Assembly: GCA_017533825.1 (NCBI GenBank)
Contig: JAFWIE010000036.1
Location: forward strand, 1 to 64,000
Source of the DNA: Atopobiaceae bacterium
GTDB lineage: Bacteria; Actinomycetota; Coriobacteriia; Coriobacteriales; Atopobiaceae
DNA length: 64,000 nt
Direction: 5' to 3'
Numbering within the stretch: the first letter of the stretch is position 1; each line of letters starts with the position of its first letter. Below the pieces are notes generated by a model. The model was not told the DNA's origin and searched no databases. It saw only the letters and a program-made list of their open reading frames with translations. The translations under genes were made by a program, and so were the position numbers. Shown here piece after piece: positions 1 to 64,000 of this stretch.

Positions 1-591
1 GTGCGCGCCGATGGGGTTGAAGTCGCGCAGCAGCACGACGTCCCACTCGGGATCCGCCACCGTCAGCGAGCGCAGGATCTCCTCAATCATCCACTTGGTC
101 CAGCCGTAGGGGTTGGTGGCCGGCTTCTTGGGGCTCTCTTCGGTGAGGGGCAGCGCGTCCGGGTCGCCGTAGACGGTGGCGCTCGACGAGAAGACGATCG
201 ACTTGCAGCCGTGGGCGCGCATCGCGTCGACGAGCGCGAGCGTGCTGCCGATGTTGTTCGTGTAGTACTCGATGGGCTTCTGGACGCTCTCGCCGACGGC
301 CTTGAAGCCGGCGAAGTGGATGACGGCCCCGACGTCGAACTCGTCGAAGACGGCGTCGAGGGCGTCCCTGTCCGCCACGTCGGCGCGAACGAAGGTGAGC
401 CGCTCGGCCGCGTCGTCGCCCACGATCTGGTCGATGCGGTCGAGGACCCTCTCGCTCGAGTTGGAGAGGTCGTCGACCACCACGACCTCGTAGCCGGCCT
501 CGAGCAGGACCACGACGGTGTGGCTTCCGATGAAGCCGCAGCCGCCGGTGACGAGCACGCAGGCGTCGTTTGGCTGTTTGTTGTCTGGCAT
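1..591 (-). CDS. galE: UDP-glucose 4-epimerase, 3' end outside the window
   Basis: This is the N-terminal 197 residues of an extended short-chain dehydrogenase/reductase that interconverts UDP-glucose and UDP-galactose (Leloir pathway, cytoplasmic). The start MPDNKQPNDACVLVTGG reads directly into the NAD-binding GxxGxxG motif (TGGCGFIGSH, about residues 15-24). Further along are FAGFKAVGES, the SSSATVYG catalytic-serine motif, and NPYGWTK with the YxxxK pair. The visible part ends at DFNPIGAH, which normally sits near the middle of a protein of about 330 residues, so roughly 40% is missing on the left. The ATG at 589-591 is preceded on the minus strand by a GGAGGAAG ribosome site. A larger open frame on the plus strand across the same bases is a GC-rich shadow. 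The identification is secure; the full length cannot be judged. Confidence 0.95.
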   Translation of the reverse strand, partial: MPDNKQPNDACVLVTGGCGFIGSHTVVVLLEAGYEVVVVDDLSNSSERVLDRIDQIVGDDAAERLTFVRADVADRDALDAVFDEFDVGAVIHFAGFKAVGESVQKPIEYYTNNIGSTLALVDAMRAHGCKSIVFSSSATVYGDPDALPLTEESPKKPATNPYGWTKWMIEEILRSLTVADPEWDVVLLRDFNPIGAH

Positions 592-711
592 GTTTCTTCC
601 TCCGCTGGAAGTAGGTTGCAAGTTTTCGAGTCTGCAAGAGTATATTACAGGCAAAGAAGCCAAGTTCGGCTGGACGAAAGTGCCACAAAGGGATCGTGCC
701 TTCGTGACAAA

Positions 712-740
712 GGCCCACAGGGAGTTGCTCCCCATGGGCC
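712..740 (-). terminator. Hairpin terminator after the HAD phosphatase gene
   Basis: GGCCCA pairs with TGGGCC around an inner AGGGAG/CTCCCC stem and a short TTG loop. On the minus strand a TTT run follows. It lies 27 bases beyond the stop of the phosphatase gene and separates it from galE. Confidence 0.6.
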
Positions 741-766
741 TCGTGGTCAAGATTCGATCGCTGCCG

Positions 767-1600
767 CTAGATGAGTCCGAGGTACTTGAAGGCGTTGAAG
801 AGCCCGTCTTCGTTGACATCGTCGGTGATGTAGTCGGCCGCTTCCTTGATCTCGGGTCCGCCATTGCCCATGGCGACGTTGTAGGCGCACAGCTCAAACA
901 TCGAGAGGTCGATCTTTGCGTCGCCGAAGCTGATGGTGTCGGCCTGGCTTGCGCCGAGATGCTCGAGCAGCACTTGGATGGCGTGCTTCTTTGTGATGTC
1001 CTTGGGGCCAAGGTCGCCAAAGAGCGCCTGCTCGTCCTTGCCGCCCCACGTGTTTGCCTCCATGTCGGGGAACTCCACCTTGGAGTCAAGGTGGTCCTGG
1101 TAGCTCGAGAGAATGAAGCTGACCTTGTTCACGTCGTCGCGATACAGGTCGTCGGTGCGCGTCATGCCGTCAATGAAGGCTTGGCCAGCGCCTGCTGCCT
1201 GCTCTTCGCTCGCGCCTTTGCCCATGGCGTACTTCTTCATGGTTTCGGGTGCCTGCTCCACGAACCAGCTGTTAATGTACATGCCGCTGTTTGCCTCGAG
1301 ATAGAAGCCAAGGTGGCGCTCGTTGCACCAGTCAACGATGTGCTTGACCTGCTCGACGCTCAGAGCTTGGTGCATGACGACCTCGCCCGCGTCCTCCACA
1401 TAACCGCCGTTGGCACCGATCATGCCGTCGAGATCGGGAAGGTCACGCTGGGCGATCTCTGCCTTCGAGCAACCTGTGCAGATGTACACCTTGTGGCCGT
1501 TGGCCCGGGCAAGATCCACGGCCTTTGCGGCTGATTCCGGGCACTTGGCGTCGTAGTCGATGAGTGTGCCGTCGACGTCCAGAAACACGATTTTGCTCAT
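767..1600 (-). CDS. HAD-superfamily (Cof-type, IIB) phosphatase
   Basis: This 277-residue cytoplasmic hydrolase has haloacid-dehalogenase motif I FLDVDGTLID at residues 6-15 (nucleophile D8, second Asp D10), motif II near YICTGCSK, and motif III/IV SFGDAKIDLSMFELC near residues 219-233. Size and motif order fit the Cof/YwpJ branch, whose members dephosphorylate sugar phosphates, flavin or pyridoxal phosphates; the substrate cannot be read from sequence. The ATG at 1598-1600 follows a GGAGAGG ribosome site on the minus strand. The gene ends in TAG. It is divergent from the 1712 gene and separated from galE by a hairpin, so it is probably monocistronic. Confidence 0.9.
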   Translation of the reverse strand: MSKIVFLDVDGTLIDYDAKCPESAAKAVDLARANGHKVYICTGCSKAEIAQRDLPDLDGMIGANGGYVEDAGEVVMHQALSVEQVKHIVDWCNERHLGFYLEANSGMYINSWFVEQAPETMKKYAMGKGASEEQAAGAGQAFIDGMTRTDDLYRDDVNKVSFILSSYQDHLDSKVEFPDMEANTWGGKDEQALFGDLGPKDITKKHAIQVLLEHLGASQADTISFGDAKIDLSMFELCAYNVAMGNGGPEIKEAADYITDDVNEDGLFNAFKYLGLI

Positions 1601-1711
1601 TGCCGGTCCTCTCCTGTGGGGTCAATTCATTTGAGTATGTTATCACGTTCTGACATGTTGGATGCTTGGTGGTAGTATGGGACTCGGCTGAAGAATGGCG
1701 AGGAGGTCGCA

Positions 1712-1990
1712 ATGGCGCAGAACGACAAGGGTAATCGTGGCAACGACTGGAATTCGTTCATGCAGAGTCGTGAGGCCCAGGTGATCCTGTACGGCATCGT
1801 AGTGTTCTTCTGTGCGTATCATGCAATCGACGCGGTGAGAGAGCTCATGTCGCCCGAGCGCTCGGCGGCACTCGTCGAGGCGATGGGGCAGACGGCGTAC
1901 TACGTCGTTACCGTTCTTCGCGCGGTCGTGTGCGTTGGTACGGGCGCTGCGTTTGGTCGCATGGCACTTCGTGCCTATCAGGAGAAGTAG
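1712..1990 (+). CDS. Small two-helix membrane protein of unknown function
   Basis: I do not recognise a family for this 92-residue protein. A polar N-terminus (about 20 residues) is followed by a hydrophobic segment around residues 25-45 (VILYGIVVFFCAYHAIDAV) and a second around residues 60-85 (AYYVVTVLRAVVCVGTGAA), so both ends probably lie in the cytoplasm. A strong AGGAGG site lies 6 bases upstream of the ATG. It sits 27 bases ahead of the phosphoesterase/EIIB/ROK fusion in the same direction, so the two are likely co-transcribed. It could be a membrane partner of that fusion, but this rests on position only. Confidence 0.7.
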   Translation: MAQNDKGNRGNDWNSFMQSREAQVILYGIVVFFCAYHAIDAVRELMSPERSAALVEAMGQTAYYVVTVLRAVVCVGTGAAFGRMALRAYQEK

Positions 1991-2017
1991 CAGACGGTTT
2001 ACGGGAGGAGTGCGATC

Positions 2018-4231
2018 ATGGCAGTCTTCGTTACCGGCGACATTCACGGTTGGCTCGACATCGGCAAGCTCACTCCCGAGCGATGGCCCCAAGGCACGAA
2101 GCTCAGGCGTAGCGACATCGTGGTCATATGCGGAGACTTTGGCCTCGTGTGGAACAACCCCATTCGCTTGGAAGAGAAGTTCTTCATCGACTGGCTCGAC
2201 TCGCGGCCTTGGACCACGGTGTTTGTGGACGGCAACCACGAGAACTATGATCTGCTCGATAGCTTCCCCGTAACGACCTGGCGTGGCGGCAAGGTTGCCC
2301 GCCTGCCGGGAGCGTGCAACGTCATCCACCTCTTGCGTGGCCAGGTGTACGAGATGGGGCGGGACGGCCGATGGTTCTGCATGGGCGGCGCACCGTCGCA
2401 CGACATCCAGAGCCGCGTGCAGGGCGTAAGCTGGTGGCCGCGGGAGGTGCCCAGCAAGGACGAGATGGACGAGGGGTGGGCGAACCTCGAGCGCGTGAAC
2501 TTCTCGGTGGACTACGTCTTTACGCATGAGGTGCCGCGCAACCTGCGACGCTTCGCGATGGCGCGCCACTACGATCCGAGCCGCGTGCAGGACGACCCAC
2601 TCTCTGCCTATCTGCAGAAGGTCGAGGACCGCCTCGATCGTGGGCGTCTGAAGATGTGGTATGCCGGCCATTATCACGACGACATCATGCTGCGCGACAA
2701 GCGCCATTGTGTGCTGTACAACCAGGTGGTTCCCCTTGGCGAGCTGCCGGATGGCAAGGTCCATCGCCACATGCCCTACTGCCAGGAGTCGTGGTTTGGC
2801 ATCGCAGGCATCAGCAAGCATTATCGCGAGTGGGTCCTCTCGCGTCGCATCATGGGGTGTACCATCACGTGGTCCGACAACGAGAACATCAAGATGGCGA
2901 CCAACACGATGTTTGGCAGAATCACGTTCTACCCGCAGCCGAAGGGTCCCGAGGTTGTTGAGATGCGCATCGTGCGCAAGATTGACGGCGCTCCGATGTT
3001 CCGCGTGCGCTTCGAGCTCAACGACGAGCTGCGTGCGCAGGAGCTCTTCCTAGAGATGACCAGCGTGCTCGAGCATACCGACACGCGGCCTCCGACGCGC
3101 GTTCTGCTCTGCTGCTCGGCCGGCATTACCTCCGTCATGTACCAACGCAAGCTCAACGAGCTTGCCGAATCGCTTTCACTTCATTATGACTTCACTGCCA
3201 TTCCGCTTGATGCCGCCATCGCGAAGGGCGGGACCTACGACGTGGTGATGGTCGCGCCGCAGCTGGGATATCGGCGTGCTGACGCACAGAAGGCCTATCC
3301 CAACGCCATGGTCATCGAGATTCCCGGTGAGATATTCGCACGCTTTGACGTGGACGCTACGCTGCACCTGCTCTTCGATGCGATGGGCGAGGGTGTTGAG
3401 CAGGCGCCGGCAGGCAGGGACATCCAGATCGTCCGTCCCATCGACAACACCAAGGACGTCATGGTCATCTCGGTGATCCACCGCACAGATACGTCGGTCA
3501 TCGGGTATCGCGTCTTTGCGGATAAGGGCATCGCGGTCGACGGCAACATGTACAAGCGGCACGTGAACTTCCGTGATATCGAGGACGTGCTCGCGACCAT
3601 CAAGGTCGATGGCATCGACGTGCGCAATCTCGATGCGGTGGGCATCGCCATGCCTGGTGTGATCAACCGCGATTCCGTCTCGATGCCGGCGTCTGACATT
3701 CGCGACTATGACCTGGGGCGCGAGTTGGAGCGTCGCTATGGCATCGAGGTCTACATGGACAATGACGCCAATGCGGCGGCGATGGGATGCTACATGAGCC
3801 AGACGGACTTCGACTCGGTCGTATTCCACATCCAGCAGACGGGCATGCTTGGGTGCGGTGAAGGAGTCATTGTCGATGGACACCTGGCGAAGGGGCGCCT
3901 GAACTACGCGGGCGAGCTGGAGCCGCTCAGCGGCATACTCAACTTCACGGCGGACCCTTTCGAGCTGGTGTGGACCTACGAGGGGATGACGGAGGTGGTC
4001 GCGGGCTACCTCACGGCGAGCATCTGCACGGTGTCGCCCGACGTCATCTACGTCGCGGCGCCCCTCGTGCGCGACATGGACGAGCTGCGCGAGTGGCTCT
4101 GGCGCACCATTCCCATGGCTTATGTGCCTGAGCTGCGCTGGGTGGGGGACTATCGTGAGTTGATGTACCTCGGCGAGTTGGCGCTCTGCATCGACAAGCT
4201 CACCAACCCACGGCCGCATCGTAAGTGGTAG
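2018..4231 (+). CDS. Metallophosphoesterase - PTS EIIB-like - ROK-like fusion protein
   Basis: This 737-residue cytoplasmic protein has no signal or membrane segment. Residues 1-270 form a calcineurin-type phosphoesterase with all metal motifs visible: FVTGDIHGW, VVICGDFG, FVDGNHENYD, a TH and AGHYHDD. Residues about 295-360 form a linker domain that also begins the related protein at 51494. Residues 361-450 resemble lactose/cellobiose-type PTS EIIB: VLLCCSAGITS with Cys365/Cys366 at the phospho-cysteine position, then DVVMVAPQLGYR. Residues 470-737 resemble a ROK-family domain (VGIAMPGVI, YMDNDANAAAMG), but I see no DxGGT phosphate loop or CxCGxxGC zinc site, and GEIGH is replaced by GELEP. 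It is therefore more likely a sensor or regulator than a sugar kinase. AGGAG upstream supports the ATG. The domain assignments are firm; the combined function is unknown. Confidence 0.85.
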   Translation: MAVFVTGDIHGWLDIGKLTPERWPQGTKLRRSDIVVICGDFGLVWNNPIRLEEKFFIDWLDSRPWTTVFVDGNHENYDLLDSFPVTTWRGGKVARLPGACNVIHLLRGQVYEMGRDGRWFCMGGAPSHDIQSRVQGVSWWPREVPSKDEMDEGWANLERVNFSVDYVFTHEVPRNLRRFAMARHYDPSRVQDDPLSAYLQKVEDRLDRGRLKMWYAGHYHDDIMLRDKRHCVLYNQVVPLGELPDGKVHRHMPYCQESWFGIAGISKHYREWVLSRRIMGCTITWSDNENIKMATNTMFGRITFYPQPKGPEVVEMRIVRKIDGAPMFRVRFELNDELRAQELFLEMTSVLEHTDTRPPTRVLLCCSAGITSVMYQRKLNELAESLSLHYDFTAIPLDAAIAKGGTYDVVMVAPQLGYRRADAQKAYPNAMVIEIPGEIFARFDVDATLHLLFDAMGEGVEQAPAGRDIQIVRPIDNTKDVMVISVIHRTDTSVIGYRVFADKGIAVDGNMYKRHVNFRDIEDVLATIKVDGIDVRNLDAVGIAMPGVINRDSVSMPASDIRDYDLGRELERRYGIEVYMDNDANAAAMGCYMSQTDFDSVVFHIQQTGMLGCGEGVIVDGHLAKGRLNYAGELEPLSGILNFTADPFELVWTYEGMTEVVAGYLTASICTVSPDVIYVAAPLVRDMDELREWLWRTIPMAYVPELRWVGDYRELMYLGELALCIDKLTNPRPHRKW

Positions 4232-4343
4232 TGCGCTGTGGCTTCTGGGTGACTACCATGGTCGGCTAACCGTAGAGAATAACGGACGGCAAACGTTCCA
4301 TGGCGAAAGCTCGTGCATGCGAGCGGGCTCGGTCGCGCCTTCG

Positions 4344-5255
4344 TCAAGGGGCCCATGTCTCTGGCAGTGGCCGGGCATACGCAGGATGCGCGTATGCCTC
4401 CTGCGCGGCCTGCGAAAAGAGCGGGACGATACCCTCACGCGCACCCACACGGTGGTAGAAGCCGTACGTTGCCTTGGAGTAGCCCTTCCAGGGAAGCACC
4501 TTATGGAAGGGGTCGGGCATGGTGTAGATGGAGGGAATCAGCGCGTAACCAAAGCCTGAGTCGACCAGGCAGTATGCCTCCGACGAGGTGGCGCAGTGTG
4601 TGACGGAACTCATGGGGGCGGTGGAGAAATCTACTTGAGCCACCTCGCCGCGCCGCCGCAAGCTTGGCGGCAGGCAGAGTACCCGTGGTAGGCCCTCGAC
4701 GTCCTCAGGCCCGATCTCTTCGAGGGAGGCAAGCGGCGAGTCGGTGCGCACAATGCAGCTGAGCCCATTGGTTGAGAGGGCCTTGAACCCGATACCGCCC
4801 GTGACCAGAGAGGGTGTTTCGAATCCCATGACCACGTCGACCTGCTCATGCATGAGCGAGGTCACGTTAGCGTCACGCGGGCCTTGTCGAAGGAGCACAT
4901 GAAAGCCCTCGCGTTCGCGCCTCAGCCGATCAAGTACAGGCTCGAGGCGCATCAGTTCGTTGGCATCGGAGTAGGCGATAACCAGATCGTCGCCAGTTGC
5001 CTGCCTGCGGGCACGTTCTTCGGCGGCGTAGGTTAGACGCAGAATCTCCTGGGCGTCGCGCAGGAAGCTCTCGCCCAACGACGTGAGCAGTACCTGGCGC
5101 GTGGTCCGCACGAAGAGTGCCCCTCCCAGCTCGGCTTCGAGCGACGAAATCTGCTTCGAGACCGTGGGCTGCGAAAGGTGCAGTTCCTCGGCCGCTCGCC
5201 GAAAGCTGAGGTTGAGGGCGACCTGCACGAAGCATTCCAGCTGGCTTGTGTTCAT
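4344..5255 (-). CDS. LysR-family transcriptional regulator
   Basis: This is a 303-residue DNA-binding regulator. The N-terminal winged helix-turn-helix reads MNTSQLECFVQVALNLSF followed by RRAAEELHLSQPTVSKQISS (residues about 3-60), and a periplasmic-binding-like effector domain follows. The frame is open for 25 codons further upstream, but the ATG at 5253-5255 is preceded by AAAGGAGG and gives the standard LysR N-terminus, so this start is chosen. It is transcribed divergently from the dppB/dppC remnant at 5456; LysR proteins usually control a divergent neighbour, so it may have lost its target. The effector is unknown. Confidence 0.93.
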   Translation of the reverse strand: MNTSQLECFVQVALNLSFRRAAEELHLSQPTVSKQISSLEAELGGALFVRTTRQVLLTSLGESFLRDAQEILRLTYAAEERARRQATGDDLVIAYSDANELMRLEPVLDRLRREREGFHVLLRQGPRDANVTSLMHEQVDVVMGFETPSLVTGGIGFKALSTNGLSCIVRTDSPLASLEEIGPEDVEGLPRVLCLPPSLRRRGEVAQVDFSTAPMSSVTHCATSSEAYCLVDSGFGYALIPSIYTMPDPFHKVLPWKGYSKATYGFYHRVGAREGIVPLFSQAAQEAYAHPAYARPLPETWAP

Positions 5256-5455
5256 AGGCGGGCATCCTCCTTTACGAGAGCTGCCAACGTCGAATGCTTG
5301 TGCATGGTAGTGATTCCGAAAACGAATCACACATGGAAATATATCACTTCACCTATGTCAACGCAGGTGTGATGCTATTGGGGGCGAGCGGTGTGACTGA
5401 CGTCACCATCGTCGCCATGCACATGATGTTCGGGGGGCAAGCCTTGGAAAAGACG

Positions 5456-6112
5456 ATGCGCGCCATGCAGCTGGCCCAGCGTCTCTTGCAGGCGCTGGGC
5501 GTGGTGGTGGCGATTGCGCTCATCACCTTCGTGATGCTCAACGTGGTGCCTGGCGACCCGGTGCGCATCATGCTGGGGGATTGTGCCACCGAGGACGCGG
5601 TGGCGAGCTTTGTCATCCAGGCCTTCTCGAGCTTCCCGTTCTTGTTGTTCGCGCTGGTCGTGATGTATGCGTTGGGTCCGGGCTTGCAGAATCTATATGT
5701 GGCCCTGGGCTTGCTCATGTGGACGGGGACGGCGCGTCTGGTGCGTGGGGAGGTCATGCGCCTGAAGAGCTCGGAATACGTTTTGGCATGTGTGGTGGCC
5801 GGTGGCTCCCCATGGCGCGTTATCGTGCGGCATCTATTGCCCAACTGTCTGCCCCTGCTGGTGGTTACTGCCACGTTGGGCATCCCTAACGCCATCCTCT
5901 GCGAGGCCACGCTCTCGTTTTTGGGGCTGGGGGTGCAGCCACCCATGGCATCGTGGGGCCAGATGATTGCGGCCGCGCAGCCATTCGTGCAATCGAGCAC
6001 GTATTACTCCCTGGCACCTGGGGCGGCTATCTTCATCACGGTCATGGCCTTCAACCTGTTGGGCGATGCCGCAAGTGACGCGATTGACCCGCGAGGCCGC
6101 GCCGGGTCCTAG
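5456..6112 (+). pseudogene. In-frame remnant joining the start of a DppB-type permease to the end of a DppC-type permease
   Basis: The first 48 residues match the start of a DppB/OppB peptide-transport permease: RLLQALGVVVAIALITFVML then NVVPGDPVRIMLGD. The rest matches the C-terminal half of a DppC/OppC permease: FPFLLFALVVMYALGPGLQN, RLVRGEVMRLKSSEYVLA, the EAA-loop region GGSPWRVIVRHLLPN, EATLSFLGLGVQPP, and the end FNLLGDAASDAIDP. Each family normally has about 300 residues, so most of dppB and the first part of dppC appear deleted while the frame stayed open. No substrate-binding protein or ATPase gene is adjacent. The frame is open from 5294, but ATG 5456 fits a DppB N-terminus. A folded functional permease is unlikely. 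Confidence 0.8.
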
Positions 6113-6323
6113 TGGGTCGTTCCAACAATAGCCAGACGTTGCGCACACCCTCCCGGACGCCTTCGCGCCACGTCGGCCCCAAAACGCCCCCGTCCCCATT
6201 GTCTTCTTTTGCCGTTCGCACGGTGCTGCTAGTTATGGGAGTCGTTGCGAGTCCTCTTGAGCTATCGTTGTTTTACGCCGTGCAAAAGAGCATGCGTTGC
6301 GTGGAACCATGTGGGAGGCCGCA

Positions 6324-7994
6324 ATGATTGGGATGGTACCAAAGACACTACGGTCGGCTGGCGCGCGTGCCGTCCTTGCCATTGTGACGATGACCTGTCT
6401 GCTGGGACTTGTGGCTTGTACTGCGGCGTCCGCACCGCGCGATGAAAGCTCTCAAACGGAGGCTGCTGATGCAAGTGACGCACCGGAGCTCGAACCCATC
6501 CCCGAGTTCGGCGATTATACGGCGAACTACGGTACGTGTATGGCGGGTGACGGCGAGCACCTCTTCTTTTATGAGAAGCACGGGATAAGCCATAGGATCT
6601 ATCGCACCGACGCGAGCTTGGACTCCCCGGTCGTGATCGACGAGATTGACTCCGAACGCGTCGACGCGCTGTGCGTGGCGGATGGGTGGCTCTACTATGC
6701 CATAGTGGTCGACGATGACGAGCAAGACTACGAGATTCGCAGGGTCCGCTTGGATGGCAGCGATCCCCAGTCCGTGCGTCATACAGAGAACGAGGTCGAC
6801 CAGCTCCTATGGCTGGACGGCTCGCTTATCTGCAGCAGGGGAGGATCGCTGGAAATTGGCGATCCGAAGTCGGACAAATACGAGAAGCTCTCGCCAGAGG
6901 AAGGCGTCATCTGCCATGTTGTCGCGACCGAAGGCGGGTTGCTCCTTACGGCGAGCGACATCGACGGGGAGGACGGAAAGCTCTACCGCCTAACGTACGA
7001 TGGCTCGAGCTACGAATTCGATACGCTGGCTGAGGTTGGGTGTGCAGACAGCTTTGCCGTAGTGGGTGATGACGTCTACTTCCTCGCACTCCCCGAAGAC
7101 GAGAAGGACGACGGGGATGATGAGGGCGACCAGACGCTCGAGCTCATGCGCCTCGATGCATCGGGGGGCATTGCCACGACTGGCGTTCGCAGGCAGTTTC
7201 GCGAGGTCGACGAGGACTGCGATGGGCGCGCACGTCTCGTCTCCCACGGCGCATATGTCCTGTACAGCTCGTATGCCCCCAACTCCCACCAGTGGAGCCA
7301 CTTCGGCTTCGATACAGCTACTGGATGTGAGTTCGCCTTGCAAATCACAGCCAACGAGTACATCCACCATGGGGTACAGATTTGCGACGCGACGAATGGC
7401 TTCGTGTTCCTTAGGGACACTGACCCGTCTAGGTTTAGTAACGACCACAAGATCCTAGACGTCACGGAACCTGAGGAGGACAAGAAGTACCTGCGGTCCA
7501 ATTGGGAGCAAGGGCGTCTCTATCCCTACACCCTTAGTACTGTGCTCGAAGACCCAGACGACGCGGTCATCGTCGCACGCGAGGAGGCGGCGAAGGCTGA
7601 GGCGGAGGCTGCTGCAGCCGAGAAAGAGGCCGCGGAAGCCGCGGAGCGAGCCGAGAAGTACAAGGACGAGCCCTATGGTCCCGGTACGAGCGAGCTGCAT
7701 CTCTCTACCGGCTCACAAAGGACGTGCTACCGTCTGGTGCGTATGGACGGCTCGACTGAGTTCATGGAGCTTCTCGAGCCTGGCGAGAGCAAGGTCATGA
7801 GCTTCCCCTGCGGGCGCTACACCCTCAAGGTTGCCAAGGGCACAACATGGATTTCTGACGAGGAGGCCTTTGGCTCGGCGGGCAGCTACAGCACGACGAA
7901 TGTCTTTACCTTTGAGGAGGGCGAGGCCTACCAGATATCGAGTGGCGAACGTGGAGACTTCTACCATGACGACAGCGGAGGCTTCTTGGGTTGA
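6324..7994 (+). CDS. Lipoprotein with predicted beta-propeller (DUF5050-like) domain
   Basis: This is a 556-residue exported lipoprotein. The N-terminus is a lipoprotein signal with lipobox GLVAC and cysteine near residue 32, followed by an acidic Ser/Thr linker. Residues about 60-400 contain repeated short units of the kind DGWLYYAI...RRVRLDGSD and DDVYFLALPE...LMRLDASG, typical of DUF5050/TolB-like propellers. Residues about 420-450 are an Ala/Glu-rich coiled coil, and a separate beta-rich domain of about 110 residues ends the protein. The ATG at 6324 has GTGGGAGG upstream and is preferred over the upstream start in the same frame. It converges with the ABC exporter. The molecular role is unknown. 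Confidence 0.8.
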   Translation: MIGMVPKTLRSAGARAVLAIVTMTCLLGLVACTAASAPRDESSQTEAADASDAPELEPIPEFGDYTANYGTCMAGDGEHLFFYEKHGISHRIYRTDASLDSPVVIDEIDSERVDALCVADGWLYYAIVVDDDEQDYEIRRVRLDGSDPQSVRHTENEVDQLLWLDGSLICSRGGSLEIGDPKSDKYEKLSPEEGVICHVVATEGGLLLTASDIDGEDGKLYRLTYDGSSYEFDTLAEVGCADSFAVVGDDVYFLALPEDEKDDGDDEGDQTLELMRLDASGGIATTGVRRQFREVDEDCDGRARLVSHGAYVLYSSYAPNSHQWSHFGFDTATGCEFALQITANEYIHHGVQICDATNGFVFLRDTDPSRFSNDHKILDVTEPEEDKKYLRSNWEQGRLYPYTLSTVLEDPDDAVIVAREEAAKAEAEAAAAEKEAAEAAERAEKYKDEPYGPGTSELHLSTGSQRTCYRLVRMDGSTEFMELLEPGESKVMSFPCGRYTLKVAKGTTWISDEEAFGSAGSYSTTNVFTFEEGEAYQISSGERGDFYHDDSGGFLG

Positions 7995-8069
7995 CGCCTT
8001 CGGCTCGTGGTGGGGCCCGGACCCCGACAGGCGGACGACGACGGACATAGACGTTGCCTTGCAGCTGAG

Positions 8070-9875
8070 TTACTCCGCCTCGAGGAAGGCGCCGGTCTGC
8101 CGGTCCCAGAGTGACTCGTAGGTGCCGCCCGCGCGTGAGAGCTCGGCGTGGGTGCCGTCCTCCACGATGGCGCCCTCCTCGAGCACCACGATGCGGTCGA
8201 GCGCTGCCACGGTGGAGAGGCGGTGTGCCACCACGATCGAGGTGCGGCCGGCCATGAGGTTCTCGAGCGCGCCCTGCACGAGTGCCTCGGACTCGCTGTC
8301 GAGCGCCGAGGTCGCCTCGTCGAGCACGAGGATGGGGCAGTCGGCTAGGATGGCACGGGCGATGGCGACGCGCTGGCGCTGCCCGCCGGAGAGCTTCACG
8401 CCGCGCTCGCCGACCATGGTGTCGAGCCCGGCGGGAAGCCGGTCGATGAACTCCGTCGCGTTGGCGAGCCGCGCCGCCTCGAGGATCTGCTCGTCGGTGG
8501 CGTCGGGCCTGCCGTAGGCGATGTTCTCGCGGATGGAGCGGTGGAACAGCAGAGCCTCCTGCGGCACGTAGGCGATCTGGCGGCGCAGCGACTGCTGCGT
8601 ACAGGCGGAGATGTCCTGCCCGTCCACGAGGACGCGTCCCTCCTGCACGTCGGAGAGGCGCAGCAGCAGCTTGGTGAGGGTCGTCTTGCCCGAGCCAGAG
8701 CGGCCGACGAGGCCGACGCGCTGACCGGCCGGGACGTGCAGGTCGAGCCCGCGGAAGACGTAGTCGTCCTCCGAGGCGTCGGGGTAGCGGAAGCGCAGTC
8801 CCTCGAAGTCGACGGCGCCCGCCTCCACCACGAGCTCCGGCGCCCCGGGCGCGTCCTCCACGAGGCGCGGCTCGTCCAGGATCTTGGTCATCTCGGTTGC
8901 GTCGCCCACCGCGCGGTTCATGCGCTGCATCATGGAGTTGAAGTAGTTGAAGCGCATGGTGAGGTTGTAGGTATAGGTGAACATCATGACCAACGTGCCG
9001 GCCGAGATGCCATACCACGCGTTGCCCCCGCACACAAAGATGGACGTCACGAACATGATGAACGTGATGAGTGTGCTTGTCATAGCACCGCGGCGCATCA
9101 TCGCGTTCATGGAGACACGTTCCGCCGCCATTGCCTCACGGTCAGCCTCGTCAAACAGCTCTCGTTCGAAGTCCTCTCGTCCGCACGTCTTCACGGCGAG
9201 GATGTTTGTGACCGCATCCGAGAGCACGCCCGAGAGCTTGCTCTGCGCAGCTGCCGTCTTTGCCGAGAGGGGTAGGATGCGCTCGTACATGGCGTAGGCA
9301 ACCTTGACGTAGACGACTAGCATGGCAAAGAGACACGCGACGAAGAGTGGACTCGCCGGCCACAGGAGCACGATGGTGCAGACGACGCTGGCAACGGTGG
9401 GGATGAGCGAGTACACCACGACGTCTACCAGTTGTGTGTAGCCTCCCATGAAGCGCGAGGTCTGACTCACGAGTGAGCCGCCGAAGCGAGAGGTGTGGAA
9501 GGTCATCGACTGGTTTGCCAGCGTGTCGAAGCAGAGGCGTGCCAGATGATAGTTGCCATTCATCTCGAGCTGCATGACGGACCAGTCTTGCAGCTTCGAG
9601 CAGGTCTGGCCCACCGCATTTACCACAAGGAGGCCGATGATGTAGGGTGCGAACACCTCGAAGACCTGTGCGGCCGGCACGGGGTCTGCCGAGACGCGGT
9701 CCACGATGAGGCCCATCACCCATGTGTTTGCATAGTTGAGCAGTGCCGTGTACGCAACGCTCGTAAAGACGGCCATGAACGTGGCGAAGGGACGCTTCTT
9801 GGTGACCCACCAGAACCAGTGGAGGGTGCGGCGAATCGTCGCGCGGTCGCGTGGTGCGGTGTTTCTCTGAGACAT
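8070..9875 (-). CDS. ABC-type exporter, membrane and ATPase domains fused
   Basis: This 601-residue half-transporter of the MsbA/LmrA/multidrug type would act as a dimer in the cytoplasmic membrane. Residues about 20-310 are the six-helix ABC transmembrane domain. Residues about 345-595 are the nucleotide-binding domain with Walker A GRSGSGKTT (about 390), the Q-loop IAYVPQEALLF, the signature LSGGQRQRVAIARA (about 494), Walker B CPILVLDEATSALDSES (about 512) and the switch histidine in IVVAHRLS. All catalytic motifs are intact. It stands alone without a partner half-transporter, so a homodimer is likely. The substrate is unpredictable. It is divergent from xpt. Confidence 0.92.
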   Translation of the reverse strand: MSQRNTAPRDRATIRRTLHWFWWVTKKRPFATFMAVFTSVAYTALLNYANTWVMGLIVDRVSADPVPAAQVFEVFAPYIIGLLVVNAVGQTCSKLQDWSVMQLEMNGNYHLARLCFDTLANQSMTFHTSRFGGSLVSQTSRFMGGYTQLVDVVVYSLIPTVASVVCTIVLLWPASPLFVACLFAMLVVYVKVAYAMYERILPLSAKTAAAQSKLSGVLSDAVTNILAVKTCGREDFERELFDEADREAMAAERVSMNAMMRRGAMTSTLITFIMFVTSIFVCGGNAWYGISAGTLVMMFTYTYNLTMRFNYFNSMMQRMNRAVGDATEMTKILDEPRLVEDAPGAPELVVEAGAVDFEGLRFRYPDASEDDYVFRGLDLHVPAGQRVGLVGRSGSGKTTLTKLLLRLSDVQEGRVLVDGQDISACTQQSLRRQIAYVPQEALLFHRSIRENIAYGRPDATDEQILEAARLANATEFIDRLPAGLDTMVGERGVKLSGGQRQRVAIARAILADCPILVLDEATSALDSESEALVQGALENLMAGRTSIVVAHRLSTVAALDRIVVLEEGAIVEDGTHAELSRAGGTYESLWDRQTGAFLEAE

Positions 9876-9954
9876 GCGGGACTCCTCGGTTGTCGCGTGC
9901 CTTCCATGGTAGCGCGTGAGTCTCTATGTAGTTCGACTGTGAATAAACTACGAC

Positions 9955-9984
9955 ATAGTACCGCTCGCCGAAAAGTGGTACTAT
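9955..9984. promoter_or_regulatory. Inverted repeat in the exporter/xpt divergent region
   Basis: ATAGTACC (9955-9962) and GGTACTAT (9977-9984) form a perfect 8-bp inverted repeat that extends inward by CT/AG plus a wobble pair. It lies about 40 bases upstream of the xpt start and about 80 bases from the exporter start. It could be an operator, or an RNA hairpin in the xpt leader followed by a T-rich stretch. I do not see the conserved core of a purine riboswitch. Confidence 0.45.
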
Positions 9985-10022
9985 TCCCTTGTTTTGTTCG
10001 CGAGGCGCGAGGAGTCCATACG

Positions 10023-10595
10023 TTGAAGCTTATGGAAGAGAAGATCCTCCGTGAGGGCGAGGTCCTCTCGGACGATATCCTCAAGGTCGGCAGCTTTCTA
10101 AACCAAAACATCGACACCGAGTTTCTCGGCCAAATGGCCGAAGAAATCGCTCACCTCTTTGAGGGAAAGAACGTCACGAAGATTCTTACTATCGAGGCAA
10201 GCGGCATAGCGATCGCGGCGGCGGCGGGCATGTCCATGGGTGTGCCCGTACTTTTTGCCAAGAAGCACCGCACCTCGAACGTCGATGGCACCGTGTACTC
10301 TGCCATGGTGCACTCGTTCACCCACGGAGAGGATTACAACGTTATGGTGAGTCGCGACTATCTGCATGCGGATGACCGCGTGCTGCTTGTCGATGACTTC
10401 TTGGCGAGTGGCAACGCGCTGCGTGGCCTCATGAGTCTGGGTGAGCAGGCCGGGGCGGAGCTGATGGGCGTTGCGGTCGCCGTAGAGAAGTGCTTCACCG
10501 GCGCAGGTGACGCATTCCGCGCACAGGGCATCCAGGTGGAGGCGCTCGCGGCAATTGAGTCTATGTCGAAGGACGGTATCGTTTTTCGTGCATAA
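10023..10595 (+). CDS. xpt: Xanthine phosphoribosyltransferase
   Basis: This 190-residue cytoplasmic enzyme transfers ribose-5-phosphate from PRPP to xanthine to give XMP (purine salvage). The N-terminus EEKILREGEVLSDDILKVGS is characteristic of Xpt. The PRPP-binding motif VLLVDDFLASGNALRG lies near residues 120-135, and EASGIAIAAAAG precedes it. A TTG start at 10023 is chosen because AGGAG (10010-10014) is 8 bases upstream; the ATG at 10032 would be 17 bases away. It lies 58 bases ahead of a Bmp-type nucleoside/purine uptake system, which fits a joint salvage role. Confidence 0.92.
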   Translation: MKLMEEKILREGEVLSDDILKVGSFLNQNIDTEFLGQMAEEIAHLFEGKNVTKILTIEASGIAIAAAAGMSMGVPVLFAKKHRTSNVDGTVYSAMVHSFTHGEDYNVMVSRDYLHADDRVLLVDDFLASGNALRGLMSLGEQAGAELMGVAVAVEKCFTGAGDAFRAQGIQVEALAAIESMSKDGIVFRA

Positions 10596-10653
10596 AGTAA
10601 GGTTGGGACTGGATTGTCCCAAGGGCATTATGCTCTGCAGTGAAGGGGAAAAC

Positions 10654-11901
10654 ATGAAGGTACTTGATAACATGGTCATGAGTCGTCGTTCGGTCATCAC
10701 GGCCGGCCTGCTGGGTGGCGCAGCGCTTTCTCTCGCGGCATGCGGTGGCGGGTCTGATTCCAGCGCCGGTTCAGGCGAGGCTTCAGGCGACTTCAAGGTG
10801 GGTCTCATCTGCCTGCATGACGAGAACTCGACCTACGACCTCAACTTCATCAATGGCTTCAAGGAGGCCATGTCCAACCTGGGCATCGGTGAGGACAGCT
10901 ATCTCATCAAGACCAACATCGACGAGTCTGACGCTTGCTACGACGCCGCCGCCGAGCTGGTTGACGCCGGCTGCAAAGTGGTGTTTGCTGATTCCTTCGG
11001 TCATGAGGACTACATGATTCAGGCCGCCAAGGAGTTCGCGGACGTCCAGTTCTGCCATGCGACCGGCACCAAGGCCCATACCGAGAAGCTCGACAACTAT
11101 CACAACGCCTTTGCTTCCATCTACGAGGGACGCTTCCTTGCTGGTGTCGCTGCTGGCCTCAAGCTGCAGGAGATTGCAGAAGCTGGCAAGCTCAAGGGCA
11201 AGACCCCCAAGATGGGCTATGTGGGTGCCTACACCTACGCCGAGGTCGTGAGTGGCTATACCTCCTTCTTCCTGGGCGCCAAGTCCATCGTGCCCGACGT
11301 CACCATGGACGTGACCTTCACCGGTTCTTGGTACGACGAGACTGCCGAGAAGGAGGGCGCAAACAAGCTCATCGACGGCGGCGCGGACCTCATCTCCCAG
11401 CACGCTGACTCCATGGGTGCTCCCACGGCCTGCGAGAACGCTGGTATCCCCAACATCTCCTACAATGGCGCCACCGTTGACGCCTGCCCCAAGACCTTTA
11501 TCGTCTCCAGCCGCATCAACTGGGCTCCGTACTATGAGTACGTGGTCAATGCCGTCAAGGATGGCAGCACCATCGATGCAGACTGGACGGGCACCATCGG
11601 CACCGGTTCCGTTGAGCTCACAGACGTGAACGAAGCTGCCGCCGCCAAGGGCACCGCAGAGAAGCTCGAGGAGGTCAAGGCGCAGCTCGAGGACGGCACG
11701 GTGCACGTCTTCGCGACCGATACCTTCACCGTGGACGGCAAGGAGCTCAAGACCTACGAGGCCGATGTCGACACCGACCCCGACTACACGCCCGATACCG
11801 AGGCCATCTCCGACGGCTATTTCCATGAGTCCGAGTTCCGCAGCGCTCCGTACTTCGACCTGCAGATCGACGGCATCAACCTGCTCGACACCGCGTTCTA
11901 A
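10654..11901 (+). CDS. Bmp-family substrate-binding lipoprotein (nucleoside/purine ABC transporter)
   Basis: This 415-residue extracytoplasmic binding protein belongs to the BMP (basic membrane protein, PnrA-like) family, which binds purine nucleosides. The signal region VMSRRSVITAGLLGG ends in lipobox SLAAC with Cys near residue 30; the SRRSVIT stretch is a twin-arginine motif, so Tat export is possible. Family features include VGLICLHDENSTYDLNFING, HATGTKAHTEKLDNYHNAFA, YEGRFLAGVAAGLK and ADLISQHADS. The ATG at 10654 has GAAGGGG upstream. A terminator between it and the ATPase gene probably keeps this binding protein more abundant than the membrane components. Confidence 0.92.
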   Translation: MKVLDNMVMSRRSVITAGLLGGAALSLAACGGGSDSSAGSGEASGDFKVGLICLHDENSTYDLNFINGFKEAMSNLGIGEDSYLIKTNIDESDACYDAAAELVDAGCKVVFADSFGHEDYMIQAAKEFADVQFCHATGTKAHTEKLDNYHNAFASIYEGRFLAGVAAGLKLQEIAEAGKLKGKTPKMGYVGAYTYAEVVSGYTSFFLGAKSIVPDVTMDVTFTGSWYDETAEKEGANKLIDGGADLISQHADSMGAPTACENAGIPNISYNGATVDACPKTFIVSSRINWAPYYEYVVNAVKDGSTIDADWTGTIGTGSVELTDVNEAAAAKGTAEKLEEVKAQLEDGTVHVFATDTFTVDGKELKTYEADVDTDPDYTPDTEAISDGYFHESEFRSAPYFDLQIDGINLLDTAF

Positions 11902-11913
11902 TCGTGGTCGTGC

Positions 11914-11947
11914 GAGGACGGTCCAAGCACGGGCCGTCCTCTTTTTT
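11914..11947 (+). terminator. Rho-independent (partial) terminator after the Bmp gene
   Basis: GAGGACGG pairs with CCGTCCTC around the loop TCCAAGCACGGG, followed by six T residues. The ATPase and permease genes continue downstream with no obvious other promoter, so it probably acts as a partial terminator that lowers their expression relative to the binding protein. Confidence 0.85.
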
Positions 11948-12019
11948 GTTTGCGAGGCGGTGGCACGGGTATGGGCCACCGTCCCCGCTTTTCTCTTTTC
12001 GTTCGACTGATTGGGAGCC

Positions 12020-13561
12020 ATGGAAGCAACACAACCAGCTGTGCGCTTGCGCAACATCAGCAAGTCATTCGGACAAGTCCAGGCAAACACCGATGTAAGT
12101 CTGGACATCAATCGGGGAGAGGTTCTTGCCCTGCTCGGCGAGAACGGCAGCGGCAAGACCACCCTCATGAACATGCTCTCGGGCATCTACTTCCCCGACA
12201 GCGGCACCATCGAGATTGACGGGAAGCCTGTGGTCATCGGCTCGCCGAAGGATGCGTTCGACTACGGCATCGGCATGATTCACCAGCACTTCAAGCTGGT
12301 CAACGTGTTCACCGCCACCGAGAACATCGTGCTCGGCCTCAAGGAGCCTGGCAAGCTCGACCTCGATGCTGCCGCCGAGAAGGTCAAGCAGATCTGCGAC
12401 CTGTACGGCTTCGACGTGGACCCACATCAGAAGGTCTACGACATGTCTGTCTCGCAAAAGCAGACCGTGGAGATCGTCAAGCTCCTGTATCGTGGTGCGG
12501 AGATTCTCATCTTGGACGAGCCTACGGCTGTGTTGACTCCACAGGAGACCGAGAAGCTCTTTGCAGTGCTGCGCAACATGCGCGACGACGGCAAGGCAGT
12601 CATCATCATCACGCACAAGCTCAACGAGGTGAAGGACATCAGCGATCGCGTGGTGGTCTTGCGCAAGGGGTCCTATGTGGGTGAGCTTGTCACCGCCGAT
12701 GCCACTACGCAGGAGATGACCAACATGATGGTGGGCCGCCAGGTGTCGCTCAACATCGACCGGCCAGATCCCGAGATGAAGTACCGCATGGAGCGCATCA
12801 GCGTGAAGAACCTTACGGTAAAGAATCGCGAGGGCATCACGAAACTCGATGACGTGTCGTTCTCCATCTTTACGGGTGAGATCCTGGGCATTGCGGGCAT
12901 CTCTGGCTCCGGGCAGAAGGAGCTGCTCGAAGCCATTGCTGGCTTGCAGCCCGTCGAGAACGGCAGCATCGAATACCATGTGGACGACGAGACGACCGAA
13001 CAGCTCATCGGCATGGACCCGCTGAAGATTGCGGGCATGGGCGTCGTGCTCTCGTTCGTTCCGGAGGACCGCCTGGGCATGGGCCTGGTGGGTAGCATGG
13101 ACATTACCGACAACATGATGTTGCGGTCGTTCCGCAATGGCCCGCTTCCGTTTACCGATCGCAGCGAGCCGCGTCACTTGGCAGAGCTTGTCGTGGACGA
13201 GCTCGACGTCAACACACCGGGTGTGGCAACGCCTGTGCGCCGTCTCTCGGGCGGCAACGTGCAGAAGGTGTTGGTGGGACGCGAGATTGCGGCTGCCCCT
13301 ACGGTGTTGCTCAGTGCTTATGCCGTACGCGGACTGGATGTGAACTCGTCCTACGTCATCTACGACCTGCTCAATCGCCAGAAAGGCAATGGTGTGGCCG
13401 TGGTGTATGTGGGTGAGGACTTGGATGTGCTGCTCGAGCTGTGCGACCGCATCCTTGTACTGTGTGGCGGCAAGGTGAGCGGCATCGTTGACGGTCGAAC
13501 CACCACAAAGAACGAGGTCGGACTGATGATGACGCGGCTTGGTGGAGGTGAGGTAGCATGA
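12020..13561 (+). CDS. Nucleoside ABC transporter, double ATP-binding subunit
   Basis: This 513-residue cytoplasmic ATPase has two ABC domains, the architecture of BmpD/NupA/YufO proteins that energise purine-nucleoside uptake. Domain 1 (about 8-240) has Walker A GENGSGKTT, Q-loop MIHQHFKLV, a degenerate signature MSVSQKQTVEI and Walker B EILILDEPTAVLTP. Domain 2 (about 265-505) has a non-canonical Walker A-like GISGSGQKE, signature LSGGNVQKVLVGREIA, and PTVLLSAYAVRGLDV where Walker B should be; a weak second site is usual in this family. The ATG at 12020 sits only 2 bases after GGGAG; a TTG at 12011 in the same frame is an alternative. The stop overlaps the next start as ATGA. Confidence 0.92.
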   Translation: MEATQPAVRLRNISKSFGQVQANTDVSLDINRGEVLALLGENGSGKTTLMNMLSGIYFPDSGTIEIDGKPVVIGSPKDAFDYGIGMIHQHFKLVNVFTATENIVLGLKEPGKLDLDAAAEKVKQICDLYGFDVDPHQKVYDMSVSQKQTVEIVKLLYRGAEILILDEPTAVLTPQETEKLFAVLRNMRDDGKAVIIITHKLNEVKDISDRVVVLRKGSYVGELVTADATTQEMTNMMVGRQVSLNIDRPDPEMKYRMERISVKNLTVKNREGITKLDDVSFSIFTGEILGIAGISGSGQKELLEAIAGLQPVENGSIEYHVDDETTEQLIGMDPLKIAGMGVVLSFVPEDRLGMGLVGSMDITDNMMLRSFRNGPLPFTDRSEPRHLAELVVDELDVNTPGVATPVRRLSGGNVQKVLVGREIAAAPTVLLSAYAVRGLDVNSSYVIYDLLNRQKGNGVAVVYVGEDLDVLLELCDRILVLCGGKVSGIVDGRTTTKNEVGLMMTRLGGGEVA

Positions 13562-14637
13562 TTCACATCGTCAAGCGCAAGGAGATGCCGTTTGCCCATG
13601 CCATGGCTATACGCTTTGGCGTCATCGGCTTGGCGTTAATCGTATGCGGCATCGTCACAATGCTCACGACGGGCCTGAGCCCGATTGACGTGTACGGTAC
13701 TATGGTGAGCGGCGCATTCGGCACCATGCGCAAGACTTGGATTCTTCTGCAAGAGACGGCCATCCTGCTGTGCGTCTCCCTCGCGCTGGTGCCCGCCTTC
13801 CGCATGAAGTTCTGGAACCTTGGAGGTGAGGGGCAGATTCTCATCGGAGCCTTTGCCGCAGCTGCTTGCATGATCACGCTCGGCAATTCGCTTCCCGCTC
13901 CCGTACTCATCCTCGTCATGCTCGCTACCTCGCTGCTTGCGGGAGGAGTGTGGGCGCTCATCCCCGCCTTCTTCAAGGCGCGCTGGAACACCAACGAGAC
14001 CCTCTTCACCCTGATGATGAACTATGTGGCAACGCAGCTCGTGGCCTACTTCGTCATCGTGTGGGAGGTGCCCAAGGGCTCGGGCAACATCGGCATCATC
14101 AACCAGAGCTCGGAGGCTGGCTGGTTACCGACCCTCATGCATAACAAATACCTGCTCATCGTCCTCGTTGCCATCGCCCTCACCGTTGCCATGTACGTGT
14201 ACCTCAACTACGGAAAGCAGGGGTACGAGATTGCGGTCGTGGGCGAGAGTCCCAATACCGCCCGGTACGTGGGCATCAAGGTAAACCGCGTGATCATGCG
14301 TACGCTCGTCATTTCCGGTGCCCTGTGCGGACTCGTCGGGTTCCTGCTCGTCGCTGGTTCGGCACATACGCTGACGACAAGCCTCGCTGGTGGGCGTGGC
14401 TTCACGGCCGTCATGGTGGCATGGTTGGCAAAGTTCAACCCCTTCATTATGGTGGGGAGCAGCATGCTCCTCGAGTTCATGAGCTCGGGTGCGGGTGAGA
14501 TTTCCACCATCTATGGCCTCAACCATAGCTTCGGCGATATTCTCACCGGCATCATCCTGTTCTTTATCATTGGTACTGAGTTCTTCATCACCTACAAGGT
14601 CGTGTTCAGCAAGAAGGGGGCCGAGCAACATGTTTGA
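13558..14637 (+). CDS. Nucleoside ABC transporter permease (first)
   Basis: This 359-residue membrane protein belongs to the BPD_transp_2 (branched-chain amino acid/ribose/nucleoside) permease family, NupP/YufP branch. About eight to ten hydrophobic segments are visible. The family signatures FWNLGGEGQILIGAFAA (residues about 85-101), NTNETLFTLMMNYVA and the cytoplasmic EAA-like loop YEIAVVGESPNTARYVGI are present. The start overlaps the ATPase stop (ATGA) and the stop overlaps the next permease by 8 bases, indicating translational coupling in a fixed-ratio complex. Confidence 0.92.
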   Translation: MIHIVKRKEMPFAHAMAIRFGVIGLALIVCGIVTMLTTGLSPIDVYGTMVSGAFGTMRKTWILLQETAILLCVSLALVPAFRMKFWNLGGEGQILIGAFAAAACMITLGNSLPAPVLILVMLATSLLAGGVWALIPAFFKARWNTNETLFTLMMNYVATQLVAYFVIVWEVPKGSGNIGIINQSSEAGWLPTLMHNKYLLIVLVAIALTVAMYVYLNYGKQGYEIAVVGESPNTARYVGIKVNRVIMRTLVISGALCGLVGFLLVAGSAHTLTTSLAGGRGFTAVMVAWLAKFNPFIMVGSSMLLEFMSSGAGEISTIYGLNHSFGDILTGIILFFIIGTEFFITYKVVFSKKGAEQHV

Positions 14638-15628
14638 TTTTCTGGTGTCCTTCATCCCCAGGGCGGTAGTCCAGGGCATTCCGCTGCTCTACGGAAGTAC
14701 GGGAGAAATCGTCACCGAGAAGTCCGGCAACCTTAACCTGGGCATTCCGGGCGTCATGTACGTGGGTGGCATCTGTGGTGTCATCGGGTCGTTCCTGTAC
14801 GAACGCAGCCTTGCTGACCCTTCGCAGATGAACGCGGCGCTCGGAATCCTGATTCCGCTGCTGTGCTGCCTTCTGGGCTCGCTGCTCATGGGTCTGCTGT
14901 ACTGCTTCCTTACCGTTACGCTCCGTGCAAACCAGAACGTGACTGGCCTGGCCATGACGACCTTCGGCGTGGGCGTGGGCAACTTCTTCGGTGGCTCGCT
15001 CATCAAGCTCACCGGTGCAGACGTGCCCAGCATCGCGCTCTCTGCCACGAGTAACTTATACCGTACGCGCCTTCCCTTCGCTGCTGGCTTGGGATGGTTC
15101 GGGCAAGTGTTCCTGAGCTACGGCTTCCTTGCCTATGCGGCGATCATCATTGCAGTGCTTGTATCATATGTGCTCAACCACACACGCATGGGTTTGCAAC
15201 TGCGTGCCGTGGGAGAGGATCCCGCCACGGCTGACGCAGCTGGCATCAACATCACGCGCTACAAGTTTATCGCTACGTGTGCCGGCTGCATGATTGCGGG
15301 CCTTGGTGGTCTGTACTACGTCATGGACTACGCCAATGGCGTGTGGTCGAACGACGCGTTCGGTGACCGTGGCTGGCTCGCCATAGCGCTCGTCATCTTT
15401 ACCATCTGGCGCCCGAACGTGAGCATTGGCGCATCCATCCTGTTCGGTGGACTATATATACTGTATCTGTTCATCCCGACGGGCAAGGATTTGGCCGTCA
15501 AGGAACTGTACAAGATGCTTCCGTACGTGGTTACTATCGTGGTTCTCGTCTTCTCGAGCTTGCGCAACAAGCGAGAAAACCAACCGCCGGAGAGTTTGGG
15601 CTTACCCTACTTCCGAGAAGAGCGGTAA
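14630..15628 (+). CDS. Nucleoside ABC transporter permease (second)
   Basis: This 332-residue partner permease (NupQ/YufQ branch of BPD_transp_2) has the family-typical start AVVQGIPLLYGSTGEIVTEK followed by SGNLNLGIPGVMYVGG. The EAA-like loop is MGLQLRAVGEDPATADAAGI. The ATG at 14630 lies inside the end of the previous gene; the longer open frame upstream is only the alternative frame of that gene. With the two preceding genes and the Bmp lipoprotein it makes a complete importer, probably for purine nucleosides given xpt just upstream. Confidence 0.92.
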   Translation: MFDFLVSFIPRAVVQGIPLLYGSTGEIVTEKSGNLNLGIPGVMYVGGICGVIGSFLYERSLADPSQMNAALGILIPLLCCLLGSLLMGLLYCFLTVTLRANQNVTGLAMTTFGVGVGNFFGGSLIKLTGADVPSIALSATSNLYRTRLPFAAGLGWFGQVFLSYGFLAYAAIIIAVLVSYVLNHTRMGLQLRAVGEDPATADAAGINITRYKFIATCAGCMIAGLGGLYYVMDYANGVWSNDAFGDRGWLAIALVIFTIWRPNVSIGASILFGGLYILYLFIPTGKDLAVKELYKMLPYVVTIVVLVFSSLRNKRENQPPESLGLPYFREER

Positions 15629-15632
15629 CGAC

Positions 15633-15664
15633 GGCGCCGGTCCCCAGTGGGCCGGCGCCCTTTG
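15633..15664 (+). terminator. Terminator at the end of the nucleoside-uptake operon
   Basis: GGCGCCGG (15633-15640) pairs with CCGGCGCC (15652-15659), followed by CTTT. It starts 5 bases after the permease stop, between convergent genes. Confidence 0.8.
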
Positions 15665-15700
15665 TCCAGCGGGTGTTCCTTCGGGGCGTTCCTCGTCGTG

Positions 15701-16588
15701 TCAGGTCTCATTGATAGCGGCGATGGTGGCCTCGTCGATGCCAAGTTCACGCAGTCGATCGATGACTTCCTTGCGCCCTTCCTTGCGCCCCTCATCGTGC
15801 CCTGTTGCGTAGCCCTTCCTCTGTGCTTCATGCACTATTTGGTTGTATTCCAAGGTGGACTCGACATAACGGTCGTAGGCACGCTTGACTTCGGGGTCGT
15901 CTATGGCCATTCTGTAGCGTTCTGCAAACTCCCTTAGCGTTGGGAAGTGGCTCATGAGCTCGTTCATCTCCTTGTCATCTCGATATCCGTTGGCAAGGGC
16001 ATAGAGCCATGCCTCGGCTTCGTCCGTGATGCTGTCTAATCCATTTGCAGTATAGCGTTTTCTTATCTTTTCGAGCTCTGCGACGAGGAAGAGCATACGA
16101 TCCGTACCGTCGACGGTACTATCGCCCCTATCCCAGCGCACCTGCCCGACGCTCAGAGCCACATCGCCTTCAAACACTTCATGTCCCTCAAGGAGGGTGA
16201 TGGAGACGATTCGGGGGATGTTGTCGTAATCGTCACCTCCCGTTCCTTTGGGCATGTGTTCCGTCAGGAGCTTCGAGGCGTAGAACAACGCTTTGTTGCT
16301 CACGTTCGCGTGGTAGCGCTGTGCCTCGACGTCGACGAGTGCCCCGTCCTCGGAGATGACGAGCACGTCGAGGCGTGCGGTTCGGATCTTGATCCCGCTG
16401 CCGGTTACTGCGTCCGCATGTAGCTCGCTGATCTCACCAATGGCCTCGACGCCGGCGTGTGTAAGTATTGCGTTCACAAGTGCATGGGTCGCCTCCTTTG
16501 AATCCGGACTACCGAATATGCTGAGAAACACGTCGTTGAAGAGTGGGGAAATGCGGGTCATGGTGCCGCTCGTGCCCTTGTTACTCAT
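15701..16588 (-). CDS. Rpn-family recombination-promoting nuclease / putative transposase (PDDEXK)
   Basis: This 295-residue protein belongs to the PD-(D/E)XK family of Rpn nucleases, often annotated as transposases, which act in RecA-independent horizontal transfer. The N-terminus ISPLFNDVFLSIFGSPDSKEA is typical. The nuclease core is RLDVLVISEDGALVDVEAQR with the D...ExQ arrangement, and the C-terminus has the usual charged repeat GYATGHDEGRKEGRKEVIDR. The frame is open for 35 more codons, but the ATG at 16586-16588 directly follows AGGAGG. No terminal repeats are visible. It is a stand-alone gene convergent with the transport operon. Confidence 0.85.
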   Translation of the reverse strand: MSNKGTSGTMTRISPLFNDVFLSIFGSPDSKEATHALVNAILTHAGVEAIGEISELHADAVTGSGIKIRTARLDVLVISEDGALVDVEAQRYHANVSNKALFYASKLLTEHMPKGTGGDDYDNIPRIVSITLLEGHEVFEGDVALSVGQVRWDRGDSTVDGTDRMLFLVAELEKIRKRYTANGLDSITDEAEAWLYALANGYRDDKEMNELMSHFPTLREFAERYRMAIDDPEVKRAYDRYVESTLEYNQIVHEAQRKGYATGHDEGRKEGRKEVIDRLRELGIDEATIAAINET

Positions 16589-16693
16589 GCTTCCTCCTGT
16601 AGGTCTTCGCCGTTCCCGTCGATCGTCGGCGATATGCGCGATGAATGTCCAACGTTCCCGGCGTGTGACGCGATGGGAGGCGCATGGTAGCAC

Positions 16694-16972
16694 ACCGAAC
16701 TTGCACGAATTTCCCCGCTAGCTGACACTTTTTTCCCCGTTTTTTGCACCGTTGCAGGTCAGGTGGCCTGTTTCAGTTTGCACACCATGATTTGAGCATA
16801 GGTCGAATTCGGTAAATCGGTTCTAGCGAGTACTTTCGGCGCATTCTGAGCGTACGGATACAATTGGAAAGGGATTCGCGTTTGCAGTTGCTTGCGCTCC
16901 TTTGCCTGGAGATGGCGCAAACGCTAAGGTTTGTCGCCGAATGCAGCGTTCATCGGGTGGTGGCGATTCTCG
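16694..16972. other. Upstream intergenic region of the pilin operon
   Basis: About 280 bases lie between the Rpn gene and the pilin promoter with no credible gene. The region contains T-runs near 16729-16745 and an 8-bp inverted repeat, GCGTTTGC (16878-16885) / GCAAACGC (16917-16924), enclosing TGCCTGGAGATGG. It may hold regulatory sites. I looked for a c-di-GMP riboswitch and could not match its conserved core. Confidence 0.4.
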
Positions 16973-17024
16973 TATGTGGAGGATGTGTGGCGGGGTATAA
17001 TCATGATACGTATATTTCTGTCTC
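16973..17024 (+). promoter_or_regulatory. Promoter and conserved leader of the pilin operon (copy 1)
   Basis: TATAAT at 16996-17001 is a consensus -10 box, with TATGTG 17 bases upstream in the -35 position. From the -10 box to 17024 the sequence (ATCATGATACGTATATTTCT then GTCTC) is repeated exactly upstream of the giant gene at 21476-21500. The repeat contains two small palindromes, ATCATGAT and ATACGTAT, which overlap and lie around the expected transcription start. The pilin start codon follows about 15 bases later. Confidence 0.7.
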
Positions 17025-17038
17025 GATGAGGAGTCACT

Positions 17039-17872
17039 TTGCTTGCGAGGCTCAAACATAAACTTGCGTCAGAGCGCGGCGCGTCGTTGTCGATGGCGCT
17101 GATGCTGTTCTTGGTGTGTTCGGTCGTTGCATCGATTGCCCTTACGGCCAGTACGGCTTCTGTGGGGCGGCTGAGCAGGTTGGAGGATGCCGAGAAGAGC
17201 TATTATCATGTCACGTCTGCTGCGAGCGTGGTCTGGGACATCCTGCAGGGAGACGATCCTGACGCGCCTGGGTTGCCAGTGGAAGTCGAGTATGGATGCG
17301 AGGCCCAGTGGCAAACTGGTGCGTGGGAGCCGGATGACGATACGTGGACGCTGAGCATTGACGGAAAAGACGTGGGCGATCGAGCCGGTAAAGGCGCGAC
17401 GCTCTTCGAGATTGCCACATGCGACTTGCTGTTCGGCACGAAGTCAACGCTCAAAGACGGACTGCTAATCGAAGCGGATGCTGCCAAGAACCGATTCCTC
17501 GAGCCGGATTGGGCTGCGGAAGAACCGGAACCCCTTGAGGTTACTTTCTCTGCAAGGCCGTACGATGACCCCAGTGATTCCGTTACTATGGCTCCTCCCG
17601 GGACCATGAAGGCTGGGTATGGATTCGGCGAGGACGATGTCGTGAGGGTTAAGGTCACCCGGAATGAAGACCGTACCTTTACCTTCGTCTTCACGGACAG
17701 CTCTACCGATAGCACGTCGCCCGCCACATATACCCTTGTGGCGTCCGTTGACATCACGGAAGACCCCGTTGAGGGTGCGGATGGTGTCTCCGATGGCGAG
17801 GAACGAGAACTGAGCTGGAAGACGACGGTTGTCTGGACGCCACTGTCTCTGAGCGCAGGAGGTATATCGTGA
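17039..17872 (+). CDS. Prepilin-like protein, GspK/PilX-like
   Basis: This 277-residue protein has a short basic N-terminus, LARLKHKLASERG, directly before the hydrophobic stretch ASLSMALMLFLVCSVVASIA (residues about 15-34), the layout of a type IV prepilin-class signal cut after Gly. No glutamate is present at +5 of the mature form, which is characteristic of GspK/PilX-type tip pseudopilins. The remainder is a soluble domain with no family I recognise. A TTG start is chosen because GAGGAG lies 7 bases upstream. It is the first of four co-directional pilin-like genes. Its stop overlaps the next start (GTGA). Confidence 0.72.
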   Translation: MLARLKHKLASERGASLSMALMLFLVCSVVASIALTASTASVGRLSRLEDAEKSYYHVTSAASVVWDILQGDDPDAPGLPVEVEYGCEAQWQTGAWEPDDDTWTLSIDGKDVGDRAGKGATLFEIATCDLLFGTKSTLKDGLLIEADAAKNRFLEPDWAAEEPEPLEVTFSARPYDDPSDSVTMAPPGTMKAGYGFGEDDVVRVKVTRNEDRTFTFVFTDSSTDSTSPATYTLVASVDITEDPVEGADGVSDGEERELSWKTTVVWTPLSLSAGGIS

Positions 17873-18255
17873 GTAAACCCCAACGTGTGATTGGTGCTCT
17901 TCGGTGTCGCGTTTTGTGCGACCGCGGCGAGACGATGGCAGAGACGCTGGTATCCATCCTCATCAGTGCCTTGGCGTTGTTGTTGCTCGCTACGGCAATC
18001 GGTACCTCCGTGCGGGTGGTGATGCGGGGTCGCGAGCATGCCGCAAGCCTCTTTGCTGTTGAGAACAACTTGGTAGAGAATGCGGTCGATTCTTCTTCCC
18101 CCCTTCCCGCGGCTGAAACTGTGGAATGCAGCGTCCCGCTGAGTCTTGAAGAGGTATCAGACATGCCGAACGAGACTGAGTCCGTGAACGTGTACTCAGG
18201 AACCAACGAAGATGGTGGGGACGCGATCTATCTATATATGAGAAACGAGGGTTAG
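17869..18255 (+). CDS. Minor prepilin-like protein, GspH/I-like
   Basis: This 128-residue protein begins with a 21-residue leader, then RGETMAETLVSILISALALL. If cut after Gly, the mature protein starts ETMAE with glutamate at +5, as in type IV pilins, but with Glu rather than Phe/Met at +1. A single hydrophobic helix is followed by about 85 soluble residues. The GTG start overlaps the preceding stop and has AGGAGG 7 bases upstream. Its small size and position suggest a minor pilin of the GspH/GspI type. It lies 9 bases before the next pilin gene. Confidence 0.72.
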   Translation: MSKPQRVIGALRCRVLCDRGETMAETLVSILISALALLLLATAIGTSVRVVMRGREHAASLFAVENNLVENAVDSSSPLPAAETVECSVPLSLEEVSDMPNETESVNVYSGTNEDGGDAIYLYMRNEG

Positions 18256-18264
18256 GGGCCAATC

Positions 18265-18933
18265 ATGACGGTGCATTCCCATCCTCAAGCAAACACGATG
18301 GATCGACGGTCTGCTGGCTTCTCGCTTGTGGAGATGCTGGTAACGACGCTCATCTTGGGCTTGGTATCGACGCTTCTGGCTACGGGCATCCCCGTTGCCG
18401 CAGACACTTATCGCAAGACGGTGAATTCCTCTAACGCGCAGCTGGCTCTTTCCACCACAATGACGGTGCTGCGTAGTGAGCTTGGCACTGCGACAGAGGT
18501 GTTGGCCTATGGTAACCAGGTGTACTACCAGTCTTCCGAAGGCTATTGGGTGTCCATAGGTAACAGCGATGCTGTAGAAGGCGCGCACGGATTGACGAAG
18601 CAGTACTGGATGGGCAGCCCGGATACGTCTGTAGAGGACGATGTTACCGATACGTCTGACGAGGACGATGTTACCGATACGTCTGACGAGGACGATGTTA
18701 CCGATACGTCTGACGAGGACGATGTTAACGGTCTCATAGCCGATGATGATGCCCCGGCGACTCGTTTGCTGCCGGATGACGTGATTACTGATGCGCTCTG
18801 GGTGAGTTTTGGAAGCGTGGCGTGTACAGGAAACGTCGTGGAATTCAATGGGTTGGCCGTACGGGATCGCTCTGGGAATGAGCTTGCGAGTGCGGGCGAC
18901 TCCTATCAAGTGCTTCTGCGTTTTGTAGAGTGA
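18265..18933 (+). CDS. Type IV prepilin-like protein (GspJ/PilW-like) with in-frame tandem repeats
   Basis: This 222-residue protein has the classic prepilin cleavage/methylation site SAGFSLVEMLVTTLILGLVS (cut after Gly18, Glu at +5). The soluble part contains four copies of a nine-residue acidic unit, DTSDEDDVT, from residues about 120 to 155, encoded by a 27-bp tandem repeat. The length and position after smaller prepilins fit a GspJ/PilW-like minor pilin. The acidic repeats could bind calcium or act as a spacer; this is inference. The stop overlaps the region of the next start. Confidence 0.82.
   Translation: MTVHSHPQANTMDRRSAGFSLVEMLVTTLILGLVSTLLATGIPVAADTYRKTVNSSNAQLALSTTMTVLRSELGTATEVLAYGNQVYYQSSEGYWVSIGNSDAVEGAHGLTKQYWMGSPDTSVEDDVTDTSDEDDVTDTSDEDDVTDTSDEDDVNGLIADDDAPATRLLPDDVITDALWVSFGSVACTGNVVEFNGLAVRDRSGNELASAGDSYQVLLRFVE
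18622..18729 (+). repeat. 27-bp tandem repeat, four copies
   Basis: The unit GATACGTCTGACGAGGACGA followed by TGTTACC is repeated head to tail at 18622, 18649, 18676 and 18703. Copies 2 and 3 are identical; the first and last differ at a few bases. Because 27 is a multiple of three, gain or loss of units changes only the length of the acidic DTSDEDDVT stretch in the pilin. Confidence 0.95.
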
Positions 18934-18950
18934 GGCGTGAGGTGGTTCTC

Positions 18951-21311
18951 ATGAAAGATCGGCGCGACGAACGTGGTTTTACGCTGGTGGAGACCCTCGT
19001 GGCAGTTGCTGTCCTCGTCATCTTGATGACGGTGGCATTCATTGCGGTGCAGAACTATCAGCGAACCCTCAAGCAGGTGGAGCTTGACGAGGCGGCCAAA
19101 GAGATTTTGATCGCAGCGCAAAACCACCTTACGATGGCTAAGGCTCAAGGCGAGCTTGATGGTCTGGCGGAGTTCGGAGAAAACAAGATGCGCGGTGGAA
19201 TTGACTACTACGTGTTCTACGAGCCGGACGACGGCTTGCTCTTGGATCCAGGGAGTGCGCTATCGGTGATGCTACCCCCGTTTTCCATTGACGATAACGT
19301 TCGGATGGGTGGCAGTTATGTGATTGAGTACAACCCAGAGACCGCGGTTGTGACGAACGTCTTTTATGTTGATGCGGGGATTAAGGCTAAGCTGAACGGA
19401 GGACAGGGCTTCAAGAGCGAGGATTACGATGACTTGTTCAAGAAATACTTGGGAGAGGAAAAGAGTGCCGAGCGCCTAAAGGGCTACGGTGCCAGTAATC
19501 AGGTCATAGGGTGGTACGGAAGCGAGAACCTTGAACTGAAGAAGCCGAAGAAGCTCGTTGCACCGACGATCAAGATTATCAATGCGGAACGCCTCGAGGT
19601 GGAAGTGACGTTCAAGACGAGCGATTTGACCGGTGTGCTCAAGGATGCCATCATACAGCTCACCATGAAGGGGGCGGTGAGTGGCCACACTCAGGTGGTG
19701 ACCCTACCTTCGAGCGTAAGTGATATTGGTGATAATGTAAGTCAATTCCCACCAAGTGACGACTCCGCCATTGGTTATACATCTAACCGATACGTGCTTG
19801 ACGACATCACCTCTGCGAATGGGCACTTTGCTCAGAAATGGTGTGGTGAATTGGATGATCAAGCGCTCATTCCTGGCGAGAACATAACACTACAGGTCAA
19901 AGTGTTCTCAAACACGGAGCTTGCGACGATTGCAAAGAGTACCGCCAAGAAGACGAACAGCCTCTTTGCCTCCATAAAGAAGTCAGCTGGTGCGTCGACA
20001 ATGACCATCGCGAACATACGCCATCTCGAGAATCTGGATCCTGCGATATCCGGTTACGACAAGGAGGCGCTCGGTGACGCATTTGCGACCGCTGCAGTCC
20101 AGACGAAGAACATGTCGTGGCCAAAGTTCAAGAATGCCATTGCCGAGGGGGGTGGCCCAGTCGCTTCTGCAGTTGTGGTTTACGACGTAGAGGGCAATCC
20201 GTTCGGTGCTGATGAGCATGGGGGGAAGAGCTCCTTCGCTCCCATCAAGCCCGCGTATCTCACGAGCTATGACGGACAAGATCACAAGATTTCGGGAGTG
20301 GTCGTAGACGTGGACGAGAACGATGCGGGGCTGTTTGGAGCTTTCGACCCGACGGCTAGTTGCAGCGTCGAGAATCTGGCGCTTGTCGACTTTGACGTGA
20401 AGACTGCGGATGGCAATGCTGGCGCCCTAGCAGGGTCTCTCAACGATGTGGAGGTGAGCAACGTCATAGCATACGCGACTGACAACAAGCAGGGTGAGGT
20501 CACAGGGTCTGGTAACGTCGGTGGTCTGGTCGGGAGCATGACGGGTGGTTCCTTGCGAGCTACGGGAGCGTCGCTCTATGTTAAGGCAACCGGTAATGGC
20601 TCGGCAGGCGGACTCGTGGGAATGGCTTCCGGTAACGCGACGATTTCCAGCAGCTATAGTGGTGGCCACACGACTGAGGGAGTGTATGCGACCAACGAAG
20701 CGCCGACTGCAGAGGTCAAGACTTTCATCAACGTTCAAGGGTCTTCTGGCGTTGCGGGAGGATTTGTCGGGACGGTGCAGTCCGCGACTGTTAAGGATTG
20801 TTATGCAACGACGTCGGCTAAGGCCGCTAACAGTGTCGGCGGATTTGCGGGTAGTGCTTCGGGCGGCTCCATAAAGAACTGCTATGCGACTGGTTTGGTG
20901 AGCGGTGCCGATGAGGAGTCAAAGGCCGGTGCGTTTGTCGGCACTGCGGCGACGAGTCCGAGTCTAACGCTGGGGGAGTGCAAATTCTTCGAGATCACTA
21001 ATGAAGGCATGCCGATTGCCGGGGATGGACGCGAGATCAAGGCCGATGAGGTCTCTGCAATAGATAAGGACATGGAGACTTACAACGCTTTCTACAGGGC
21101 CGAAGATGCAGGTGCCGCAGCGAAGCCCTACGATGCGATGCTCGCGAAATGGTACAGTAGCGCATACCCATATCCTTCGGTGGTCGACCTTGCCCCGATC
21201 ACTTCCATTGATTACCTCAAGGATATTGATTACCTCAAGGATTGCTTCGTCGCAACGCATTATGGCGACTGGCCTTCGCCGGAGACGTTGATTGTCAATA
21301 CCAAGTCATGA
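18951..21311 (+). CDS. Large type IV prepilin-like protein with GLUG-type repeat domain
   Basis: This 786-residue protein begins MKDRRDERGFTLVETLVAVA, a textbook type IV prepilin site (cut after Gly9, Glu at +5), followed by one long hydrophobic helix. Residues about 50-190 look like a pilin body. Residues about 480-680 contain repeated GLUG-like units: GNVGGLVGSMTGGSLRATGA, GSAGGLVGMASGNATISSSY, SGVAGGFVGTVQSATVKDCY and NSVGGFAGSASGGSIKNCYA, a beta-helical repeat found in adhesins and proteases. At nearly 800 residues it is far larger than a normal pilin, so it may present an adhesive domain at a pilus tip. The ATG at 18951 has GAGGTGG upstream and is preferred to GTG 18930. No pilus motor or prepilin peptidase gene is in the window. 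Confidence 0.82.
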   Translation: MKDRRDERGFTLVETLVAVAVLVILMTVAFIAVQNYQRTLKQVELDEAAKEILIAAQNHLTMAKAQGELDGLAEFGENKMRGGIDYYVFYEPDDGLLLDPGSALSVMLPPFSIDDNVRMGGSYVIEYNPETAVVTNVFYVDAGIKAKLNGGQGFKSEDYDDLFKKYLGEEKSAERLKGYGASNQVIGWYGSENLELKKPKKLVAPTIKIINAERLEVEVTFKTSDLTGVLKDAIIQLTMKGAVSGHTQVVTLPSSVSDIGDNVSQFPPSDDSAIGYTSNRYVLDDITSANGHFAQKWCGELDDQALIPGENITLQVKVFSNTELATIAKSTAKKTNSLFASIKKSAGASTMTIANIRHLENLDPAISGYDKEALGDAFATAAVQTKNMSWPKFKNAIAEGGGPVASAVVVYDVEGNPFGADEHGGKSSFAPIKPAYLTSYDGQDHKISGVVVDVDENDAGLFGAFDPTASCSVENLALVDFDVKTADGNAGALAGSLNDVEVSNVIAYATDNKQGEVTGSGNVGGLVGSMTGGSLRATGASLYVKATGNGSAGGLVGMASGNATISSSYSGGHTTEGVYATNEAPTAEVKTFINVQGSSGVAGGFVGTVQSATVKDCYATTSAKAANSVGGFAGSASGGSIKNCYATGLVSGADEESKAGAFVGTAATSPSLTLGECKFFEITNEGMPIAGDGREIKADEVSAIDKDMETYNAFYRAEDAGAAAKPYDAMLAKWYSSAYPYPSVVDLAPITSIDYLKDIDYLKDCFVATHYGDWPSPETLIVNTKS

Positions 21312-21348
21312 CTGCTTTCATCGCTTAGATGGATGATAGTTTTATAAA

Positions 21349-21386
21349 TGGGTGAGGCTCGGCTGATGCGGGGCCTCACCCACTTT
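21349..21386 (+). terminator. Terminator of the pilin operon
   Basis: TGGGTGAGGC (21349-21358) pairs with GCCTCACCCA (21373-21382), followed by CTTT. It starts 38 bases after the last pilin stop and separates the operon from the promoter of the giant gene. Confidence 0.8.
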
Positions 21387-21448
21387 GATGCAGCTAAAAC
21401 CCAACGTGGGACGTGCAAATTAAGCATTGCGATTAGTCGCGATTTACA

Positions 21449-21500
21449 CATGTGAAGCCCTTGTGATGTCGTACAATCATGATACGTATATTTCTGTCTC
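21449..21500 (+). promoter_or_regulatory. Promoter and conserved leader of the giant surface-protein gene (copy 2)
   Basis: TACAAT (21472-21477) lies where the pilin copy has TATAAT, and CATGTG lies 17 bases upstream where the pilin copy has TATGTG. From 21476 to 21500 the sequence is identical to 17000-17024, including the ATCATGAT and ATACGTAT palindromes. The flanking DNA is not similar, so the shared block is a defined element and not a long duplication. The giant gene starts 64 bases later behind AAGGGGG. Confidence 0.7.
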
Positions 21501-21564
21501 AACGAGGCGAAACGGGTAGAGAAATACTAGATACGCCTGTTGAGAAGCATATAAGGGGGACGAC

Positions 21565-24500
21565 ATGAGCGTTCAGACGAACCAGAAGCCCCACAGGACC
21601 AAGTCCGTACGGCAGGCCATCAATGCCGTGACGTCTGTGGTGGTGAGCATCTCCATGGTGCTTTCGCTCTATGGTTGCGGCAGCACCGAGACCCTCTCTT
21701 TGACCGCCACGGCGTTGAGTTCGCGTGCCTCGGCGGCGATGTCTGCTGTATCGTTCCTCAGGCAAGCTTCCGAAGCAGGTAAGGAGAATGGCACTCCGGA
21801 CGATAAGTCAAAACATGAGGAGAAGTCAACATCTGCTGAGCAGAGCAACGATGAGACTCCGAAGCAGGAGTGGCCTCGGAAGCTGGCGGAGACGGTCAAG
21901 GTCGACGACACCGACCGGTTCGTCACGGTTAAGGTGGAGTATGGCGAGGATGCCGGCATACCTTATGACGCTAAGCTCAAAGTGGAGAGGCTCGACGAGA
22001 ACGACGACCGCAAGAACTTGTTGCGCGGGTTGCTGCAGGTCGGCGAAGGGGACTATGTGGCCGGCTATGCCTTTGCAAAGGCCGCGCTGGTTGTCGACGA
22101 TAAGGAAGTGCAGCCAAGCAAGCCGATTGATGTCATAGTCGAGACAAACCTTATCGAATGGTCCCAATCCGACGCAATCGAGATGGCGCTGCTGGGTAAT
22201 GCTGACGTCACGACATTGAACGTGGAGAACCTCACGGGCAAGGATGACGCGGGGAACGAAACCGCCGATCCTCCGTATTCATGTGTGAAGTTCAGCGCGC
22301 CTGCACTTGGAGAGATGGGATTCGCATCCGTAGCGGCCGAGAAATACGTGACGGATATGAACGGCGTGATGATCAGCGTCCTTGGTCCGCGTACAAAGTC
22401 CGTGGCTGTGGATGAGCAGCAACGCGACGACGAGCTCGAGAGCGGACAAGCGTTACAGAAGGTGCTGACGTTCAGCACCGATCCCGCACACTCATGGTCC
22501 TCGACCCTGTGGGTGCGAGCGGTTGATGGTCGTTCGGAGGGGGAACGCCGGGGATACGCTATCGGGCGCATGATGCATGAAGGTCAGCTTGCAGACGAGC
22601 TGTTTGGTCGTGACGGAACGACTGAGCCCGTCAGAGTCTCCGCATGGGATCAAGTGGGGCTTGTGTGGGCGAGCGAGGAAGAGCCTAGTGCTGAGGGTCC
22701 TTCCGACGGAATGGTCAACGAGGCGGAGGGCGAGTCATCTGCGCAAGAAAATGACAACCAAAAGGAACAGGTTGAGACCAGGGAGGAAGGGCAGACAGAG
22801 CAGGATGCTGCTACTGAGGTTGAGTCTTCCTCGGATGGGCAACAGGTCGTGAACCAGCATAGCGATGAAAAGAGTGGCGAACAAAACGGGCGCCAGACAC
22901 CGCTCGACTTGGTGAGTCATGGTATCGATACGACCGAGTCCGTGCGTAGCGGAGCCGAAGAGCTGCGGGAAGACACCGTGAAGGGCAGAGGTTTCGAACA
23001 AGAGTCGGTCACGCTTGAGGCAAAGAGCGGGACGTCGAAGGACGGCGTAGATGTTCAGTTGAGTGTCGAACATGCAGAAGCCATTCCAGCGGACGTCACA
23101 CTTGAAGTATCGGAGCTGAAGGGTGCGGAAGCCGCCAAGTATCGCGTACCGAGCGAGGCGACGCTTGGCGCCGAGACTGACTACTTCCGCGTGTTCGATA
23201 TCTCGCTCGTTGGTCCCAGTGGCATCGAGTATGAGCCTACGGCACCGGTGAAGGTTGCAATCAAGCTCAATGACGACGAGGTGCCAGAAGAGACAGAGGT
23301 GCTTCACTTCTCCGACAATATGGTGGCAACGAACGTTGGGGCTGTGCAGACTGACGACGCGTTTGAATTTGTCACCGACGAGTTCAGCGTGTACGTAGTG
23401 TCGGGCACTGTTGACGAGTCGATCTCGGGGGTTGCAGAAAGCGACGGCAATAGGCCTGTTTTCAGACTCGAAGTAGAAGACAGCGTGATGTTGAGCGAAG
23501 TGCTCCAAGAGCTCGCCTACCTATATGAAGACAGTGTTCTCTCAATTGATGATGTGGAGGACGTCTCCGTCTCTGATACCGCGACGGGAGCGGCATCGTC
23601 TCTGACCGTGGAGGAGGTAACCGACGAGTCTGATCCGTCCACGTCACGGGATTGGAAGCTGACGGTAGAATCTCCCTTCGAATCACTAACGTTGAACTTG
23701 AGCTTGAGGGATTCCAACACGGTCGCGATTGATCTGAAGGCGCTGATTCCCGTAACCATTCAAGCTGATGATGAGACAAAGGTCTACGATGGCTATGCGC
23801 TTTCCGCGAGCGGATACAGTGTGAGTGGCCTGGCTGAGGGCGATAGCATTCAGTCTGTTACCGTAGAGGGCACTTGCACGGATGTGGGCACAAGCACCAG
23901 CAGAGTCGAAGATGCACAAATCGTCAATGCCAACGGCGAGAATGTGACCGCGACTTACGAGATTAAGTATATGCCAGGTACGCTCGAAGTGACCAAAAAG
24001 CCGATTACGATTACTGCGGATAACGCCGAGAAGGTCTACGACGGCACCAAGCTGGAAAAGAATACCTACACGAGCACCGGACTTGCGGACGGAGATGTGT
24101 TCGACAGCGTGAGCGTCTCTGGTACGCAAACCTTGGCGGGTACGACCGAAAATGTACCTTCGAATGCGCGGATAGTACGCCCAACTGAAGGGAGTACCGT
24201 CGTTGACGTGAATGATAACTATGATATCACCTACAAAAACGGAACCCTTAAGGTGACGAAGCGAGAACTGAACATCATTGCCGACAGCGCTTCTAAGGAA
24301 TACGATGGAACTGCGCTCACAAAAGAGTCCTACACCACAGACGGCCTTGCAAAGGGCGATAGTGTAGAGAATGTCACCGTTGCGGGTAGCCAGACGGATG
24401 CTGGCACGAGCGAAAATGTACCGTCGGCAGCAAAGATCGTAAACAGCGAGCAAGAGGATGTCACCGGCTGCTATAACGTCACCTATACAAATGGCATGCT

Positions 24501-27500
24501 TGAAGTTACAAAGAAGAACGTCAAGCTGACGGCTGCAAGCAGCGTGCAAGTCCATGATGGCGCACTGAAGACTGTTGACGGGTTCACCGTGAGCGCTGAT
24601 GACGCACAATTGAGCGGCGTGAAGTTCGGCGATTCGCTCTCTGCGTCAGGTTCTGGAACGGCAGTGGGAAGCTACGACGTCACGTTTTCCAACGTCACCG
24701 TTGGTGAGACGACGGATGCTTCTGGTAACTACGTCGTTGGCGAAGTCGAGAATGGCACGCTGCTTGTCGTAGAGCACGCCCCGCTCGAGAAATCCCTCAA
24801 ATCGTTCAAGGGCAATGTTGCGAGCTATCAGATAACGATCAATCCCAATGGCCTTGAGTTGAATAAAGGGGGAAAACTCACACTTCGAGATACCTTTAGC
24901 GACAACCTGTCCATCGACTACGCTTCGATACGGGTCGATAACGATCAGGTAACATACGATTACAGTGGTTTCACAGGCACCTATGTGGTTCCCGACAAAA
25001 CGCCCGTCAACATCACGTACAGCACGCGCGTTGCCGGAGCCGCGGGCACAGACGCGTCATTCGGAAACACGGCACGCCTTGGTGTCAGCAAGGACGGAGG
25101 ATTTGCCAACTGGTACAGTGCATCGGTGTCCGAGACTCAGACCATTACCCCTACTGGTTCAGACATTGAGGGGACGGATGGCGAGTATGTGATTCGGCTC
25201 TTCGCCTACGCGCAAAACCATATGGAGGAAGGGCTTGAGGGAGCAGTCTTCCAGCTTTTGGATGCGAACCAACGGCCCATCACGTATCGAGCAGGCGAGC
25301 AGGCGGGAAATGCCGTCACCTTCGAGACGGGAAGCGACGGTTTCGTGACGGTCGAGCTCAACGATGGCGTTGTCTCTCTCCGCAAGAACACGGTCTACTA
25401 TCTGGAAATGATTGAGGCACCCGTTTCGGAAAATGGCGATGGAAGCTATACGTATTACCAGAAGGACAATACGCTGTTCCGGTTCTTGATTACGGACGAT
25501 CCAAGCTACGAAGGCAACTACAACTACTTTAATGGTGACGTACTAAAGGTGCGTTGCTACCCCGAAGCGTCTGGCATAAACGTCACAAAGCGTTTTGCTG
25601 GGAACTATAGTCCGACCGATGAGCAGAAGAACCAGATTCGTTTTGTTCTGCAAAAGGAGGACTTGGCACGCGGTAAATGGGTGGACGTAGAGTCTCACAC
25701 CTATTCGGAGTTTTCGTACGGATCGATGAACTTCAAGGCGGGCCGGGCAGGCGGTGAGCCGCTTGAGGAGGCCGTACCGTACAGGCTCATTGAGGAGAAC
25801 GACGAGATTGAAGGTGTCGATCACAGCAGGTCGGTGACACTCACCTATCAGAATAAAGGGCAGACAATACAGGAGTACAACAACGAGTTCGTGGTTGACC
25901 CAGATTCCAATACGTACAGCTTCAGCTTCGTCTACGAGAATACCTACATTGACCACAAGCTGACTCTTGTCAAGATGAATGAGCGGGCGGGAGAGCTTTT
26001 GCCGGGTGCAGAGTTCACGGTTTACACAGCATCTGACAATGCAGAAGTAAAGACCTATACTACGGATGAGGAGGGAACGCTTGAGATTCGTCGCGACGAT
26101 GAAGGTGCCAACTACGTTGCCGATACTGCCTACTATGTGACAGAGACGAATCCGCCGCAAGGGTATCTCACTCCAAAGAGTCCGGAGAAAGTCTACTTCT
26201 ACTTCTCTGAGTCGGGTTCGGGCGTACCAGAGGGGCTGCCGAGTGATGTAACGGCCGTAGATCTTACCACGACATATGATACCGTTGTTATTAACAATCA
26301 GACCGATACTGTGAGTGTGCCGGTTACGGTTACTTGGCCTTCCGACGAACCGAATGGCTGGCCTACGGATGTCGATTCGGTGACAGTTGCTCTGTATCAG
26401 TCGGTTAACGGTGGCGATGCCACACCGGTGCTTCGAGACGGCAAACCTTTGGCCATTACTCTGAGCAACGCAAAGACCTTTGATAACACGACGTTCGCTA
26501 GTCTTCCTGCTAGAGATGGAGAAGGCAACGATATAACCTATTCGGTAAAGCAGAATGAGCTGGCAGAATACTACACATCATACAAAGTCAGCAGTTCCGG
26601 CTGGTATGTCATCAAGAATGAGCACGCTGTGAGCGTGATAGTAAAGAAGGAGTGGTATAACCTCAACAATGAGCCACTGTCCGCCGACCAGGCCAGTGGC
26701 AAAGGCAGCGTGAAGTTCGATCTATACCGCACCACCACGGAGAGTGAGTCTGCTGCGACCCGTTCAGAGCTCGAGTCCATGCTTCGCAGTGCGACTCCGG
26801 TCAAGAAAGGCATTGAGCTCTCGAGTGACAACGACTGGCAGGAGACTATCGCATCGCTTCAAAAGCAGAACGCAAAGGGCGATAAATATTACTACTATGC
26901 ATTGGAACGTGAGGACGCCATGCCTCGGAATAACGAGGACAGCTATGGCATTGCTCCTGCGAGCGATTCGTCCCCGCGCACATTAACCATAAAGAACACC
27001 CAGACGCCAACGACCGTCATCATTGGGGCCGAAGATCTCGAGAAGGCGTATGGGCAGGACGACCCAGCGTTTGCTTTTACTACGGAAGTACAGGATGACG
27101 ATTGCACGATTAGTGCCCCCGTTCTCGGAGATGACGGGAGATACGTCGTTACGGTGAAGAAGGGCACGGAAGAAACGCAGATTTCCTTTGCATGCACTCG
27201 CGAAGAAGGGGAGGACGTGGGCACCTATCCTATCGTGCCCGAAGGCGATTCGAGTCAAGGGAATTATCGTGTCCGCTTCGATAACGGCGACCTAACCATA
27301 ACACCTGCGCAAGTGACCGTGAGAGGCACGGCCACGAAGGTGTACGGCGACGCCGATCCGACGTTGGTTGAGATTACGGGCCTGAAGGACGGGGATTCGA
27401 TTGCCTACTATGCATATCGCGATATCGGTGAGCACAAGGGCAACTATCGTATTACCGTGACCGGTCAAACAAAGCAGGGAAATTACGAGATAACGTATGT

Positions 27501-30500
27501 GAATGGTTATCTGACAATCGAATCTGCGCCCGTTACCGTAAAGGCTGATGACATTAGTAGGGCATACGGAGAAGAGGATCCCGCGCTTACGGTCACGATG
27601 GATGGGCTCAAGAATCAGGACGCACAGAGCGTAATTAAGTATCACATTGAACGCGCAGAAGGTGAGTCCGTGGGTGAGTACCCCATTACGGTGACGGGCG
27701 ATGGGAGTCAAGGCAACTATACCGTGACGTTCGAGCCAGGGACATTTACCATTACGGGTCACAAGGTAACGGTTCGGGCAAAGAATTTTGCAAAGACGTA
27801 TGGCGACGATGATCCCACTTGGGAGGCCGAGGTAACCGGTCTTAAGGAGGGCGACACGCTCGACTATAGCTTTAGTAGAGCGCCGGGCGAGGACGCAGGT
27901 ACGTACGTAATCACGCCTGCAGGAGAGGCTACGCAGGGCAACTATAGCATCACGTACGAAACTGGTCTCCTGACCATCAACCGTGCCCCACTCACCGTCA
28001 CGCCCGTAGACGTTGTGAAGCCGTTGACAAATCCCGTTACTGCCGATCCACAGCTGAGTGTAACGTTCGACAAGCTGCGCAATGGAGATGACGAGATTGT
28101 TCCGACCGCTGAGTACGATTCGGGAACGCGTACGTGGACATATACGTATGCTCGCGAGGGCAGTGCAAACCCAGAATTTTCCTTCACGCTCACGCGCACC
28201 CCTGGCGAGGCGGCAGGTCCGTATGTAATTGCAGCCAGCGCACACGGAGAGCGTGCGAAGAACTACAACACCACATACAAGACAGGCACCTTCACGATTC
28301 TGGCCACACATAACGTAACGGTGAACCAGAAGACGCTGGATATGGTCGATGCGACCAATAATCCGGAATGCACTTACATCGCCAGCCTTGACCTTACTGG
28401 TACTGGCATCGAGGACTACGACGTTGGCGGATTCGAGAACAATCAAATTACCTTCACCCTGCCGAATGAAGGTGTCAGCAGTAAAGTCCTGCCCATTCCT
28501 TCGGGTGCGAAATTGACGATTACCCAGGAAACGCGGAATCCAGATTACACGACAACGGTTGCGGCCACCGATGGTACGGTATCGGGGACAACGGTCCAGA
28601 TTGATTCGGTGGACAAGGCGTCCACCATCAACGTTACCCACACGCGCATTAGCCTGCCCGTGCAGGCACGTGCGGCCCTCCGTCAAACTGAGAGCGGATC
28701 GGCGGATGAGGAAGGGGCTATAGAGGTAGAGCCTCTGGGGTATCTCGGCATTGCGAGGGACTCCGAACGCAACCCGATTGCACAAAGCGCGGATGACCTT
28801 ATGGGAGAACTTGATGCCCAGGGAATCTATAATCTTCCGGAAGACAAATACTACGTACCAGATCACCTCTCCGTGTACAACGAAGAGTCGGTGGTGGCTG
28901 CGAATGTCCAAGCGGTGCGTTACGACGCCGATAGTGGGGCATGGCAATACAGCACGGATGGCGTAGGCTACACCTCCTTCAATGATGGTGAACGGCTAAA
29001 GCTGTTCTACAAACCGAAGTTCATTTGTCGCGTGCAGGCTGACGGGCAATCGTTCTACACGTTGAAAAACGCGTTGAGCCACATCGGCGAGATTGCCAAC
29101 GACAAAAAGGGCACAATCGAAATGCTCATTGAGAGCTACACCATGCCCGCATCAGACGCGCTTACCGTTCCCGCGAACTACGATATTACGTTGACAACGG
29201 CGAATGAACTTGGCGGCGACTCGGTCATACTGCGCAAACGGAGTTTTAGTGCCGGTCACATGATTACGAACGGAGGCAAGCTGACCCTCGGAAGCATCGC
29301 TCTCGACGGCAACAAGAATCGAGTATCGGCCAACGAAGCTATGCTGCTGAATAAGGGCGCTCTGACCGTTGGCGGAGGGACTGTCTTGCAGAACGCAAGC
29401 GGCGTCAATGGCGGTGCACTGTATGTGGACGGCGGCAGCGTGGAAGTGCAGGCAGGCGCATCATTCTCCGGCAATAAGGCGACGAACGGTGGTGCAATTT
29501 ACTTCCGCGACGGCAGCATCAGCATCGCAACAACAAACATCACGCAGAACGAAGCAGCTAACGGTGGTGCCATATATATTGGTGCAACCCAAAACAATAC
29601 GCACACGCTTACGCTTACCACCGCCAGCAGCCTTACGCAGAACACCGCAACCAATGGTGGTGCGGTATACATGGCGGGAGGAAAGGTTGAGAGCGGCGGC
29701 GCGATTGCGGATAACAGCGCGACGAATGGCGGCGCGGTCTTCGTGACTAATGGTACGCTCCATGTTGCTGACGGCTCCGTGAATGGCAATACCGCGACTC
29801 ACGGTGGCGCACTCTACATGTCCGGTGGCATCTTGAACATGACCGGGGGATCTGCGACGAACAATACAGCCAGCGAAGACGGTGGCATGCTCTATGCCAG
29901 CAATGCGACCGTGAAAGTCGAAGGTGGAGTCATTACTGGTAACGTCGCTACAACGGGCAACGGTGGTGCGATACTGCTGGCTTCCGGCACTGCTACGGTT
30001 GGCGGCGCAACAATCCAGAACAACGCCGCTGCCAATGGCAATGGCGGTGCAATTTGTCAAGAGGGAGGAACACTAACCGCGACGGGTACTATTGATGGTG
30101 AAAACACAGCAGAGAATGGTTCGGCGGTTTATGTCCAGACCGGTCGCGCCACCTTTGATGGCTGCAAAATAACTGGCAATGCCGCCACGGCAGGTGGCGC
30201 CATTGGTGTGGGCAGCGAAGAAGCGAGGCTCTTCTTTGCTGGGGATGTCCAGGTCAAGGACAATACTTGGGGGGACAAGACAGGTAACCTGTATCTCGAT
30301 AAAGATACCGATCTTGTGATTAATACCAATGGCTTGGGCGAGAACGCAGACATCGGCGTGCATGTGTCGGATGAATTCTTGGACACGCGTGGGGACGTTG
30401 GTTGCAAATTCGGCACCTATACCGCCAATGCAAACCTCTCCCGCTTCCACAACGACGTGAACCCGACGCTTACTGCCAGCGACAACAACTACAAAATCAT

Positions 30501-33500
30501 TTGGAGTCAGTCCATCAAAGTCCAAGTGCTGCGCCTAAGCTCATATGCATCGGCATTTCCGCCGGCGGGGTCGGCCGCTTTGCTCGCCAGTTTCAGTTAC
30601 GCTCCAAAGTCGCAAGAAAACGACATCTACGACCTCGTCATGGAGATGTACGACAAATTCAAAACAAAGATTACCGGAGATGACCTCTACGCATACTCCT
30701 TTGCTTCGACAGCGAGGGATTTCGCGCAGTTCCTCTCCGCGATCAACTGGAATAGCGCAAACCAGTGTTGGGACTTCGTTGAACCTGGGGGAGCGACTGC
30801 GACTGATAGCAATCCAACGCTCAAAATCTACTACTCGGAAGGCGCTTACCTCTCAATCGTCAACAATAGTGCTTATGATTTGACGGTAGACTCCATGAAG
30901 GTTCTCAACACGGATGTGCCGGTCTACGGTTATCCCACCGTCAAGAACAATGTAACGCAATCCAGTTTTGTTCCGGTCACCTCGGAAGATTTGGTGCTGA
31001 AGAGAGGTGAGAACATCAAACTCCTCTTCCCGGGTGCAGTGAACCAGAACTGGACCCTTACAGGCACCTTCACCAATCCCGCGACTGGCGAAGCCGTCGG
31101 AAATGCGGATTACGCCTATACCCTCGACCGCACTCATGGTGGAACGGAGCAGACGGCTACTACGGATGCCAATGGTAGCCTCACCCACAGTGGCAAGACG
31201 AATGGTACGGCTGGCGGAAGCTACGAAATTCTGTTTGGCGATCCTACCTACATCTGCAAGGTGACAGACAGTGCGGGCGAGCATCCCTTCGCGACTTTGA
31301 ATGCTGCGTGGAATTACATCGTGGACAATGACTTAACCTATACGATGGAAGACGGAACCACTCGGCTTGGCGGCACAATTGAGATGCTCGTGGACTATCT
31401 CCAGCCTCTGAATGACGTGTTGAATATAAACGAAGCTTCATTCACGAGCAGGAGAAAGGAGTACAGTGGCTATTGCCTGAGGCTGACTACTGCTGCCACA
31501 GAAGGGGTTCAATATCCCTACGTTGGAAAACCGGGCGCTACACGAGCAACGATCAGCCGCGACTCGGACAACGGTGGCGCTGCCGTGATTGCTATGCCCC
31601 ATAAGAATGAGGTACGGACAGAAACGCAGTGTGATGCGTACCTGATTACCGAGAACCTCAGCTTCGACGGAAAGGCGCTGGCAAAGAAGGGCAATGGCGG
31701 TGCCATCAGTACCGCTAACAACGTGGTAACCATAAAGGGCTGTGACTTCAAGGGGTATCAGGCTCAGCGAGGTGGCGCAATCTTCGTTGCGTGGGGTGGA
31801 CTGACCGTTGGCGGAGACGAGACGAAAGACCACTGTACCTTCTCCAACTGCACGACTGGCGACAAAGAAGACAAAACGGGTGGCGGTGCGATTTGGAGCA
31901 CGGCGCAAAACATCATTGTAAAGAACAGTGACTTTGATCACTGCGCCTGCGAATCTGGTCTATCTCAAGGTGGCGGCATCTTCCACAACATCCGTAAGGA
32001 TGGATCGGTGGTTTACAAGGATTCCGAATTTCCCGCATTCCCAACGGGCTATTCAGCAAATAGTTCTACACAGATAATCGACTGCAATTTCAATGATTGC
32101 TACGCAGAGGGTGGCTCTGGCGGCACCGTAGAGTCCGACTCCATGCAGGTGACGGTTAAGGGATGCACTTTTAAGGGGAGCTATAGCAACAAAAACAACG
32201 CAAATGGTGGCGCACTGAACATCCTCCACAACGATGCTTGGCAAAGCGCAGAAGTGTATCAGAACTCCAAGTTGGAAGTAATCGGCTCAACATTTGAGAA
32301 CTGCCAGACCCAAAAGGACAACTCGAGTGGTGGCGCCATTTGTGATCAGAATAGCTTTGAGGTCACCATTACCAACTGTGACTTTATCAATTGTAGGGGC
32401 TACTACGGTGGTGCCGTCAGAATCAATCAGAACAGTGTCCCGAATGTGACGGTCAATGCGCTTGGATCTCGTTTTGAGAACTGCAACGCTGGCAATTCGG
32501 GCGGTGCCATGAATGCCAACGTGAAGACGATGACTATACGCGACAGCTACCAAGCTGAGGACGGAACAACAATAACAAAGAACGCATATGTCAAGGACTG
32601 CACAGCTCCAAATTATGGTGGCATATATCAGATAGGAGATGTCGAAGGCTCTGAGGTGACGGTGCAAAACGTGTACTTCGACAACTGCAAGTCAATCACT
32701 GGCAATGGCGGCGCACTGTATGTCAATGCTCGGAGCCTGTCTATCACAGGCACGCCACGCGTGAGTGAGAACGATGCCTACACGTTCAAAGATTGTACGG
32801 CAGGCAGTTCCGGCGGCGGAGTGTATCACTGTCCTAAATCGACTCCCCCAGATTCGAAGGATGAGTTGGAAGACGTTAGCTTCTATAACTGCTCGGCCAG
32901 TGCGCAGGGTGGCGGCGCAAGATTGATCGTGGCGACCATGAGCATGAGCGATGCCGAGGTACGGGCATGCGAGGCGGTGGCGGCTGGTGGCGGCATATAC
33001 ATGCAAGGCAAGTCCACGGTGACGGATTGTGTCTTTGATGGCAATCGTGCTACCGGCGAAACGGGCCAGGGCGGTTCGCTCTACATCAGTTCAGGTGCCG
33101 TGGGGATTACCGGTGGCACTATCAGCAAAAGCATCGCCGTGAACGGTGGCGGAATCTACAACAGAGGCGCGCTCACCATCAACAAGGGTTCTGGTACTAG
33201 TGACGCGATCACAAGCTGTGCAGCTAGGACTTCGGGCGGTGGCATTTATACTACCAACGCTGTCACCTTGGATGAGACTACGATTTCGGACTGCTATGCG
33301 GTAACCTCCGGCGGCGGAATCTATCAAGGTGGCGGTGATCTGTTGCCGTATGGCACCATAACGGGCTGCTACGCCGGACAAGGCGGCGGCGTGTACTCGA
33401 ATACTTATATTAACATGAAGGACGCTACAAAGGCGGCAACGATTTCCGATTGTCATGCCGCTTCGGTCGTCATTGCCGAAGATGGCTCGGCAAGTGCGGA

Positions 33501-36500
33501 TGCGGAACTCCAACCTTCCAATTTGGGTGGAGGCATTTACAAGGCCGGAGCCGGTAACTGGGATCTCAAGTCTTCCGGCGTGACCATAAGCGGATGCTCG
33601 GCATATGACGGAGGTGGCGTCTACTACAACACAACTGGTAAGTTGACGTATACAGCAGGTAATCTTTATGCCAATGAGGCTACAAATAATGGTGGTGCCA
33701 TCTATAAGAATCTGGGCAACATCAACATGACCGGCGGTATTATCGGCGGCTCGAAAGAGAACGCAAATATGGCTCAGCTGGGGGCCGGCATCTTTGTGGC
33801 TGATGGTCAGAATATTACGATTGGTGGGGGCAGGATCACCCACAATGTGGCTGAGGTAGGCGGCGCTGTTGCCGTGGGAGGAAATAACGCGAATACGCAG
33901 CTCTTGTTCCAGGGTGCTCCAGTTGTTAAGGACAACACGAAAGCTTCCGGAGAGAAGTGCAACGTATACCTGAACTACGACTCCAATGGAATCATACGCA
34001 CGTCTGGCACAGCGCTGGATCCTGGTGCATCCATTGGTGTGTATGTGAATGACGAGCAGTTTGCCAAGCACGGCGACTACGGTACGCCTTTTGGAACATA
34101 CAACAAGACCAACAATCTCGGATCCTTCATCAATGACCGTATCTATGCGGGTGGATTGAAGGGAGCTGGCAACAACAGTCAGATCGTATGGGGAAGTTAC
34201 GTTTGCAAGATTACCGATGCTTCTGGCAACCTGCTTTACACCGATGCTACCTGTGAGGCTCCCGCAGTCTATACGATGCTGGAAAACAATGGTTCCACTG
34301 ATGCTACCAGTGCATTTGGCGCGCTGAATAATGCTACGCCCAAATTGTACAATGCCGACGGACAATACAGTGGGGCTTATCAGATCCAGATGCTGGTGGA
34401 AGACTACGGCTGTACCAAGCAAATGAAGTTAACCAATGGCACGAAAGACATCACCATCACAACAGCGTCCAAAACACCAGACGAGTGTGGCTTCTATTAC
34501 ACGGGCGACGCAGAGTATGCGACCATACGCCGTGCAGCGACATACAACAGCATGATTGACGCCGCGAAAATGAGCAGTCTGACGATTGAGAATATTACCA
34601 TTGACGGAGGCTCGAAAGAGGGGTGGAAGTCGACTGCGGCGGGCGGCATCATATTCGTCGCTGAAGGAACGCAGGTACATCTCAATCAAAACGCCACTTT
34701 GTGCAACAGCGACGCTCAGGGCTATTACGGAGCTGGTATCCGTATGCAGGGCAGAAACGCTAACCAGTTGTACATTAATGGTGCTGTTATTCGGAATTGT
34801 GTGACTACGCAATACGGTGGCGGAATTAGTAACAAGACCGGCAATATCATCATGACGGATGGTCTCATTACCGAGTGCTCAGCTGCGTACGGCGGTGCGG
34901 TGATTGTCGAAGGCAGAATGGACATGTCTGGCGGTACCATCACTGCCAATGAAGCAAAAGATGAGGGTGCTGGTATAGACCTCAGGGCCGCAAGCAGTTC
35001 GATACATTTTTCGGGTAATCCCGTCGTGACTGGCAATACCATGAAGGGGGCTGCCTGCAACGTACAACTGACCCAAGACAAGAATGGGCTCATCTATGCC
35101 GAGGGACTCGATGCAGACGCGGAGATAGGCATTTATACTACGGGCACCATCTACAACGAGCATGGCAAGACCGGAGATAAGTTCGGCACATGGAGCAACG
35201 TTGCCAATTTGCACTGCTTCATCAACGACGTGACTCCCACCCTTCGCGGCTACAGGAACTCCACGAATGCTGGCGACAATCTGATCTGCTGGTACATAAA
35301 GTCTGTGCTGGATGTGTCCAAGCAGGTGGATAGCGACTGGGCCGCTGATAAGACCCATTCCTTCAACCTTGAGGTGAAGCTCCATGCGTTAGTGGACAAT
35401 CTGCCTGATTTTGAGCCCATAACGTTTGGTGACATGACCTTCAACTATGACGGTGACGATCCGTCCACGCTGGTGGCGATTGTCCCCATTACGAGCGGAC
35501 AAACGAAGAGCACCTCCGGCATGCCCTACGAATACTTGCACAATGTGGAGTATACGGTCACGGAGCTGTTCCCCGAGAGCGGGAACCCGTACGACACAAC
35601 GAACAAGAAGAATGAAGTCTCGAGCACAGGCGTTACTGTTTCGGGTACACTCGGCGAGAACATGAGCGACGATCCTCTCGCATCCTCAAGCGTCTCGAAG
35701 GTGGAGTTCACCAACGAGCGAAAGAAGGATGACCTGACCATCTCCAAGAAGGTCGATGAGGGAACGACGGGAGACAACGCAATCCCCTTTGCCTTCACGC
35801 TCACGCTGGATGATCACACGATTACCAAGACCTATGATGCAGATCGCTTCCAGGACTCCGACGAGTCTGAAGGCACGGCGACAAGTATTACCTTTACCGA
35901 CGGTGTGGCACACTTCGCACTGACCCATGGTCAGTCGATAAAGATTAAAGACTTGCCGAAGGAGCTCGGCTTCACCGTTCATGAAGAGCAAGGGGCAGAA
36001 TTCCGTGCCTACGTGACAGAAGACGCTGAGGCGGAAATCAACAATTCCAGCAGTACGGGAACGATTGGCGAGCTCCATCATGTGTCCTTCAGGAACGTAC
36101 GCATTGGTCTCGTCTGCAAGATTGTAAACGGTGACCTTGGACGTGAGCAGCTCTTCTACAGGGAAGGAAACAACCCGCTTGCTGAGCCAATTCCCGCAAT
36201 CTTTGAGGAGCTAGAGGCGGCGTTCGAGACCATCAACGCTGGTACTCACTTCTTTACCGCTAGTGGCGAGAGTGCGGAGCCTAAACTGCGCGTAGAAATG
36301 GTGCGGTCTCACTACACGATGAACAGGCCGGCTGTCCTTGCCGGCGGCTATAACGTCACCTTGGGAACTGCATTGAAGACCGATCAACTCTATCCATATC
36401 CTACGGATGCCGAGAGCCCTGCCGTGGTTCGACGTGGCTTCGATGGCGAAAGCATGTTTGTGGCCAACGGGACTCTATCCATCGACAATATCGTCCTCGA

Positions 36501-39500
36501 CGGCGCCAGCGTTCCTGATGGAGGCTCGGACGCATACGTAGCCTCCTCAGAGGGAGGCATAGTCCGAGCTAGCGGAAGCAACAAGCTCACTGTGACGAGT
36601 AATGCCGTCCTACGCAATTCGATCACGGAGGGCAAGAATGGCGGTGCCATTTGGGTTGGAGAAAACGCTGGCCTCGAGATGAACGGTAAAATCACGAACT
36701 GCGAGGCCCTCCAGGGCGGCGGTGTATACGCGGCAGACGGATTTGGCGGAACGGTCGTCGGTGGGATAACCATTGGCGGTATCATTTCCGGCTGCAAAGC
36801 GACGGCGGGCAACGGTGGCGCGCTCTATGCTGGGACATTCGGGGGTGACGACACCCTGGTGACGCCGATTGCCCTAACCGGTTCAGCGCAGTTGACCGGG
36901 AATAGTGCTGTGGGAACCGATGAGGACAGCGGGCGCGGTGGCGCCATCTACGCGTCCGCCGACTTGGCAATCGACGGCACCAGCGTGCTGGTCGGGAACA
37001 ATACCGCAGCGAACGATGGTGGCGGAATCTATATGGGATCCGACACAACCTTTACCATGAGCGGTGGGTCCATCAGTGGCAACACGGCATCAAGTGGCAA
37101 CGGTGGCGGAATCTGGGTTCAGGGAGAGACCAGCATCACTGATGGCGTCTTTACGGGCAACAAGGCCACAACTGGCAAGGGCGGTGCAATCTATGCCGCA
37201 CCATCTGCCGATGTCACTATAGCCGGAGAGAACGCAGCCCTTGCTAATAATGAAGCAGCCCAGGGCGGTGCGGTATTTGCCAAGGGTGAGGTCACGGTGG
37301 CGAATGGTGCCATAACGGGCAACACTGCAAGCGATGCAGGTGGCGCAGTCTACGTAGCGAACGACAGCAGCTTCACCATGAGCGGAGGAAGCATTAGCGG
37401 CAACAAATCGCAACAAGGCGCGGTCTCTACGGGCAATGCCGCCACGCTCACTCTCTCGGGCGATGCTTCGGTAACTGACAACACCGCAGCCGATGGTACA
37501 ACGGCAATGAATGTCTACCTCGGATACGATACCAACGCCATCATCAATGCGCATGACCTCACTGGAAGCTCGCCCATTGGTGTGTACGTGGCGAATGGGG
37601 ACGATAAGGCCATCTATTACAATCACGGTATCGCAGGGAGGACCTTCGGCACATCGGGGACAGCCAACGAGAAAAACCTCAACAAGTTCGTCAATGACAA
37701 AGACTCTGGCCTGAAGGGTGTCCAAGGGCCAAACAACCGGATTATGTGGCCTGGCAAGAGTCTTGTAATTCAGGTCTACCAGAACAAGGAAGACCAGCAG
37801 GGCGAGAAGACGCATCCCGTTGGAGGGGCAAAGTTCAGCCTTACCAACGAGAATGGCGTCAAGGTTTGGTCTGGTGAGAGCAATGCCTCGACGGGTGTGT
37901 TTAGCGTTCCTTGGGGCATTACTGAGTCGGAGAACGGTGGTACAGCCACCTTCCTCAAGGAGGAGAATGGTAGCGTAACCAGCGTTACGTATGTGCTCGC
38001 GCAGGAAGAGGCCAATCAGGATACGGTGCGTCCGGCAGGCACTTGGAAACTGACCGTCGGCAAAGACAATACCGTGACTTGGGAGGCGGTGCCGAGCGTC
38101 GATGACGGGGGAAATCAAGTCGAGAGCGTGAATCGCATTGTGAATGTCGTGGCCCCGTCTGCACCAGCTATCCTCGGCAATACCTTCCTTCTCTATAACG
38201 ACGTGAAGCCTACCATCACGTTTGACGCCAATGGCGGCATACTTGCGGACGGATCGTCCAGCACCCGTACAGATGGCATTGACTTCAGCTCGACCGAGGT
38301 AAGTCATACCTACACAATCAACGAGAGTAATCCTACGCACGATGACTCCGCCTTCCGTGCCTGGTCCACCGTGAAGAATCCAACCGAAGGTGACGGACAC
38401 GAGGAATACAGGCAGGGTGACGAGATGCTCTTCTATCGCCACTCCGATGATGATGATGACGTAACGCTCTATGCCCTCTGGTCTCCGGTTGTCTGCAAGA
38501 TTACAGACAGGGCTGATAATCTTCTCTACGTCAACGGAAGCCCGGCTGTCTATACGTCCCTCAAGGCTGGATTCGACGCTTTCAACGAGGCGGTCTTCAC
38601 GCTTAACGGCGTAAAGACAACGCCCAGAAAGATAAAGATGCTGGTGGGTGAGTACGAGATGACGGAATCCGTTGAGCTCGCTCGCGGCAAGATCGCAGAG
38701 TTTACTACCGCATCACCAAAGGATACTGACGGCTATCACGGGCCGAATAACGCCTGCGTCATCAAGCGCGCCGCATCGTTCGACAGCGGAAGCATGATCG
38801 TTGACAATTACACCCTCGTTTTGAGGAACATCACGCTCGACGGCGCAGTGAAGGATGCTTCTGGTAACGCGAAAACCATTGACGGAAATGGCGGCATCGT
38901 AACCGTGGTTGGCAACGCCGCGCACCTCACACTGGCCCAAGATACCGTATTGCAGAATGCTTCTGTGAGCGGTAACGGTGGTGCCATCTATGCGTATGGA
39001 AGCACATCCGTCGCGGTTAGCGAAGGCAGCAAGATTGTGGGCTGCCAAGCGGCGAACGGCGGTGCAATCTACGCGGATCGCAAGATGGGCGCCATGAGTT
39101 CGCAGGAGGCTGACTCCACAGTAAGCATCGAGGGCGGCGAGATTATCAACAACGCAGCTACCGAGGGTAATGGTGGCGGTGTATACGCTGTCGGTGCAGT
39201 GAACATGTCTGACGGCATAGTGGACAACAACAGTGCAGAAACAGCTGGTGGAGGACTGTATTTGGAGAGCGGTGTCGATTTCTCCATGACGGGGGGCAGC
39301 ATCAAGGGCAACACTGCCACGATGAGTGGTGGCGGCGTTTACGTGGGTGACGGCGGTAGCTTCGCACTTACCGCTGGCTCCATAGGTGGGACCGAGAGCC
39401 CCAATACGGCGCACTTCGGCAGTGGCGTGTACCTCGCAGGCAGCGCACAGCTGACTGGCGGTAGCATCTCCTACAATGGCACGGAAGGAGTAGGTGATGG

Positions 39501-42500
39501 CGGTGGAATCTACATCGTCAGCGCATCCAATGTCGCACTGAATGGCGTTGAGCTGTCGCACAATCGAGCCCAGAACGGTGGCGGCATTTATGCCGCGAAT
39601 GCACCGAACGAGAAGGAAACGATGCTCACCCTTGCAGGGGGTAACGTATCGGACAATACCGCTTCTGGCAATGGCGGTGGCATATACCTGGCGGAGCGCA
39701 TAACGCTCAGCATGGCTGAAGGCACTCTGGGCGAAGGAAACGAAGCTGACCTTGGCGGCGGTGCGTACGTTGCGGGCACCTATGAATTCACGGGCGGCAG
39801 CCTGCGCGGTAACGCCGCCCACGGTGGTGCCGGTGCGTACGTCGCGAAGGGTGGCACGATGACCGTTGCGGGAGGCTCCATCAACGGAAACCAGGCAAGC
39901 AAGAACGAGGGCGGAACCGAAGGCAATGGCGCAGCAGTCTACGTGGCTGGTGATGAAACGGCCCATGGTACTCTCAATGTCACCGCGGGAGCCATAAGCG
40001 AGAATGTCGCGGCTGGTTCCGGTGGCGCGGTCTATCTGCAGGACTATGCTCAGATGAGTGTCTCTGATGCAACCATCAGCGGGAACAGTGCTTCTGCGGT
40101 GAACGGTGGCGCGATCAACGCCGAGGGCGAGAATGCCCGAATCTACCTGTCGGGCAGCCCCTCCATCTTCAATAACCCTGGCAATGCTGCCACCACCTCT
40201 CAGAAGAATTTGGTGCTCAGCAGTGACACTACGAACATTATCAATACGACGGGAGAGGGCCTCACGGGGGGCACCGTTGGCGTCTATGTCATCGATGGGG
40301 ATTCTCTGTACGACAAACACGGTGTCTACAACACGCCCTTTGGCACCTTCGGCGAAGCTGATACAAACCGCGAGTACGCGAAGTATCTGGTCAATGACCG
40401 CAACCTTGCTTTGTATGGTGTCACGAAGGGGGATGACGACGATTCCATCTACTGGCTGGATGTGGTTTGCAAGGTGACCAATGACGCCGACCTCATGCTG
40501 TACAAGCGCGTAGAAGTAAACGGCACCTCGATTTCTGTGCACGTACCGGCCGTGTTCTCAGGTGTGGAAGAAGGTATCGAAGCGGTGAGCGGACAGCTTT
40601 ATCGCAAGTCCGGCTCCCGGTACGCCGCTGCAAACAGTGGAGCTGTGAAGGTGAAGATGCTGAAGGACTACACGCTTGGCGACCAAGAGATTATTGCCTA
40701 TGAAGCTAATCGTGGTCTGACCCTGACGACGGCCGAAACGTCAGTCTCTTCCGCAATGCAGAGCAATGGTGATTCCTATGTCTATACGCCGGCATCTGAT
40801 GCAGAAGGCGAGAGGTTGACCAAGGCTACGTTGGCGCGAGGCGAAGGAGACGGCTCCATGTTTACGGTGAACACTCCGTCGAACGCGTTCAACGTGAGCA
40901 ACCTCATCATCGATGGCGATAACAACACGATGACGACTGCCGGTGAGAACGGCGGCGCGTTCAACATCGTTGCCGTCAAGACCTCCGTGTTTGACGGAGT
41001 AGTGCTGAGCAACCTTAACGCTACGGATTCTGGTGGAGCAATCTACTTGGCATCCGGTGCACTGACGCTGAAGGATAGCAGGATCGAAGATTGCGTGGCA
41101 GTCAAGGGCGGCGGCGTGTATGTCGCCGGCGGGGCGGTTTCCATCGCTGGATTCACAACGATTCGCAATAACACCGCCTCGGAGAACGGTGACGGAGCGG
41201 GCATCTACGTTGTGGAAGGCGCGACGCTGAGTCTTTCGGGCAGCCCGAACTTCGGTGGTGCCGATATGACAAACGGCAACCACAAAGAAGGGGCGCTCGA
41301 CAACGCCACCAACGGTCAGATGGACTATGCAATGGCACGTCAGGACATCTTCTTGGCAGGATACGAGGGCGGTGACGCCAAATCGCTGGTCATCGCAGGC
41401 CCACTCGACGTCGAGGCAGGCTCCATCTGGGTGTGGGCGGAGCAATCCAAGCACTACGAGATGCTCGACCAATTTGCCGTATTCGCCAATGGGGTCAGGA
41501 ACAAGATGTCGGCCGAGGCGCTCTCGAAGACCTTTGCCGCCTTCCGTAATGCCCAAGTTGACACGCTGACAGGCTGCGGAGGCGATTACCTTACCGGTCA
41601 ATCCGGTGAGGGTATCAAGAATCTTTACTGGACGGGTGGCTTTGACTTTGCCTTCCTCAAGACGGACGGAAATGGCGACGCTCTGAACGGTGCCACGTTC
41701 ACGCTTTTCCAAGCGGATGCGGAAGGCACCGGCATACTGAAAGATGGCCAGGGCAAAGAGGTCGCTTATCAGCAAGTGGTCGACGGAAGCAAACAGTCCG
41801 CAACTGCGACATCGAAGACCGTCACGAAGACGAACGCCACCAAGATCAAGGTGAAAAAGGGCGATTCGGTCGTCGAGAAGAGTGTCTACGGGGATGGCAT
41901 CGTCGCGTTCGAGAAGATTCCGCCTGCGACTTACTTCCTCAAGGAGACTGTCTTCCCGAAGGTGCCGAACTCTGATGAGACCTATACATTCGTCTACGAA
42001 ACGTACAAGCTCGTGCTCAATGGGGACGGCACGTACGACATCTACACCGATGCCGCAGGCAAGACGAAGGCAGGCACCAAGGAGATTAACACGGGTGATG
42101 ACGCCGTGACGATCTACACCGTCATGAATGTTCCGCAAGAGGGACGCAAGGTCATCCTGCGCAAGGTGAGCGTGCGCAAGGTGAGCGAAGACGATGATGA
42201 GTATGAGTACTCTTCGCTCGCTGGCGCGACCATACGTATCTATCGCGAGGATTGGACGCCTTACGATGACGAGGACCACAAGTCCGTCAATCCGTCCGGC
42301 GCATTCTTCGTCGAAACCCTCCCGTATGGTACCTATCACCTCGTGGAGACCGAGTTCCCCAAGGGCTACGATCCCAATGATGACAAGACGTGGTACTACT
42401 ACACGCTGACGGTTGGTCCGGAGGGCTACAAGTTCAACAACTCGAAGGGCGAAGAGATTACGCTCGATGTGTGTGGGACCTACGTGGAGGGCCCGTTCAA

Positions 42501-42747
42501 GATTTCCCTCTCTTCAGAGGGACCCTATACCGTCGGCCAGGGCGACGTTACCGCGACGCTCAATCGCGCAGCTGCCGGCGAGGCCTTTGCACCATACACT
42601 GACGGAGTGACGTGGGAATCGAGCAGTGATGTCGTCTTTACCGTTGATGGCAACGGTGCGCTCACCTTCAAAGGCGCCGGCACCGCCACCCTCACCGCCT
42701 ACGTGAATGATGAGTCCGTGGCGACCGCCTCTATAGCGGTCAGGTAG
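21565..42747 (+). CDS. Giant multidomain surface protein (YDG, Cna-B-like, MBG and beta-helix modules)
   Basis: This is a 7060-residue exported protein, probably an adhesin. Residues 1-37 are basic then hydrophobic and end in a lipobox-like SLYGC (Cys38), suggesting a lipid anchor. In order: charged linker (70-130, 350-470); YDG Ig-like repeats (730-1070); Cna-B/SpaA-like domains (1070-1810; for example LLPGAEFTVY...YYVTETNPPQGYL); MBG repeats with AYGxxDP motifs (1813-2250); six beta-helix modules starting near 2483, 3226, 4212, 4848, 5642 and 6299, each rich in NGGAIY-type units; FctA/Cna-B-like pairs (4578-4847, 5396-5540); an InlB-like repeat (5542-5640); two SpaA-like domains (6691-6975); and a Big_2-like domain (6976-7060). 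There is no LPxTG or C-terminal membrane segment. The frame ends in TAG, but the same frame stays open to 43845. The start has AAGGGGG. Function is inferred from domains. Confidence 0.93.
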   Translation: MSVQTNQKPHRTKSVRQAINAVTSVVVSISMVLSLYGCGSTETLSLTATALSSRASAAMSAVSFLRQASEAGKENGTPDDKSKHEEKSTSAEQSNDETPKQEWPRKLAETVKVDDTDRFVTVKVEYGEDAGIPYDAKLKVERLDENDDRKNLLRGLLQVGEGDYVAGYAFAKAALVVDDKEVQPSKPIDVIVETNLIEWSQSDAIEMALLGNADVTTLNVENLTGKDDAGNETADPPYSCVKFSAPALGEMGFASVAAEKYVTDMNGVMISVLGPRTKSVAVDEQQRDDELESGQALQKVLTFSTDPAHSWSSTLWVRAVDGRSEGERRGYAIGRMMHEGQLADELFGRDGTTEPVRVSAWDQVGLVWASEEEPSAEGPSDGMVNEAEGESSAQENDNQKEQVETREEGQTEQDAATEVESSSDGQQVVNQHSDEKSGEQNGRQTPLDLVSHGIDTTESVRSGAEELREDTVKGRGFEQESVTLEAKSGTSKDGVDVQLSVEHAEAIPADVTLEVSELKGAEAAKYRVPSEATLGAETDYFRVFDISLVGPSGIEYEPTAPVKVAIKLNDDEVPEETEVLHFSDNMVATNVGAVQTDDAFEFVTDEFSVYVVSGTVDESISGVAESDGNRPVFRLEVEDSVMLSEVLQELAYLYEDSVLSIDDVEDVSVSDTATGAASSLTVEEVTDESDPSTSRDWKLTVESPFESLTLNLSLRDSNTVAIDLKALIPVTIQADDETKVYDGYALSASGYSVSGLAEGDSIQSVTVEGTCTDVGTSTSRVEDAQIVNANGENVTATYEIKYMPGTLEVTKKPITITADNAEKVYDGTKLEKNTYTSTGLADGDVFDSVSVSGTQTLAGTTENVPSNARIVRPTEGSTVVDVNDNYDITYKNGTLKVTKRELNIIADSASKEYDGTALTKESYTTDGLAKGDSVENVTVAGSQTDAGTSENVPSAAKIVNSEQEDVTGCYNVTYTNGMLEVTKKNVKLTAASSVQVHDGALKTVDGFTVSADDAQLSGVKFGDSLSASGSGTAVGSYDVTFSNVTVGETTDASGNYVVGEVENGTLLVVEHAPLEKSLKSFKGNVASYQITINPNGLELNKGGKLTLRDTFSDNLSIDYASIRVDNDQVTYDYSGFTGTYVVPDKTPVNITYSTRVAGAAGTDASFGNTARLGVSKDGGFANWYSASVSETQTITPTGSDIEGTDGEYVIRLFAYAQNHMEEGLEGAVFQLLDANQRPITYRAGEQAGNAVTFETGSDGFVTVELNDGVVSLRKNTVYYLEMIEAPVSENGDGSYTYYQKDNTLFRFLITDDPSYEGNYNYFNGDVLKVRCYPEASGINVTKRFAGNYSPTDEQKNQIRFVLQKEDLARGKWVDVESHTYSEFSYGSMNFKAGRAGGEPLEEAVPYRLIEENDEIEGVDHSRSVTLTYQNKGQTIQEYNNEFVVDPDSNTYSFSFVYENTYIDHKLTLVKMNERAGELLPGAEFTVYTASDNAEVKTYTTDEEGTLEIRRDDEGANYVADTAYYVTETNPPQGYLTPKSPEKVYFYFSESGSGVPEGLPSDVTAVDLTTTYDTVVINNQTDTVSVPVTVTWPSDEPNGWPTDVDSVTVALYQSVNGGDATPVLRDGKPLAITLSNAKTFDNTTFASLPARDGEGNDITYSVKQNELAEYYTSYKVSSSGWYVIKNEHAVSVIVKKEWYNLNNEPLSADQASGKGSVKFDLYRTTTESESAATRSELESMLRSATPVKKGIELSSDNDWQETIASLQKQNAKGDKYYYYALEREDAMPRNNEDSYGIAPASDSSPRTLTIKNTQTPTTVIIGAEDLEKAYGQDDPAFAFTTEVQDDDCTISAPVLGDDGRYVVTVKKGTEETQISFACTREEGEDVGTYPIVPEGDSSQGNYRVRFDNGDLTITPAQVTVRGTATKVYGDADPTLVEITGLKDGDSIAYYAYRDIGEHKGNYRITVTGQTKQGNYEITYVNGYLTIESAPVTVKADDISRAYGEEDPALTVTMDGLKNQDAQSVIKYHIERAEGESVGEYPITVTGDGSQGNYTVTFEPGTFTITGHKVTVRAKNFAKTYGDDDPTWEAEVTGLKEGDTLDYSFSRAPGEDAGTYVITPAGEATQGNYSITYETGLLTINRAPLTVTPVDVVKPLTNPVTADPQLSVTFDKLRNGDDEIVPTAEYDSGTRTWTYTYAREGSANPEFSFTLTRTPGEAAGPYVIAASAHGERAKNYNTTYKTGTFTILATHNVTVNQKTLDMVDATNNPECTYIASLDLTGTGIEDYDVGGFENNQITFTLPNEGVSSKVLPIPSGAKLTITQETRNPDYTTTVAATDGTVSGTTVQIDSVDKASTINVTHTRISLPVQARAALRQTESGSADEEGAIEVEPLGYLGIARDSERNPIAQSADDLMGELDAQGIYNLPEDKYYVPDHLSVYNEESVVAANVQAVRYDADSGAWQYSTDGVGYTSFNDGERLKLFYKPKFICRVQADGQSFYTLKNALSHIGEIANDKKGTIEMLIESYTMPASDALTVPANYDITLTTANELGGDSVILRKRSFSAGHMITNGGKLTLGSIALDGNKNRVSANEAMLLNKGALTVGGGTVLQNASGVNGGALYVDGGSVEVQAGASFSGNKATNGGAIYFRDGSISIATTNITQNEAANGGAIYIGATQNNTHTLTLTTASSLTQNTATNGGAVYMAGGKVESGGAIADNSATNGGAVFVTNGTLHVADGSVNGNTATHGGALYMSGGILNMTGGSATNNTASEDGGMLYASNATVKVEGGVITGNVATTGNGGAILLASGTATVGGATIQNNAAANGNGGAICQEGGTLTATGTIDGENTAENGSAVYVQTGRATFDGCKITGNAATAGGAIGVGSEEARLFFAGDVQVKDNTWGDKTGNLYLDKDTDLVINTNGLGENADIGVHVSDEFLDTRGDVGCKFGTYTANANLSRFHNDVNPTLTASDNNYKIIWSQSIKVQVLRLSSYASAFPPAGSAALLASFSYAPKSQENDIYDLVMEMYDKFKTKITGDDLYAYSFASTARDFAQFLSAINWNSANQCWDFVEPGGATATDSNPTLKIYYSEGAYLSIVNNSAYDLTVDSMKVLNTDVPVYGYPTVKNNVTQSSFVPVTSEDLVLKRGENIKLLFPGAVNQNWTLTGTFTNPATGEAVGNADYAYTLDRTHGGTEQTATTDANGSLTHSGKTNGTAGGSYEILFGDPTYICKVTDSAGEHPFATLNAAWNYIVDNDLTYTMEDGTTRLGGTIEMLVDYLQPLNDVLNINEASFTSRRKEYSGYCLRLTTAATEGVQYPYVGKPGATRATISRDSDNGGAAVIAMPHKNEVRTETQCDAYLITENLSFDGKALAKKGNGGAISTANNVVTIKGCDFKGYQAQRGGAIFVAWGGLTVGGDETKDHCTFSNCTTGDKEDKTGGGAIWSTAQNIIVKNSDFDHCACESGLSQGGGIFHNIRKDGSVVYKDSEFPAFPTGYSANSSTQIIDCNFNDCYAEGGSGGTVESDSMQVTVKGCTFKGSYSNKNNANGGALNILHNDAWQSAEVYQNSKLEVIGSTFENCQTQKDNSSGGAICDQNSFEVTITNCDFINCRGYYGGAVRINQNSVPNVTVNALGSRFENCNAGNSGGAMNANVKTMTIRDSYQAEDGTTITKNAYVKDCTAPNYGGIYQIGDVEGSEVTVQNVYFDNCKSITGNGGALYVNARSLSITGTPRVSENDAYTFKDCTAGSSGGGVYHCPKSTPPDSKDELEDVSFYNCSASAQGGGARLIVATMSMSDAEVRACEAVAAGGGIYMQGKSTVTDCVFDGNRATGETGQGGSLYISSGAVGITGGTISKSIAVNGGGIYNRGALTINKGSGTSDAITSCAARTSGGGIYTTNAVTLDETTISDCYAVTSGGGIYQGGGDLLPYGTITGCYAGQGGGVYSNTYINMKDATKAATISDCHAASVVIAEDGSASADAELQPSNLGGGIYKAGAGNWDLKSSGVTISGCSAYDGGGVYYNTTGKLTYTAGNLYANEATNNGGAIYKNLGNINMTGGIIGGSKENANMAQLGAGIFVADGQNITIGGGRITHNVAEVGGAVAVGGNNANTQLLFQGAPVVKDNTKASGEKCNVYLNYDSNGIIRTSGTALDPGASIGVYVNDEQFAKHGDYGTPFGTYNKTNNLGSFINDRIYAGGLKGAGNNSQIVWGSYVCKITDASGNLLYTDATCEAPAVYTMLENNGSTDATSAFGALNNATPKLYNADGQYSGAYQIQMLVEDYGCTKQMKLTNGTKDITITTASKTPDECGFYYTGDAEYATIRRAATYNSMIDAAKMSSLTIENITIDGGSKEGWKSTAAGGIIFVAEGTQVHLNQNATLCNSDAQGYYGAGIRMQGRNANQLYINGAVIRNCVTTQYGGGISNKTGNIIMTDGLITECSAAYGGAVIVEGRMDMSGGTITANEAKDEGAGIDLRAASSSIHFSGNPVVTGNTMKGAACNVQLTQDKNGLIYAEGLDADAEIGIYTTGTIYNEHGKTGDKFGTWSNVANLHCFINDVTPTLRGYRNSTNAGDNLICWYIKSVLDVSKQVDSDWAADKTHSFNLEVKLHALVDNLPDFEPITFGDMTFNYDGDDPSTLVAIVPITSGQTKSTSGMPYEYLHNVEYTVTELFPESGNPYDTTNKKNEVSSTGVTVSGTLGENMSDDPLASSSVSKVEFTNERKKDDLTISKKVDEGTTGDNAIPFAFTLTLDDHTITKTYDADRFQDSDESEGTATSITFTDGVAHFALTHGQSIKIKDLPKELGFTVHEEQGAEFRAYVTEDAEAEINNSSSTGTIGELHHVSFRNVRIGLVCKIVNGDLGREQLFYREGNNPLAEPIPAIFEELEAAFETINAGTHFFTASGESAEPKLRVEMVRSHYTMNRPAVLAGGYNVTLGTALKTDQLYPYPTDAESPAVVRRGFDGESMFVANGTLSIDNIVLDGASVPDGGSDAYVASSEGGIVRASGSNKLTVTSNAVLRNSITEGKNGGAIWVGENAGLEMNGKITNCEALQGGGVYAADGFGGTVVGGITIGGIISGCKATAGNGGALYAGTFGGDDTLVTPIALTGSAQLTGNSAVGTDEDSGRGGAIYASADLAIDGTSVLVGNNTAANDGGGIYMGSDTTFTMSGGSISGNTASSGNGGGIWVQGETSITDGVFTGNKATTGKGGAIYAAPSADVTIAGENAALANNEAAQGGAVFAKGEVTVANGAITGNTASDAGGAVYVANDSSFTMSGGSISGNKSQQGAVSTGNAATLTLSGDASVTDNTAADGTTAMNVYLGYDTNAIINAHDLTGSSPIGVYVANGDDKAIYYNHGIAGRTFGTSGTANEKNLNKFVNDKDSGLKGVQGPNNRIMWPGKSLVIQVYQNKEDQQGEKTHPVGGAKFSLTNENGVKVWSGESNASTGVFSVPWGITESENGGTATFLKEENGSVTSVTYVLAQEEANQDTVRPAGTWKLTVGKDNTVTWEAVPSVDDGGNQVESVNRIVNVVAPSAPAILGNTFLLYNDVKPTITFDANGGILADGSSSTRTDGIDFSSTEVSHTYTINESNPTHDDSAFRAWSTVKNPTEGDGHEEYRQGDEMLFYRHSDDDDDVTLYALWSPVVCKITDRADNLLYVNGSPAVYTSLKAGFDAFNEAVFTLNGVKTTPRKIKMLVGEYEMTESVELARGKIAEFTTASPKDTDGYHGPNNACVIKRAASFDSGSMIVDNYTLVLRNITLDGAVKDASGNAKTIDGNGGIVTVVGNAAHLTLAQDTVLQNASVSGNGGAIYAYGSTSVAVSEGSKIVGCQAANGGAIYADRKMGAMSSQEADSTVSIEGGEIINNAATEGNGGGVYAVGAVNMSDGIVDNNSAETAGGGLYLESGVDFSMTGGSIKGNTATMSGGGVYVGDGGSFALTAGSIGGTESPNTAHFGSGVYLAGSAQLTGGSISYNGTEGVGDGGGIYIVSASNVALNGVELSHNRAQNGGGIYAANAPNEKETMLTLAGGNVSDNTASGNGGGIYLAERITLSMAEGTLGEGNEADLGGGAYVAGTYEFTGGSLRGNAAHGGAGAYVAKGGTMTVAGGSINGNQASKNEGGTEGNGAAVYVAGDETAHGTLNVTAGAISENVAAGSGGAVYLQDYAQMSVSDATISGNSASAVNGGAINAEGENARIYLSGSPSIFNNPGNAATTSQKNLVLSSDTTNIINTTGEGLTGGTVGVYVIDGDSLYDKHGVYNTPFGTFGEADTNREYAKYLVNDRNLALYGVTKGDDDDSIYWLDVVCKVTNDADLMLYKRVEVNGTSISVHVPAVFSGVEEGIEAVSGQLYRKSGSRYAAANSGAVKVKMLKDYTLGDQEIIAYEANRGLTLTTAETSVSSAMQSNGDSYVYTPASDAEGERLTKATLARGEGDGSMFTVNTPSNAFNVSNLIIDGDNNTMTTAGENGGAFNIVAVKTSVFDGVVLSNLNATDSGGAIYLASGALTLKDSRIEDCVAVKGGGVYVAGGAVSIAGFTTIRNNTASENGDGAGIYVVEGATLSLSGSPNFGGADMTNGNHKEGALDNATNGQMDYAMARQDIFLAGYEGGDAKSLVIAGPLDVEAGSIWVWAEQSKHYEMLDQFAVFANGVRNKMSAEALSKTFAAFRNAQVDTLTGCGGDYLTGQSGEGIKNLYWTGGFDFAFLKTDGNGDALNGATFTLFQADAEGTGILKDGQGKEVAYQQVVDGSKQSATATSKTVTKTNATKIKVKKGDSVVEKSVYGDGIVAFEKIPPATYFLKETVFPKVPNSDETYTFVYETYKLVLNGDGTYDIYTDAAGKTKAGTKEINTGDDAVTIYTVMNVPQEGRKVILRKVSVRKVSEDDDEYEYSSLAGATIRIYREDWTPYDDEDHKSVNPSGAFFVETLPYGTYHLVETEFPKGYDPNDDKTWYYYTLTVGPEGYKFNNSKGEEITLDVCGTYVEGPFKISLSSEGPYTVGQGDVTATLNRAAAGEAFAPYTDGVTWESSSDVVFTVDGNGALTFKGAGTATLTAYVNDESVATASIAVR
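23752..24777 (+). repeat. YDG-type Ig-like repeats in the giant protein
   Basis: Three units of about 80-90 residues recur: ITADNAEKVYDGTKL, IIADSASKEYDGTAL and the first unit IQADDETKVYDGYAL. Each runs through G(L)A.GDS and a V.G...DAGTS turn and ends Y.NGTLEVTK. A fourth, divergent unit (VQVHDGALKTVDGF) follows. These are known stalk modules of bacterial surface proteins. Confidence 0.85.
27001..28305 (+). repeat. MBG-type Ig-like repeats in the giant protein
   Basis: About five units carry the motif A(Y/T)G(Q/E/D)DDP near their start and a Y.ITPxG...QGNY.ITY.NG.LTI end. Examples are FAKTYGDDDPTWEAEVTGLK and ISRAYGEEDPALTVTMDGLK. They follow the Cna-B-like region and precede the first beta-helix module, consistent with a stalk. 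Confidence 0.85.
29011..30500 (+). repeat. Beta-helix module 1 of the giant protein
   Basis: The module opens with KPKFICRVQADGQSFYTLKN, has a cap (GTIEMLIESYTMPAS), then many short turns ending NGGAIY/NGGAVF, and closes with FHNDVNPTLTASDNNYKIIW. The turn pattern resembles Pmp-type GGA[ILV] repeats, which fold as a right-handed parallel beta-helix. Confidence 0.8.
31240..34197 (+). repeat. Beta-helix module 2 of the giant protein (longest)
   Basis: It opens with YICKVTDSAGEHPFATLNAA and closes with FINDRIYAGGLKGAGNNSQI. It holds the most turns and the most cysteines: many turns have the form V.DC.(F/Y)..C.A...GGGIY, so Cys recurs once or twice per turn, unlike the other modules. Confidence 0.8.
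34198..35295 (+). repeat. Beta-helix module 3 of the giant protein
   Basis: It opens with YVCKITDASGNLLYTDATCE, with cap IQMLVEDYGCTKQMKLTNGT, and closes with FINDVTPTLRGYRNSTNAGD before an FctA/Cna-B-like pair. It is the shortest module, with about six GGA/GGI turns. Confidence 0.78.
36106..37750 (+). repeat. Beta-helix module 4 of the giant protein
   Basis: It opens with GLVCKIVNGDLGREQLFYRE, with cap LRVEMVRSHYTMNRPAVLAG, and closes with FVNDKDSGLKGVQGPNNRIM. The turns include TMSGGSISGNTASSGNGGGI, almost repeated later in the same module. A Cna-B-like domain and an InlB-like repeat follow. Confidence 0.8.
38488..40458 (+). repeat. Beta-helix module 5 of the giant protein
   Basis: It opens with VVCKITDRADNLLYVNGSPA, with cap IKMLVGEYEMTESVELARGK, contains about fifteen GGG/GGA turns, and closes with LVNDRNLALYGVTKGDDDDS IYW. 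Confidence 0.8.
40459..41635 (+). repeat. Beta-helix module 6 of the giant protein
   Basis: It opens with VVCKVTNDADLMLYKRVEVN, with cap VKMLKDYTLGDQEIIAYEAN, has only a few turns (GGAFNI, GGAIYL, GGGVYV) and closes near LYWTGGFDFAFLKTDG, where a SpaA-like domain with the isopeptide-type lysine begins. Confidence 0.78.
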
Positions 42748-43845
42748 TCCGAAACACCTGATGCGACCGTGTTGCAACCTCACGCAGGCGCTGGCTCACA
42801 GAATCATTACGATGGCTATCTCGCGTGGAAGGAGATGAATACCGCTGCAGATTGGACAAAAAATGCGGTATGGGAAGAGCGCCGAGACGCTAACGGGAAC
42901 ACCTACCTTGCGCTAAGAACGGACAGTGGCAACTACGTGCTTGTTTACTACAACGATACCTACTACAAGCCAACGGCAGCTGACGATGGGAGTGATCTGG
43001 CAGTCTCGCTTGCAGACGCGAACCATGTTAATAATTGGGATCCGGTGAGCTTTACGGTTGACCAACTCACCTCAGACGAAAGCTACTATTACCGAGATGG
43101 TTATAAAGTGCACTGGTCTTCTGTGGAGGCTCCTACAGGTGTTCCAGTCTCATCGTCTGGACCCGGATCGCGTTCTCTTAACGTCACCGACACTGGGGAT
43201 TGGAATTATCGAGCGGATATGTGGCTCAGCAAGGATTTCCAATACAATCGAGCAAAGCGCGAATGGGAACCGTATCGTGACGGCTGCACGGTCGTCTCCT
43301 GCCATAATGGAGGAACCGATGTAACAGGTGTGGTTTGGCATGACGGCCGCTATTACAAGGCAAAAGACGCGAATGGCGTGGACACCGAAGTGAAGCTGCT
43401 CGGTTCTGGTTTCTCTGCGGAAGACCTTGAAGCGGGCGGCGGTACCTATAACGGCACTGATGTGATTTGGTTCGAGATTCCCGACCCATATCGTCAGGGT
43501 GAAGTATCGGAGGGCGACAATCCGCCAACCTTAGGCGTGAAGCCGGACCATACTCTAGACAGCGCTCTCTCAGACGAAATTCAATACAATTCTTACCAAT
43601 GGTATCGATATCGCGACGGCTGCATCGTTGCAGCGAGGAATAACGGAAACAATGAGTGGGGAAGGGCGACTCCCATTGTGTGGTACGAAGGGCACTACTA
43701 CAAGCCGTCGATTCCGAACCCCACAGATGTGACTATAGGTGTACTCAATGAGGGCTTTTATCCGTCGCATCTAACGGATAATGAAGAGCATCCATACGGT
43801 TATGGTTCAACGAGTAAGACTGTTAGATGGCAGCTCAAAAGCTAG
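42748..43845 (+). pseudogene. In-frame continuation of the giant gene beyond an amber codon; aromatic repeat domain
   Basis: Directly after TAG at 42745-42747 the same reading frame remains open for 365 codons. It has no ribosome site and no start codon in a plausible position (the first GTG is at 42769), so it is best read as the original C-terminus of the giant protein, now reached only by readthrough or lost. It holds three to four copies of an aromatic-rich unit, for example EWEPYRDGCTVVSCHNGGTD then VVWHDGRYYKAKD, and QWYRYRDGCIVAARNNGNNE then IVWYEGHYYKPS. The unit is faintly like a small carbohydrate-binding module, but I cannot assign it. There is no sorting signal at its end (VRWQLKS). 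Confidence 0.75.
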
Positions 43846-43909
43846 TGGCTCGCGGTGTAGTTATCGAATGGCTTCTCGTGAAACGTTGAGCGAACGCTAG
43901 GAACCCAGC

Positions 43910-43950
43910 GACCCTCCCATTGAATGCGAATCCAAAGGGAGGGTCATCTC
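43910..43950 (+). terminator. Hairpin after the giant gene
   Basis: GACCCTCCC (43910-43918) pairs perfectly with GGGAGGGTC (43937-43945) across an 18-base loop, followed by a pyrimidine-rich stretch without a clean T-run. It lies 65 bases after the second stop codon at 43845, which suggests transcription normally covers the extension beyond the amber codon. Confidence 0.6.
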
Positions 43951-43974
43951 TCGTCCTTGCTCACCCTCTCCATG

Positions 43975-44036
43975 TGACGACCCTATGTGACGACCCTCCC
44001 GTCAATCCGATTGCAGATGGGAGGATTATCGGATTG
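43975..44036. repeat. Short direct and inverted repeats upstream of the EAL gene
   Basis: TGTGACGACCCT occurs twice in tandem (starting near 43973 and 43986). CAATCCGAT (44003-44011) and ATCGGATTG (44028-44036) form a 9-bp inverted repeat. Together with the preceding terminator these fill the 300-base gap; no gene is visible. They may be an operator or a second terminator. Confidence 0.5.
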
Positions 44037-44150
44037 CAAAGCCGGAATCGACAGATGTGGTTGTTCGTGCGCTTACGGACAGCGGCCATCGCTGCCGCGC
44101 GGGGCTTAAAACGTGCTACATTAGATGGGGACAAAAGCTTGGAGGTGCGC

Positions 44151-46043
44151 ATGTGGAACTATAACTTCGTGATGCCGTGCGCACTCATGCTCTTTACCAC
44201 ATTGGTGTACTACTTCAACAAGCCGCGGCTGCCCATTCGGGTCAATCGTACTTTCATTGGTCTCATCGCCTTGCAACTGCTCTGCATGCTCGCCGACGTA
44301 ACCTCGTCAAAGATGGACGAGAACTTCTCGTCGTATTCCGTCGAGGCGCTCTACCTTGCGAATGGCGCGTTCTTCGTCCTCTATCTTGCGCGTGCATACT
44401 GGTTCTATCGCCTCACGCTTGACATTGTCCACATCGGCTCGACGCCGCGTCGTTGGCTTGAGCGAGTGTGTGCTGTCCCGTTCGTGATTGCCGAGCTCGT
44501 TGCCGTCTCGAGCTACTGGACTGGTGCGCTGTTCTCCATCACAAGCAAGGGATATACGAGCGGCCCCTTGTACAACGGCATCTATCTCTATTTCGTCGGA
44601 TACATCCTGCTTTCGATAGCCCTTCTCGTGCGTCACGCCAAGCGCCTCAATCGGTATGAGTTCGATACGGCACTCGCCTTCAATGTCCTTCTCATCGCGG
44701 GCAATGCTGCGCGCTTCCTTTTGCCGAACATGCTGATAATCGATCTGTTCTGCGTCATGGCCATCAACATCGCGTTCTTGGGTTTTCTCAATCCGGACTT
44801 GTTTACCACCGAGCGAGGGCTCGCCTTCAATAAGGACGGCTTCAGGCTGCTGCTCGCACAGGCCTCTATGCGTGAAGACTATCATGTATTGGGTATCGTG
44901 CTGCAGAATTACTACCATGTCCGCGGCATGCTTGGCGGTCAGGAAATGGACGAGGCCATCACGCACATCAACGAGTGGCTGCTCGCAACTTTTCCCCAAA
45001 CTGCTACGTCGTATCTGGGCGGCGGGCGATTCATGCTCGTGGGTGGGGAGCGCAACGATTGGGAGGACATAAGTCGTCGCATCAGTGCGCGCTTTGACGA
45101 GACGTGGCCCACAGAGTATGGAGCGCTGCAGTTCAACGTGGCATTTGCATACGTAAGTGCCGAGTCGGGCCTCACCTCTGCCGACCAGATCAGCAACAAC
45201 CTCACCATCGCGCTCGACACAGCGCAGCAAGACCTCGCGGTAGGACGCGATGAGGCGATTGACCCGCACAGCATTCGGGAGGTCGACAAGCAGGTGAGTA
45301 TTCTGCGCATGCTCGAATATGCGGTACGCAACAACGAGGTTGAGGTGTACCTGCAACCGCTTGTTGATAGCAAGACGAGAAGGCTTGTTGCAGCGGAGGC
45401 GCTTGCACGCATCGACGATGGAGAGGGTGGCATACTCTCGCCTGGGCAGTTTATCGCCATGGCCGAGAAGAGCGGCTACATCAATCAACTTGGCGAGATT
45501 GTCTTTGAGAAGACCTGCGCCTTCATTGCTGAGCACGATACGCAGGCCATGGGGTTGGAATGGATTAATGTGAACGTCTCGCCTATCCAGTGCCTGCAGC
45601 AGAATTTGGTTGAACGTTTCATGGTCATCCTGCGAGCGTACGGCGTGCGTCCCGAGCAGATTCACTTGGAGATTACCGAGCAGTCAATCGTGGACTATGC
45701 GCTCTTCAGCAAGCAAGTGTTGGCGCTACGCGATGCCGGCTTCGTCTTTGTGCTCGACGATTATGGCACTGGTCATTCCAACCTCATGCGTGTCAAGCGC
45801 TATCCCTTCGAGAATGTGAAGCTCGACATGGAGGTCGTGCGCGACTGGTTGCGCGCTCGCGACATCCTGGTTCCCTTGGTCGTGAAGGGCTTCAAAGAGA
45901 CGGGCTATACCGTGACGGCCGAAGGCATCGAGACTGAAGAGATGGCCGATGCGGTGGCGGAGATAGGATGTGATTATCTGCAGGGCTACCTCTTCTCGAG
46001 GCCGATCGCGATGGAAGACTTCGCACGCAAGTATCTCGGCTGA
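44151..46043 (+). CDS. Membrane c-di-GMP phosphodiesterase (degenerate GGDEF + EAL)
   Basis: This 630-residue protein has residues 1-220 with about seven hydrophobic helices forming a membrane sensor. Residues about 235-385 are a GGDEF-like domain whose signature is GGGRF (290-294), so no cyclase activity is expected. Residues about 395-630 are an EAL domain with key motifs present: EAL (416-418), NVSP, EITEQ, LDDYGTGHSNL, VKLDMEVV, AEGIETEEM and QGYLFSRP. It should hydrolyse c-di-GMP. The ATG at 44151 follows GGAGGTG; a longer frame upstream lacks coding features. It lies directly after the giant surface protein, and c-di-GMP commonly controls adhesins and type IV pili, but a functional link is inference. 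Confidence 0.88.
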   Translation: MWNYNFVMPCALMLFTTLVYYFNKPRLPIRVNRTFIGLIALQLLCMLADVTSSKMDENFSSYSVEALYLANGAFFVLYLARAYWFYRLTLDIVHIGSTPRRWLERVCAVPFVIAELVAVSSYWTGALFSITSKGYTSGPLYNGIYLYFVGYILLSIALLVRHAKRLNRYEFDTALAFNVLLIAGNAARFLLPNMLIIDLFCVMAINIAFLGFLNPDLFTTERGLAFNKDGFRLLLAQASMREDYHVLGIVLQNYYHVRGMLGGQEMDEAITHINEWLLATFPQTATSYLGGGRFMLVGGERNDWEDISRRISARFDETWPTEYGALQFNVAFAYVSAESGLTSADQISNNLTIALDTAQQDLAVGRDEAIDPHSIREVDKQVSILRMLEYAVRNNEVEVYLQPLVDSKTRRLVAAEALARIDDGEGGILSPGQFIAMAEKSGYINQLGEIVFEKTCAFIAEHDTQAMGLEWINVNVSPIQCLQQNLVERFMVILRAYGVRPEQIHLEITEQSIVDYALFSKQVLALRDAGFVFVLDDYGTGHSNLMRVKRYPFENVKLDMEVVRDWLRARDILVPLVVKGFKETGYTVTAEGIETEEMADAVAEIGCDYLQGYLFSRPIAMEDFARKYLG

Positions 46044-46050
46044 AGTGACC

Positions 46051-47043
46051 TCATGCGGCTTGTCGGTCGAGCCAACCCCCACAGAACACGTAGCGGAAGG
46101 CCATGCATACACGGTCGGTCCCCAGAGCGATCGAAAGCATGATAGCCAGGCTGAGGGCGGCAATAACATGCAGAATCTCTCCTCCAGGCAAAGGCAGCAC
46201 AAGTCTCAGGACGCGAATGCACCAAGGGTGCAGTAGATACACGCTAATGGTGTTACGCCCCACCATCGACGCAAGAGGCAGGTGCCGTGACGGCGTCACC
46301 AGAATCAGCATCGCACAGCATGCAGAGGCGGCAAGTTGCATGATGATGCGCGCCTCACATTCCCACGTGTTGGCGTAGGGGGTGTCGCGATAGAGCACCT
46401 CCTTGGGACAGGCGCCGTGCGCATAGTGAAGCGCCATGAGGGCAGCGACGAGTGTGGCACACGCGATGCATAGACGTGCCCACCGTTTGGGATTAAGCTT
46501 GTCGATGCGAGCAGAAAGCTCCGCTTTGCCAGCATAGAAGCCACCGCAAAAGAAGGGGTAGAGCACGATGAGGCGCGACGCGTCGAGTATACCGCCCACC
46601 CAGGGAAGCCAACCGATGGCAATTGCGACGACGAAAGCGCCTGCGATGACGGCAAGACGGACGCGAGGTGTGCTCGCCCGCGCGAGTAGGGGAGTCGTTG
46701 CATACCAGATCACGCACGCGAGCAGATACCACAGCGTCCAGCGCGGTTGAAGGAGCGTCAGGTCATGCCACCAAGCTCGACCTGAAGTGAGGTTGCCCCA
46801 CAGACACGAGAGCACCTGGAATTCCACATAGGGGAGGAGCAGCCCCCGCGCGACGCGCTGCGGTCGCCATCGCGCGAAGTAGCCGGTGACAAAGACGAAT
46901 GCCGGCATGTGGAACACATAGATGACTTGATAGAGCACGCCGGTAAGCGGCCCCGCGCTCATCACCACGAGGAGATGGCAAAACACCACCAGCACAATGA
47001 GTAGGCAGCGCAGGTTGTCGATGCGATAATCCCGTTCATGCAT
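46051..47043 (-). CDS. Acyltransferase-3 family membrane protein
   Basis: This 330-residue protein has about ten hydrophobic helices and belongs to the acyltransferase-3/YrrM-like group that O-acylates envelope sugars or other small molecules. Typical features are RIDNLRCLLIVLVVFCHLLV near the start (Arg and the conserved His of motif R-x10-H), FVFVTGYFAR, and SVYLLHP near the C-terminus. The ATG at 47043 is close to TAGAAT without a clear ribosome site, so the message may have a very short leader. It converges with the EAL gene 7 bases away. The acceptor is unknown. Confidence 0.82.
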   Translation of the reverse strand: MHERDYRIDNLRCLLIVLVVFCHLLVVMSAGPLTGVLYQVIYVFHMPAFVFVTGYFARWRPQRVARGLLLPYVEFQVLSCLWGNLTSGRAWWHDLTLLQPRWTLWYLLACVIWYATTPLLARASTPRVRLAVIAGAFVVAIAIGWLPWVGGILDASRLIVLYPFFCGGFYAGKAELSARIDKLNPKRWARLCIACATLVAALMALHYAHGACPKEVLYRDTPYANTWECEARIIMQLAASACCAMLILVTPSRHLPLASMVGRNTISVYLLHPWCIRVLRLVLPLPGGEILHVIAALSLAIMLSIALGTDRVCMAFRYVFCGGWLDRQAA

Positions 47044-47066
47044 AGGCGAATTCTATCATGGGACAG

Positions 47067-47097
47067 CGTGACGATGGGGATGGAGGGTGTCGCCACG
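47067..47097. repeat. 31-bp palindromic repeat element, copy 1
   Basis: CGTGAC...GCCACG ends flank a G-rich core (GGGGATGGAGGGTGTC). It matches 51396-51426 at 26 of 31 positions, and all differences are transitions. Both copies lie in non-coding DNA. Confidence 0.6.
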
Positions 47098-47202
47098 CTT
47101 CCTCCCACAGAATCTTAATCCAAACATAATCTTTGGTGATGGGGACGCTAATCTCGCTCAGGCATCCTATACTCAAGTTGAAACACGGACGCGGAGGCGA
47201 TC

Positions 47203-47751
47203 ATGGAAAAGCTGGACAAGGTCGAAATCGTACGCCAGAAGACGGGCGTTACCTACGAGGAGGCCCGCAGTGCACTCGAGCAGACCGACTACGACGTACT
47301 CGACGCCATCGTGCTGTTGGAGCAGCAGGGCAAGGCACACACCCAGACCCGCACGGCACATCATACCACGACCGCGGAGGAATCCGCCCTCTCGTCCCAG
47401 ATGGTTGAGGCACAGCAGGCCTACGAGCGCTCGAGCAGGCGCACCGGCTTCAGCGAGGTCTTCGCTCGCCTGATGGAATCGCTCAAGCGTCTGTGCGCCC
47501 GCGGACTCGAGGTCTCGTTCGTCGTTGAGCGCAACGGAGAGCAGGTTCTCACCATCCCCGTACTCATCCTCGTGATTCTCATCCTCTTCCTCTTCCCGGC
47601 GACCATCCCACTGCTCATCGTGGGACTCTTCTTCGGGTTTAGGTATCACTTCGAAGGCGTTGGCGACACCTCCATCAACGTCAACGACATCATGGACCGT
47701 GCCGCTGACGGAGCAGAGTCGATCAAGAACAACGTGATGGGGAACGAGTAG
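47203..47751 (+). CDS. UBA/TS-N-like plus DUF4342 protein
   Basis: This is a 182-residue protein. Residues 1-45 (VEIVRQKTGVTYEEARSALE then DYDVLDAIVLLE) form a UBA/EF-Ts N-terminal-like three-helix domain. Residues about 80-165 match DUF4342, with LEVSFVVERNGEQVLTIPVL and one hydrophobic segment, ILVILILFLFPATIPLLIVG. The combination is common in Firmicutes and Actinobacteria; its biochemical role is not known. It lies 74 bases upstream of the two-component system, so it may share its transcript. The ATG has a weak GGAGGCG site. Confidence 0.85.
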   Translation: MEKLDKVEIVRQKTGVTYEEARSALEQTDYDVLDAIVLLEQQGKAHTQTRTAHHTTTAEESALSSQMVEAQQAYERSSRRTGFSEVFARLMESLKRLCARGLEVSFVVERNGEQVLTIPVLILVILILFLFPATIPLLIVGLFFGFRYHFEGVGDTSINVNDIMDRAADGAESIKNNVMGNE

Positions 47752-47825
47752 CGAACGACGCGTAGCGCGCGACCACAACGCGCAATCACAATGCACGACG
47801 TACGACGCAATCCGCGGGAGGACCC

Positions 47826-48512
47826 ATGAGCAGGATACTGGTCATCGAAGACGAGGCAAAGATCGCGCGCTTCGTGGAGCTCGAGCTCACCCACGAGGGT
47901 TATGAGGTCGAGAAAGCCTATGACGGGCGAACGGGTGCGCAGCGCGCGCTCGAGGACGACTTCGACCTCATCCTGCTCGACCTCATGCTCCCACAGCTCT
48001 CGGGTATGGAGGTGCTACGCCGCGTGCGGCGCCAGAAGGACGTGCCCATCATCGTGCTCACGGCGCGCGACGCGGTGATGGACAAGGTCTCGGGGCTTGA
48101 TGCGGGAGCTGATGACTACGTCACCAAGCCGTTTGCCATCGAGGAGCTGCTGGCGCGGATTCGCCTGGCGCTCAAGCATCACGAGGGGCGTGTGCCGGCT
48201 TCGGCCAGCAGCGCCCTCGTGGTGCGTGGGGTGTCGCTCGACCCCGATCGCCGCCAGGTGACGGTTAATGGCGAAGAAGTCATTCTCACGCAGCGTGAGT
48301 TCGAGCTTCTGTACGCACTCATGCAGAACGAGAACATCGTGATGAGTCGCGACCGTCTCGCCCAGCTCGCTTTGGGATATGACTATGCGGGGACTTCCAA
48401 CGCCGTTGATGTTCATGTGCGCCATCTGCGCGAGAAGATCGATAACCACTTTGGCATATCGCTCATCACCACCGTCCGTGGCGTGGGCTACGTCATCCGT
48501 GGGAGCCGATGA
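47826..48512 (+). CDS. OmpR-family response regulator
   Basis: This 228-residue DNA-binding regulator has a receiver domain at residues 1-115 with the acidic pair D9/E10 region (IEDEAKIA), phospho-acceptor D52 in LILLDLMLPQ, Thr in VLTARD and Lys in YVTKPF. A winged-helix output domain spans about 130-228 (LTQREFELLYALMQNENIVM, then AVDVHVRHLREKI and TVRGVGYVIR). It is followed by its kinase with a 4-base ATGA overlap. The ribosome site is GGGAGGAC. The target genes are unknown. Confidence 0.95.
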   Translation: MSRILVIEDEAKIARFVELELTHEGYEVEKAYDGRTGAQRALEDDFDLILLDLMLPQLSGMEVLRRVRRQKDVPIIVLTARDAVMDKVSGLDAGADDYVTKPFAIEELLARIRLALKHHEGRVPASASSALVVRGVSLDPDRRQVTVNGEEVILTQREFELLYALMQNENIVMSRDRLAQLALGYDYAGTSNAVDVHVRHLREKIDNHFGISLITTVRGVGYVIRGSR

Positions 48513-49789
48513 TGGCCCGCAGCGCCCGCACCACCTCGCTTGCACGCAGCATCGTTTGGAGCTACTGGTGGCATCGCCTACTGGCCTTCGTTCTCGTTGA
48601 CGTGTTGATCTTTGGCGCGCTTGTCGGATGCTTTGCGCTGCGCGGAGCAGCATGGGCGGCGGAGCAGGGTTTGCCCACGGGCAGTCTCGTGGTTCGCAAG
48701 GCCAGACGTCCGCTCGATCGCATCACGTACGAAGTCCCCCAGCGCAACGGCGAGCACCTCACGTTCCGCCTCTCCGCGTACACGCGTGAGGTCTGGCCGC
48801 TGCTTGCCATCGTAGTTGCGGGCGAAGTGGTGAGTCTCGTGGCGCTGCCCTTCTCGACGCGTCGTGTGCGTCGGAAGCTGCAACCACTCAATGACCTCGC
48901 GCTCGTAGCCGAGGAACTTGGCAATGCTACGAGCCGCGGCATGGAGGGGCCGGGCGACCTCGACCAAGACCAGCTCAGCAACCTGGAGCAGGCCATTCAC
49001 TCCGCCAGCGTCGATCAGCCCTTCGTTTCGACCGGCGACAAGGACCTCCAGTCCATTGAGGTTGCACTCAACGGTCTGCTCAAACAAATGCAGGAAGCGA
49101 AGCTACAGCAGATGCGGTTTGTCTCGGATGCAAGTCACGAATTGCGTACGCCCATTGCGGTCATTCAGGGTTACGTGCAGATGCTTGACCGCTGGGGCAA
49201 GACGGACGAGGAGGTGCTGGACGAGTCGATCGCCGCACTCAAAGCCGAATCAGAGCACATGCAAGAGCTCGTGGAGCAGCTGCTCTTCCTCGCGCGGGGC
49301 GACTCGGGGCGCAACACTCTGCAGCGCGAGCGATTCAATCTGGCCGAGGCAATGCAGGAGGTATGGGAAGAGTCGCGCATGATAGACGATGCGCACGTCT
49401 ACACCTACGACGTTCCTGGCAGTGATGCAAGTGATTCGGCCTTCGAGCTGACGGGCGACCCGGGGATGATCAAGCAGGTCGCACGCATCCTCGTGCAGAA
49501 TGCGGCCGCTTACGCTCCGGAAGGAACGCAGATTGCCCTCTCCGTGCGCGCAGACGACGCAGGGGTTGTGCTTCGGGTGCAGGATGAGGGCATCGGGATC
49601 TCCGAAGAGGATGCCGCGCACATCTTTGAGCGCTTCTATCGCGCCGACGAGGCTCGCGACCGGCGAGAGGGGGGCACCGGACTGGGCCTCTCCATCGCCA
49701 AGTGGATCGTGGATGCACATGGTGGCAGCATCGACGTGCTATCGCGTGAGGGTGTGGGGACGCGCTTTACCGTACGCTTCCCGCGGTAG
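48509..49789 (+). CDS. Sensor histidine kinase
   Basis: This 426-residue membrane kinase pairs with the preceding regulator. Two hydrophobic helices (about 28-48 and 95-115) flank a short extracytoplasmic region of about 45 residues. A linker follows, then the dimerisation domain with H-box SDASHELRTPIAVIQGY (His210). The ATPase domain has N-box RILVQNAAAYAPEGT, G1 DEGIGISEED, an F-box and G2 GGTGLGLSIA. All catalytic motifs are present. The small sensor loop suggests membrane or intramembrane sensing. Confidence 0.95.
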   Translation: MMARSARTTSLARSIVWSYWWHRLLAFVLVDVLIFGALVGCFALRGAAWAAEQGLPTGSLVVRKARRPLDRITYEVPQRNGEHLTFRLSAYTREVWPLLAIVVAGEVVSLVALPFSTRRVRRKLQPLNDLALVAEELGNATSRGMEGPGDLDQDQLSNLEQAIHSASVDQPFVSTGDKDLQSIEVALNGLLKQMQEAKLQQMRFVSDASHELRTPIAVIQGYVQMLDRWGKTDEEVLDESIAALKAESEHMQELVEQLLFLARGDSGRNTLQRERFNLAEAMQEVWEESRMIDDAHVYTYDVPGSDASDSAFELTGDPGMIKQVARILVQNAAAYAPEGTQIALSVRADDAGVVLRVQDEGIGISEEDAAHIFERFYRADEARDRREGGTGLGLSIAKWIVDAHGGSIDVLSREGVGTRFTVRFPR

Positions 49790-49811
49790 TTGCCCGCCGG
49801 GGTTGTCATCT

Positions 49812-49856
49812 GTCCATCGGAGGGTGGACCATCGAGGAGGTAGCCTCCCGATGGAC
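49812..49856. terminator. Long hairpin between the kinase gene and the 6-phospho-beta-glucosidase gene
   Basis: GTCCATCGG (49812-49820) pairs with CCGATGGAC (49848-49856), extended inward by AGG/CCT with one bulge, and the loop carries an additional GGACCATCGAGGAGG stretch. It has no T-run. It may end the two-component transcript, or serve as an operator or antiterminator-type structure ahead of the glucosidase gene. Confidence 0.5.
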
Positions 49857-49887
49857 CGCCCTCGGAGGCCACTCTCTGATATCATAG

Positions 49888-51390
<1,503 letters not shown>

Positions 51391-51395
51391 GACAA

Positions 51396-51426
51396 CGTGA
51401 CAACGGGGACGGAGAGTGTCGTCACG
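51396..51426. repeat. 31-bp palindromic repeat element, copy 2
   Basis: CGTGAC...GTCACG ends flank GGGGACGGAGAGTGTC. This copy overlaps a longer hairpin, GACGGAGAG (51408-51416) / CTCTCCGTC (51429-51437), in the gap after the 6-phospho-beta-glucosidase gene, where it could act as a terminator. Confidence 0.6.
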
Positions 51427-51493
51427 CGCTCTCCGTCGTCACCCGCTACCAACGCTACAAGGAATGGACGAGCTCACGGGAGGGGAGCGGGAG

Positions 51494-52921
51494 ATGGCGC
51501 AGACCTTTGACCTTCGCAGCTGGATTCGCGAGCAGCCCCACAAGGGGTACTTGGCCAACCTCGACGACGATGACCACTTCGTGCTCGAGACCGACTTTGC
51601 CACGGCGATGGTCAACTTCTACGACATGGCACCTGATCCAGAGATTGTCGAGCTGCACATCGAAGAGAAGGCTACAGGCGAGGCCAAGTTCTTCTTGCAC
51701 TTTCATCCTGTGGACCGGGACCACTCCATCCAGCTCTTTGGTGAGATGGTCCAAGCGCTCCTCGCGATTCGTGGCCATCAGCGAACTGAGGTGCTTCTGT
51801 GCTGTACGGCGGGGATGACCACGTCCTTTTTTGCTCAGCGGCTCAACCAAGTGGCTGAGGCCATGGGCCTTGATTGGGACTTCTCGGCCGTGAGCGTCAC
51901 CGAGGCATACGAGCATGGGCGCGACAAGGCCGCCATTCTCGTTGCTCCGCAAATCGGATATCAGGCCAAGCGGGTGCAGCAGGTCATGGGCGACGTGCCG
52001 GTGCTCCCGATTCCCACGGCGATGTTTGCTGCCTACGACGCGGCCGGCTGCTTGGAGTGGGTGCGTGACGAGCTCGCCTCGCGTGCGCGAGAAGCAGCCG
52101 AACATGCGAACGAGGCGGACTCCATGCAGACGGAAGGCGACGGACGGATTCTTGTCATCGCGGTGCATGCGGCTTCCGGTGAGGTGACCATTCATCATCG
52201 CGTCTATGACCATGGGATCGTCGCCACGGAGGGACGCGTCATCAAGCGCCGCCTGACGCTTGCCGACATAACCGACGTAATCGACACGCAGCGATGCGCG
52301 TGCAAGGCGGGTGGCAAGGTCGATGCTGTGGGCGTTGCGCTTCCGGGCGCCGTGCATGAGGGGCGCGTTAACATCAAGGTGACCAGAGAGGTCGATTTGA
52401 CGAATGGGACGGACGGATTCGTCATGGGTGACTTCCTCGCACAGCGCTACGACGTGCCTGTCTATCTGTGCAACAACGCGAACGCGGCGGCGTTGGGTTG
52501 GCGAGAGGCGCATCCCGAGTATCAGGACGTGACGTTCTACTCCCAAGCAACTGGCTGGGCGATGGGCGGCCAAGGCCACGTGGTCGGCGGAAGGCTGTTG
52601 GAGGGCGCGCACGGCAACGCCGGCGAGGTCAGGCTCATCGTCAACCGGTTCTCCTTCTCGAACCCGCTGCACTACAACGCCTTCAACCCCGTCGACGTCA
52701 TCGAAGTGGTGGGGCAAGTACTCGCCATGGACTGCGCAACCTTCGACCCCGAGGTGGTTGCGGTGCGTTGTGACCTGCTACCCGACATGGAGGAGGTCGC
52801 AGAGGAGCTTGCCAAGTACGTCGACCGGAGCCAGCAACCGAAGCTCGTCCACGTGTGCGACTACGACGAATGCATTCTTGCCGGCATGCTTACGCGATGC
52901 CGGCAAGAGCTGCGGGCGTGA
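51494..52921 (+). CDS. PTS EIIB-like - ROK-like fusion protein (paralogue of the 2018 gene)
   Basis: This 475-residue cytoplasmic protein matches the last two thirds of the protein at 2018 in domain order. Residues 1-100 are the shared N-domain (compare DPEIVELHIEEKATGEAKFF with the other copy's PEVVEMRIVRKIDGAPMF). Residues about 98-190 are EIIB-like with VLLCCTAGMTTSFF (Cys103/Cys104) and AAILVAPQIGYQ. Residues about 215-475 are ROK-like with VGVALPGAVH and YLCNNANAAALGW; there is no DxGGT and no zinc-site cysteines. The phosphoesterase domain is absent. The adjoining 6-phospho-beta-glucosidase suggests it senses PTS phosphorylation or a sugar phosphate. ATG 51494 has GGGAGGGG 8 bases upstream; ATG 51464 is an alternative. 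Confidence 0.85.
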   Translation: MAQTFDLRSWIREQPHKGYLANLDDDDHFVLETDFATAMVNFYDMAPDPEIVELHIEEKATGEAKFFLHFHPVDRDHSIQLFGEMVQALLAIRGHQRTEVLLCCTAGMTTSFFAQRLNQVAEAMGLDWDFSAVSVTEAYEHGRDKAAILVAPQIGYQAKRVQQVMGDVPVLPIPTAMFAAYDAAGCLEWVRDELASRAREAAEHANEADSMQTEGDGRILVIAVHAASGEVTIHHRVYDHGIVATEGRVIKRRLTLADITDVIDTQRCACKAGGKVDAVGVALPGAVHEGRVNIKVTREVDLTNGTDGFVMGDFLAQRYDVPVYLCNNANAAALGWREAHPEYQDVTFYSQATGWAMGGQGHVVGGRLLEGAHGNAGEVRLIVNRFSFSNPLHYNAFNPVDVIEVVGQVLAMDCATFDPEVVAVRCDLLPDMEEVAEELAKYVDRSQQPKLVHVCDYDECILAGMLTRCRQELRA

Positions 52922-52952
52922 CGAGGTGGCAAGCGCCCGGCTCCTCGTCACG
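52917..52952. terminator. Bidirectional terminator between convergent genes
   Basis: CGTGACGAGG (52917-52926) pairs perfectly with CCTCGTCACG (52943-52952). The left arm includes the TGA stop of the fusion gene. It serves that gene and, from the other side, the lipoprotein gene ending at 52969. Confidence 0.65.
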
Positions 52953-52968
52953 CCTCGCGGAGAACACC

Positions 52969-53673
52969 CTACGCGACGTAGGCGGTGAGGGCGAGCTGCT
53001 CGGCCGAGGTTATCTCGGCGCTGCCGTCGGGATCCTCGTGGATGCTGGCCACGTAGAGTCCATGGACTGGACCGTCGGCAATGGTCGTGCCCACGCACAT
53101 CACGCGGTAGTTCGTGCCACCGTCCATCTGAGTGGAGAGCAGCGCGATGGGGGAGAGCTCAACGCCCTCATAGTCGGCAACGGCGTTGGAGAATGCGGTC
53201 GCCGCCTCTTTGGGAAGGCTCGCGGCGGCCGGTTCACACACTTCCCAGGCGCCCATCATGTCCTCGCTTGACTGGTCGGAGACCTGCAAGGCATCAAGGT
53301 CAATGTCGTTGAGAGCCGAGAGTGTCGAGGTTCCTTGGGGGTCCCGATACACGACGGCGATGTGCCATGTGGGGTTCGTGTCGGCGGACTGGCAGAGAAA
53401 CGCATAGTTGAGGCCTGCCACGACCTGCGTGGCGAGAACTGCCGTAGGCTTCAGATTCTCGGCCTCGGTACCCTTTACAGCTGCGTCGAAGATAGCCTGC
53501 TCCTCGTCAGTAAGGTAGTTGGACGTCTCGGTCGTCTCCTGCGCGCCCGTCTGCTCGGTCGTCTGCTCTTGTTTGGACGTTGCCTCGACGGCTGCGCCGC
53601 ACCCATATACGCACAGCGTGAGCGCAAGCATCCCACTAACCAAGCATGCAGAAATCCCCTTCGTGGCCTTCAT
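52969..53673 (-). CDS. Lipoprotein with two tandem copies of one domain
   Basis: This is a 234-residue exported lipoprotein. The signal ends in CVYGC (Cys near 25), followed by a Gln/Thr/Glu-rich linker. Two halves are related: TAVLATQVVAGLNYAFLC...WHIAVVYRDPQGTSTLSAL and IALLSTQMDGGTNYRVMC...HGLYVASIHEDPDGSAEITS. Each has the helix-plus-beta-strand layout of a cystatin-like fold, but I do not recognise a named family. The ATG at 53671-53673 is chosen over a longer frame because it gives an intact signal peptide. It converges with the EIIB/ROK fusion. The function is unknown. Confidence 0.82.
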   Translation of the reverse strand: MKATKGISACLVSGMLALTLCVYGCGAAVEATSKQEQTTEQTGAQETTETSNYLTDEEQAIFDAAVKGTEAENLKPTAVLATQVVAGLNYAFLCQSADTNPTWHIAVVYRDPQGTSTLSALNDIDLDALQVSDQSSEDMMGAWEVCEPAAASLPKEAATAFSNAVADYEGVELSPIALLSTQMDGGTNYRVMCVGTTIADGPVHGLYVASIHEDPDGSAEITSAEQLALTAYVA

Positions 53674-53769
53674 GGCACTCGCTTCCCTTCTCCTCTGGAA
53701 ACGTGACGTTACATGATGTACGACACTGACCCCGCTTGTGTCTCTGTGTGTGGAGAAGCGATGGTGCAA

Positions 53770-54145
53770 AATATGACTGCATAGGCATACCGTTCGTGAC
53801 TCGGCGCTCGTGCTTCGGCATCAAATCCCGTTCGGACGACCAGCTCATCGGCAGCCTTCGCATCGCCGCAGCGCGCAATAGTGACCAATTAACAGCAGAC
53901 TCCGATTCGTCAACTGGGGTTTTACCGTTTTTGATGTGACAATTGGTCACTAGCTATTCTATACAGTGACCAATCAATACATCAAACTTCAATGTAAATC
54001 GCGCTGAGCTGGGGTTTTGCAATTGTTTCGAAAGTTTATTGGTCACTTTTTGCGAGCGAGTAGCGCTGGGATAGCACCGGCCTGCCTGCTTGAGGGCACT
54101 TGTGGGGTTGCGGGGCAGAGAAGCGTCGCGATTTGTGCTGTGTAG
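53770..54145. repeat. Gene-free region with two copies of a TGACCAAT...ATTGGTCA unit
   Basis: Unit 1 is TAGTGACCAATT (53879-53890) ... CTGGGGTTTT (53914-53923) ... AATTGGTCACTA (53941-53952). Unit 2 is AGTGACCAAT (53965-53974) ... CTGGGGTTTT (54009-54018) ... ATTGGTCACT (54038-54047). The ends of each unit are perfect inverted repeats, and the inner GGGGTTTT box sits 28 and 29 bases before the right arm. The units are tandem, 85 bases apart. No gene is credible in this AT-richer stretch. Confidence 0.7.
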
Positions 54146-54458
54146 CTGCGCGACCGCAGTGGCGCGGTCCAATTCGACGACCTGTTCCTCGCTCTTCGCG
54201 GGTGGTTGCAAGCGGTCGGGCACCCCGCCGTCCTCATAATCGACGAGGTAGACAGCGAGAGTGACATGTGTGCCGTGCTTGAAGGCTTCCGGTAGACCTA
54301 CGTGGAGGTCTTCGGACCGCTTGAGGAGGGAGGGGCTACCTCGAGTACTTCGGGCTCGACGTGGGCTACCTGCTCTCCTTCAACTTCAACTGCAAGAAGG
54401 AGCCTGGCCCCGTGCGTGTCTCCGTGGGGGCAAGGTCCTGTGGGAGGAGACCACCTAA
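54146..54458 (+). pseudogene. Remnant of an AAA-ATPase/PDDEXK-nuclease gene
   Basis: One frame reads VQFDDLFLALRGWLQAVGHP then AVLIIDEVDSES, a Walker B-like segment of the AAA-ATPase_like family, and hits TAG at 54293. Another frame then reads GYLEYFGLDVGYLLSFNFNC followed by KKEPGPVRVSVG, the C-terminal tail typical of PDDEXK proteins attached to that ATPase type. A third frame closes with GGKVLWEETT and TAA. So at least two frame changes and a large internal deletion are present. The full gene would be over 1.5 kb. Confidence 0.55.
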
Positions 54459-54470
54459 CGAGGGTACGCC

Positions 54471-55253
54471 TCACCCCAGGGCGACGTCTAGGATCATCAT
54501 GAGCACAAAGCCCAGCGAGAAGGCAATCGTGCCGACGTTGGAATGCTTCCCCTCGCTCATCTCGGGGATGAGCTCTTCGACCACCACATACATCATGGCG
54601 CCTGCGGCGAAGGCAAGCAAATACGGTAGCAGTGGCACGACGAGCCGGGATGCCAGGATGGTGACGACCGAGGCTATGGGTTCGACGGCACCGGAAAGCA
54701 CGCCATACCAGAAGGTCTTGCCCTTGTCCATTCCCTCCGCGCGCAGAGGCATAGAGACGATCGCCCCTTCGGGGAAGTTCTGGATGGCGATGCCGAGGGC
54801 GAGAGCGAGGGCAGCGGTCGAGCTCACCGTCCCTCCGTCGGCCAGCCACCCTGCATAGACCACGCCGACGGCCATCCCCTCGGGGATGTTGTGCAGTGTG
54901 ACCGCGAGGATAAGCTTGGTCGTGCGCCGCAAGCCCGTCTCTGGCCCTTCGTCCTGCAGATCCATGTGCGTGTGCGGGGTCACTTCGTCAAGCAGCAGCA
55001 GGAAGCCGATGCCCACCATGAAGCCGACGGCGGCCGGGACGAAGGAGAGGCTGCCCATGTGCGCGCTTGACTCGAGTGCCGGTTGCAGCAGACTCCAGAA
55101 CGACGCCGCCATCATGACGCCGGCGGCGAATCCTGTGAGCAGCTTCTGAACCGTGGGAGAGATCTGGCCCTTGAGGACAAACGCCATGGCGGCGCCAAGG
55201 CTGGTGCCGAGGAATGGTAATAGGATACCGGGTGCGATCTGTGCTATGGGCAT
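54471..55253 (-). CDS. ZIP-family divalent metal transporter
   Basis: This 260-residue membrane protein with about eight hydrophobic helices belongs to the ZupT/ZIP family (zinc, iron or manganese uptake). The metal-site helices are visible as TLHNIPEGMAVGV (His, Asn, Glu) and AIQNFPEGAIVSMPL, with a His-rich loop TPHTHMD. MYVVVEELIPEM is the usual late motif. The same frame is open for almost 400 codons upstream, but the ATG at 55251-55253 follows AGGATGAGG and gives the family's N-terminus. It is divergent from the lipoprotein at 55440. Confidence 0.92.
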   Translation of the reverse strand: MPIAQIAPGILLPFLGTSLGAAMAFVLKGQISPTVQKLLTGFAAGVMMAASFWSLLQPALESSAHMGSLSFVPAAVGFMVGIGFLLLLDEVTPHTHMDLQDEGPETGLRRTTKLILAVTLHNIPEGMAVGVVYAGWLADGGTVSSTAALALALGIAIQNFPEGAIVSMPLRAEGMDKGKTFWYGVLSGAVEPIASVVTILASRLVVPLLPYLLAFAAGAMMYVVVEELIPEMSEGKHSNVGTIAFSLGFVLMMILDVALG

Positions 55254-55310
55254 AACCTCATCCTCCCTTGTGCTTGCAGCCGACTTCAATCCTAGCACGC
55301 AGCAAGGGGT

Positions 55311-55333
55311 CCACTGGGGACTACTCCCAGTGG
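55311..55333. repeat. Short hairpin in the ZIP/lipoprotein divergent region
   Basis: CCACTGGG (55311-55318) and CCCAGTGG (55326-55333) form a perfect stem. GGTCCACTGGGG recurs at 56339-56350 on the other side of the lipoprotein gene. Its role is unclear. Confidence 0.4.
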
Positions 55334-55439
55334 GCCGTCCCCGTAGATGCCCGCATTCATTAGGCCACTCGCCGACATTTTGCCCCGCTGAGTCGTATAT
55401 GGTATGAAGGGATGGCGGTTGTGAGGATGGGGGTAGACC

Positions 55440-56306
55440 ATGCGACGCGGTTTTATGCGAGTGGTGGCAAGTGTGGCGGTAACGGCAATGTGCGCGGGAT
55501 TGGGCGCCTGCGGTGCGCCAGTGCCGCTTGACGAGCCCAAGGACGGCACGCCCGTCGAAGACGTCCGCACGAACGACGGGAGTGCCGACGCGCAGGTGGA
55601 GAAGCCCGCGCAGACGGAGGAACCCGCGCAGACGGAGAAGCCCATCGGCGTGTCCATCAACCTCTCGGATGACTCCATCCTGATGTTCGACGGCGATGCG
55701 GCATCCGCTCAGCTGGTGGAAGACATGCGTGCGGGAAAGACCCCCACGTCGTGCACCGTGCTGTACGACCAGATGGGCGCCCTTCCCAGTGTGACCGTGA
55801 CCGACGCGCGCACGATGCGCGAGGTGTACAAGAAGCTGGCGCGCATGCATGTCGAGGGCGAGACGAACATGAGCATCACCGACAGCTACCACCACGTGAT
55901 CTTCGAGCTCCAAGATGGTACGAAGGCGTCGTATGGCTTCGAGGGCGAGGCCATCCTGGTGCGCGGGAGCAAGAACTACGCGGTGCAGGACCGGAGTGGC
56001 CTGTGGGCGTACGTGCGTCAGCTTCAGGAGGATTACCTTCGCGAGGAGTCGGCCGGGGCCGACTGGCTCGCCATCGAGCTCGACGACGAGGACGAGATAG
56101 TGCAGCGCTGCCCGACCTCGGCACCCGCGGGAGAGGTCGTGCAGGTCATCGTGCCACCCGTGCTTGACGTCGACCGGCACGTCTCGGTGAACGGAAGCGA
56201 GAGCTTCGGGTCGTTCGTCACCGGCGACACGTACGAGTTTGTCATGCCCGACGAGCCGGTGACCATACGCGTGTGGACCGACAACGAATTCACGCCCGGA
56301 TCGTAA
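55440..56306 (+). CDS. Lipoprotein of unknown function
   Basis: This 288-residue exported protein has lipobox GLGAC (Cys near 24) and a Pro/Glu/Thr-rich linker with EKPAQTEEPAQTEKP repeats. It is followed by a domain of about 130 residues (TSCTVLYDQMGALPSVTVTD, then MREVYKKLARMHVEG, ELQDGTKASYGFEGEAILV) and a C-terminal beta-rich module (VDRHVSVNGSESFGSFVTGD, then YEFVMPDEPVTIRVW). The ATG at 55440 is preceded by a GGGGG stretch. No family is recognised. It is flanked by hairpins on both sides, so it is probably expressed alone. Confidence 0.75.
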   Translation: MRRGFMRVVASVAVTAMCAGLGACGAPVPLDEPKDGTPVEDVRTNDGSADAQVEKPAQTEEPAQTEKPIGVSINLSDDSILMFDGDAASAQLVEDMRAGKTPTSCTVLYDQMGALPSVTVTDARTMREVYKKLARMHVEGETNMSITDSYHHVIFELQDGTKASYGFEGEAILVRGSKNYAVQDRSGLWAYVRQLQEDYLREESAGADWLAIELDDEDEIVQRCPTSAPAGEVVQVIVPPVLDVDRHVSVNGSESFGSFVTGDTYEFVMPDEPVTIRVWTDNEFTPGS

Positions 56307-56366
56307 GTGATCTGTGCATCCAATAGGGGCCGTAGGGGGTCCACTGGGGGCCAGTCCTGCGAGTGA

Positions 56367-56396
56367 GGCCCATCGGGAGTTGGTCCCCGATGGGCC
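56367..56396. terminator. Strong hairpin terminator between convergent genes
   Basis: GGCCCATCGGG (56367-56377) pairs perfectly with CCCGATGGGCC (56386-56396). It lies between the lipoprotein stop and the PHP gene stop and can serve both. Confidence 0.65.
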
Positions 56397-56404
56397 CTGG
56401 TGCA

Positions 56405-57247
56405 CTACGCCTCGAAGGGATGGAACGTGGGCACCATCTTGTCGTAGGTACAGAAGCCCTCGAAGCCCAAGCTCGCCAGGTAGCGCTGGAAGTGTCGGAT
56501 GTAGGCGCCGAGGTGCTCGGGGGCATGGCTGTCGGAGCCGAGGGTGATGATCCTGCCGCCCAGGTCGAGATACAGACGCAGAATCTCCTCGGCGGGTTGG
56601 CTGTCCTTCAGGCCATAGCGGATGCTCGACGTGTTGAGCTCGATGCCCTTGCCTTGCGCAATCACGTGCTCGAGCGTCGCCGCTACGAGGTCACGGTTGG
56701 CGGGGAAGTCGAGGGTACCTGCCGGGTCATAGCGCTTGATGAGGTCGAGGTGCGCGAGGACGCTCCAGTGTTCGAAGCGCGTCGTCACGTCGTAGAGTTC
56801 CTGATAGTAGGCGCGATTGTATTCCTCCTGCGTGCGACTTTCTTGGAACTCGCCGGTCCAGAACTCTTCGTCTCCCACCTGGTGGACGGAGAGTAGCGTA
56901 AAGTCGAGCTCGCTGCCCCAGTGATCCCACAGGGCGTCGAACTGGGGAATTGTGTGCGTCTGTACGCCCAGCTCCAGACCGCTCTTGATCGTGATGCGTC
57001 CCTTCCATTGCTCGCGCAAGTCGGCGATGTAGGGGAAGTACGACGCGTAGTCCACGTTGAGTAGGCGCTGCCCCTCCAGCACCCTTGCCGAGAGTACGTC
57101 ATCCCAGTCGGGTTTGATGCCGTAGTCGACGTGGTCGGTAAAGCAGATCTCGTCGAGGTTCTGCTTCCAGGCGTCAGCGACGACCTTCTCGGGGGCGTAC
57201 CAGGAGTCGTCGGAGAACATGCAGTGAACGTGATAGTCGGCAAGCAT
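56405..57247 (-). CDS. PHP-domain phosphatase, histidinol-phosphatase (HisJ) family
   Basis: This 280-residue cytoplasmic metal-dependent hydrolase has PHP motifs I DYHVHCMFSDDS (residues 4-15), II CFTDHVDYG (about 35-43), internal metal ligands in GLELGVQTH and VLAHLDLIKRYD, and the last motif GSDSHAPEHLG (about 250). The closest family by layout is HisJ/HisK histidinol-phosphatase (L-histidinol phosphate to histidinol), but no other his genes are nearby, so a different phosphomonoester substrate is possible. The ATG follows AAAGGA. Confidence 0.85.
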   Translation of the reverse strand: MLADYHVHCMFSDDSWYAPEKVVADAWKQNLDEICFTDHVDYGIKPDWDDVLSARVLEGQRLLNVDYASYFPYIADLREQWKGRITIKSGLELGVQTHTIPQFDALWDHWGSELDFTLLSVHQVGDEEFWTGEFQESRTQEEYNRAYYQELYDVTTRFEHWSVLAHLDLIKRYDPAGTLDFPANRDLVAATLEHVIAQGKGIELNTSSIRYGLKDSQPAEEILRLYLDLGGRIITLGSDSHAPEHLGAYIRHFQRYLASLGFEGFCTYDKMVPTFHPFEA

Positions 57248-57376
57248 GGCGGGTCCTTTCGTGTGCGTGGCGTCGTTGCCATTATGTTCACTGCTATTAT
57301 CCTCCGACTTGGGTCGCGAATGGTCCCGGCTTGGGAAGACCGGTCAAGCGTGAGAATGACGGGATCGGGTGGCGCC

Positions 57377-57648
57377 CTAACAAAAAACGAGGTTGAGGCA
57401 GGAGCCCGCCCGCCGGCCTAACAAAAAACGAGGTTGAGGCAGGGAATCTAACAAAAGACGAGCTTGTGGCAGGGAATCTAACAAAATGCGAGGTCGTGGC
57501 ATGCCACAAGGTCCATATCCGTTAGAAGCCGTGCCACAAGCTCCAGTTCTGTTAGGAGCGACGTTCGCGGCGTGCCACAACCTTGGTTTCTGTAAGGGGC
57601 GTTACTCCGAGGGACCGCCCCGCATGCCACAAGCTCCGGTTTTGGTGC
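57377..57648. repeat. Mirrored array of a 24-bp repeat (four forward, four inverted)
   Basis: Forward copies CTAACAAAAnRCGAGSTYGWGGCA lie at 57377, 57418, 57448 and 57478. Inverted copies of type TGCCACAAGSTCCRKTTCTG then TTAG lie at 57502, 57532, 57573 and 57625 (the last is degenerate). The central two abut exactly at 57501/57502, giving a large palindrome. Spacing is 30 bases for the inner copies and 41-52 for the outer ones. The array sits between divergent genes, 46 bases before the glutaredoxin-like gene. Confidence 0.9.
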
Positions 57649-57694
57649 ACAATGGACGCGACGCAAACCGTACCCTCGACTCGAAGGAGCAGCC

Positions 57695-57940
57695 ATGAGA
57701 GATACGAGCAGCCTCGAGCTCTACTATCGCAACTTTTGCGGATACAGCCGCAAGGTCCTCGACTACATGGAGGAGCATGGCATCACCATGACGATGCACT
57801 GTCTGCAGACCGAGGAGGGTGCCGAGGAGCGGCTCGTGGCGCTCGGCGGCAAGGCGCAGGTGCCCTGCCTCATCATTGACGGCAAGCCGATGTACGAGAG
57901 CGACGACATTATCGCCTATCTGGCGGCCAATGTCGCGTAG
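57695..57940 (+). CDS. Glutaredoxin-like / GST N-terminal-like thioredoxin-fold protein
   Basis: This 81-residue cytoplasmic protein consists of one thioredoxin-fold domain: LELYYRNFCGYSRKVLDYME with a CGYS active-site motif (single N-terminal cysteine, monothiol type), QVPCLIIDGKPMYESDDIIA with the cis-proline and a GST-like ESxxI. It probably acts in glutathione- or mycothiol-like thiol redox reactions; the partner thiol is unknown. AAGGAG lies 5 bases before the ATG. The next gene begins inside its last codons. Confidence 0.88.
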   Translation: MRDTSSLELYYRNFCGYSRKVLDYMEEHGITMTMHCLQTEEGAEERLVALGGKAQVPCLIIDGKPMYESDDIIAYLAANVA

Positions 57941-58637
57941 CGTGACAAGCAACCCACCTCGCAAAATGGCGCGTACACGCACCGTGCTCGAATGGGTGCA
58001 GATTGCATTCGGCTTGTTGGTCTTCTCCTTTGGCGTTCATCTCACGATCTTTGCCAACATCGGGCTGGCACCGTGGGACTGCTTGGGCATGGGCATTGCG
58101 GCCAACACTCCGCTCAACTACGGACTGGCGATGACCTCGACGAGTGTGCTCATCCTGCTGCTTGACCTGGTCCTTGGCGAGCGCATCGGCTACGGAACCA
58201 TCATCGACGCACTGCTGACAGGTAACTTCGTGCAGCTCTTCAACGACGCGAGCCCGCTCAAGCCGTGCGAGAGCCTTCTGCCCGGAGTCGCGATGATGCT
58301 CGTGGGCTTTGCCATCATGGCGGTGGGCATGTGGATTTACATGCGTGCGGGCCAATGCTGCGGTCCGCGCGACGCCTTGCTGGTCGGACTCGGCAAGCGC
58401 CTGCCACGCGTTCCCATCGGCGTGGTCCAGATTGCGTTGTGGTCGATGGTCACCGTTGCGGGATGGCTTCTCGGAGGGCCAGTGGGTGTGGGGACCCTGC
58501 TCTCCGCCTTCGCTGCAGGCGTCATCATGCAGGTGGTGTATCAGCTCTTGCACTTCGAGCCGCGTGATGTGCAGCATCGCGACGTCATCGAGGTCAACCG
58601 ACTTTTGGTGTCTCGCGGAGGACAGCCCCCTTTGTAG
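57930..58637 (+). CDS. YczE/YitT-like integral membrane protein
   Basis: This 235-residue protein with five to six hydrophobic helices matches the YczE (DUF6198) family: QIAFGLLVFSFGVHLTIFAN, then IGLAPWDCLGMGIA and YGTIIDALLTG, and CCGPRDALLVGLGKRLPR. Members are membrane proteins of unknown transport or accessory role. Two ATG codons are possible, 57930 (overlapping the glutaredoxin gene by 11 bases, which suggests coupling) and 57966; neither has a clear ribosome site. The first is used here. Confidence 0.82.
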   Translation: MSRSVTSNPPRKMARTRTVLEWVQIAFGLLVFSFGVHLTIFANIGLAPWDCLGMGIAANTPLNYGLAMTSTSVLILLLDLVLGERIGYGTIIDALLTGNFVQLFNDASPLKPCESLLPGVAMMLVGFAIMAVGMWIYMRAGQCCGPRDALLVGLGKRLPRVPIGVVQIALWSMVTVAGWLLGGPVGVGTLLSAFAAGVIMQVVYQLLHFEPRDVQHRDVIEVNRLLVSRGGQPPL

Positions 58638-58672
58638 TCCTCTTACGTCACTTTCTTCTATCTGAACCGGGG

Positions 58673-58714
58673 TATACTGAAGCGCAGGTGTGGCTTACGC
58701 TCATCAGCGTAAGC
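58673..58714 (+). promoter_or_regulatory. Promoter-like box and perfect hairpin before the DUF3990 cassette
   Basis: TATACT (58673-58678) is a fair -10 box with no clear -35. About 14 bases downstream, GCTTACGCT (58693-58701) and AGCGTAAGC (58706-58714) form a perfect 9-bp stem with a 4-base loop. The position near the transcription start fits an operator for autoregulation or a leader hairpin. Confidence 0.5.
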
Positions 58715-58778
58715 TAAAGGCGCTGCGCAATCTGAAGTCTTCGCTGTTGGCAAAGATGTTCGTATAGGAGGTGTTCGT

Positions 58779-59255
58779 GTGATTCTTTACCATGGAAGCA
58801 ACGTGGAGGTGCGAGAACCGGTACTGACACGCTCGCGTGCCGCCCTCGACTTTGGTGTTGGGTTTTACACGACTACAGATTACAAGCAGGCAAGGAAGTG
58901 GGCGATGCGTGTGTCGAAGTGGCGTGGGGGAGAGCCGACGATCACGGTGTTCGAAACGAATGAGGAAGCGTGGTCGCGCCTGTCCATCCTCCGATTTGAT
59001 AGCGCAGGCAAGGACTGGCTGGAATACGTGGTGCGGTCCAGAACTCTGCAGGCCGTCGATTCCCGGCATGACGTCGTGGCTGGTCCTGTTGCGGACGACC
59101 GAACCGTGAACGTCATCAACCTGTTCCTCGAGGGCACTATCACAGAGAGTATGGCGCTCGAGCTGCTGCTGCCGATGCGCTTTACGGATCAGTGGGCTAT
59201 GAAGACCGATGCCGCCATAGAAGCGCTGAATCATAGGGAGACGATTGCATTATGA
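58779..59255 (+). CDS. DUF3990 protein, putative ADP-ribosyltransferase-fold toxin
   Basis: This 158-residue cytoplasmic protein has features matching DUF3990: LYHGSNVEVREPVL at the start, ALDFGVGFYTTTDYKQARKW, LRFDSAGKDWLEYVV, DVVAGPVADD and a late TDQWAMKTDAAIEAL. The HGS, the GxGFYTT segment and a conserved late Gln resemble the R/H-S/Y-E/Q layout of ADP-ribosyltransferases; DUF3990 is grouped with that fold as far as I recall. The GTG start has TAGGAGGTG upstream. Its stop overlaps the next start (ATGA), and the three genes form a tight cassette typical of toxin-antitoxin loci. No activity is proven by sequence. Confidence 0.8.
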   Translation: MILYHGSNVEVREPVLTRSRAALDFGVGFYTTTDYKQARKWAMRVSKWRGGEPTITVFETNEEAWSRLSILRFDSAGKDWLEYVVRSRTLQAVDSRHDVVAGPVADDRTVNVINLFLEGTITESMALELLLPMRFTDQWAMKTDAAIEALNHRETIAL

Positions 59256-59497
59256 GCAGAGTGAGTGCCACCTCTTTGCGGTATTACGACCATGCGGTGA
59301 CCGACCTCATCGTGGAGAAATACAACCTCGATCGCATGGAAGCCCTTCGACGATTCGTTTCCTCGAAGACGCATGCGTGGCTGGAGCAGACCGAATACGG
59401 CCTGCAGTGCTTCGGCGCACCTGGACTGTTTGACATATGGGAGAGCGAGGTCGTCACGGGGAGCCCTCTCAACTCCGTCTACCTGCGAGGTGATTGA
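59252..59497 (+). CDS. Small cassette protein, putative antitoxin-like partner
   Basis: This 81-residue soluble protein reads SLRYYDHAVTDLIVEKYNLD then EALRRFVSSKTHAWLEQTEY, followed by GLFDIWESEV. It resembles small partner proteins that I recall between DUF3990 and DUF3791 genes, with a helical body and a YG...FDIWESE end, but I cannot name a family. It overlaps the DUF3990 stop by 4 bases and is followed 2 bases later by the DUF3791-like gene, so all three are translated together. Confidence 0.75.
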   Translation: MSRVSATSLRYYDHAVTDLIVEKYNLDRMEALRRFVSSKTHAWLEQTEYGLQCFGAPGLFDIWESEVVTGSPLNSVYLRGD

Positions 59498-59499
59498 CG

Positions 59500-59748
59500 A
59501 TGCCCGAAGCGATAAGCGAAGAGATGTGGTTCTTCATGTACCTGCTGGAGTGCTACGCCGAGTTCAAGACCAGACCTACCGGTGATGTGCTCCGGGAGTG
59601 GGACGAGCGCGGGATGACGCAGGAAATCTACGACGGGTATTTCCAGTATCATCAGGAGCGCCTGGAGAACGCGTATGACGACATTGACTGTCTCATGGAG
59701 ACTGGGCAGCATGCCGCGCTGCATCCTGAGTATTGGGGCAGGAATTGA
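59500..59748 (+). CDS. DUF3791-like small protein
   Basis: This 82-residue helical protein reads ISEEMWFFMYLLECYAEFKT, then GDVLREWDERGMTQEIYDGY and FQYHQERLENAYDDIDCLME. It fits DUF3791 in length and pattern (an N-terminal helix with YAE, a middle L..W...G, a C-terminal H.E...N...DID). DUF3791 genes often lie beside DUF3990 genes. The ATG at 59500 is 7 bases after GAGGTG; TTG 59494 overlapping the previous stop is possible. The role is unknown, perhaps antitoxin or regulator. Confidence 0.75.
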   Translation: MPEAISEEMWFFMYLLECYAEFKTRPTGDVLREWDERGMTQEIYDGYFQYHQERLENAYDDIDCLMETGQHAALHPEYWGRN

Positions 59749-59788
59749 GTGCCTTCGCAGTGCCCGGTGTCCAGATCATCGCGTTTAA

Positions 59789-60129
59789 GTGAATGGCCGA
59801 AGCATCGTTAGGATGCTCTCGGCTCTGTGTGGAACACACGGCTCCCTTCCTTGGGAACAGCGTAAGTTCTCTGATGCCGTTGTCATTTCTACGGATATGG
59901 TGGACCCGAAAACCGGCGAGTTTGACAATCTTATCCACATTGGCCCTGGTGACATGGAGCCCTATACAGGCCAGCTTTTGGCAGGCATCAAAACGGTGTC
60001 TGAAAGCGAATTGATAAGTGGCAAGTTTCACTTTTATCCCGGCGATGTCATCTACTCGAAAATACGTCCGGAGCTATCCAAGTGCGTAATTGCGCATGCT
60101 GAGGGTCTTGCAAGTGCGGATGCGATGCT
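59789..60129 (+). pseudogene. hsdS: hsdS fragment (type I restriction specificity subunit)
   Basis: Residues from about 59838 read GSLPWEQRKFSDAVVISTDM, then GEFDNLIHIGPGDMEPYTGQ and FHFYPGDVIYSKIRPELSKC, ending ASADAM. This is the start of a type I restriction target-recognition domain (PWEQRK entry, PGDVIYSKIRP beta-strand). The similarity stops abruptly at about 60127, where an hsdR reading frame takes over, so only about 95 residues of a roughly 400-residue protein remain. Confidence 0.8.
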
Positions 60130-62304
60130 GACAAGGTTGTGTTTCTCGTGGACCGCATCGAGCTGGGGACGCAGTCACTCGACGAGTACCGCAACTTTGC
60201 CGATGATTCGCAAAGCGTTCAGGCGACGGAGAACACAGATGTGCTGGTCGCGAAGCTCAAGAGCGACAATCCAGCCAATACACTCATCGTCACGTCCATC
60301 CAAAAGATGAGCAACATTGTTGACGATGTGACGAACACACGAGACCTCGAGCGAATCCGAGCCAAGCACATCGTGTTCATTGTGGATGAGTGTCACCGCT
60401 CAACCTTCGGCGATATGATGCAGACGATACGCAAGACGTTCCCCTGCGCCATGTTCTTTGGCTTTACGGGCACGCCTATCCATGACGAGAATCAGAAGAA
60501 GCAGAACACCACGGTGGATGTGTTTGGCGACGAGCTTCACCGCTACAGCATCGCCGACGGCATTCGAGACCACAACGTGCTTGGCTTAGACCCGTACAAG
60601 GTGCTTACGTATCGTGACAAGGACTTGCGCGAGAGGGTGGCGTTGGACAAGGCGAAGGCGAGTTCGGTTGCCGATGCCTTGGCGGATTCTGCGAAGAAGA
60701 AGGTGTACCTGCGCTTCATGGGGCTGCCCATGGCCGATACGCTGCGAGAGGTGGATGGCAGCGTGGTTCACGGCATAGAGCACTACATCCCAAGCAGCCA
60801 GTACCGTGGGACCGACGGATGCGGTAATCCCGAGCATTTGGCGAAGGTCGTGGAGGATATCGCTGACGGATGGACCACGCTCAGCTAGGCGGGCAAGTTC
60901 CATGCCATCCTAGCTACCAACAGTATTGCTGAGGCCATCAGCTACTACCGGCTATTCCGTGACGGGCATCCCGAGCTTAAGGTGACAGGTCTCTTTGATC
61001 CAAACATCGACAACAACGAGGGGGCCCTATACAAGGAGAACGGACTACTCGAGCTTCTGGAAGGCTACAACAAGCTCTATGGCAAAGACTACGGCATCCC
61101 GAGCCATGCAGTCTTCAAGCGTGACGTGGCCGCAAGACTTGCCCACAAGCGTCCGTACGCGGGTATCGAGAAGAAGGCGGATGAGCAGATTGACCTGCTC
61201 ATAGTTGTCGACCAGATGCTCACGGGGTTCGACTCCAAGTGGGTGAACACCCTGTACCTGGATAAGGTCCTGACCTACGAGCACCTAATCCAAGCATTCA
61301 GCCGTACCAATCGACTCTTCGGACCCGATAAGCCCTTCGGGACGATACGCTACTACCGCTATCCCCACACCATGGAGCAAAACGTGGAGGATGCCGTGCG
61401 TCTTTACTCCGGGGATAGGCCCATGGGCCTCTTCGTGAGCAAGCTTGACGCCAACCTGCACTGGGCGAACGACGTGTACGAGCAGATCTGCAGCCTCTTT
61501 GCGGCAGAAGGGGTCGAGGACTTCGAAAGCCTGCCTTCTTCCGATGCTGCTAAGGCAAAGTTCGCGAAGCTCTTCAAGGAGCTTGCGGATACGCTCGAGG
61601 CAGCCAAGATTCAAGGCTTCACATGGGATGAGCTCTCCTACACACTTGATGACGGCACTGAGGTCACGCTCATTTTTGGTGAGAACGACTATCTCGTGCT
61701 TGCCCTCCGCTACAAGGAGTTGTTTACTCCGGGAGAGGAAGGGGCGAATCCCGACGTGCCCTACGACATTCATGGCTACCTCACCGAAATCGACACGGGT
61801 CACATCGACACCGCTTACATGAACGCTAACTTCGAGAAGTGGCTCAAGCGACTCTCTGCAGGTGGGGATGCTGCTGAGTTGGAGGCCATACTCGATGAGT
61901 TGCACGGCTCATTCGCTCGGCTCGACCGGGAGCAGCAGCGGTATGCTGACCTCGTCATACAAGCGGCACAGGGCTTCGACCTCGTGATACGGCCGGACAT
62001 GACCTTCATGGACTACATCAATGAATACCAGGCGCGTGGAAAGGCCGGACAAGTTCAGGCGCTGGTGAATGCCCTTGGCGTCAATGCCGAGAATCTGCGC
62101 TCAATCATGGCTCAGCACGTGACCGAAGCAAACATCAACGAGTTTGGTCGACTTGATGCGCTCAAGAAGACCGTCGATGCCAAGAGCGCTCGGGCGTACT
62201 TCTCCAAGCGCGCCGGCAGGCCAGTTCCGCCGTTCAAGGTGTCCATCATGGTCGACAAGCTCCTCCGGGAGTTCATCCTCTCTGGTGGATTTGACCTCGA
62301 TTGA
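60130..62304 (+). pseudogene. hsdR: hsdR, 5'-truncated and interrupted by an amber codon
   Basis: The frame starts within the helicase core at DKVVFLVDRIELGTQSLDEY. It has DECHRSTFGDMM (motif II), FFGFTGTP (motif III) and, after TAG at 60886-60888, continues in the same frame as AGKFHAILATNSIAEAISYY, DQMLTGFDSKWVNTLYLDK and HLIQAFSRTNRLFG (motif VI) to a normal C-terminus at 62304. The N-terminal endonuclease domain and ATP-binding Walker A motif are absent, replaced by the hsdS fragment. No hsdM is visible. Translation could restart at 60982, but a working restriction subunit is excluded. It is the end product of a deletion plus a point mutation. Confidence 0.88.
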
Positions 62305-62372
62305 TGTTGTCGCCGTTCGAATCGCTGCCCGTTCCGCAGGGCGCCAGCTTCAGCATGCCTGCGCCACCGGCC

Positions 62373-64000
62373 TTATGCCGAGTACTGCAGGTACCCGTGC
62401 TTGCCCGAGCTCTTCGCGTCGTGCAGGGCGGCAAATGCCTTCGAATAGGCATCGTGCAGGTCGTCCACCTGCTCGGGATAGCAGACAAAGCCCGCGGACA
62501 GCTCGAACGTGTGGCTCTTGCCCGCATGCTCGCAGGTGAGGTCCACGCTCATCAGTTCGGCCAAGCAGTCTCCCATGCGCTGCGCGCCGTCACCAAACAC
62601 CATGACCACGAATTCGTCGCTGCCATTGCGACCGATGATCGATCCCTTGGGGAATATGCGTTTTGCCTCGCGCGCAATCGTGCGCAGGCCAGTATCGCCA
62701 AGCTCATGGCCGCATGTGTCGTTTGCGATCTTAAAGTCATCGATATCCATGAGGGCGAGTGCGTAGGGCTGGCCTTCGCATTCGTTTAGCCGCTTGGCAA
62801 TGGCGATGTCCACGCCCTTGCGGTTGGGGAGGCCCGTCAGATCGTCGTGTGTCGCCATTCGCTCGACCTTGTCCATCAGCCGACGATTGGCGATGCGCCC
62901 GCCGACGAACGACGCCACCGTCTTGAGCACGCGTATGGAGTCCAGGTCCTCCTTCAGCATGTAGTTATCGGCGCCAAGGTAACCCCGCAGCTGGTCGCCC
63001 TCGTAGAAGGGGGTTGCCAACACATGGGTGATGCCTTGACGGGAGAGCTGCCAATACATGCGTGGGTCCGTTTGCTTCACCTCTTCCACGTCGGGAATCA
63101 CCACGATAGGCTCGCGAGAAAGCATGCGTTCCCACGTCTTGAACTCACTAAAGTCCAAGTCCTGGAGCGTATCAATCTGTGGCTCGATGCCCTCGGCACA
63201 CCACTCGAAGGTGTTGCTTACCGTTGTCTCCCCATACTCGAAGATGTAGAGGCGTTCGGGATGGATGACCTCGCTCATGATCTCGAGCATGCGGTTCATG
63301 GCTGCGTCGTAGCTGGGCTCCCCGTTGAGCGCGTCTGCGATGCGAATGATGAGGTCGGACGTGTCGAGGCCCACCTGCATCTCCTCGCGTTCACGATGCT
63401 CTTCATCCGCTTGCGAGAACGCGTACACGCAGCAGCCCTCTATGGGTGACGGTGCGATGTGGAAGCTCATCCAGTGGCCCGTCTCGGGGCTGAATACGGT
63501 GTCGTGCACCTCCTCGCCGAGTACCGCAGCACGATAGCAGTACGGGAACCACATCTTACTTGCGTTCGGGGCCGTCTCGAGGAACGAGCGCCCCGTGAGG
63601 TCGACGTCGCCAAAACCTGCCCACGCGCGATAGAGATCGTTGGCGTATACGTATTCCGCGTCGATTACCGCATCGCCGCCGTCGCTCAAGATCACGCGGA
63701 AGACGGCATAGCCGACTGGCACGTCTCCATAGGCTCCCAGTGCCGTGCCGAGCATGGTGGGTACGCCCACCACGACGTAGGCACTTGCATCGCGCGAGGA
63801 CGCGACGGGCATGGTGTAGAACTGCAAGCCGGACCCGTACTCGAGCCTCCCTGCAATCAGTTCCCACGTCCCGGATGTCTCGCTGCGCTCGCATGCTGCG
63901 AAGAACTCAACGTCCAGACTGCGTTGCACACGATTGATGCGCAGACCGGAATGGCCTTCCCGCACGAGGCCCTTGCGCTCCAAGAACTCGCCAAAGGAAC
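62373..64000 (-). CDS. PAS/GAF/GGDEF diguanylate-cyclase-like protein, 5' end outside the window
   Basis: The visible 542 residues begin mid-protein (the frame runs off the right edge; the TTG at 63983 is internal). Residues about 70-210 look like a PAS-type sensor (AEYVYANDLYRAWAGFGDVD, then MWFPYCYRAAV and HWMSFHIAPSPIEGCCVY). Residues about 220-370 are GAF-like. The C-terminal 165 residues are a GGDEF domain: THDDLTGLPNRKGVDIAIAK, LMDIDDFKIANDTCGHELGD, and signature GRNGSDEF, where the usual GGDEF is GSDEF. No RxxD inhibitory site precedes it. With the EAL protein at 44151 it suggests c-di-GMP signalling in this organism, but activity of the variant signature is uncertain. It converges with the hsdR remnant. 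Confidence 0.85.
   Translation of the reverse strand, partial: SFGEFLERKGLVREGHSGLRINRVQRSLDVEFFAACERSETSGTWELIAGRLEYGSGLQFYTMPVASSRDASAYVVVGVPTMLGTALGAYGDVPVGYAVFRVILSDGGDAVIDAEYVYANDLYRAWAGFGDVDLTGRSFLETAPNASKMWFPYCYRAAVLGEEVHDTVFSPETGHWMSFHIAPSPIEGCCVYAFSQADEEHREREEMQVGLDTSDLIIRIADALNGEPSYDAAMNRMLEIMSEVIHPERLYIFEYGETTVSNTFEWCAEGIEPQIDTLQDLDFSEFKTWERMLSREPIVVIPDVEEVKQTDPRMYWQLSRQGITHVLATPFYEGDQLRGYLGADNYMLKEDLDSIRVLKTVASFVGGRIANRRLMDKVERMATHDDLTGLPNRKGVDIAIAKRLNECEGQPYALALMDIDDFKIANDTCGHELGDTGLRTIAREAKRIFPKGSIIGRNGSDEFVVMVFGDGAQRMGDCLAELMSVDLTCEHAGKSHTFELSAGFVCYPEQVDDLHDAYSKAFAALHDAKSSGKHGYLQYSA

Follow-up and report, generated by a model that had tools for sequence, protein, structure and literature searches.

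The window, i.e., the complete 64-kb stretch of DNA that was analyzed, contains two genes of closely related domain architecture. The first (ORF 2018-4231, plus strand) is open over its full span and encodes a protein of 737 amino acids. The second (ORF 51494-52921, plus strand) encodes 475 amino acids starting from an ATG with a plausible ribosome-binding site, in a frame that is open from position 51416. Common to both ORFs is a domain of 98 residues (N-domain), followed by a lactose/cellobiose-type EIIB domain of the phosphotransferase system (PTS) and a ROK-fold domain (Table 1). Of the two, only ORF 2018-4231 carries a metallophosphoesterase (MPE) in front of this common block. The first-pass annotation had proposed this domain order for both genes, a phosphoesterase capping the first protein and a recurrence of the architecture. 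Pfam and a profile of 89 relatives agreed with the order, a PF00149 match and the conserved metal-binding motifs corroborated the phosphoesterase, and the architecture was found in five copies in the genome and in hundreds of relatives. The AlphaFold model of the whole 737-residue protein reached a pLDDT of 83.5 and a pTM of 0.64.

Three of the five members encoded by the host genome lie elsewhere than in the window. These paralogues together with the hundreds of relatives exclude a chance origin. The source is a draft genome of 147 contigs, which might suggest that the architecture is an artefact of assembly or annotation of a single metagenome-assembled genome. The probability of this is negligible, since the same reading frame occurs in dozens of independent genomes from two phyla. 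A literature search, outside which most subscription journals lay, found no published description of an EIIB-ROK fusion architecture. Both genes apparently belong to a family of gut-bacterial proteins without earlier description.

Table 1: Features of the two fusion genes and their close neighbors in the window.
Feature	Position	Strand	Evidence
HAD-type (Cof-like) hydrolase, divergent, near first gene	767..1600	-	PF08282, E 4.2e-48
Small protein of 92 aa, probably membrane, 27 bp upstream of first gene	1712..1990	+	no confident family
MPE domain, first protein, residues 1-263 including linker	2018..2806	+	PF00149, conserved motifs
N-domain, first protein	2807..3100	+	alignment; AF2 model of the same domain in a paralogue
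PTS EIIB (Lac/Cel/Chb type), first protein, phospho-acceptor candidate Cys366	3098..3400	+	PF02302; full-length structure match
Pseudo-ROK, first protein; NDAN kept, without DxGGT, Zn motif and GG	3455..4231	+	PF00480, Foldseek, motif comparison
GH1, 6-phospho-beta-glucosidase type	49924..51390	+	PF00232, E 9e-116; NCBIfam
N-domain, second protein	51494..51787	+	alignment; genome scan put it at C20:51503-51787
PTS EIIB, second protein, phospho-acceptor candidate Cys104	51788..52090	+	PF02302; 1h9c match
Pseudo-ROK, second protein, catalytic Asp replaced (NNAN)	52130..52921	+	PF00480, motif comparison

Relatives of both upstream neighbors of the first gene were found again near MPE-fused genes, the HAD hydrolase in sister genomes (L165, L166) and the 92-residue protein in genomes G144 and G139. 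The GH1 gene ends 103 bp upstream of the ATG of the second gene and is co-directional with it.

Rfam and tRNA scans of the 64-kb window gave no match. Elsewhere in the window a 7060-residue ORF (21565-42747, plus strand) with a lipoprotein-like start is probably the gene of a giant surface protein; no Pfam family was matched by residues 1-478. Just upstream lies a cluster of prepilin-like ORFs (17039-21311, plus strand), one of them with an N_methyl motif (PF07963). Two small ORFs, of which the second is DUF3791-like, follow a DUF3990 protein (58779-59748, plus strand), and the group resembles a small toxin-antitoxin-type cassette. The R subunit of a type I restriction system (60139-62304, plus strand) is split over two adjacent ORFs (SWI2/SNF2, then EcoR124_C) and is apparently broken, or carries a sequencing frameshift.

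EIIB and pseudo-ROK domains

The EIIB domain was recognized by PF02302 with 26.7 bits in the first and 37.3 bits in the second protein (Pfam cut-off 23.6). Four of the five paralogues of the genome, scanned as whole proteins, scored above the gathering threshold. The profile of 89 relatives matched the chitobiose IIB protein 1h9c with an E-value of 2.9e-15, aligning residues 360-461 with residues 3-104 of 106 and thus the whole EIIB; the EIIB of the second protein matched the same structure with an E-value of 8.3e-8. The middle domain, which had been proposed to be a PTS EIIB with a phospho-cysteine loop, could have fallen outside of the EIIB folds. It fell inside over its full length, and the cysteines of the P-loop are Cys366 in the first and Cys104 in the second protein. 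With the EIIB proteins of the lactose/cellobiose/diacetylchitobiose class (PF02302; 1h9c, 1iib) the family has in common the full-length domain, the P-loop cysteine, T/S residues and the PQ(I/V) motif. The cysteine, the loop threonine and the Pro-Gln pair were invariant in all 122 members compared. In contrast to an ordinary PTS EIIB, the family's copy sits inside a soluble protein without EIIC, and at one locus (L104) a family member is accompanied by EIIA and EIIB genes of the ordinary kind.

The C-terminal domain was assigned to PF00480 (ROK) with 53.2 bits in the first and 45.4 bits in the second protein (Pfam cut-off 22.9). The profile of 89 relatives matched ROK structures as well (2hoe, E 3.2e-12), and a Foldseek search with the AlphaFold model of the 737-residue protein returned ROK structures as the best matches with a probability of 1.00. 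In order to judge the ROK motifs, the ordinary ROK kinase of the same genome (G000:C10) was aligned with 87 family members. Like ROK sugar kinases (PF00480; G000:C10), the family has the ROK fold and retains parts of the sugar half, namely the structural PG (85 of 87 members), the N of ND (81) and the E of GE (73). In contrast to these kinases, the phosphate-1 motif DxGGT is not conserved, with arginine the commonest residue in the aspartate column and no GG. The segment of the zinc motif CxCGxxGCxE is deleted in 87/87 members, the sugar/zinc histidine is missing, and the adenosine-site glycines (GGG in the kinase) are lost. The catalytic aspartate of the ND motif is replaced by asparagine in 60 members and kept in 24, among them the first protein of the window (NDAN). 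For this protein the aspartate is thus not a mark of death; the missing loops are. The absence of the ATP loop DxGGT and of the zinc cysteines, noted previously for the window alone, was thus confirmed across 87 members, and no intact motifs of an ordinary sugar kinase were found in the C-terminal domain.

With DxGGT, zinc motif and adenosine glycines gone and the catalytic aspartate mostly asparagine, an ATP-dependent kinase activity of the ROK domain is, judged by its motifs, very unlikely. The sugar kinase reading was dropped, since the motifs fail against the ordinary ROK kinase of the genome itself. The EIIB site is invariant and the kinase motifs are lost; therefore, selection has maintained the phosphorelay cysteine but not the kinase.

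This pattern could also indicate a soluble kinase driven by the PTS, in which the EIIB phospho-cysteine would directly phosphorylate a sugar or sugar derivative bound by the ROK domain. ROK would then replace the membrane EIIC, and ATP would not be needed. DhaK/L/M is such a soluble PTS-dependent kinase and offers a precedent, the phospho-acceptor cysteine is invariant, and it is the ATP loops that are gone while PG, N and E of the sugar half are kept. However, the ROK sugar site itself is eroded, since the aspartate is mostly asparagine and both the sugar/zinc histidine and the CxCGxxGCLE segment are missing. A kinase of this type is therefore improbable. A wider version, in which EIIB as phospho-cysteine donor and the former kinase ROK as acceptor work together within one chain as a sugar kinase or as a sensor, soluble and powered by the PTS, with an opposing phosphatase in cis in one clade, must be regarded as quite improbable.

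ROK folds without kinase activity are known from Mlc/NagC and MecR2, and the best Foldseek matches included Mlc (1z6r), the Mlc/EIIB complex (3bp8) and the ROK anti-repressor MecR2 (4ija). Unphosphorylated EIIB-Glc sequesters Mlc. By analogy, the ROK domain could act as a scaffold or anti-repressor that binds or sequesters proteins, with EIIB phosphorylation switching the contact. Two members (L103, L081) have an RpiR-type regulator gene at a distance of 31-32 bp, which fits such a role. However, these two are the only regulator neighbors, and while Mlc and NagC carry an N-terminal helix-turn-helix, no convincing match to a helix-turn-helix family was obtained for these proteins (Pfam, NCBIfam), the N-domain being alpha-beta5-alpha. 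No DNA-binding domain was found in the family proteins. Moreover, Mlc binds a separate EIIB domain, whereas in the family EIIB sits in the same chain and belongs to the Cel and not to the Glc class, and EIIB-Glc and EIIB-Cel have different folds. We consider a scaffold of this kind possible though doubtful.

N-domain and metallophosphoesterase

The N-domain of 98 residues was predicted as an alpha-beta5-alpha fold with a pLDDT of 91.6 when the copy of a paralogue was folded alone. A Pfam scan of family members gave no convincing match for it. In 30 relatives the domain was confined, within the genomes scanned, to frames with the fusion architecture or to fragments. The best structural match, a TriTu immunity protein, was too weak for an assignment (Foldseek E 0.065, probability 0.99, TM 0.54), and so were the matches of the TriTu Pfam model in three members (best E 0.003). 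An FFLHFEL motif is nearly invariant in the N-domain, its histidine being replaced by arginine in 24/24 MPE-fused members.

Scanned alone, residues 1-263 of the first protein matched PF00149 (Metallophos) with an E-value of 4.9e-8. The calcineurin-like motifs GDxH, GD, GNH[ED], H and GHxH are all present, with D8/H10, D40, N73/H74, H170 and H218/H220 as their residues in the first protein. The corresponding motifs GD-H, GD, GNH, H and GHYH were invariant in eight fused and stand-alone relatives, and GDIHG, GDFG and GNHEN were found in 24/24 fused members scanned. In a tree of 87 members the MPE-fused proteins grouped as a single, fully supported clade of 17 proteins; the fusion arose once. L064 was rejected as an exception inside this clade; its ORF call is overlong and its MPE begins near residue 208. 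At one MPE-fused gene (L165:9698-13748 in G144) Y_phosphatase3 genes lie on either side, and a histidine phosphatase and a HAD hydrolase are close.

Stand-alone MPE proteins which are 58% identical to that of the window are encoded at L104 and L121. There the MPE gene lies downstream of the family member with a gap of 4-6 bp. At L158 (G146) a family fragment in an odd, possibly misassembled ORF is followed by an MPE. At L157, L159 and L160 MupG adjoins the MPE and no family member is found. Thus, the MPE does not need a fusion-family protein and is an independent part of the phospho-sugar locus. It appears to have joined the family by two routes, fusion and neighborhood.

Distribution and gene neighborhoods

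In the host family Atopobiaceae, 42 of 140 genomes were positive, with up to eight copies each; at the level of the order, sampling of 107 genera gave members in 4. A scan limited to a single genome for each species yielded 272 relatives and is the sole source of the Erysipelotrichaceae counts. The best 80 of these 272 came from Atopobiaceae or Coriobacteriaceae metagenome-assembled genomes, Erysipelotrichaceae, Coprobacillaceae and one Selenomonadaceae metagenome-assembled genome. Named carriers are Eggerthia catenaformis OT 569 (L100) and the strains An134 and An173. Bacillota and Actinomycetota sequences fell on opposite sides of the tree (87 members, root at midpoint). The paralogues therefore appear to have multiplied separately in the two phyla, and the tree makes one or more transfers between them likely.

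The host genome encodes HPr and EIIA-Lac. Among genomes at least 90% complete, EIIA-Lac was present in 23/23 family-bearing and in 64/78 family-free genomes (one-sided p 0.02). An EIIA-Lac/EIIB gene pair occurs twice in the host genome with identical scores (G000:C50, G000:C106), likely on a duplicated contig.

The neighbors of roughly 90 loci included no conserved operon partner common to all members. At most of these loci a PTS gene is absent from the range of two genes, and the neighbors are instead a mixture of housekeeping genes (argC, folD-like, purB, fmt). Phospho-glycosidases (GH1, GH4, MupG) were enriched within two genes of family members (12/313 versus 9/855, p 0.003) and phosphatases of four folds more weakly (16/313 versus 21/855, p 0.02), with p values that are uncorrected for relatedness and a query set drawn partly from the neighbors themselves. 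GH1 neighbors recurred at L071, L130 and L143, and NCBIfam models of 6-phospho-beta-glucosidase matched four GH1 genes next to family members. In one Erysipelotrichaceae clade (L117, L122, L133, L144) a histidine phosphatase gene ends at most 5 bp from the family gene.

At L104 (G140) the order is EIIB, EIIA-Lac, a divergent GH4, MupG, the family member and the stand-alone MPE; L121 (G151) has the same layout without EIIB in the stretch covered. The link to the PTS that had been suggested from the window gains support from such loci with EIIA-Lac, EIIB, GH4 and MupG. In these two sister genomes a family member thus follows MupG, which recalls the recovery of MurNAc-GlcNAc in S. aureus by MupG and the PTS MurP (PMC6262408).

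The diversity of the neighborhoods, mostly without PTS genes, would suit an EIIB that is not phosphorylated but serves in ligand binding or as a structural module, in a protein whose unrelated metabolic role differs with its neighborhood. In contrast, the cysteine, threonine and Pro-Gln pair are more strongly conserved, over 122 members from two phyla, than most of the protein. This explanation is unlikely. We know of no EIIB-ROK fusion protein from the S. aureus MupG locus.

Proposed function

We propose, with a probability of roughly one half, that the family consists of soluble PTS-linked regulatory proteins which are not sugar kinases, with EIIB as the input, the pseudo-ROK domain as the reader and a partner as the output. 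EIIB would most likely be phosphorylated by EIIA-Lac~P at low PTS sugar flux and be dephosphorylated at high flux. The pseudo-ROK domain may have been retained for binding, so as to read the state of EIIB, a sugar or sugar-phosphate, or both. The N-domain probably either constitutes the output partner or makes contact with it. In one clade this role would fall to the MPE, either in cis (ORF 2018-4231) or in trans, from a gene that directly follows another paralogue. Under the control of EIIB and ROK, the MPE would hydrolyse a sugar phosphate or a similar phosphorylated compound. From their sequences, the proteins look like internal sensors of the state of sugar uptake. As suggested in the first-pass annotation, they may sense PTS phosphorylation or a sugar phosphate, and the phosphoesterase may act on such a product. 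In favor of the proposal are the full-length EIIB match, the EIIB residues kept in all members beside the lost kinase motifs, the ROK fold with Mlc and MecR2 among the best matches, HPr and EIIA-Lac in the host genome, EIIA-Lac in all nearly complete family-bearing genomes, the gene order at L104 and L121, the fusion of the MPE in a single clade and the enrichment of phospho-glycosidases. Against it speak the many loci with no PTS gene nearby, the partly neighbor-derived query set, the MPE next to MupG at loci that lack a family member, and the failure to find a DNA-binding domain.

The known roles of EIIB domains are those of a transport component and of an input to DNA-binding regulators. 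The closest precedents for the family are the EIIB-bearing PRD regulators and the Mlc-EIIB contact. As in CelR, LicR and MtlR (CelR, PMC3478281), an EIIB-like regulatory input is part of a soluble multidomain protein. Unlike in these PRD regulators, neither helix-turn-helix nor PRD was found in the family (Pfam, NCBIfam), which carries a pseudo-ROK domain instead. The family would thus work like a PTS-responsive regulator, yet does not belong to the PRD, ROK-kinase or Mlc families, whose defining features it lacks.

In this family EIIB is instead joined to a dead sugar kinase, and Atopobiaceae of gut and rumen, with their relatives, carry as many as eight such genes in a genome. If the proposed function is true, these bacteria would have a way of reading PTS flux without a classical PRD regulator, and the contact between ROK and EIIB that is known from Mlc would occur here naturally within one chain. 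One clade would tie the reading of PTS flux to a phosphatase.
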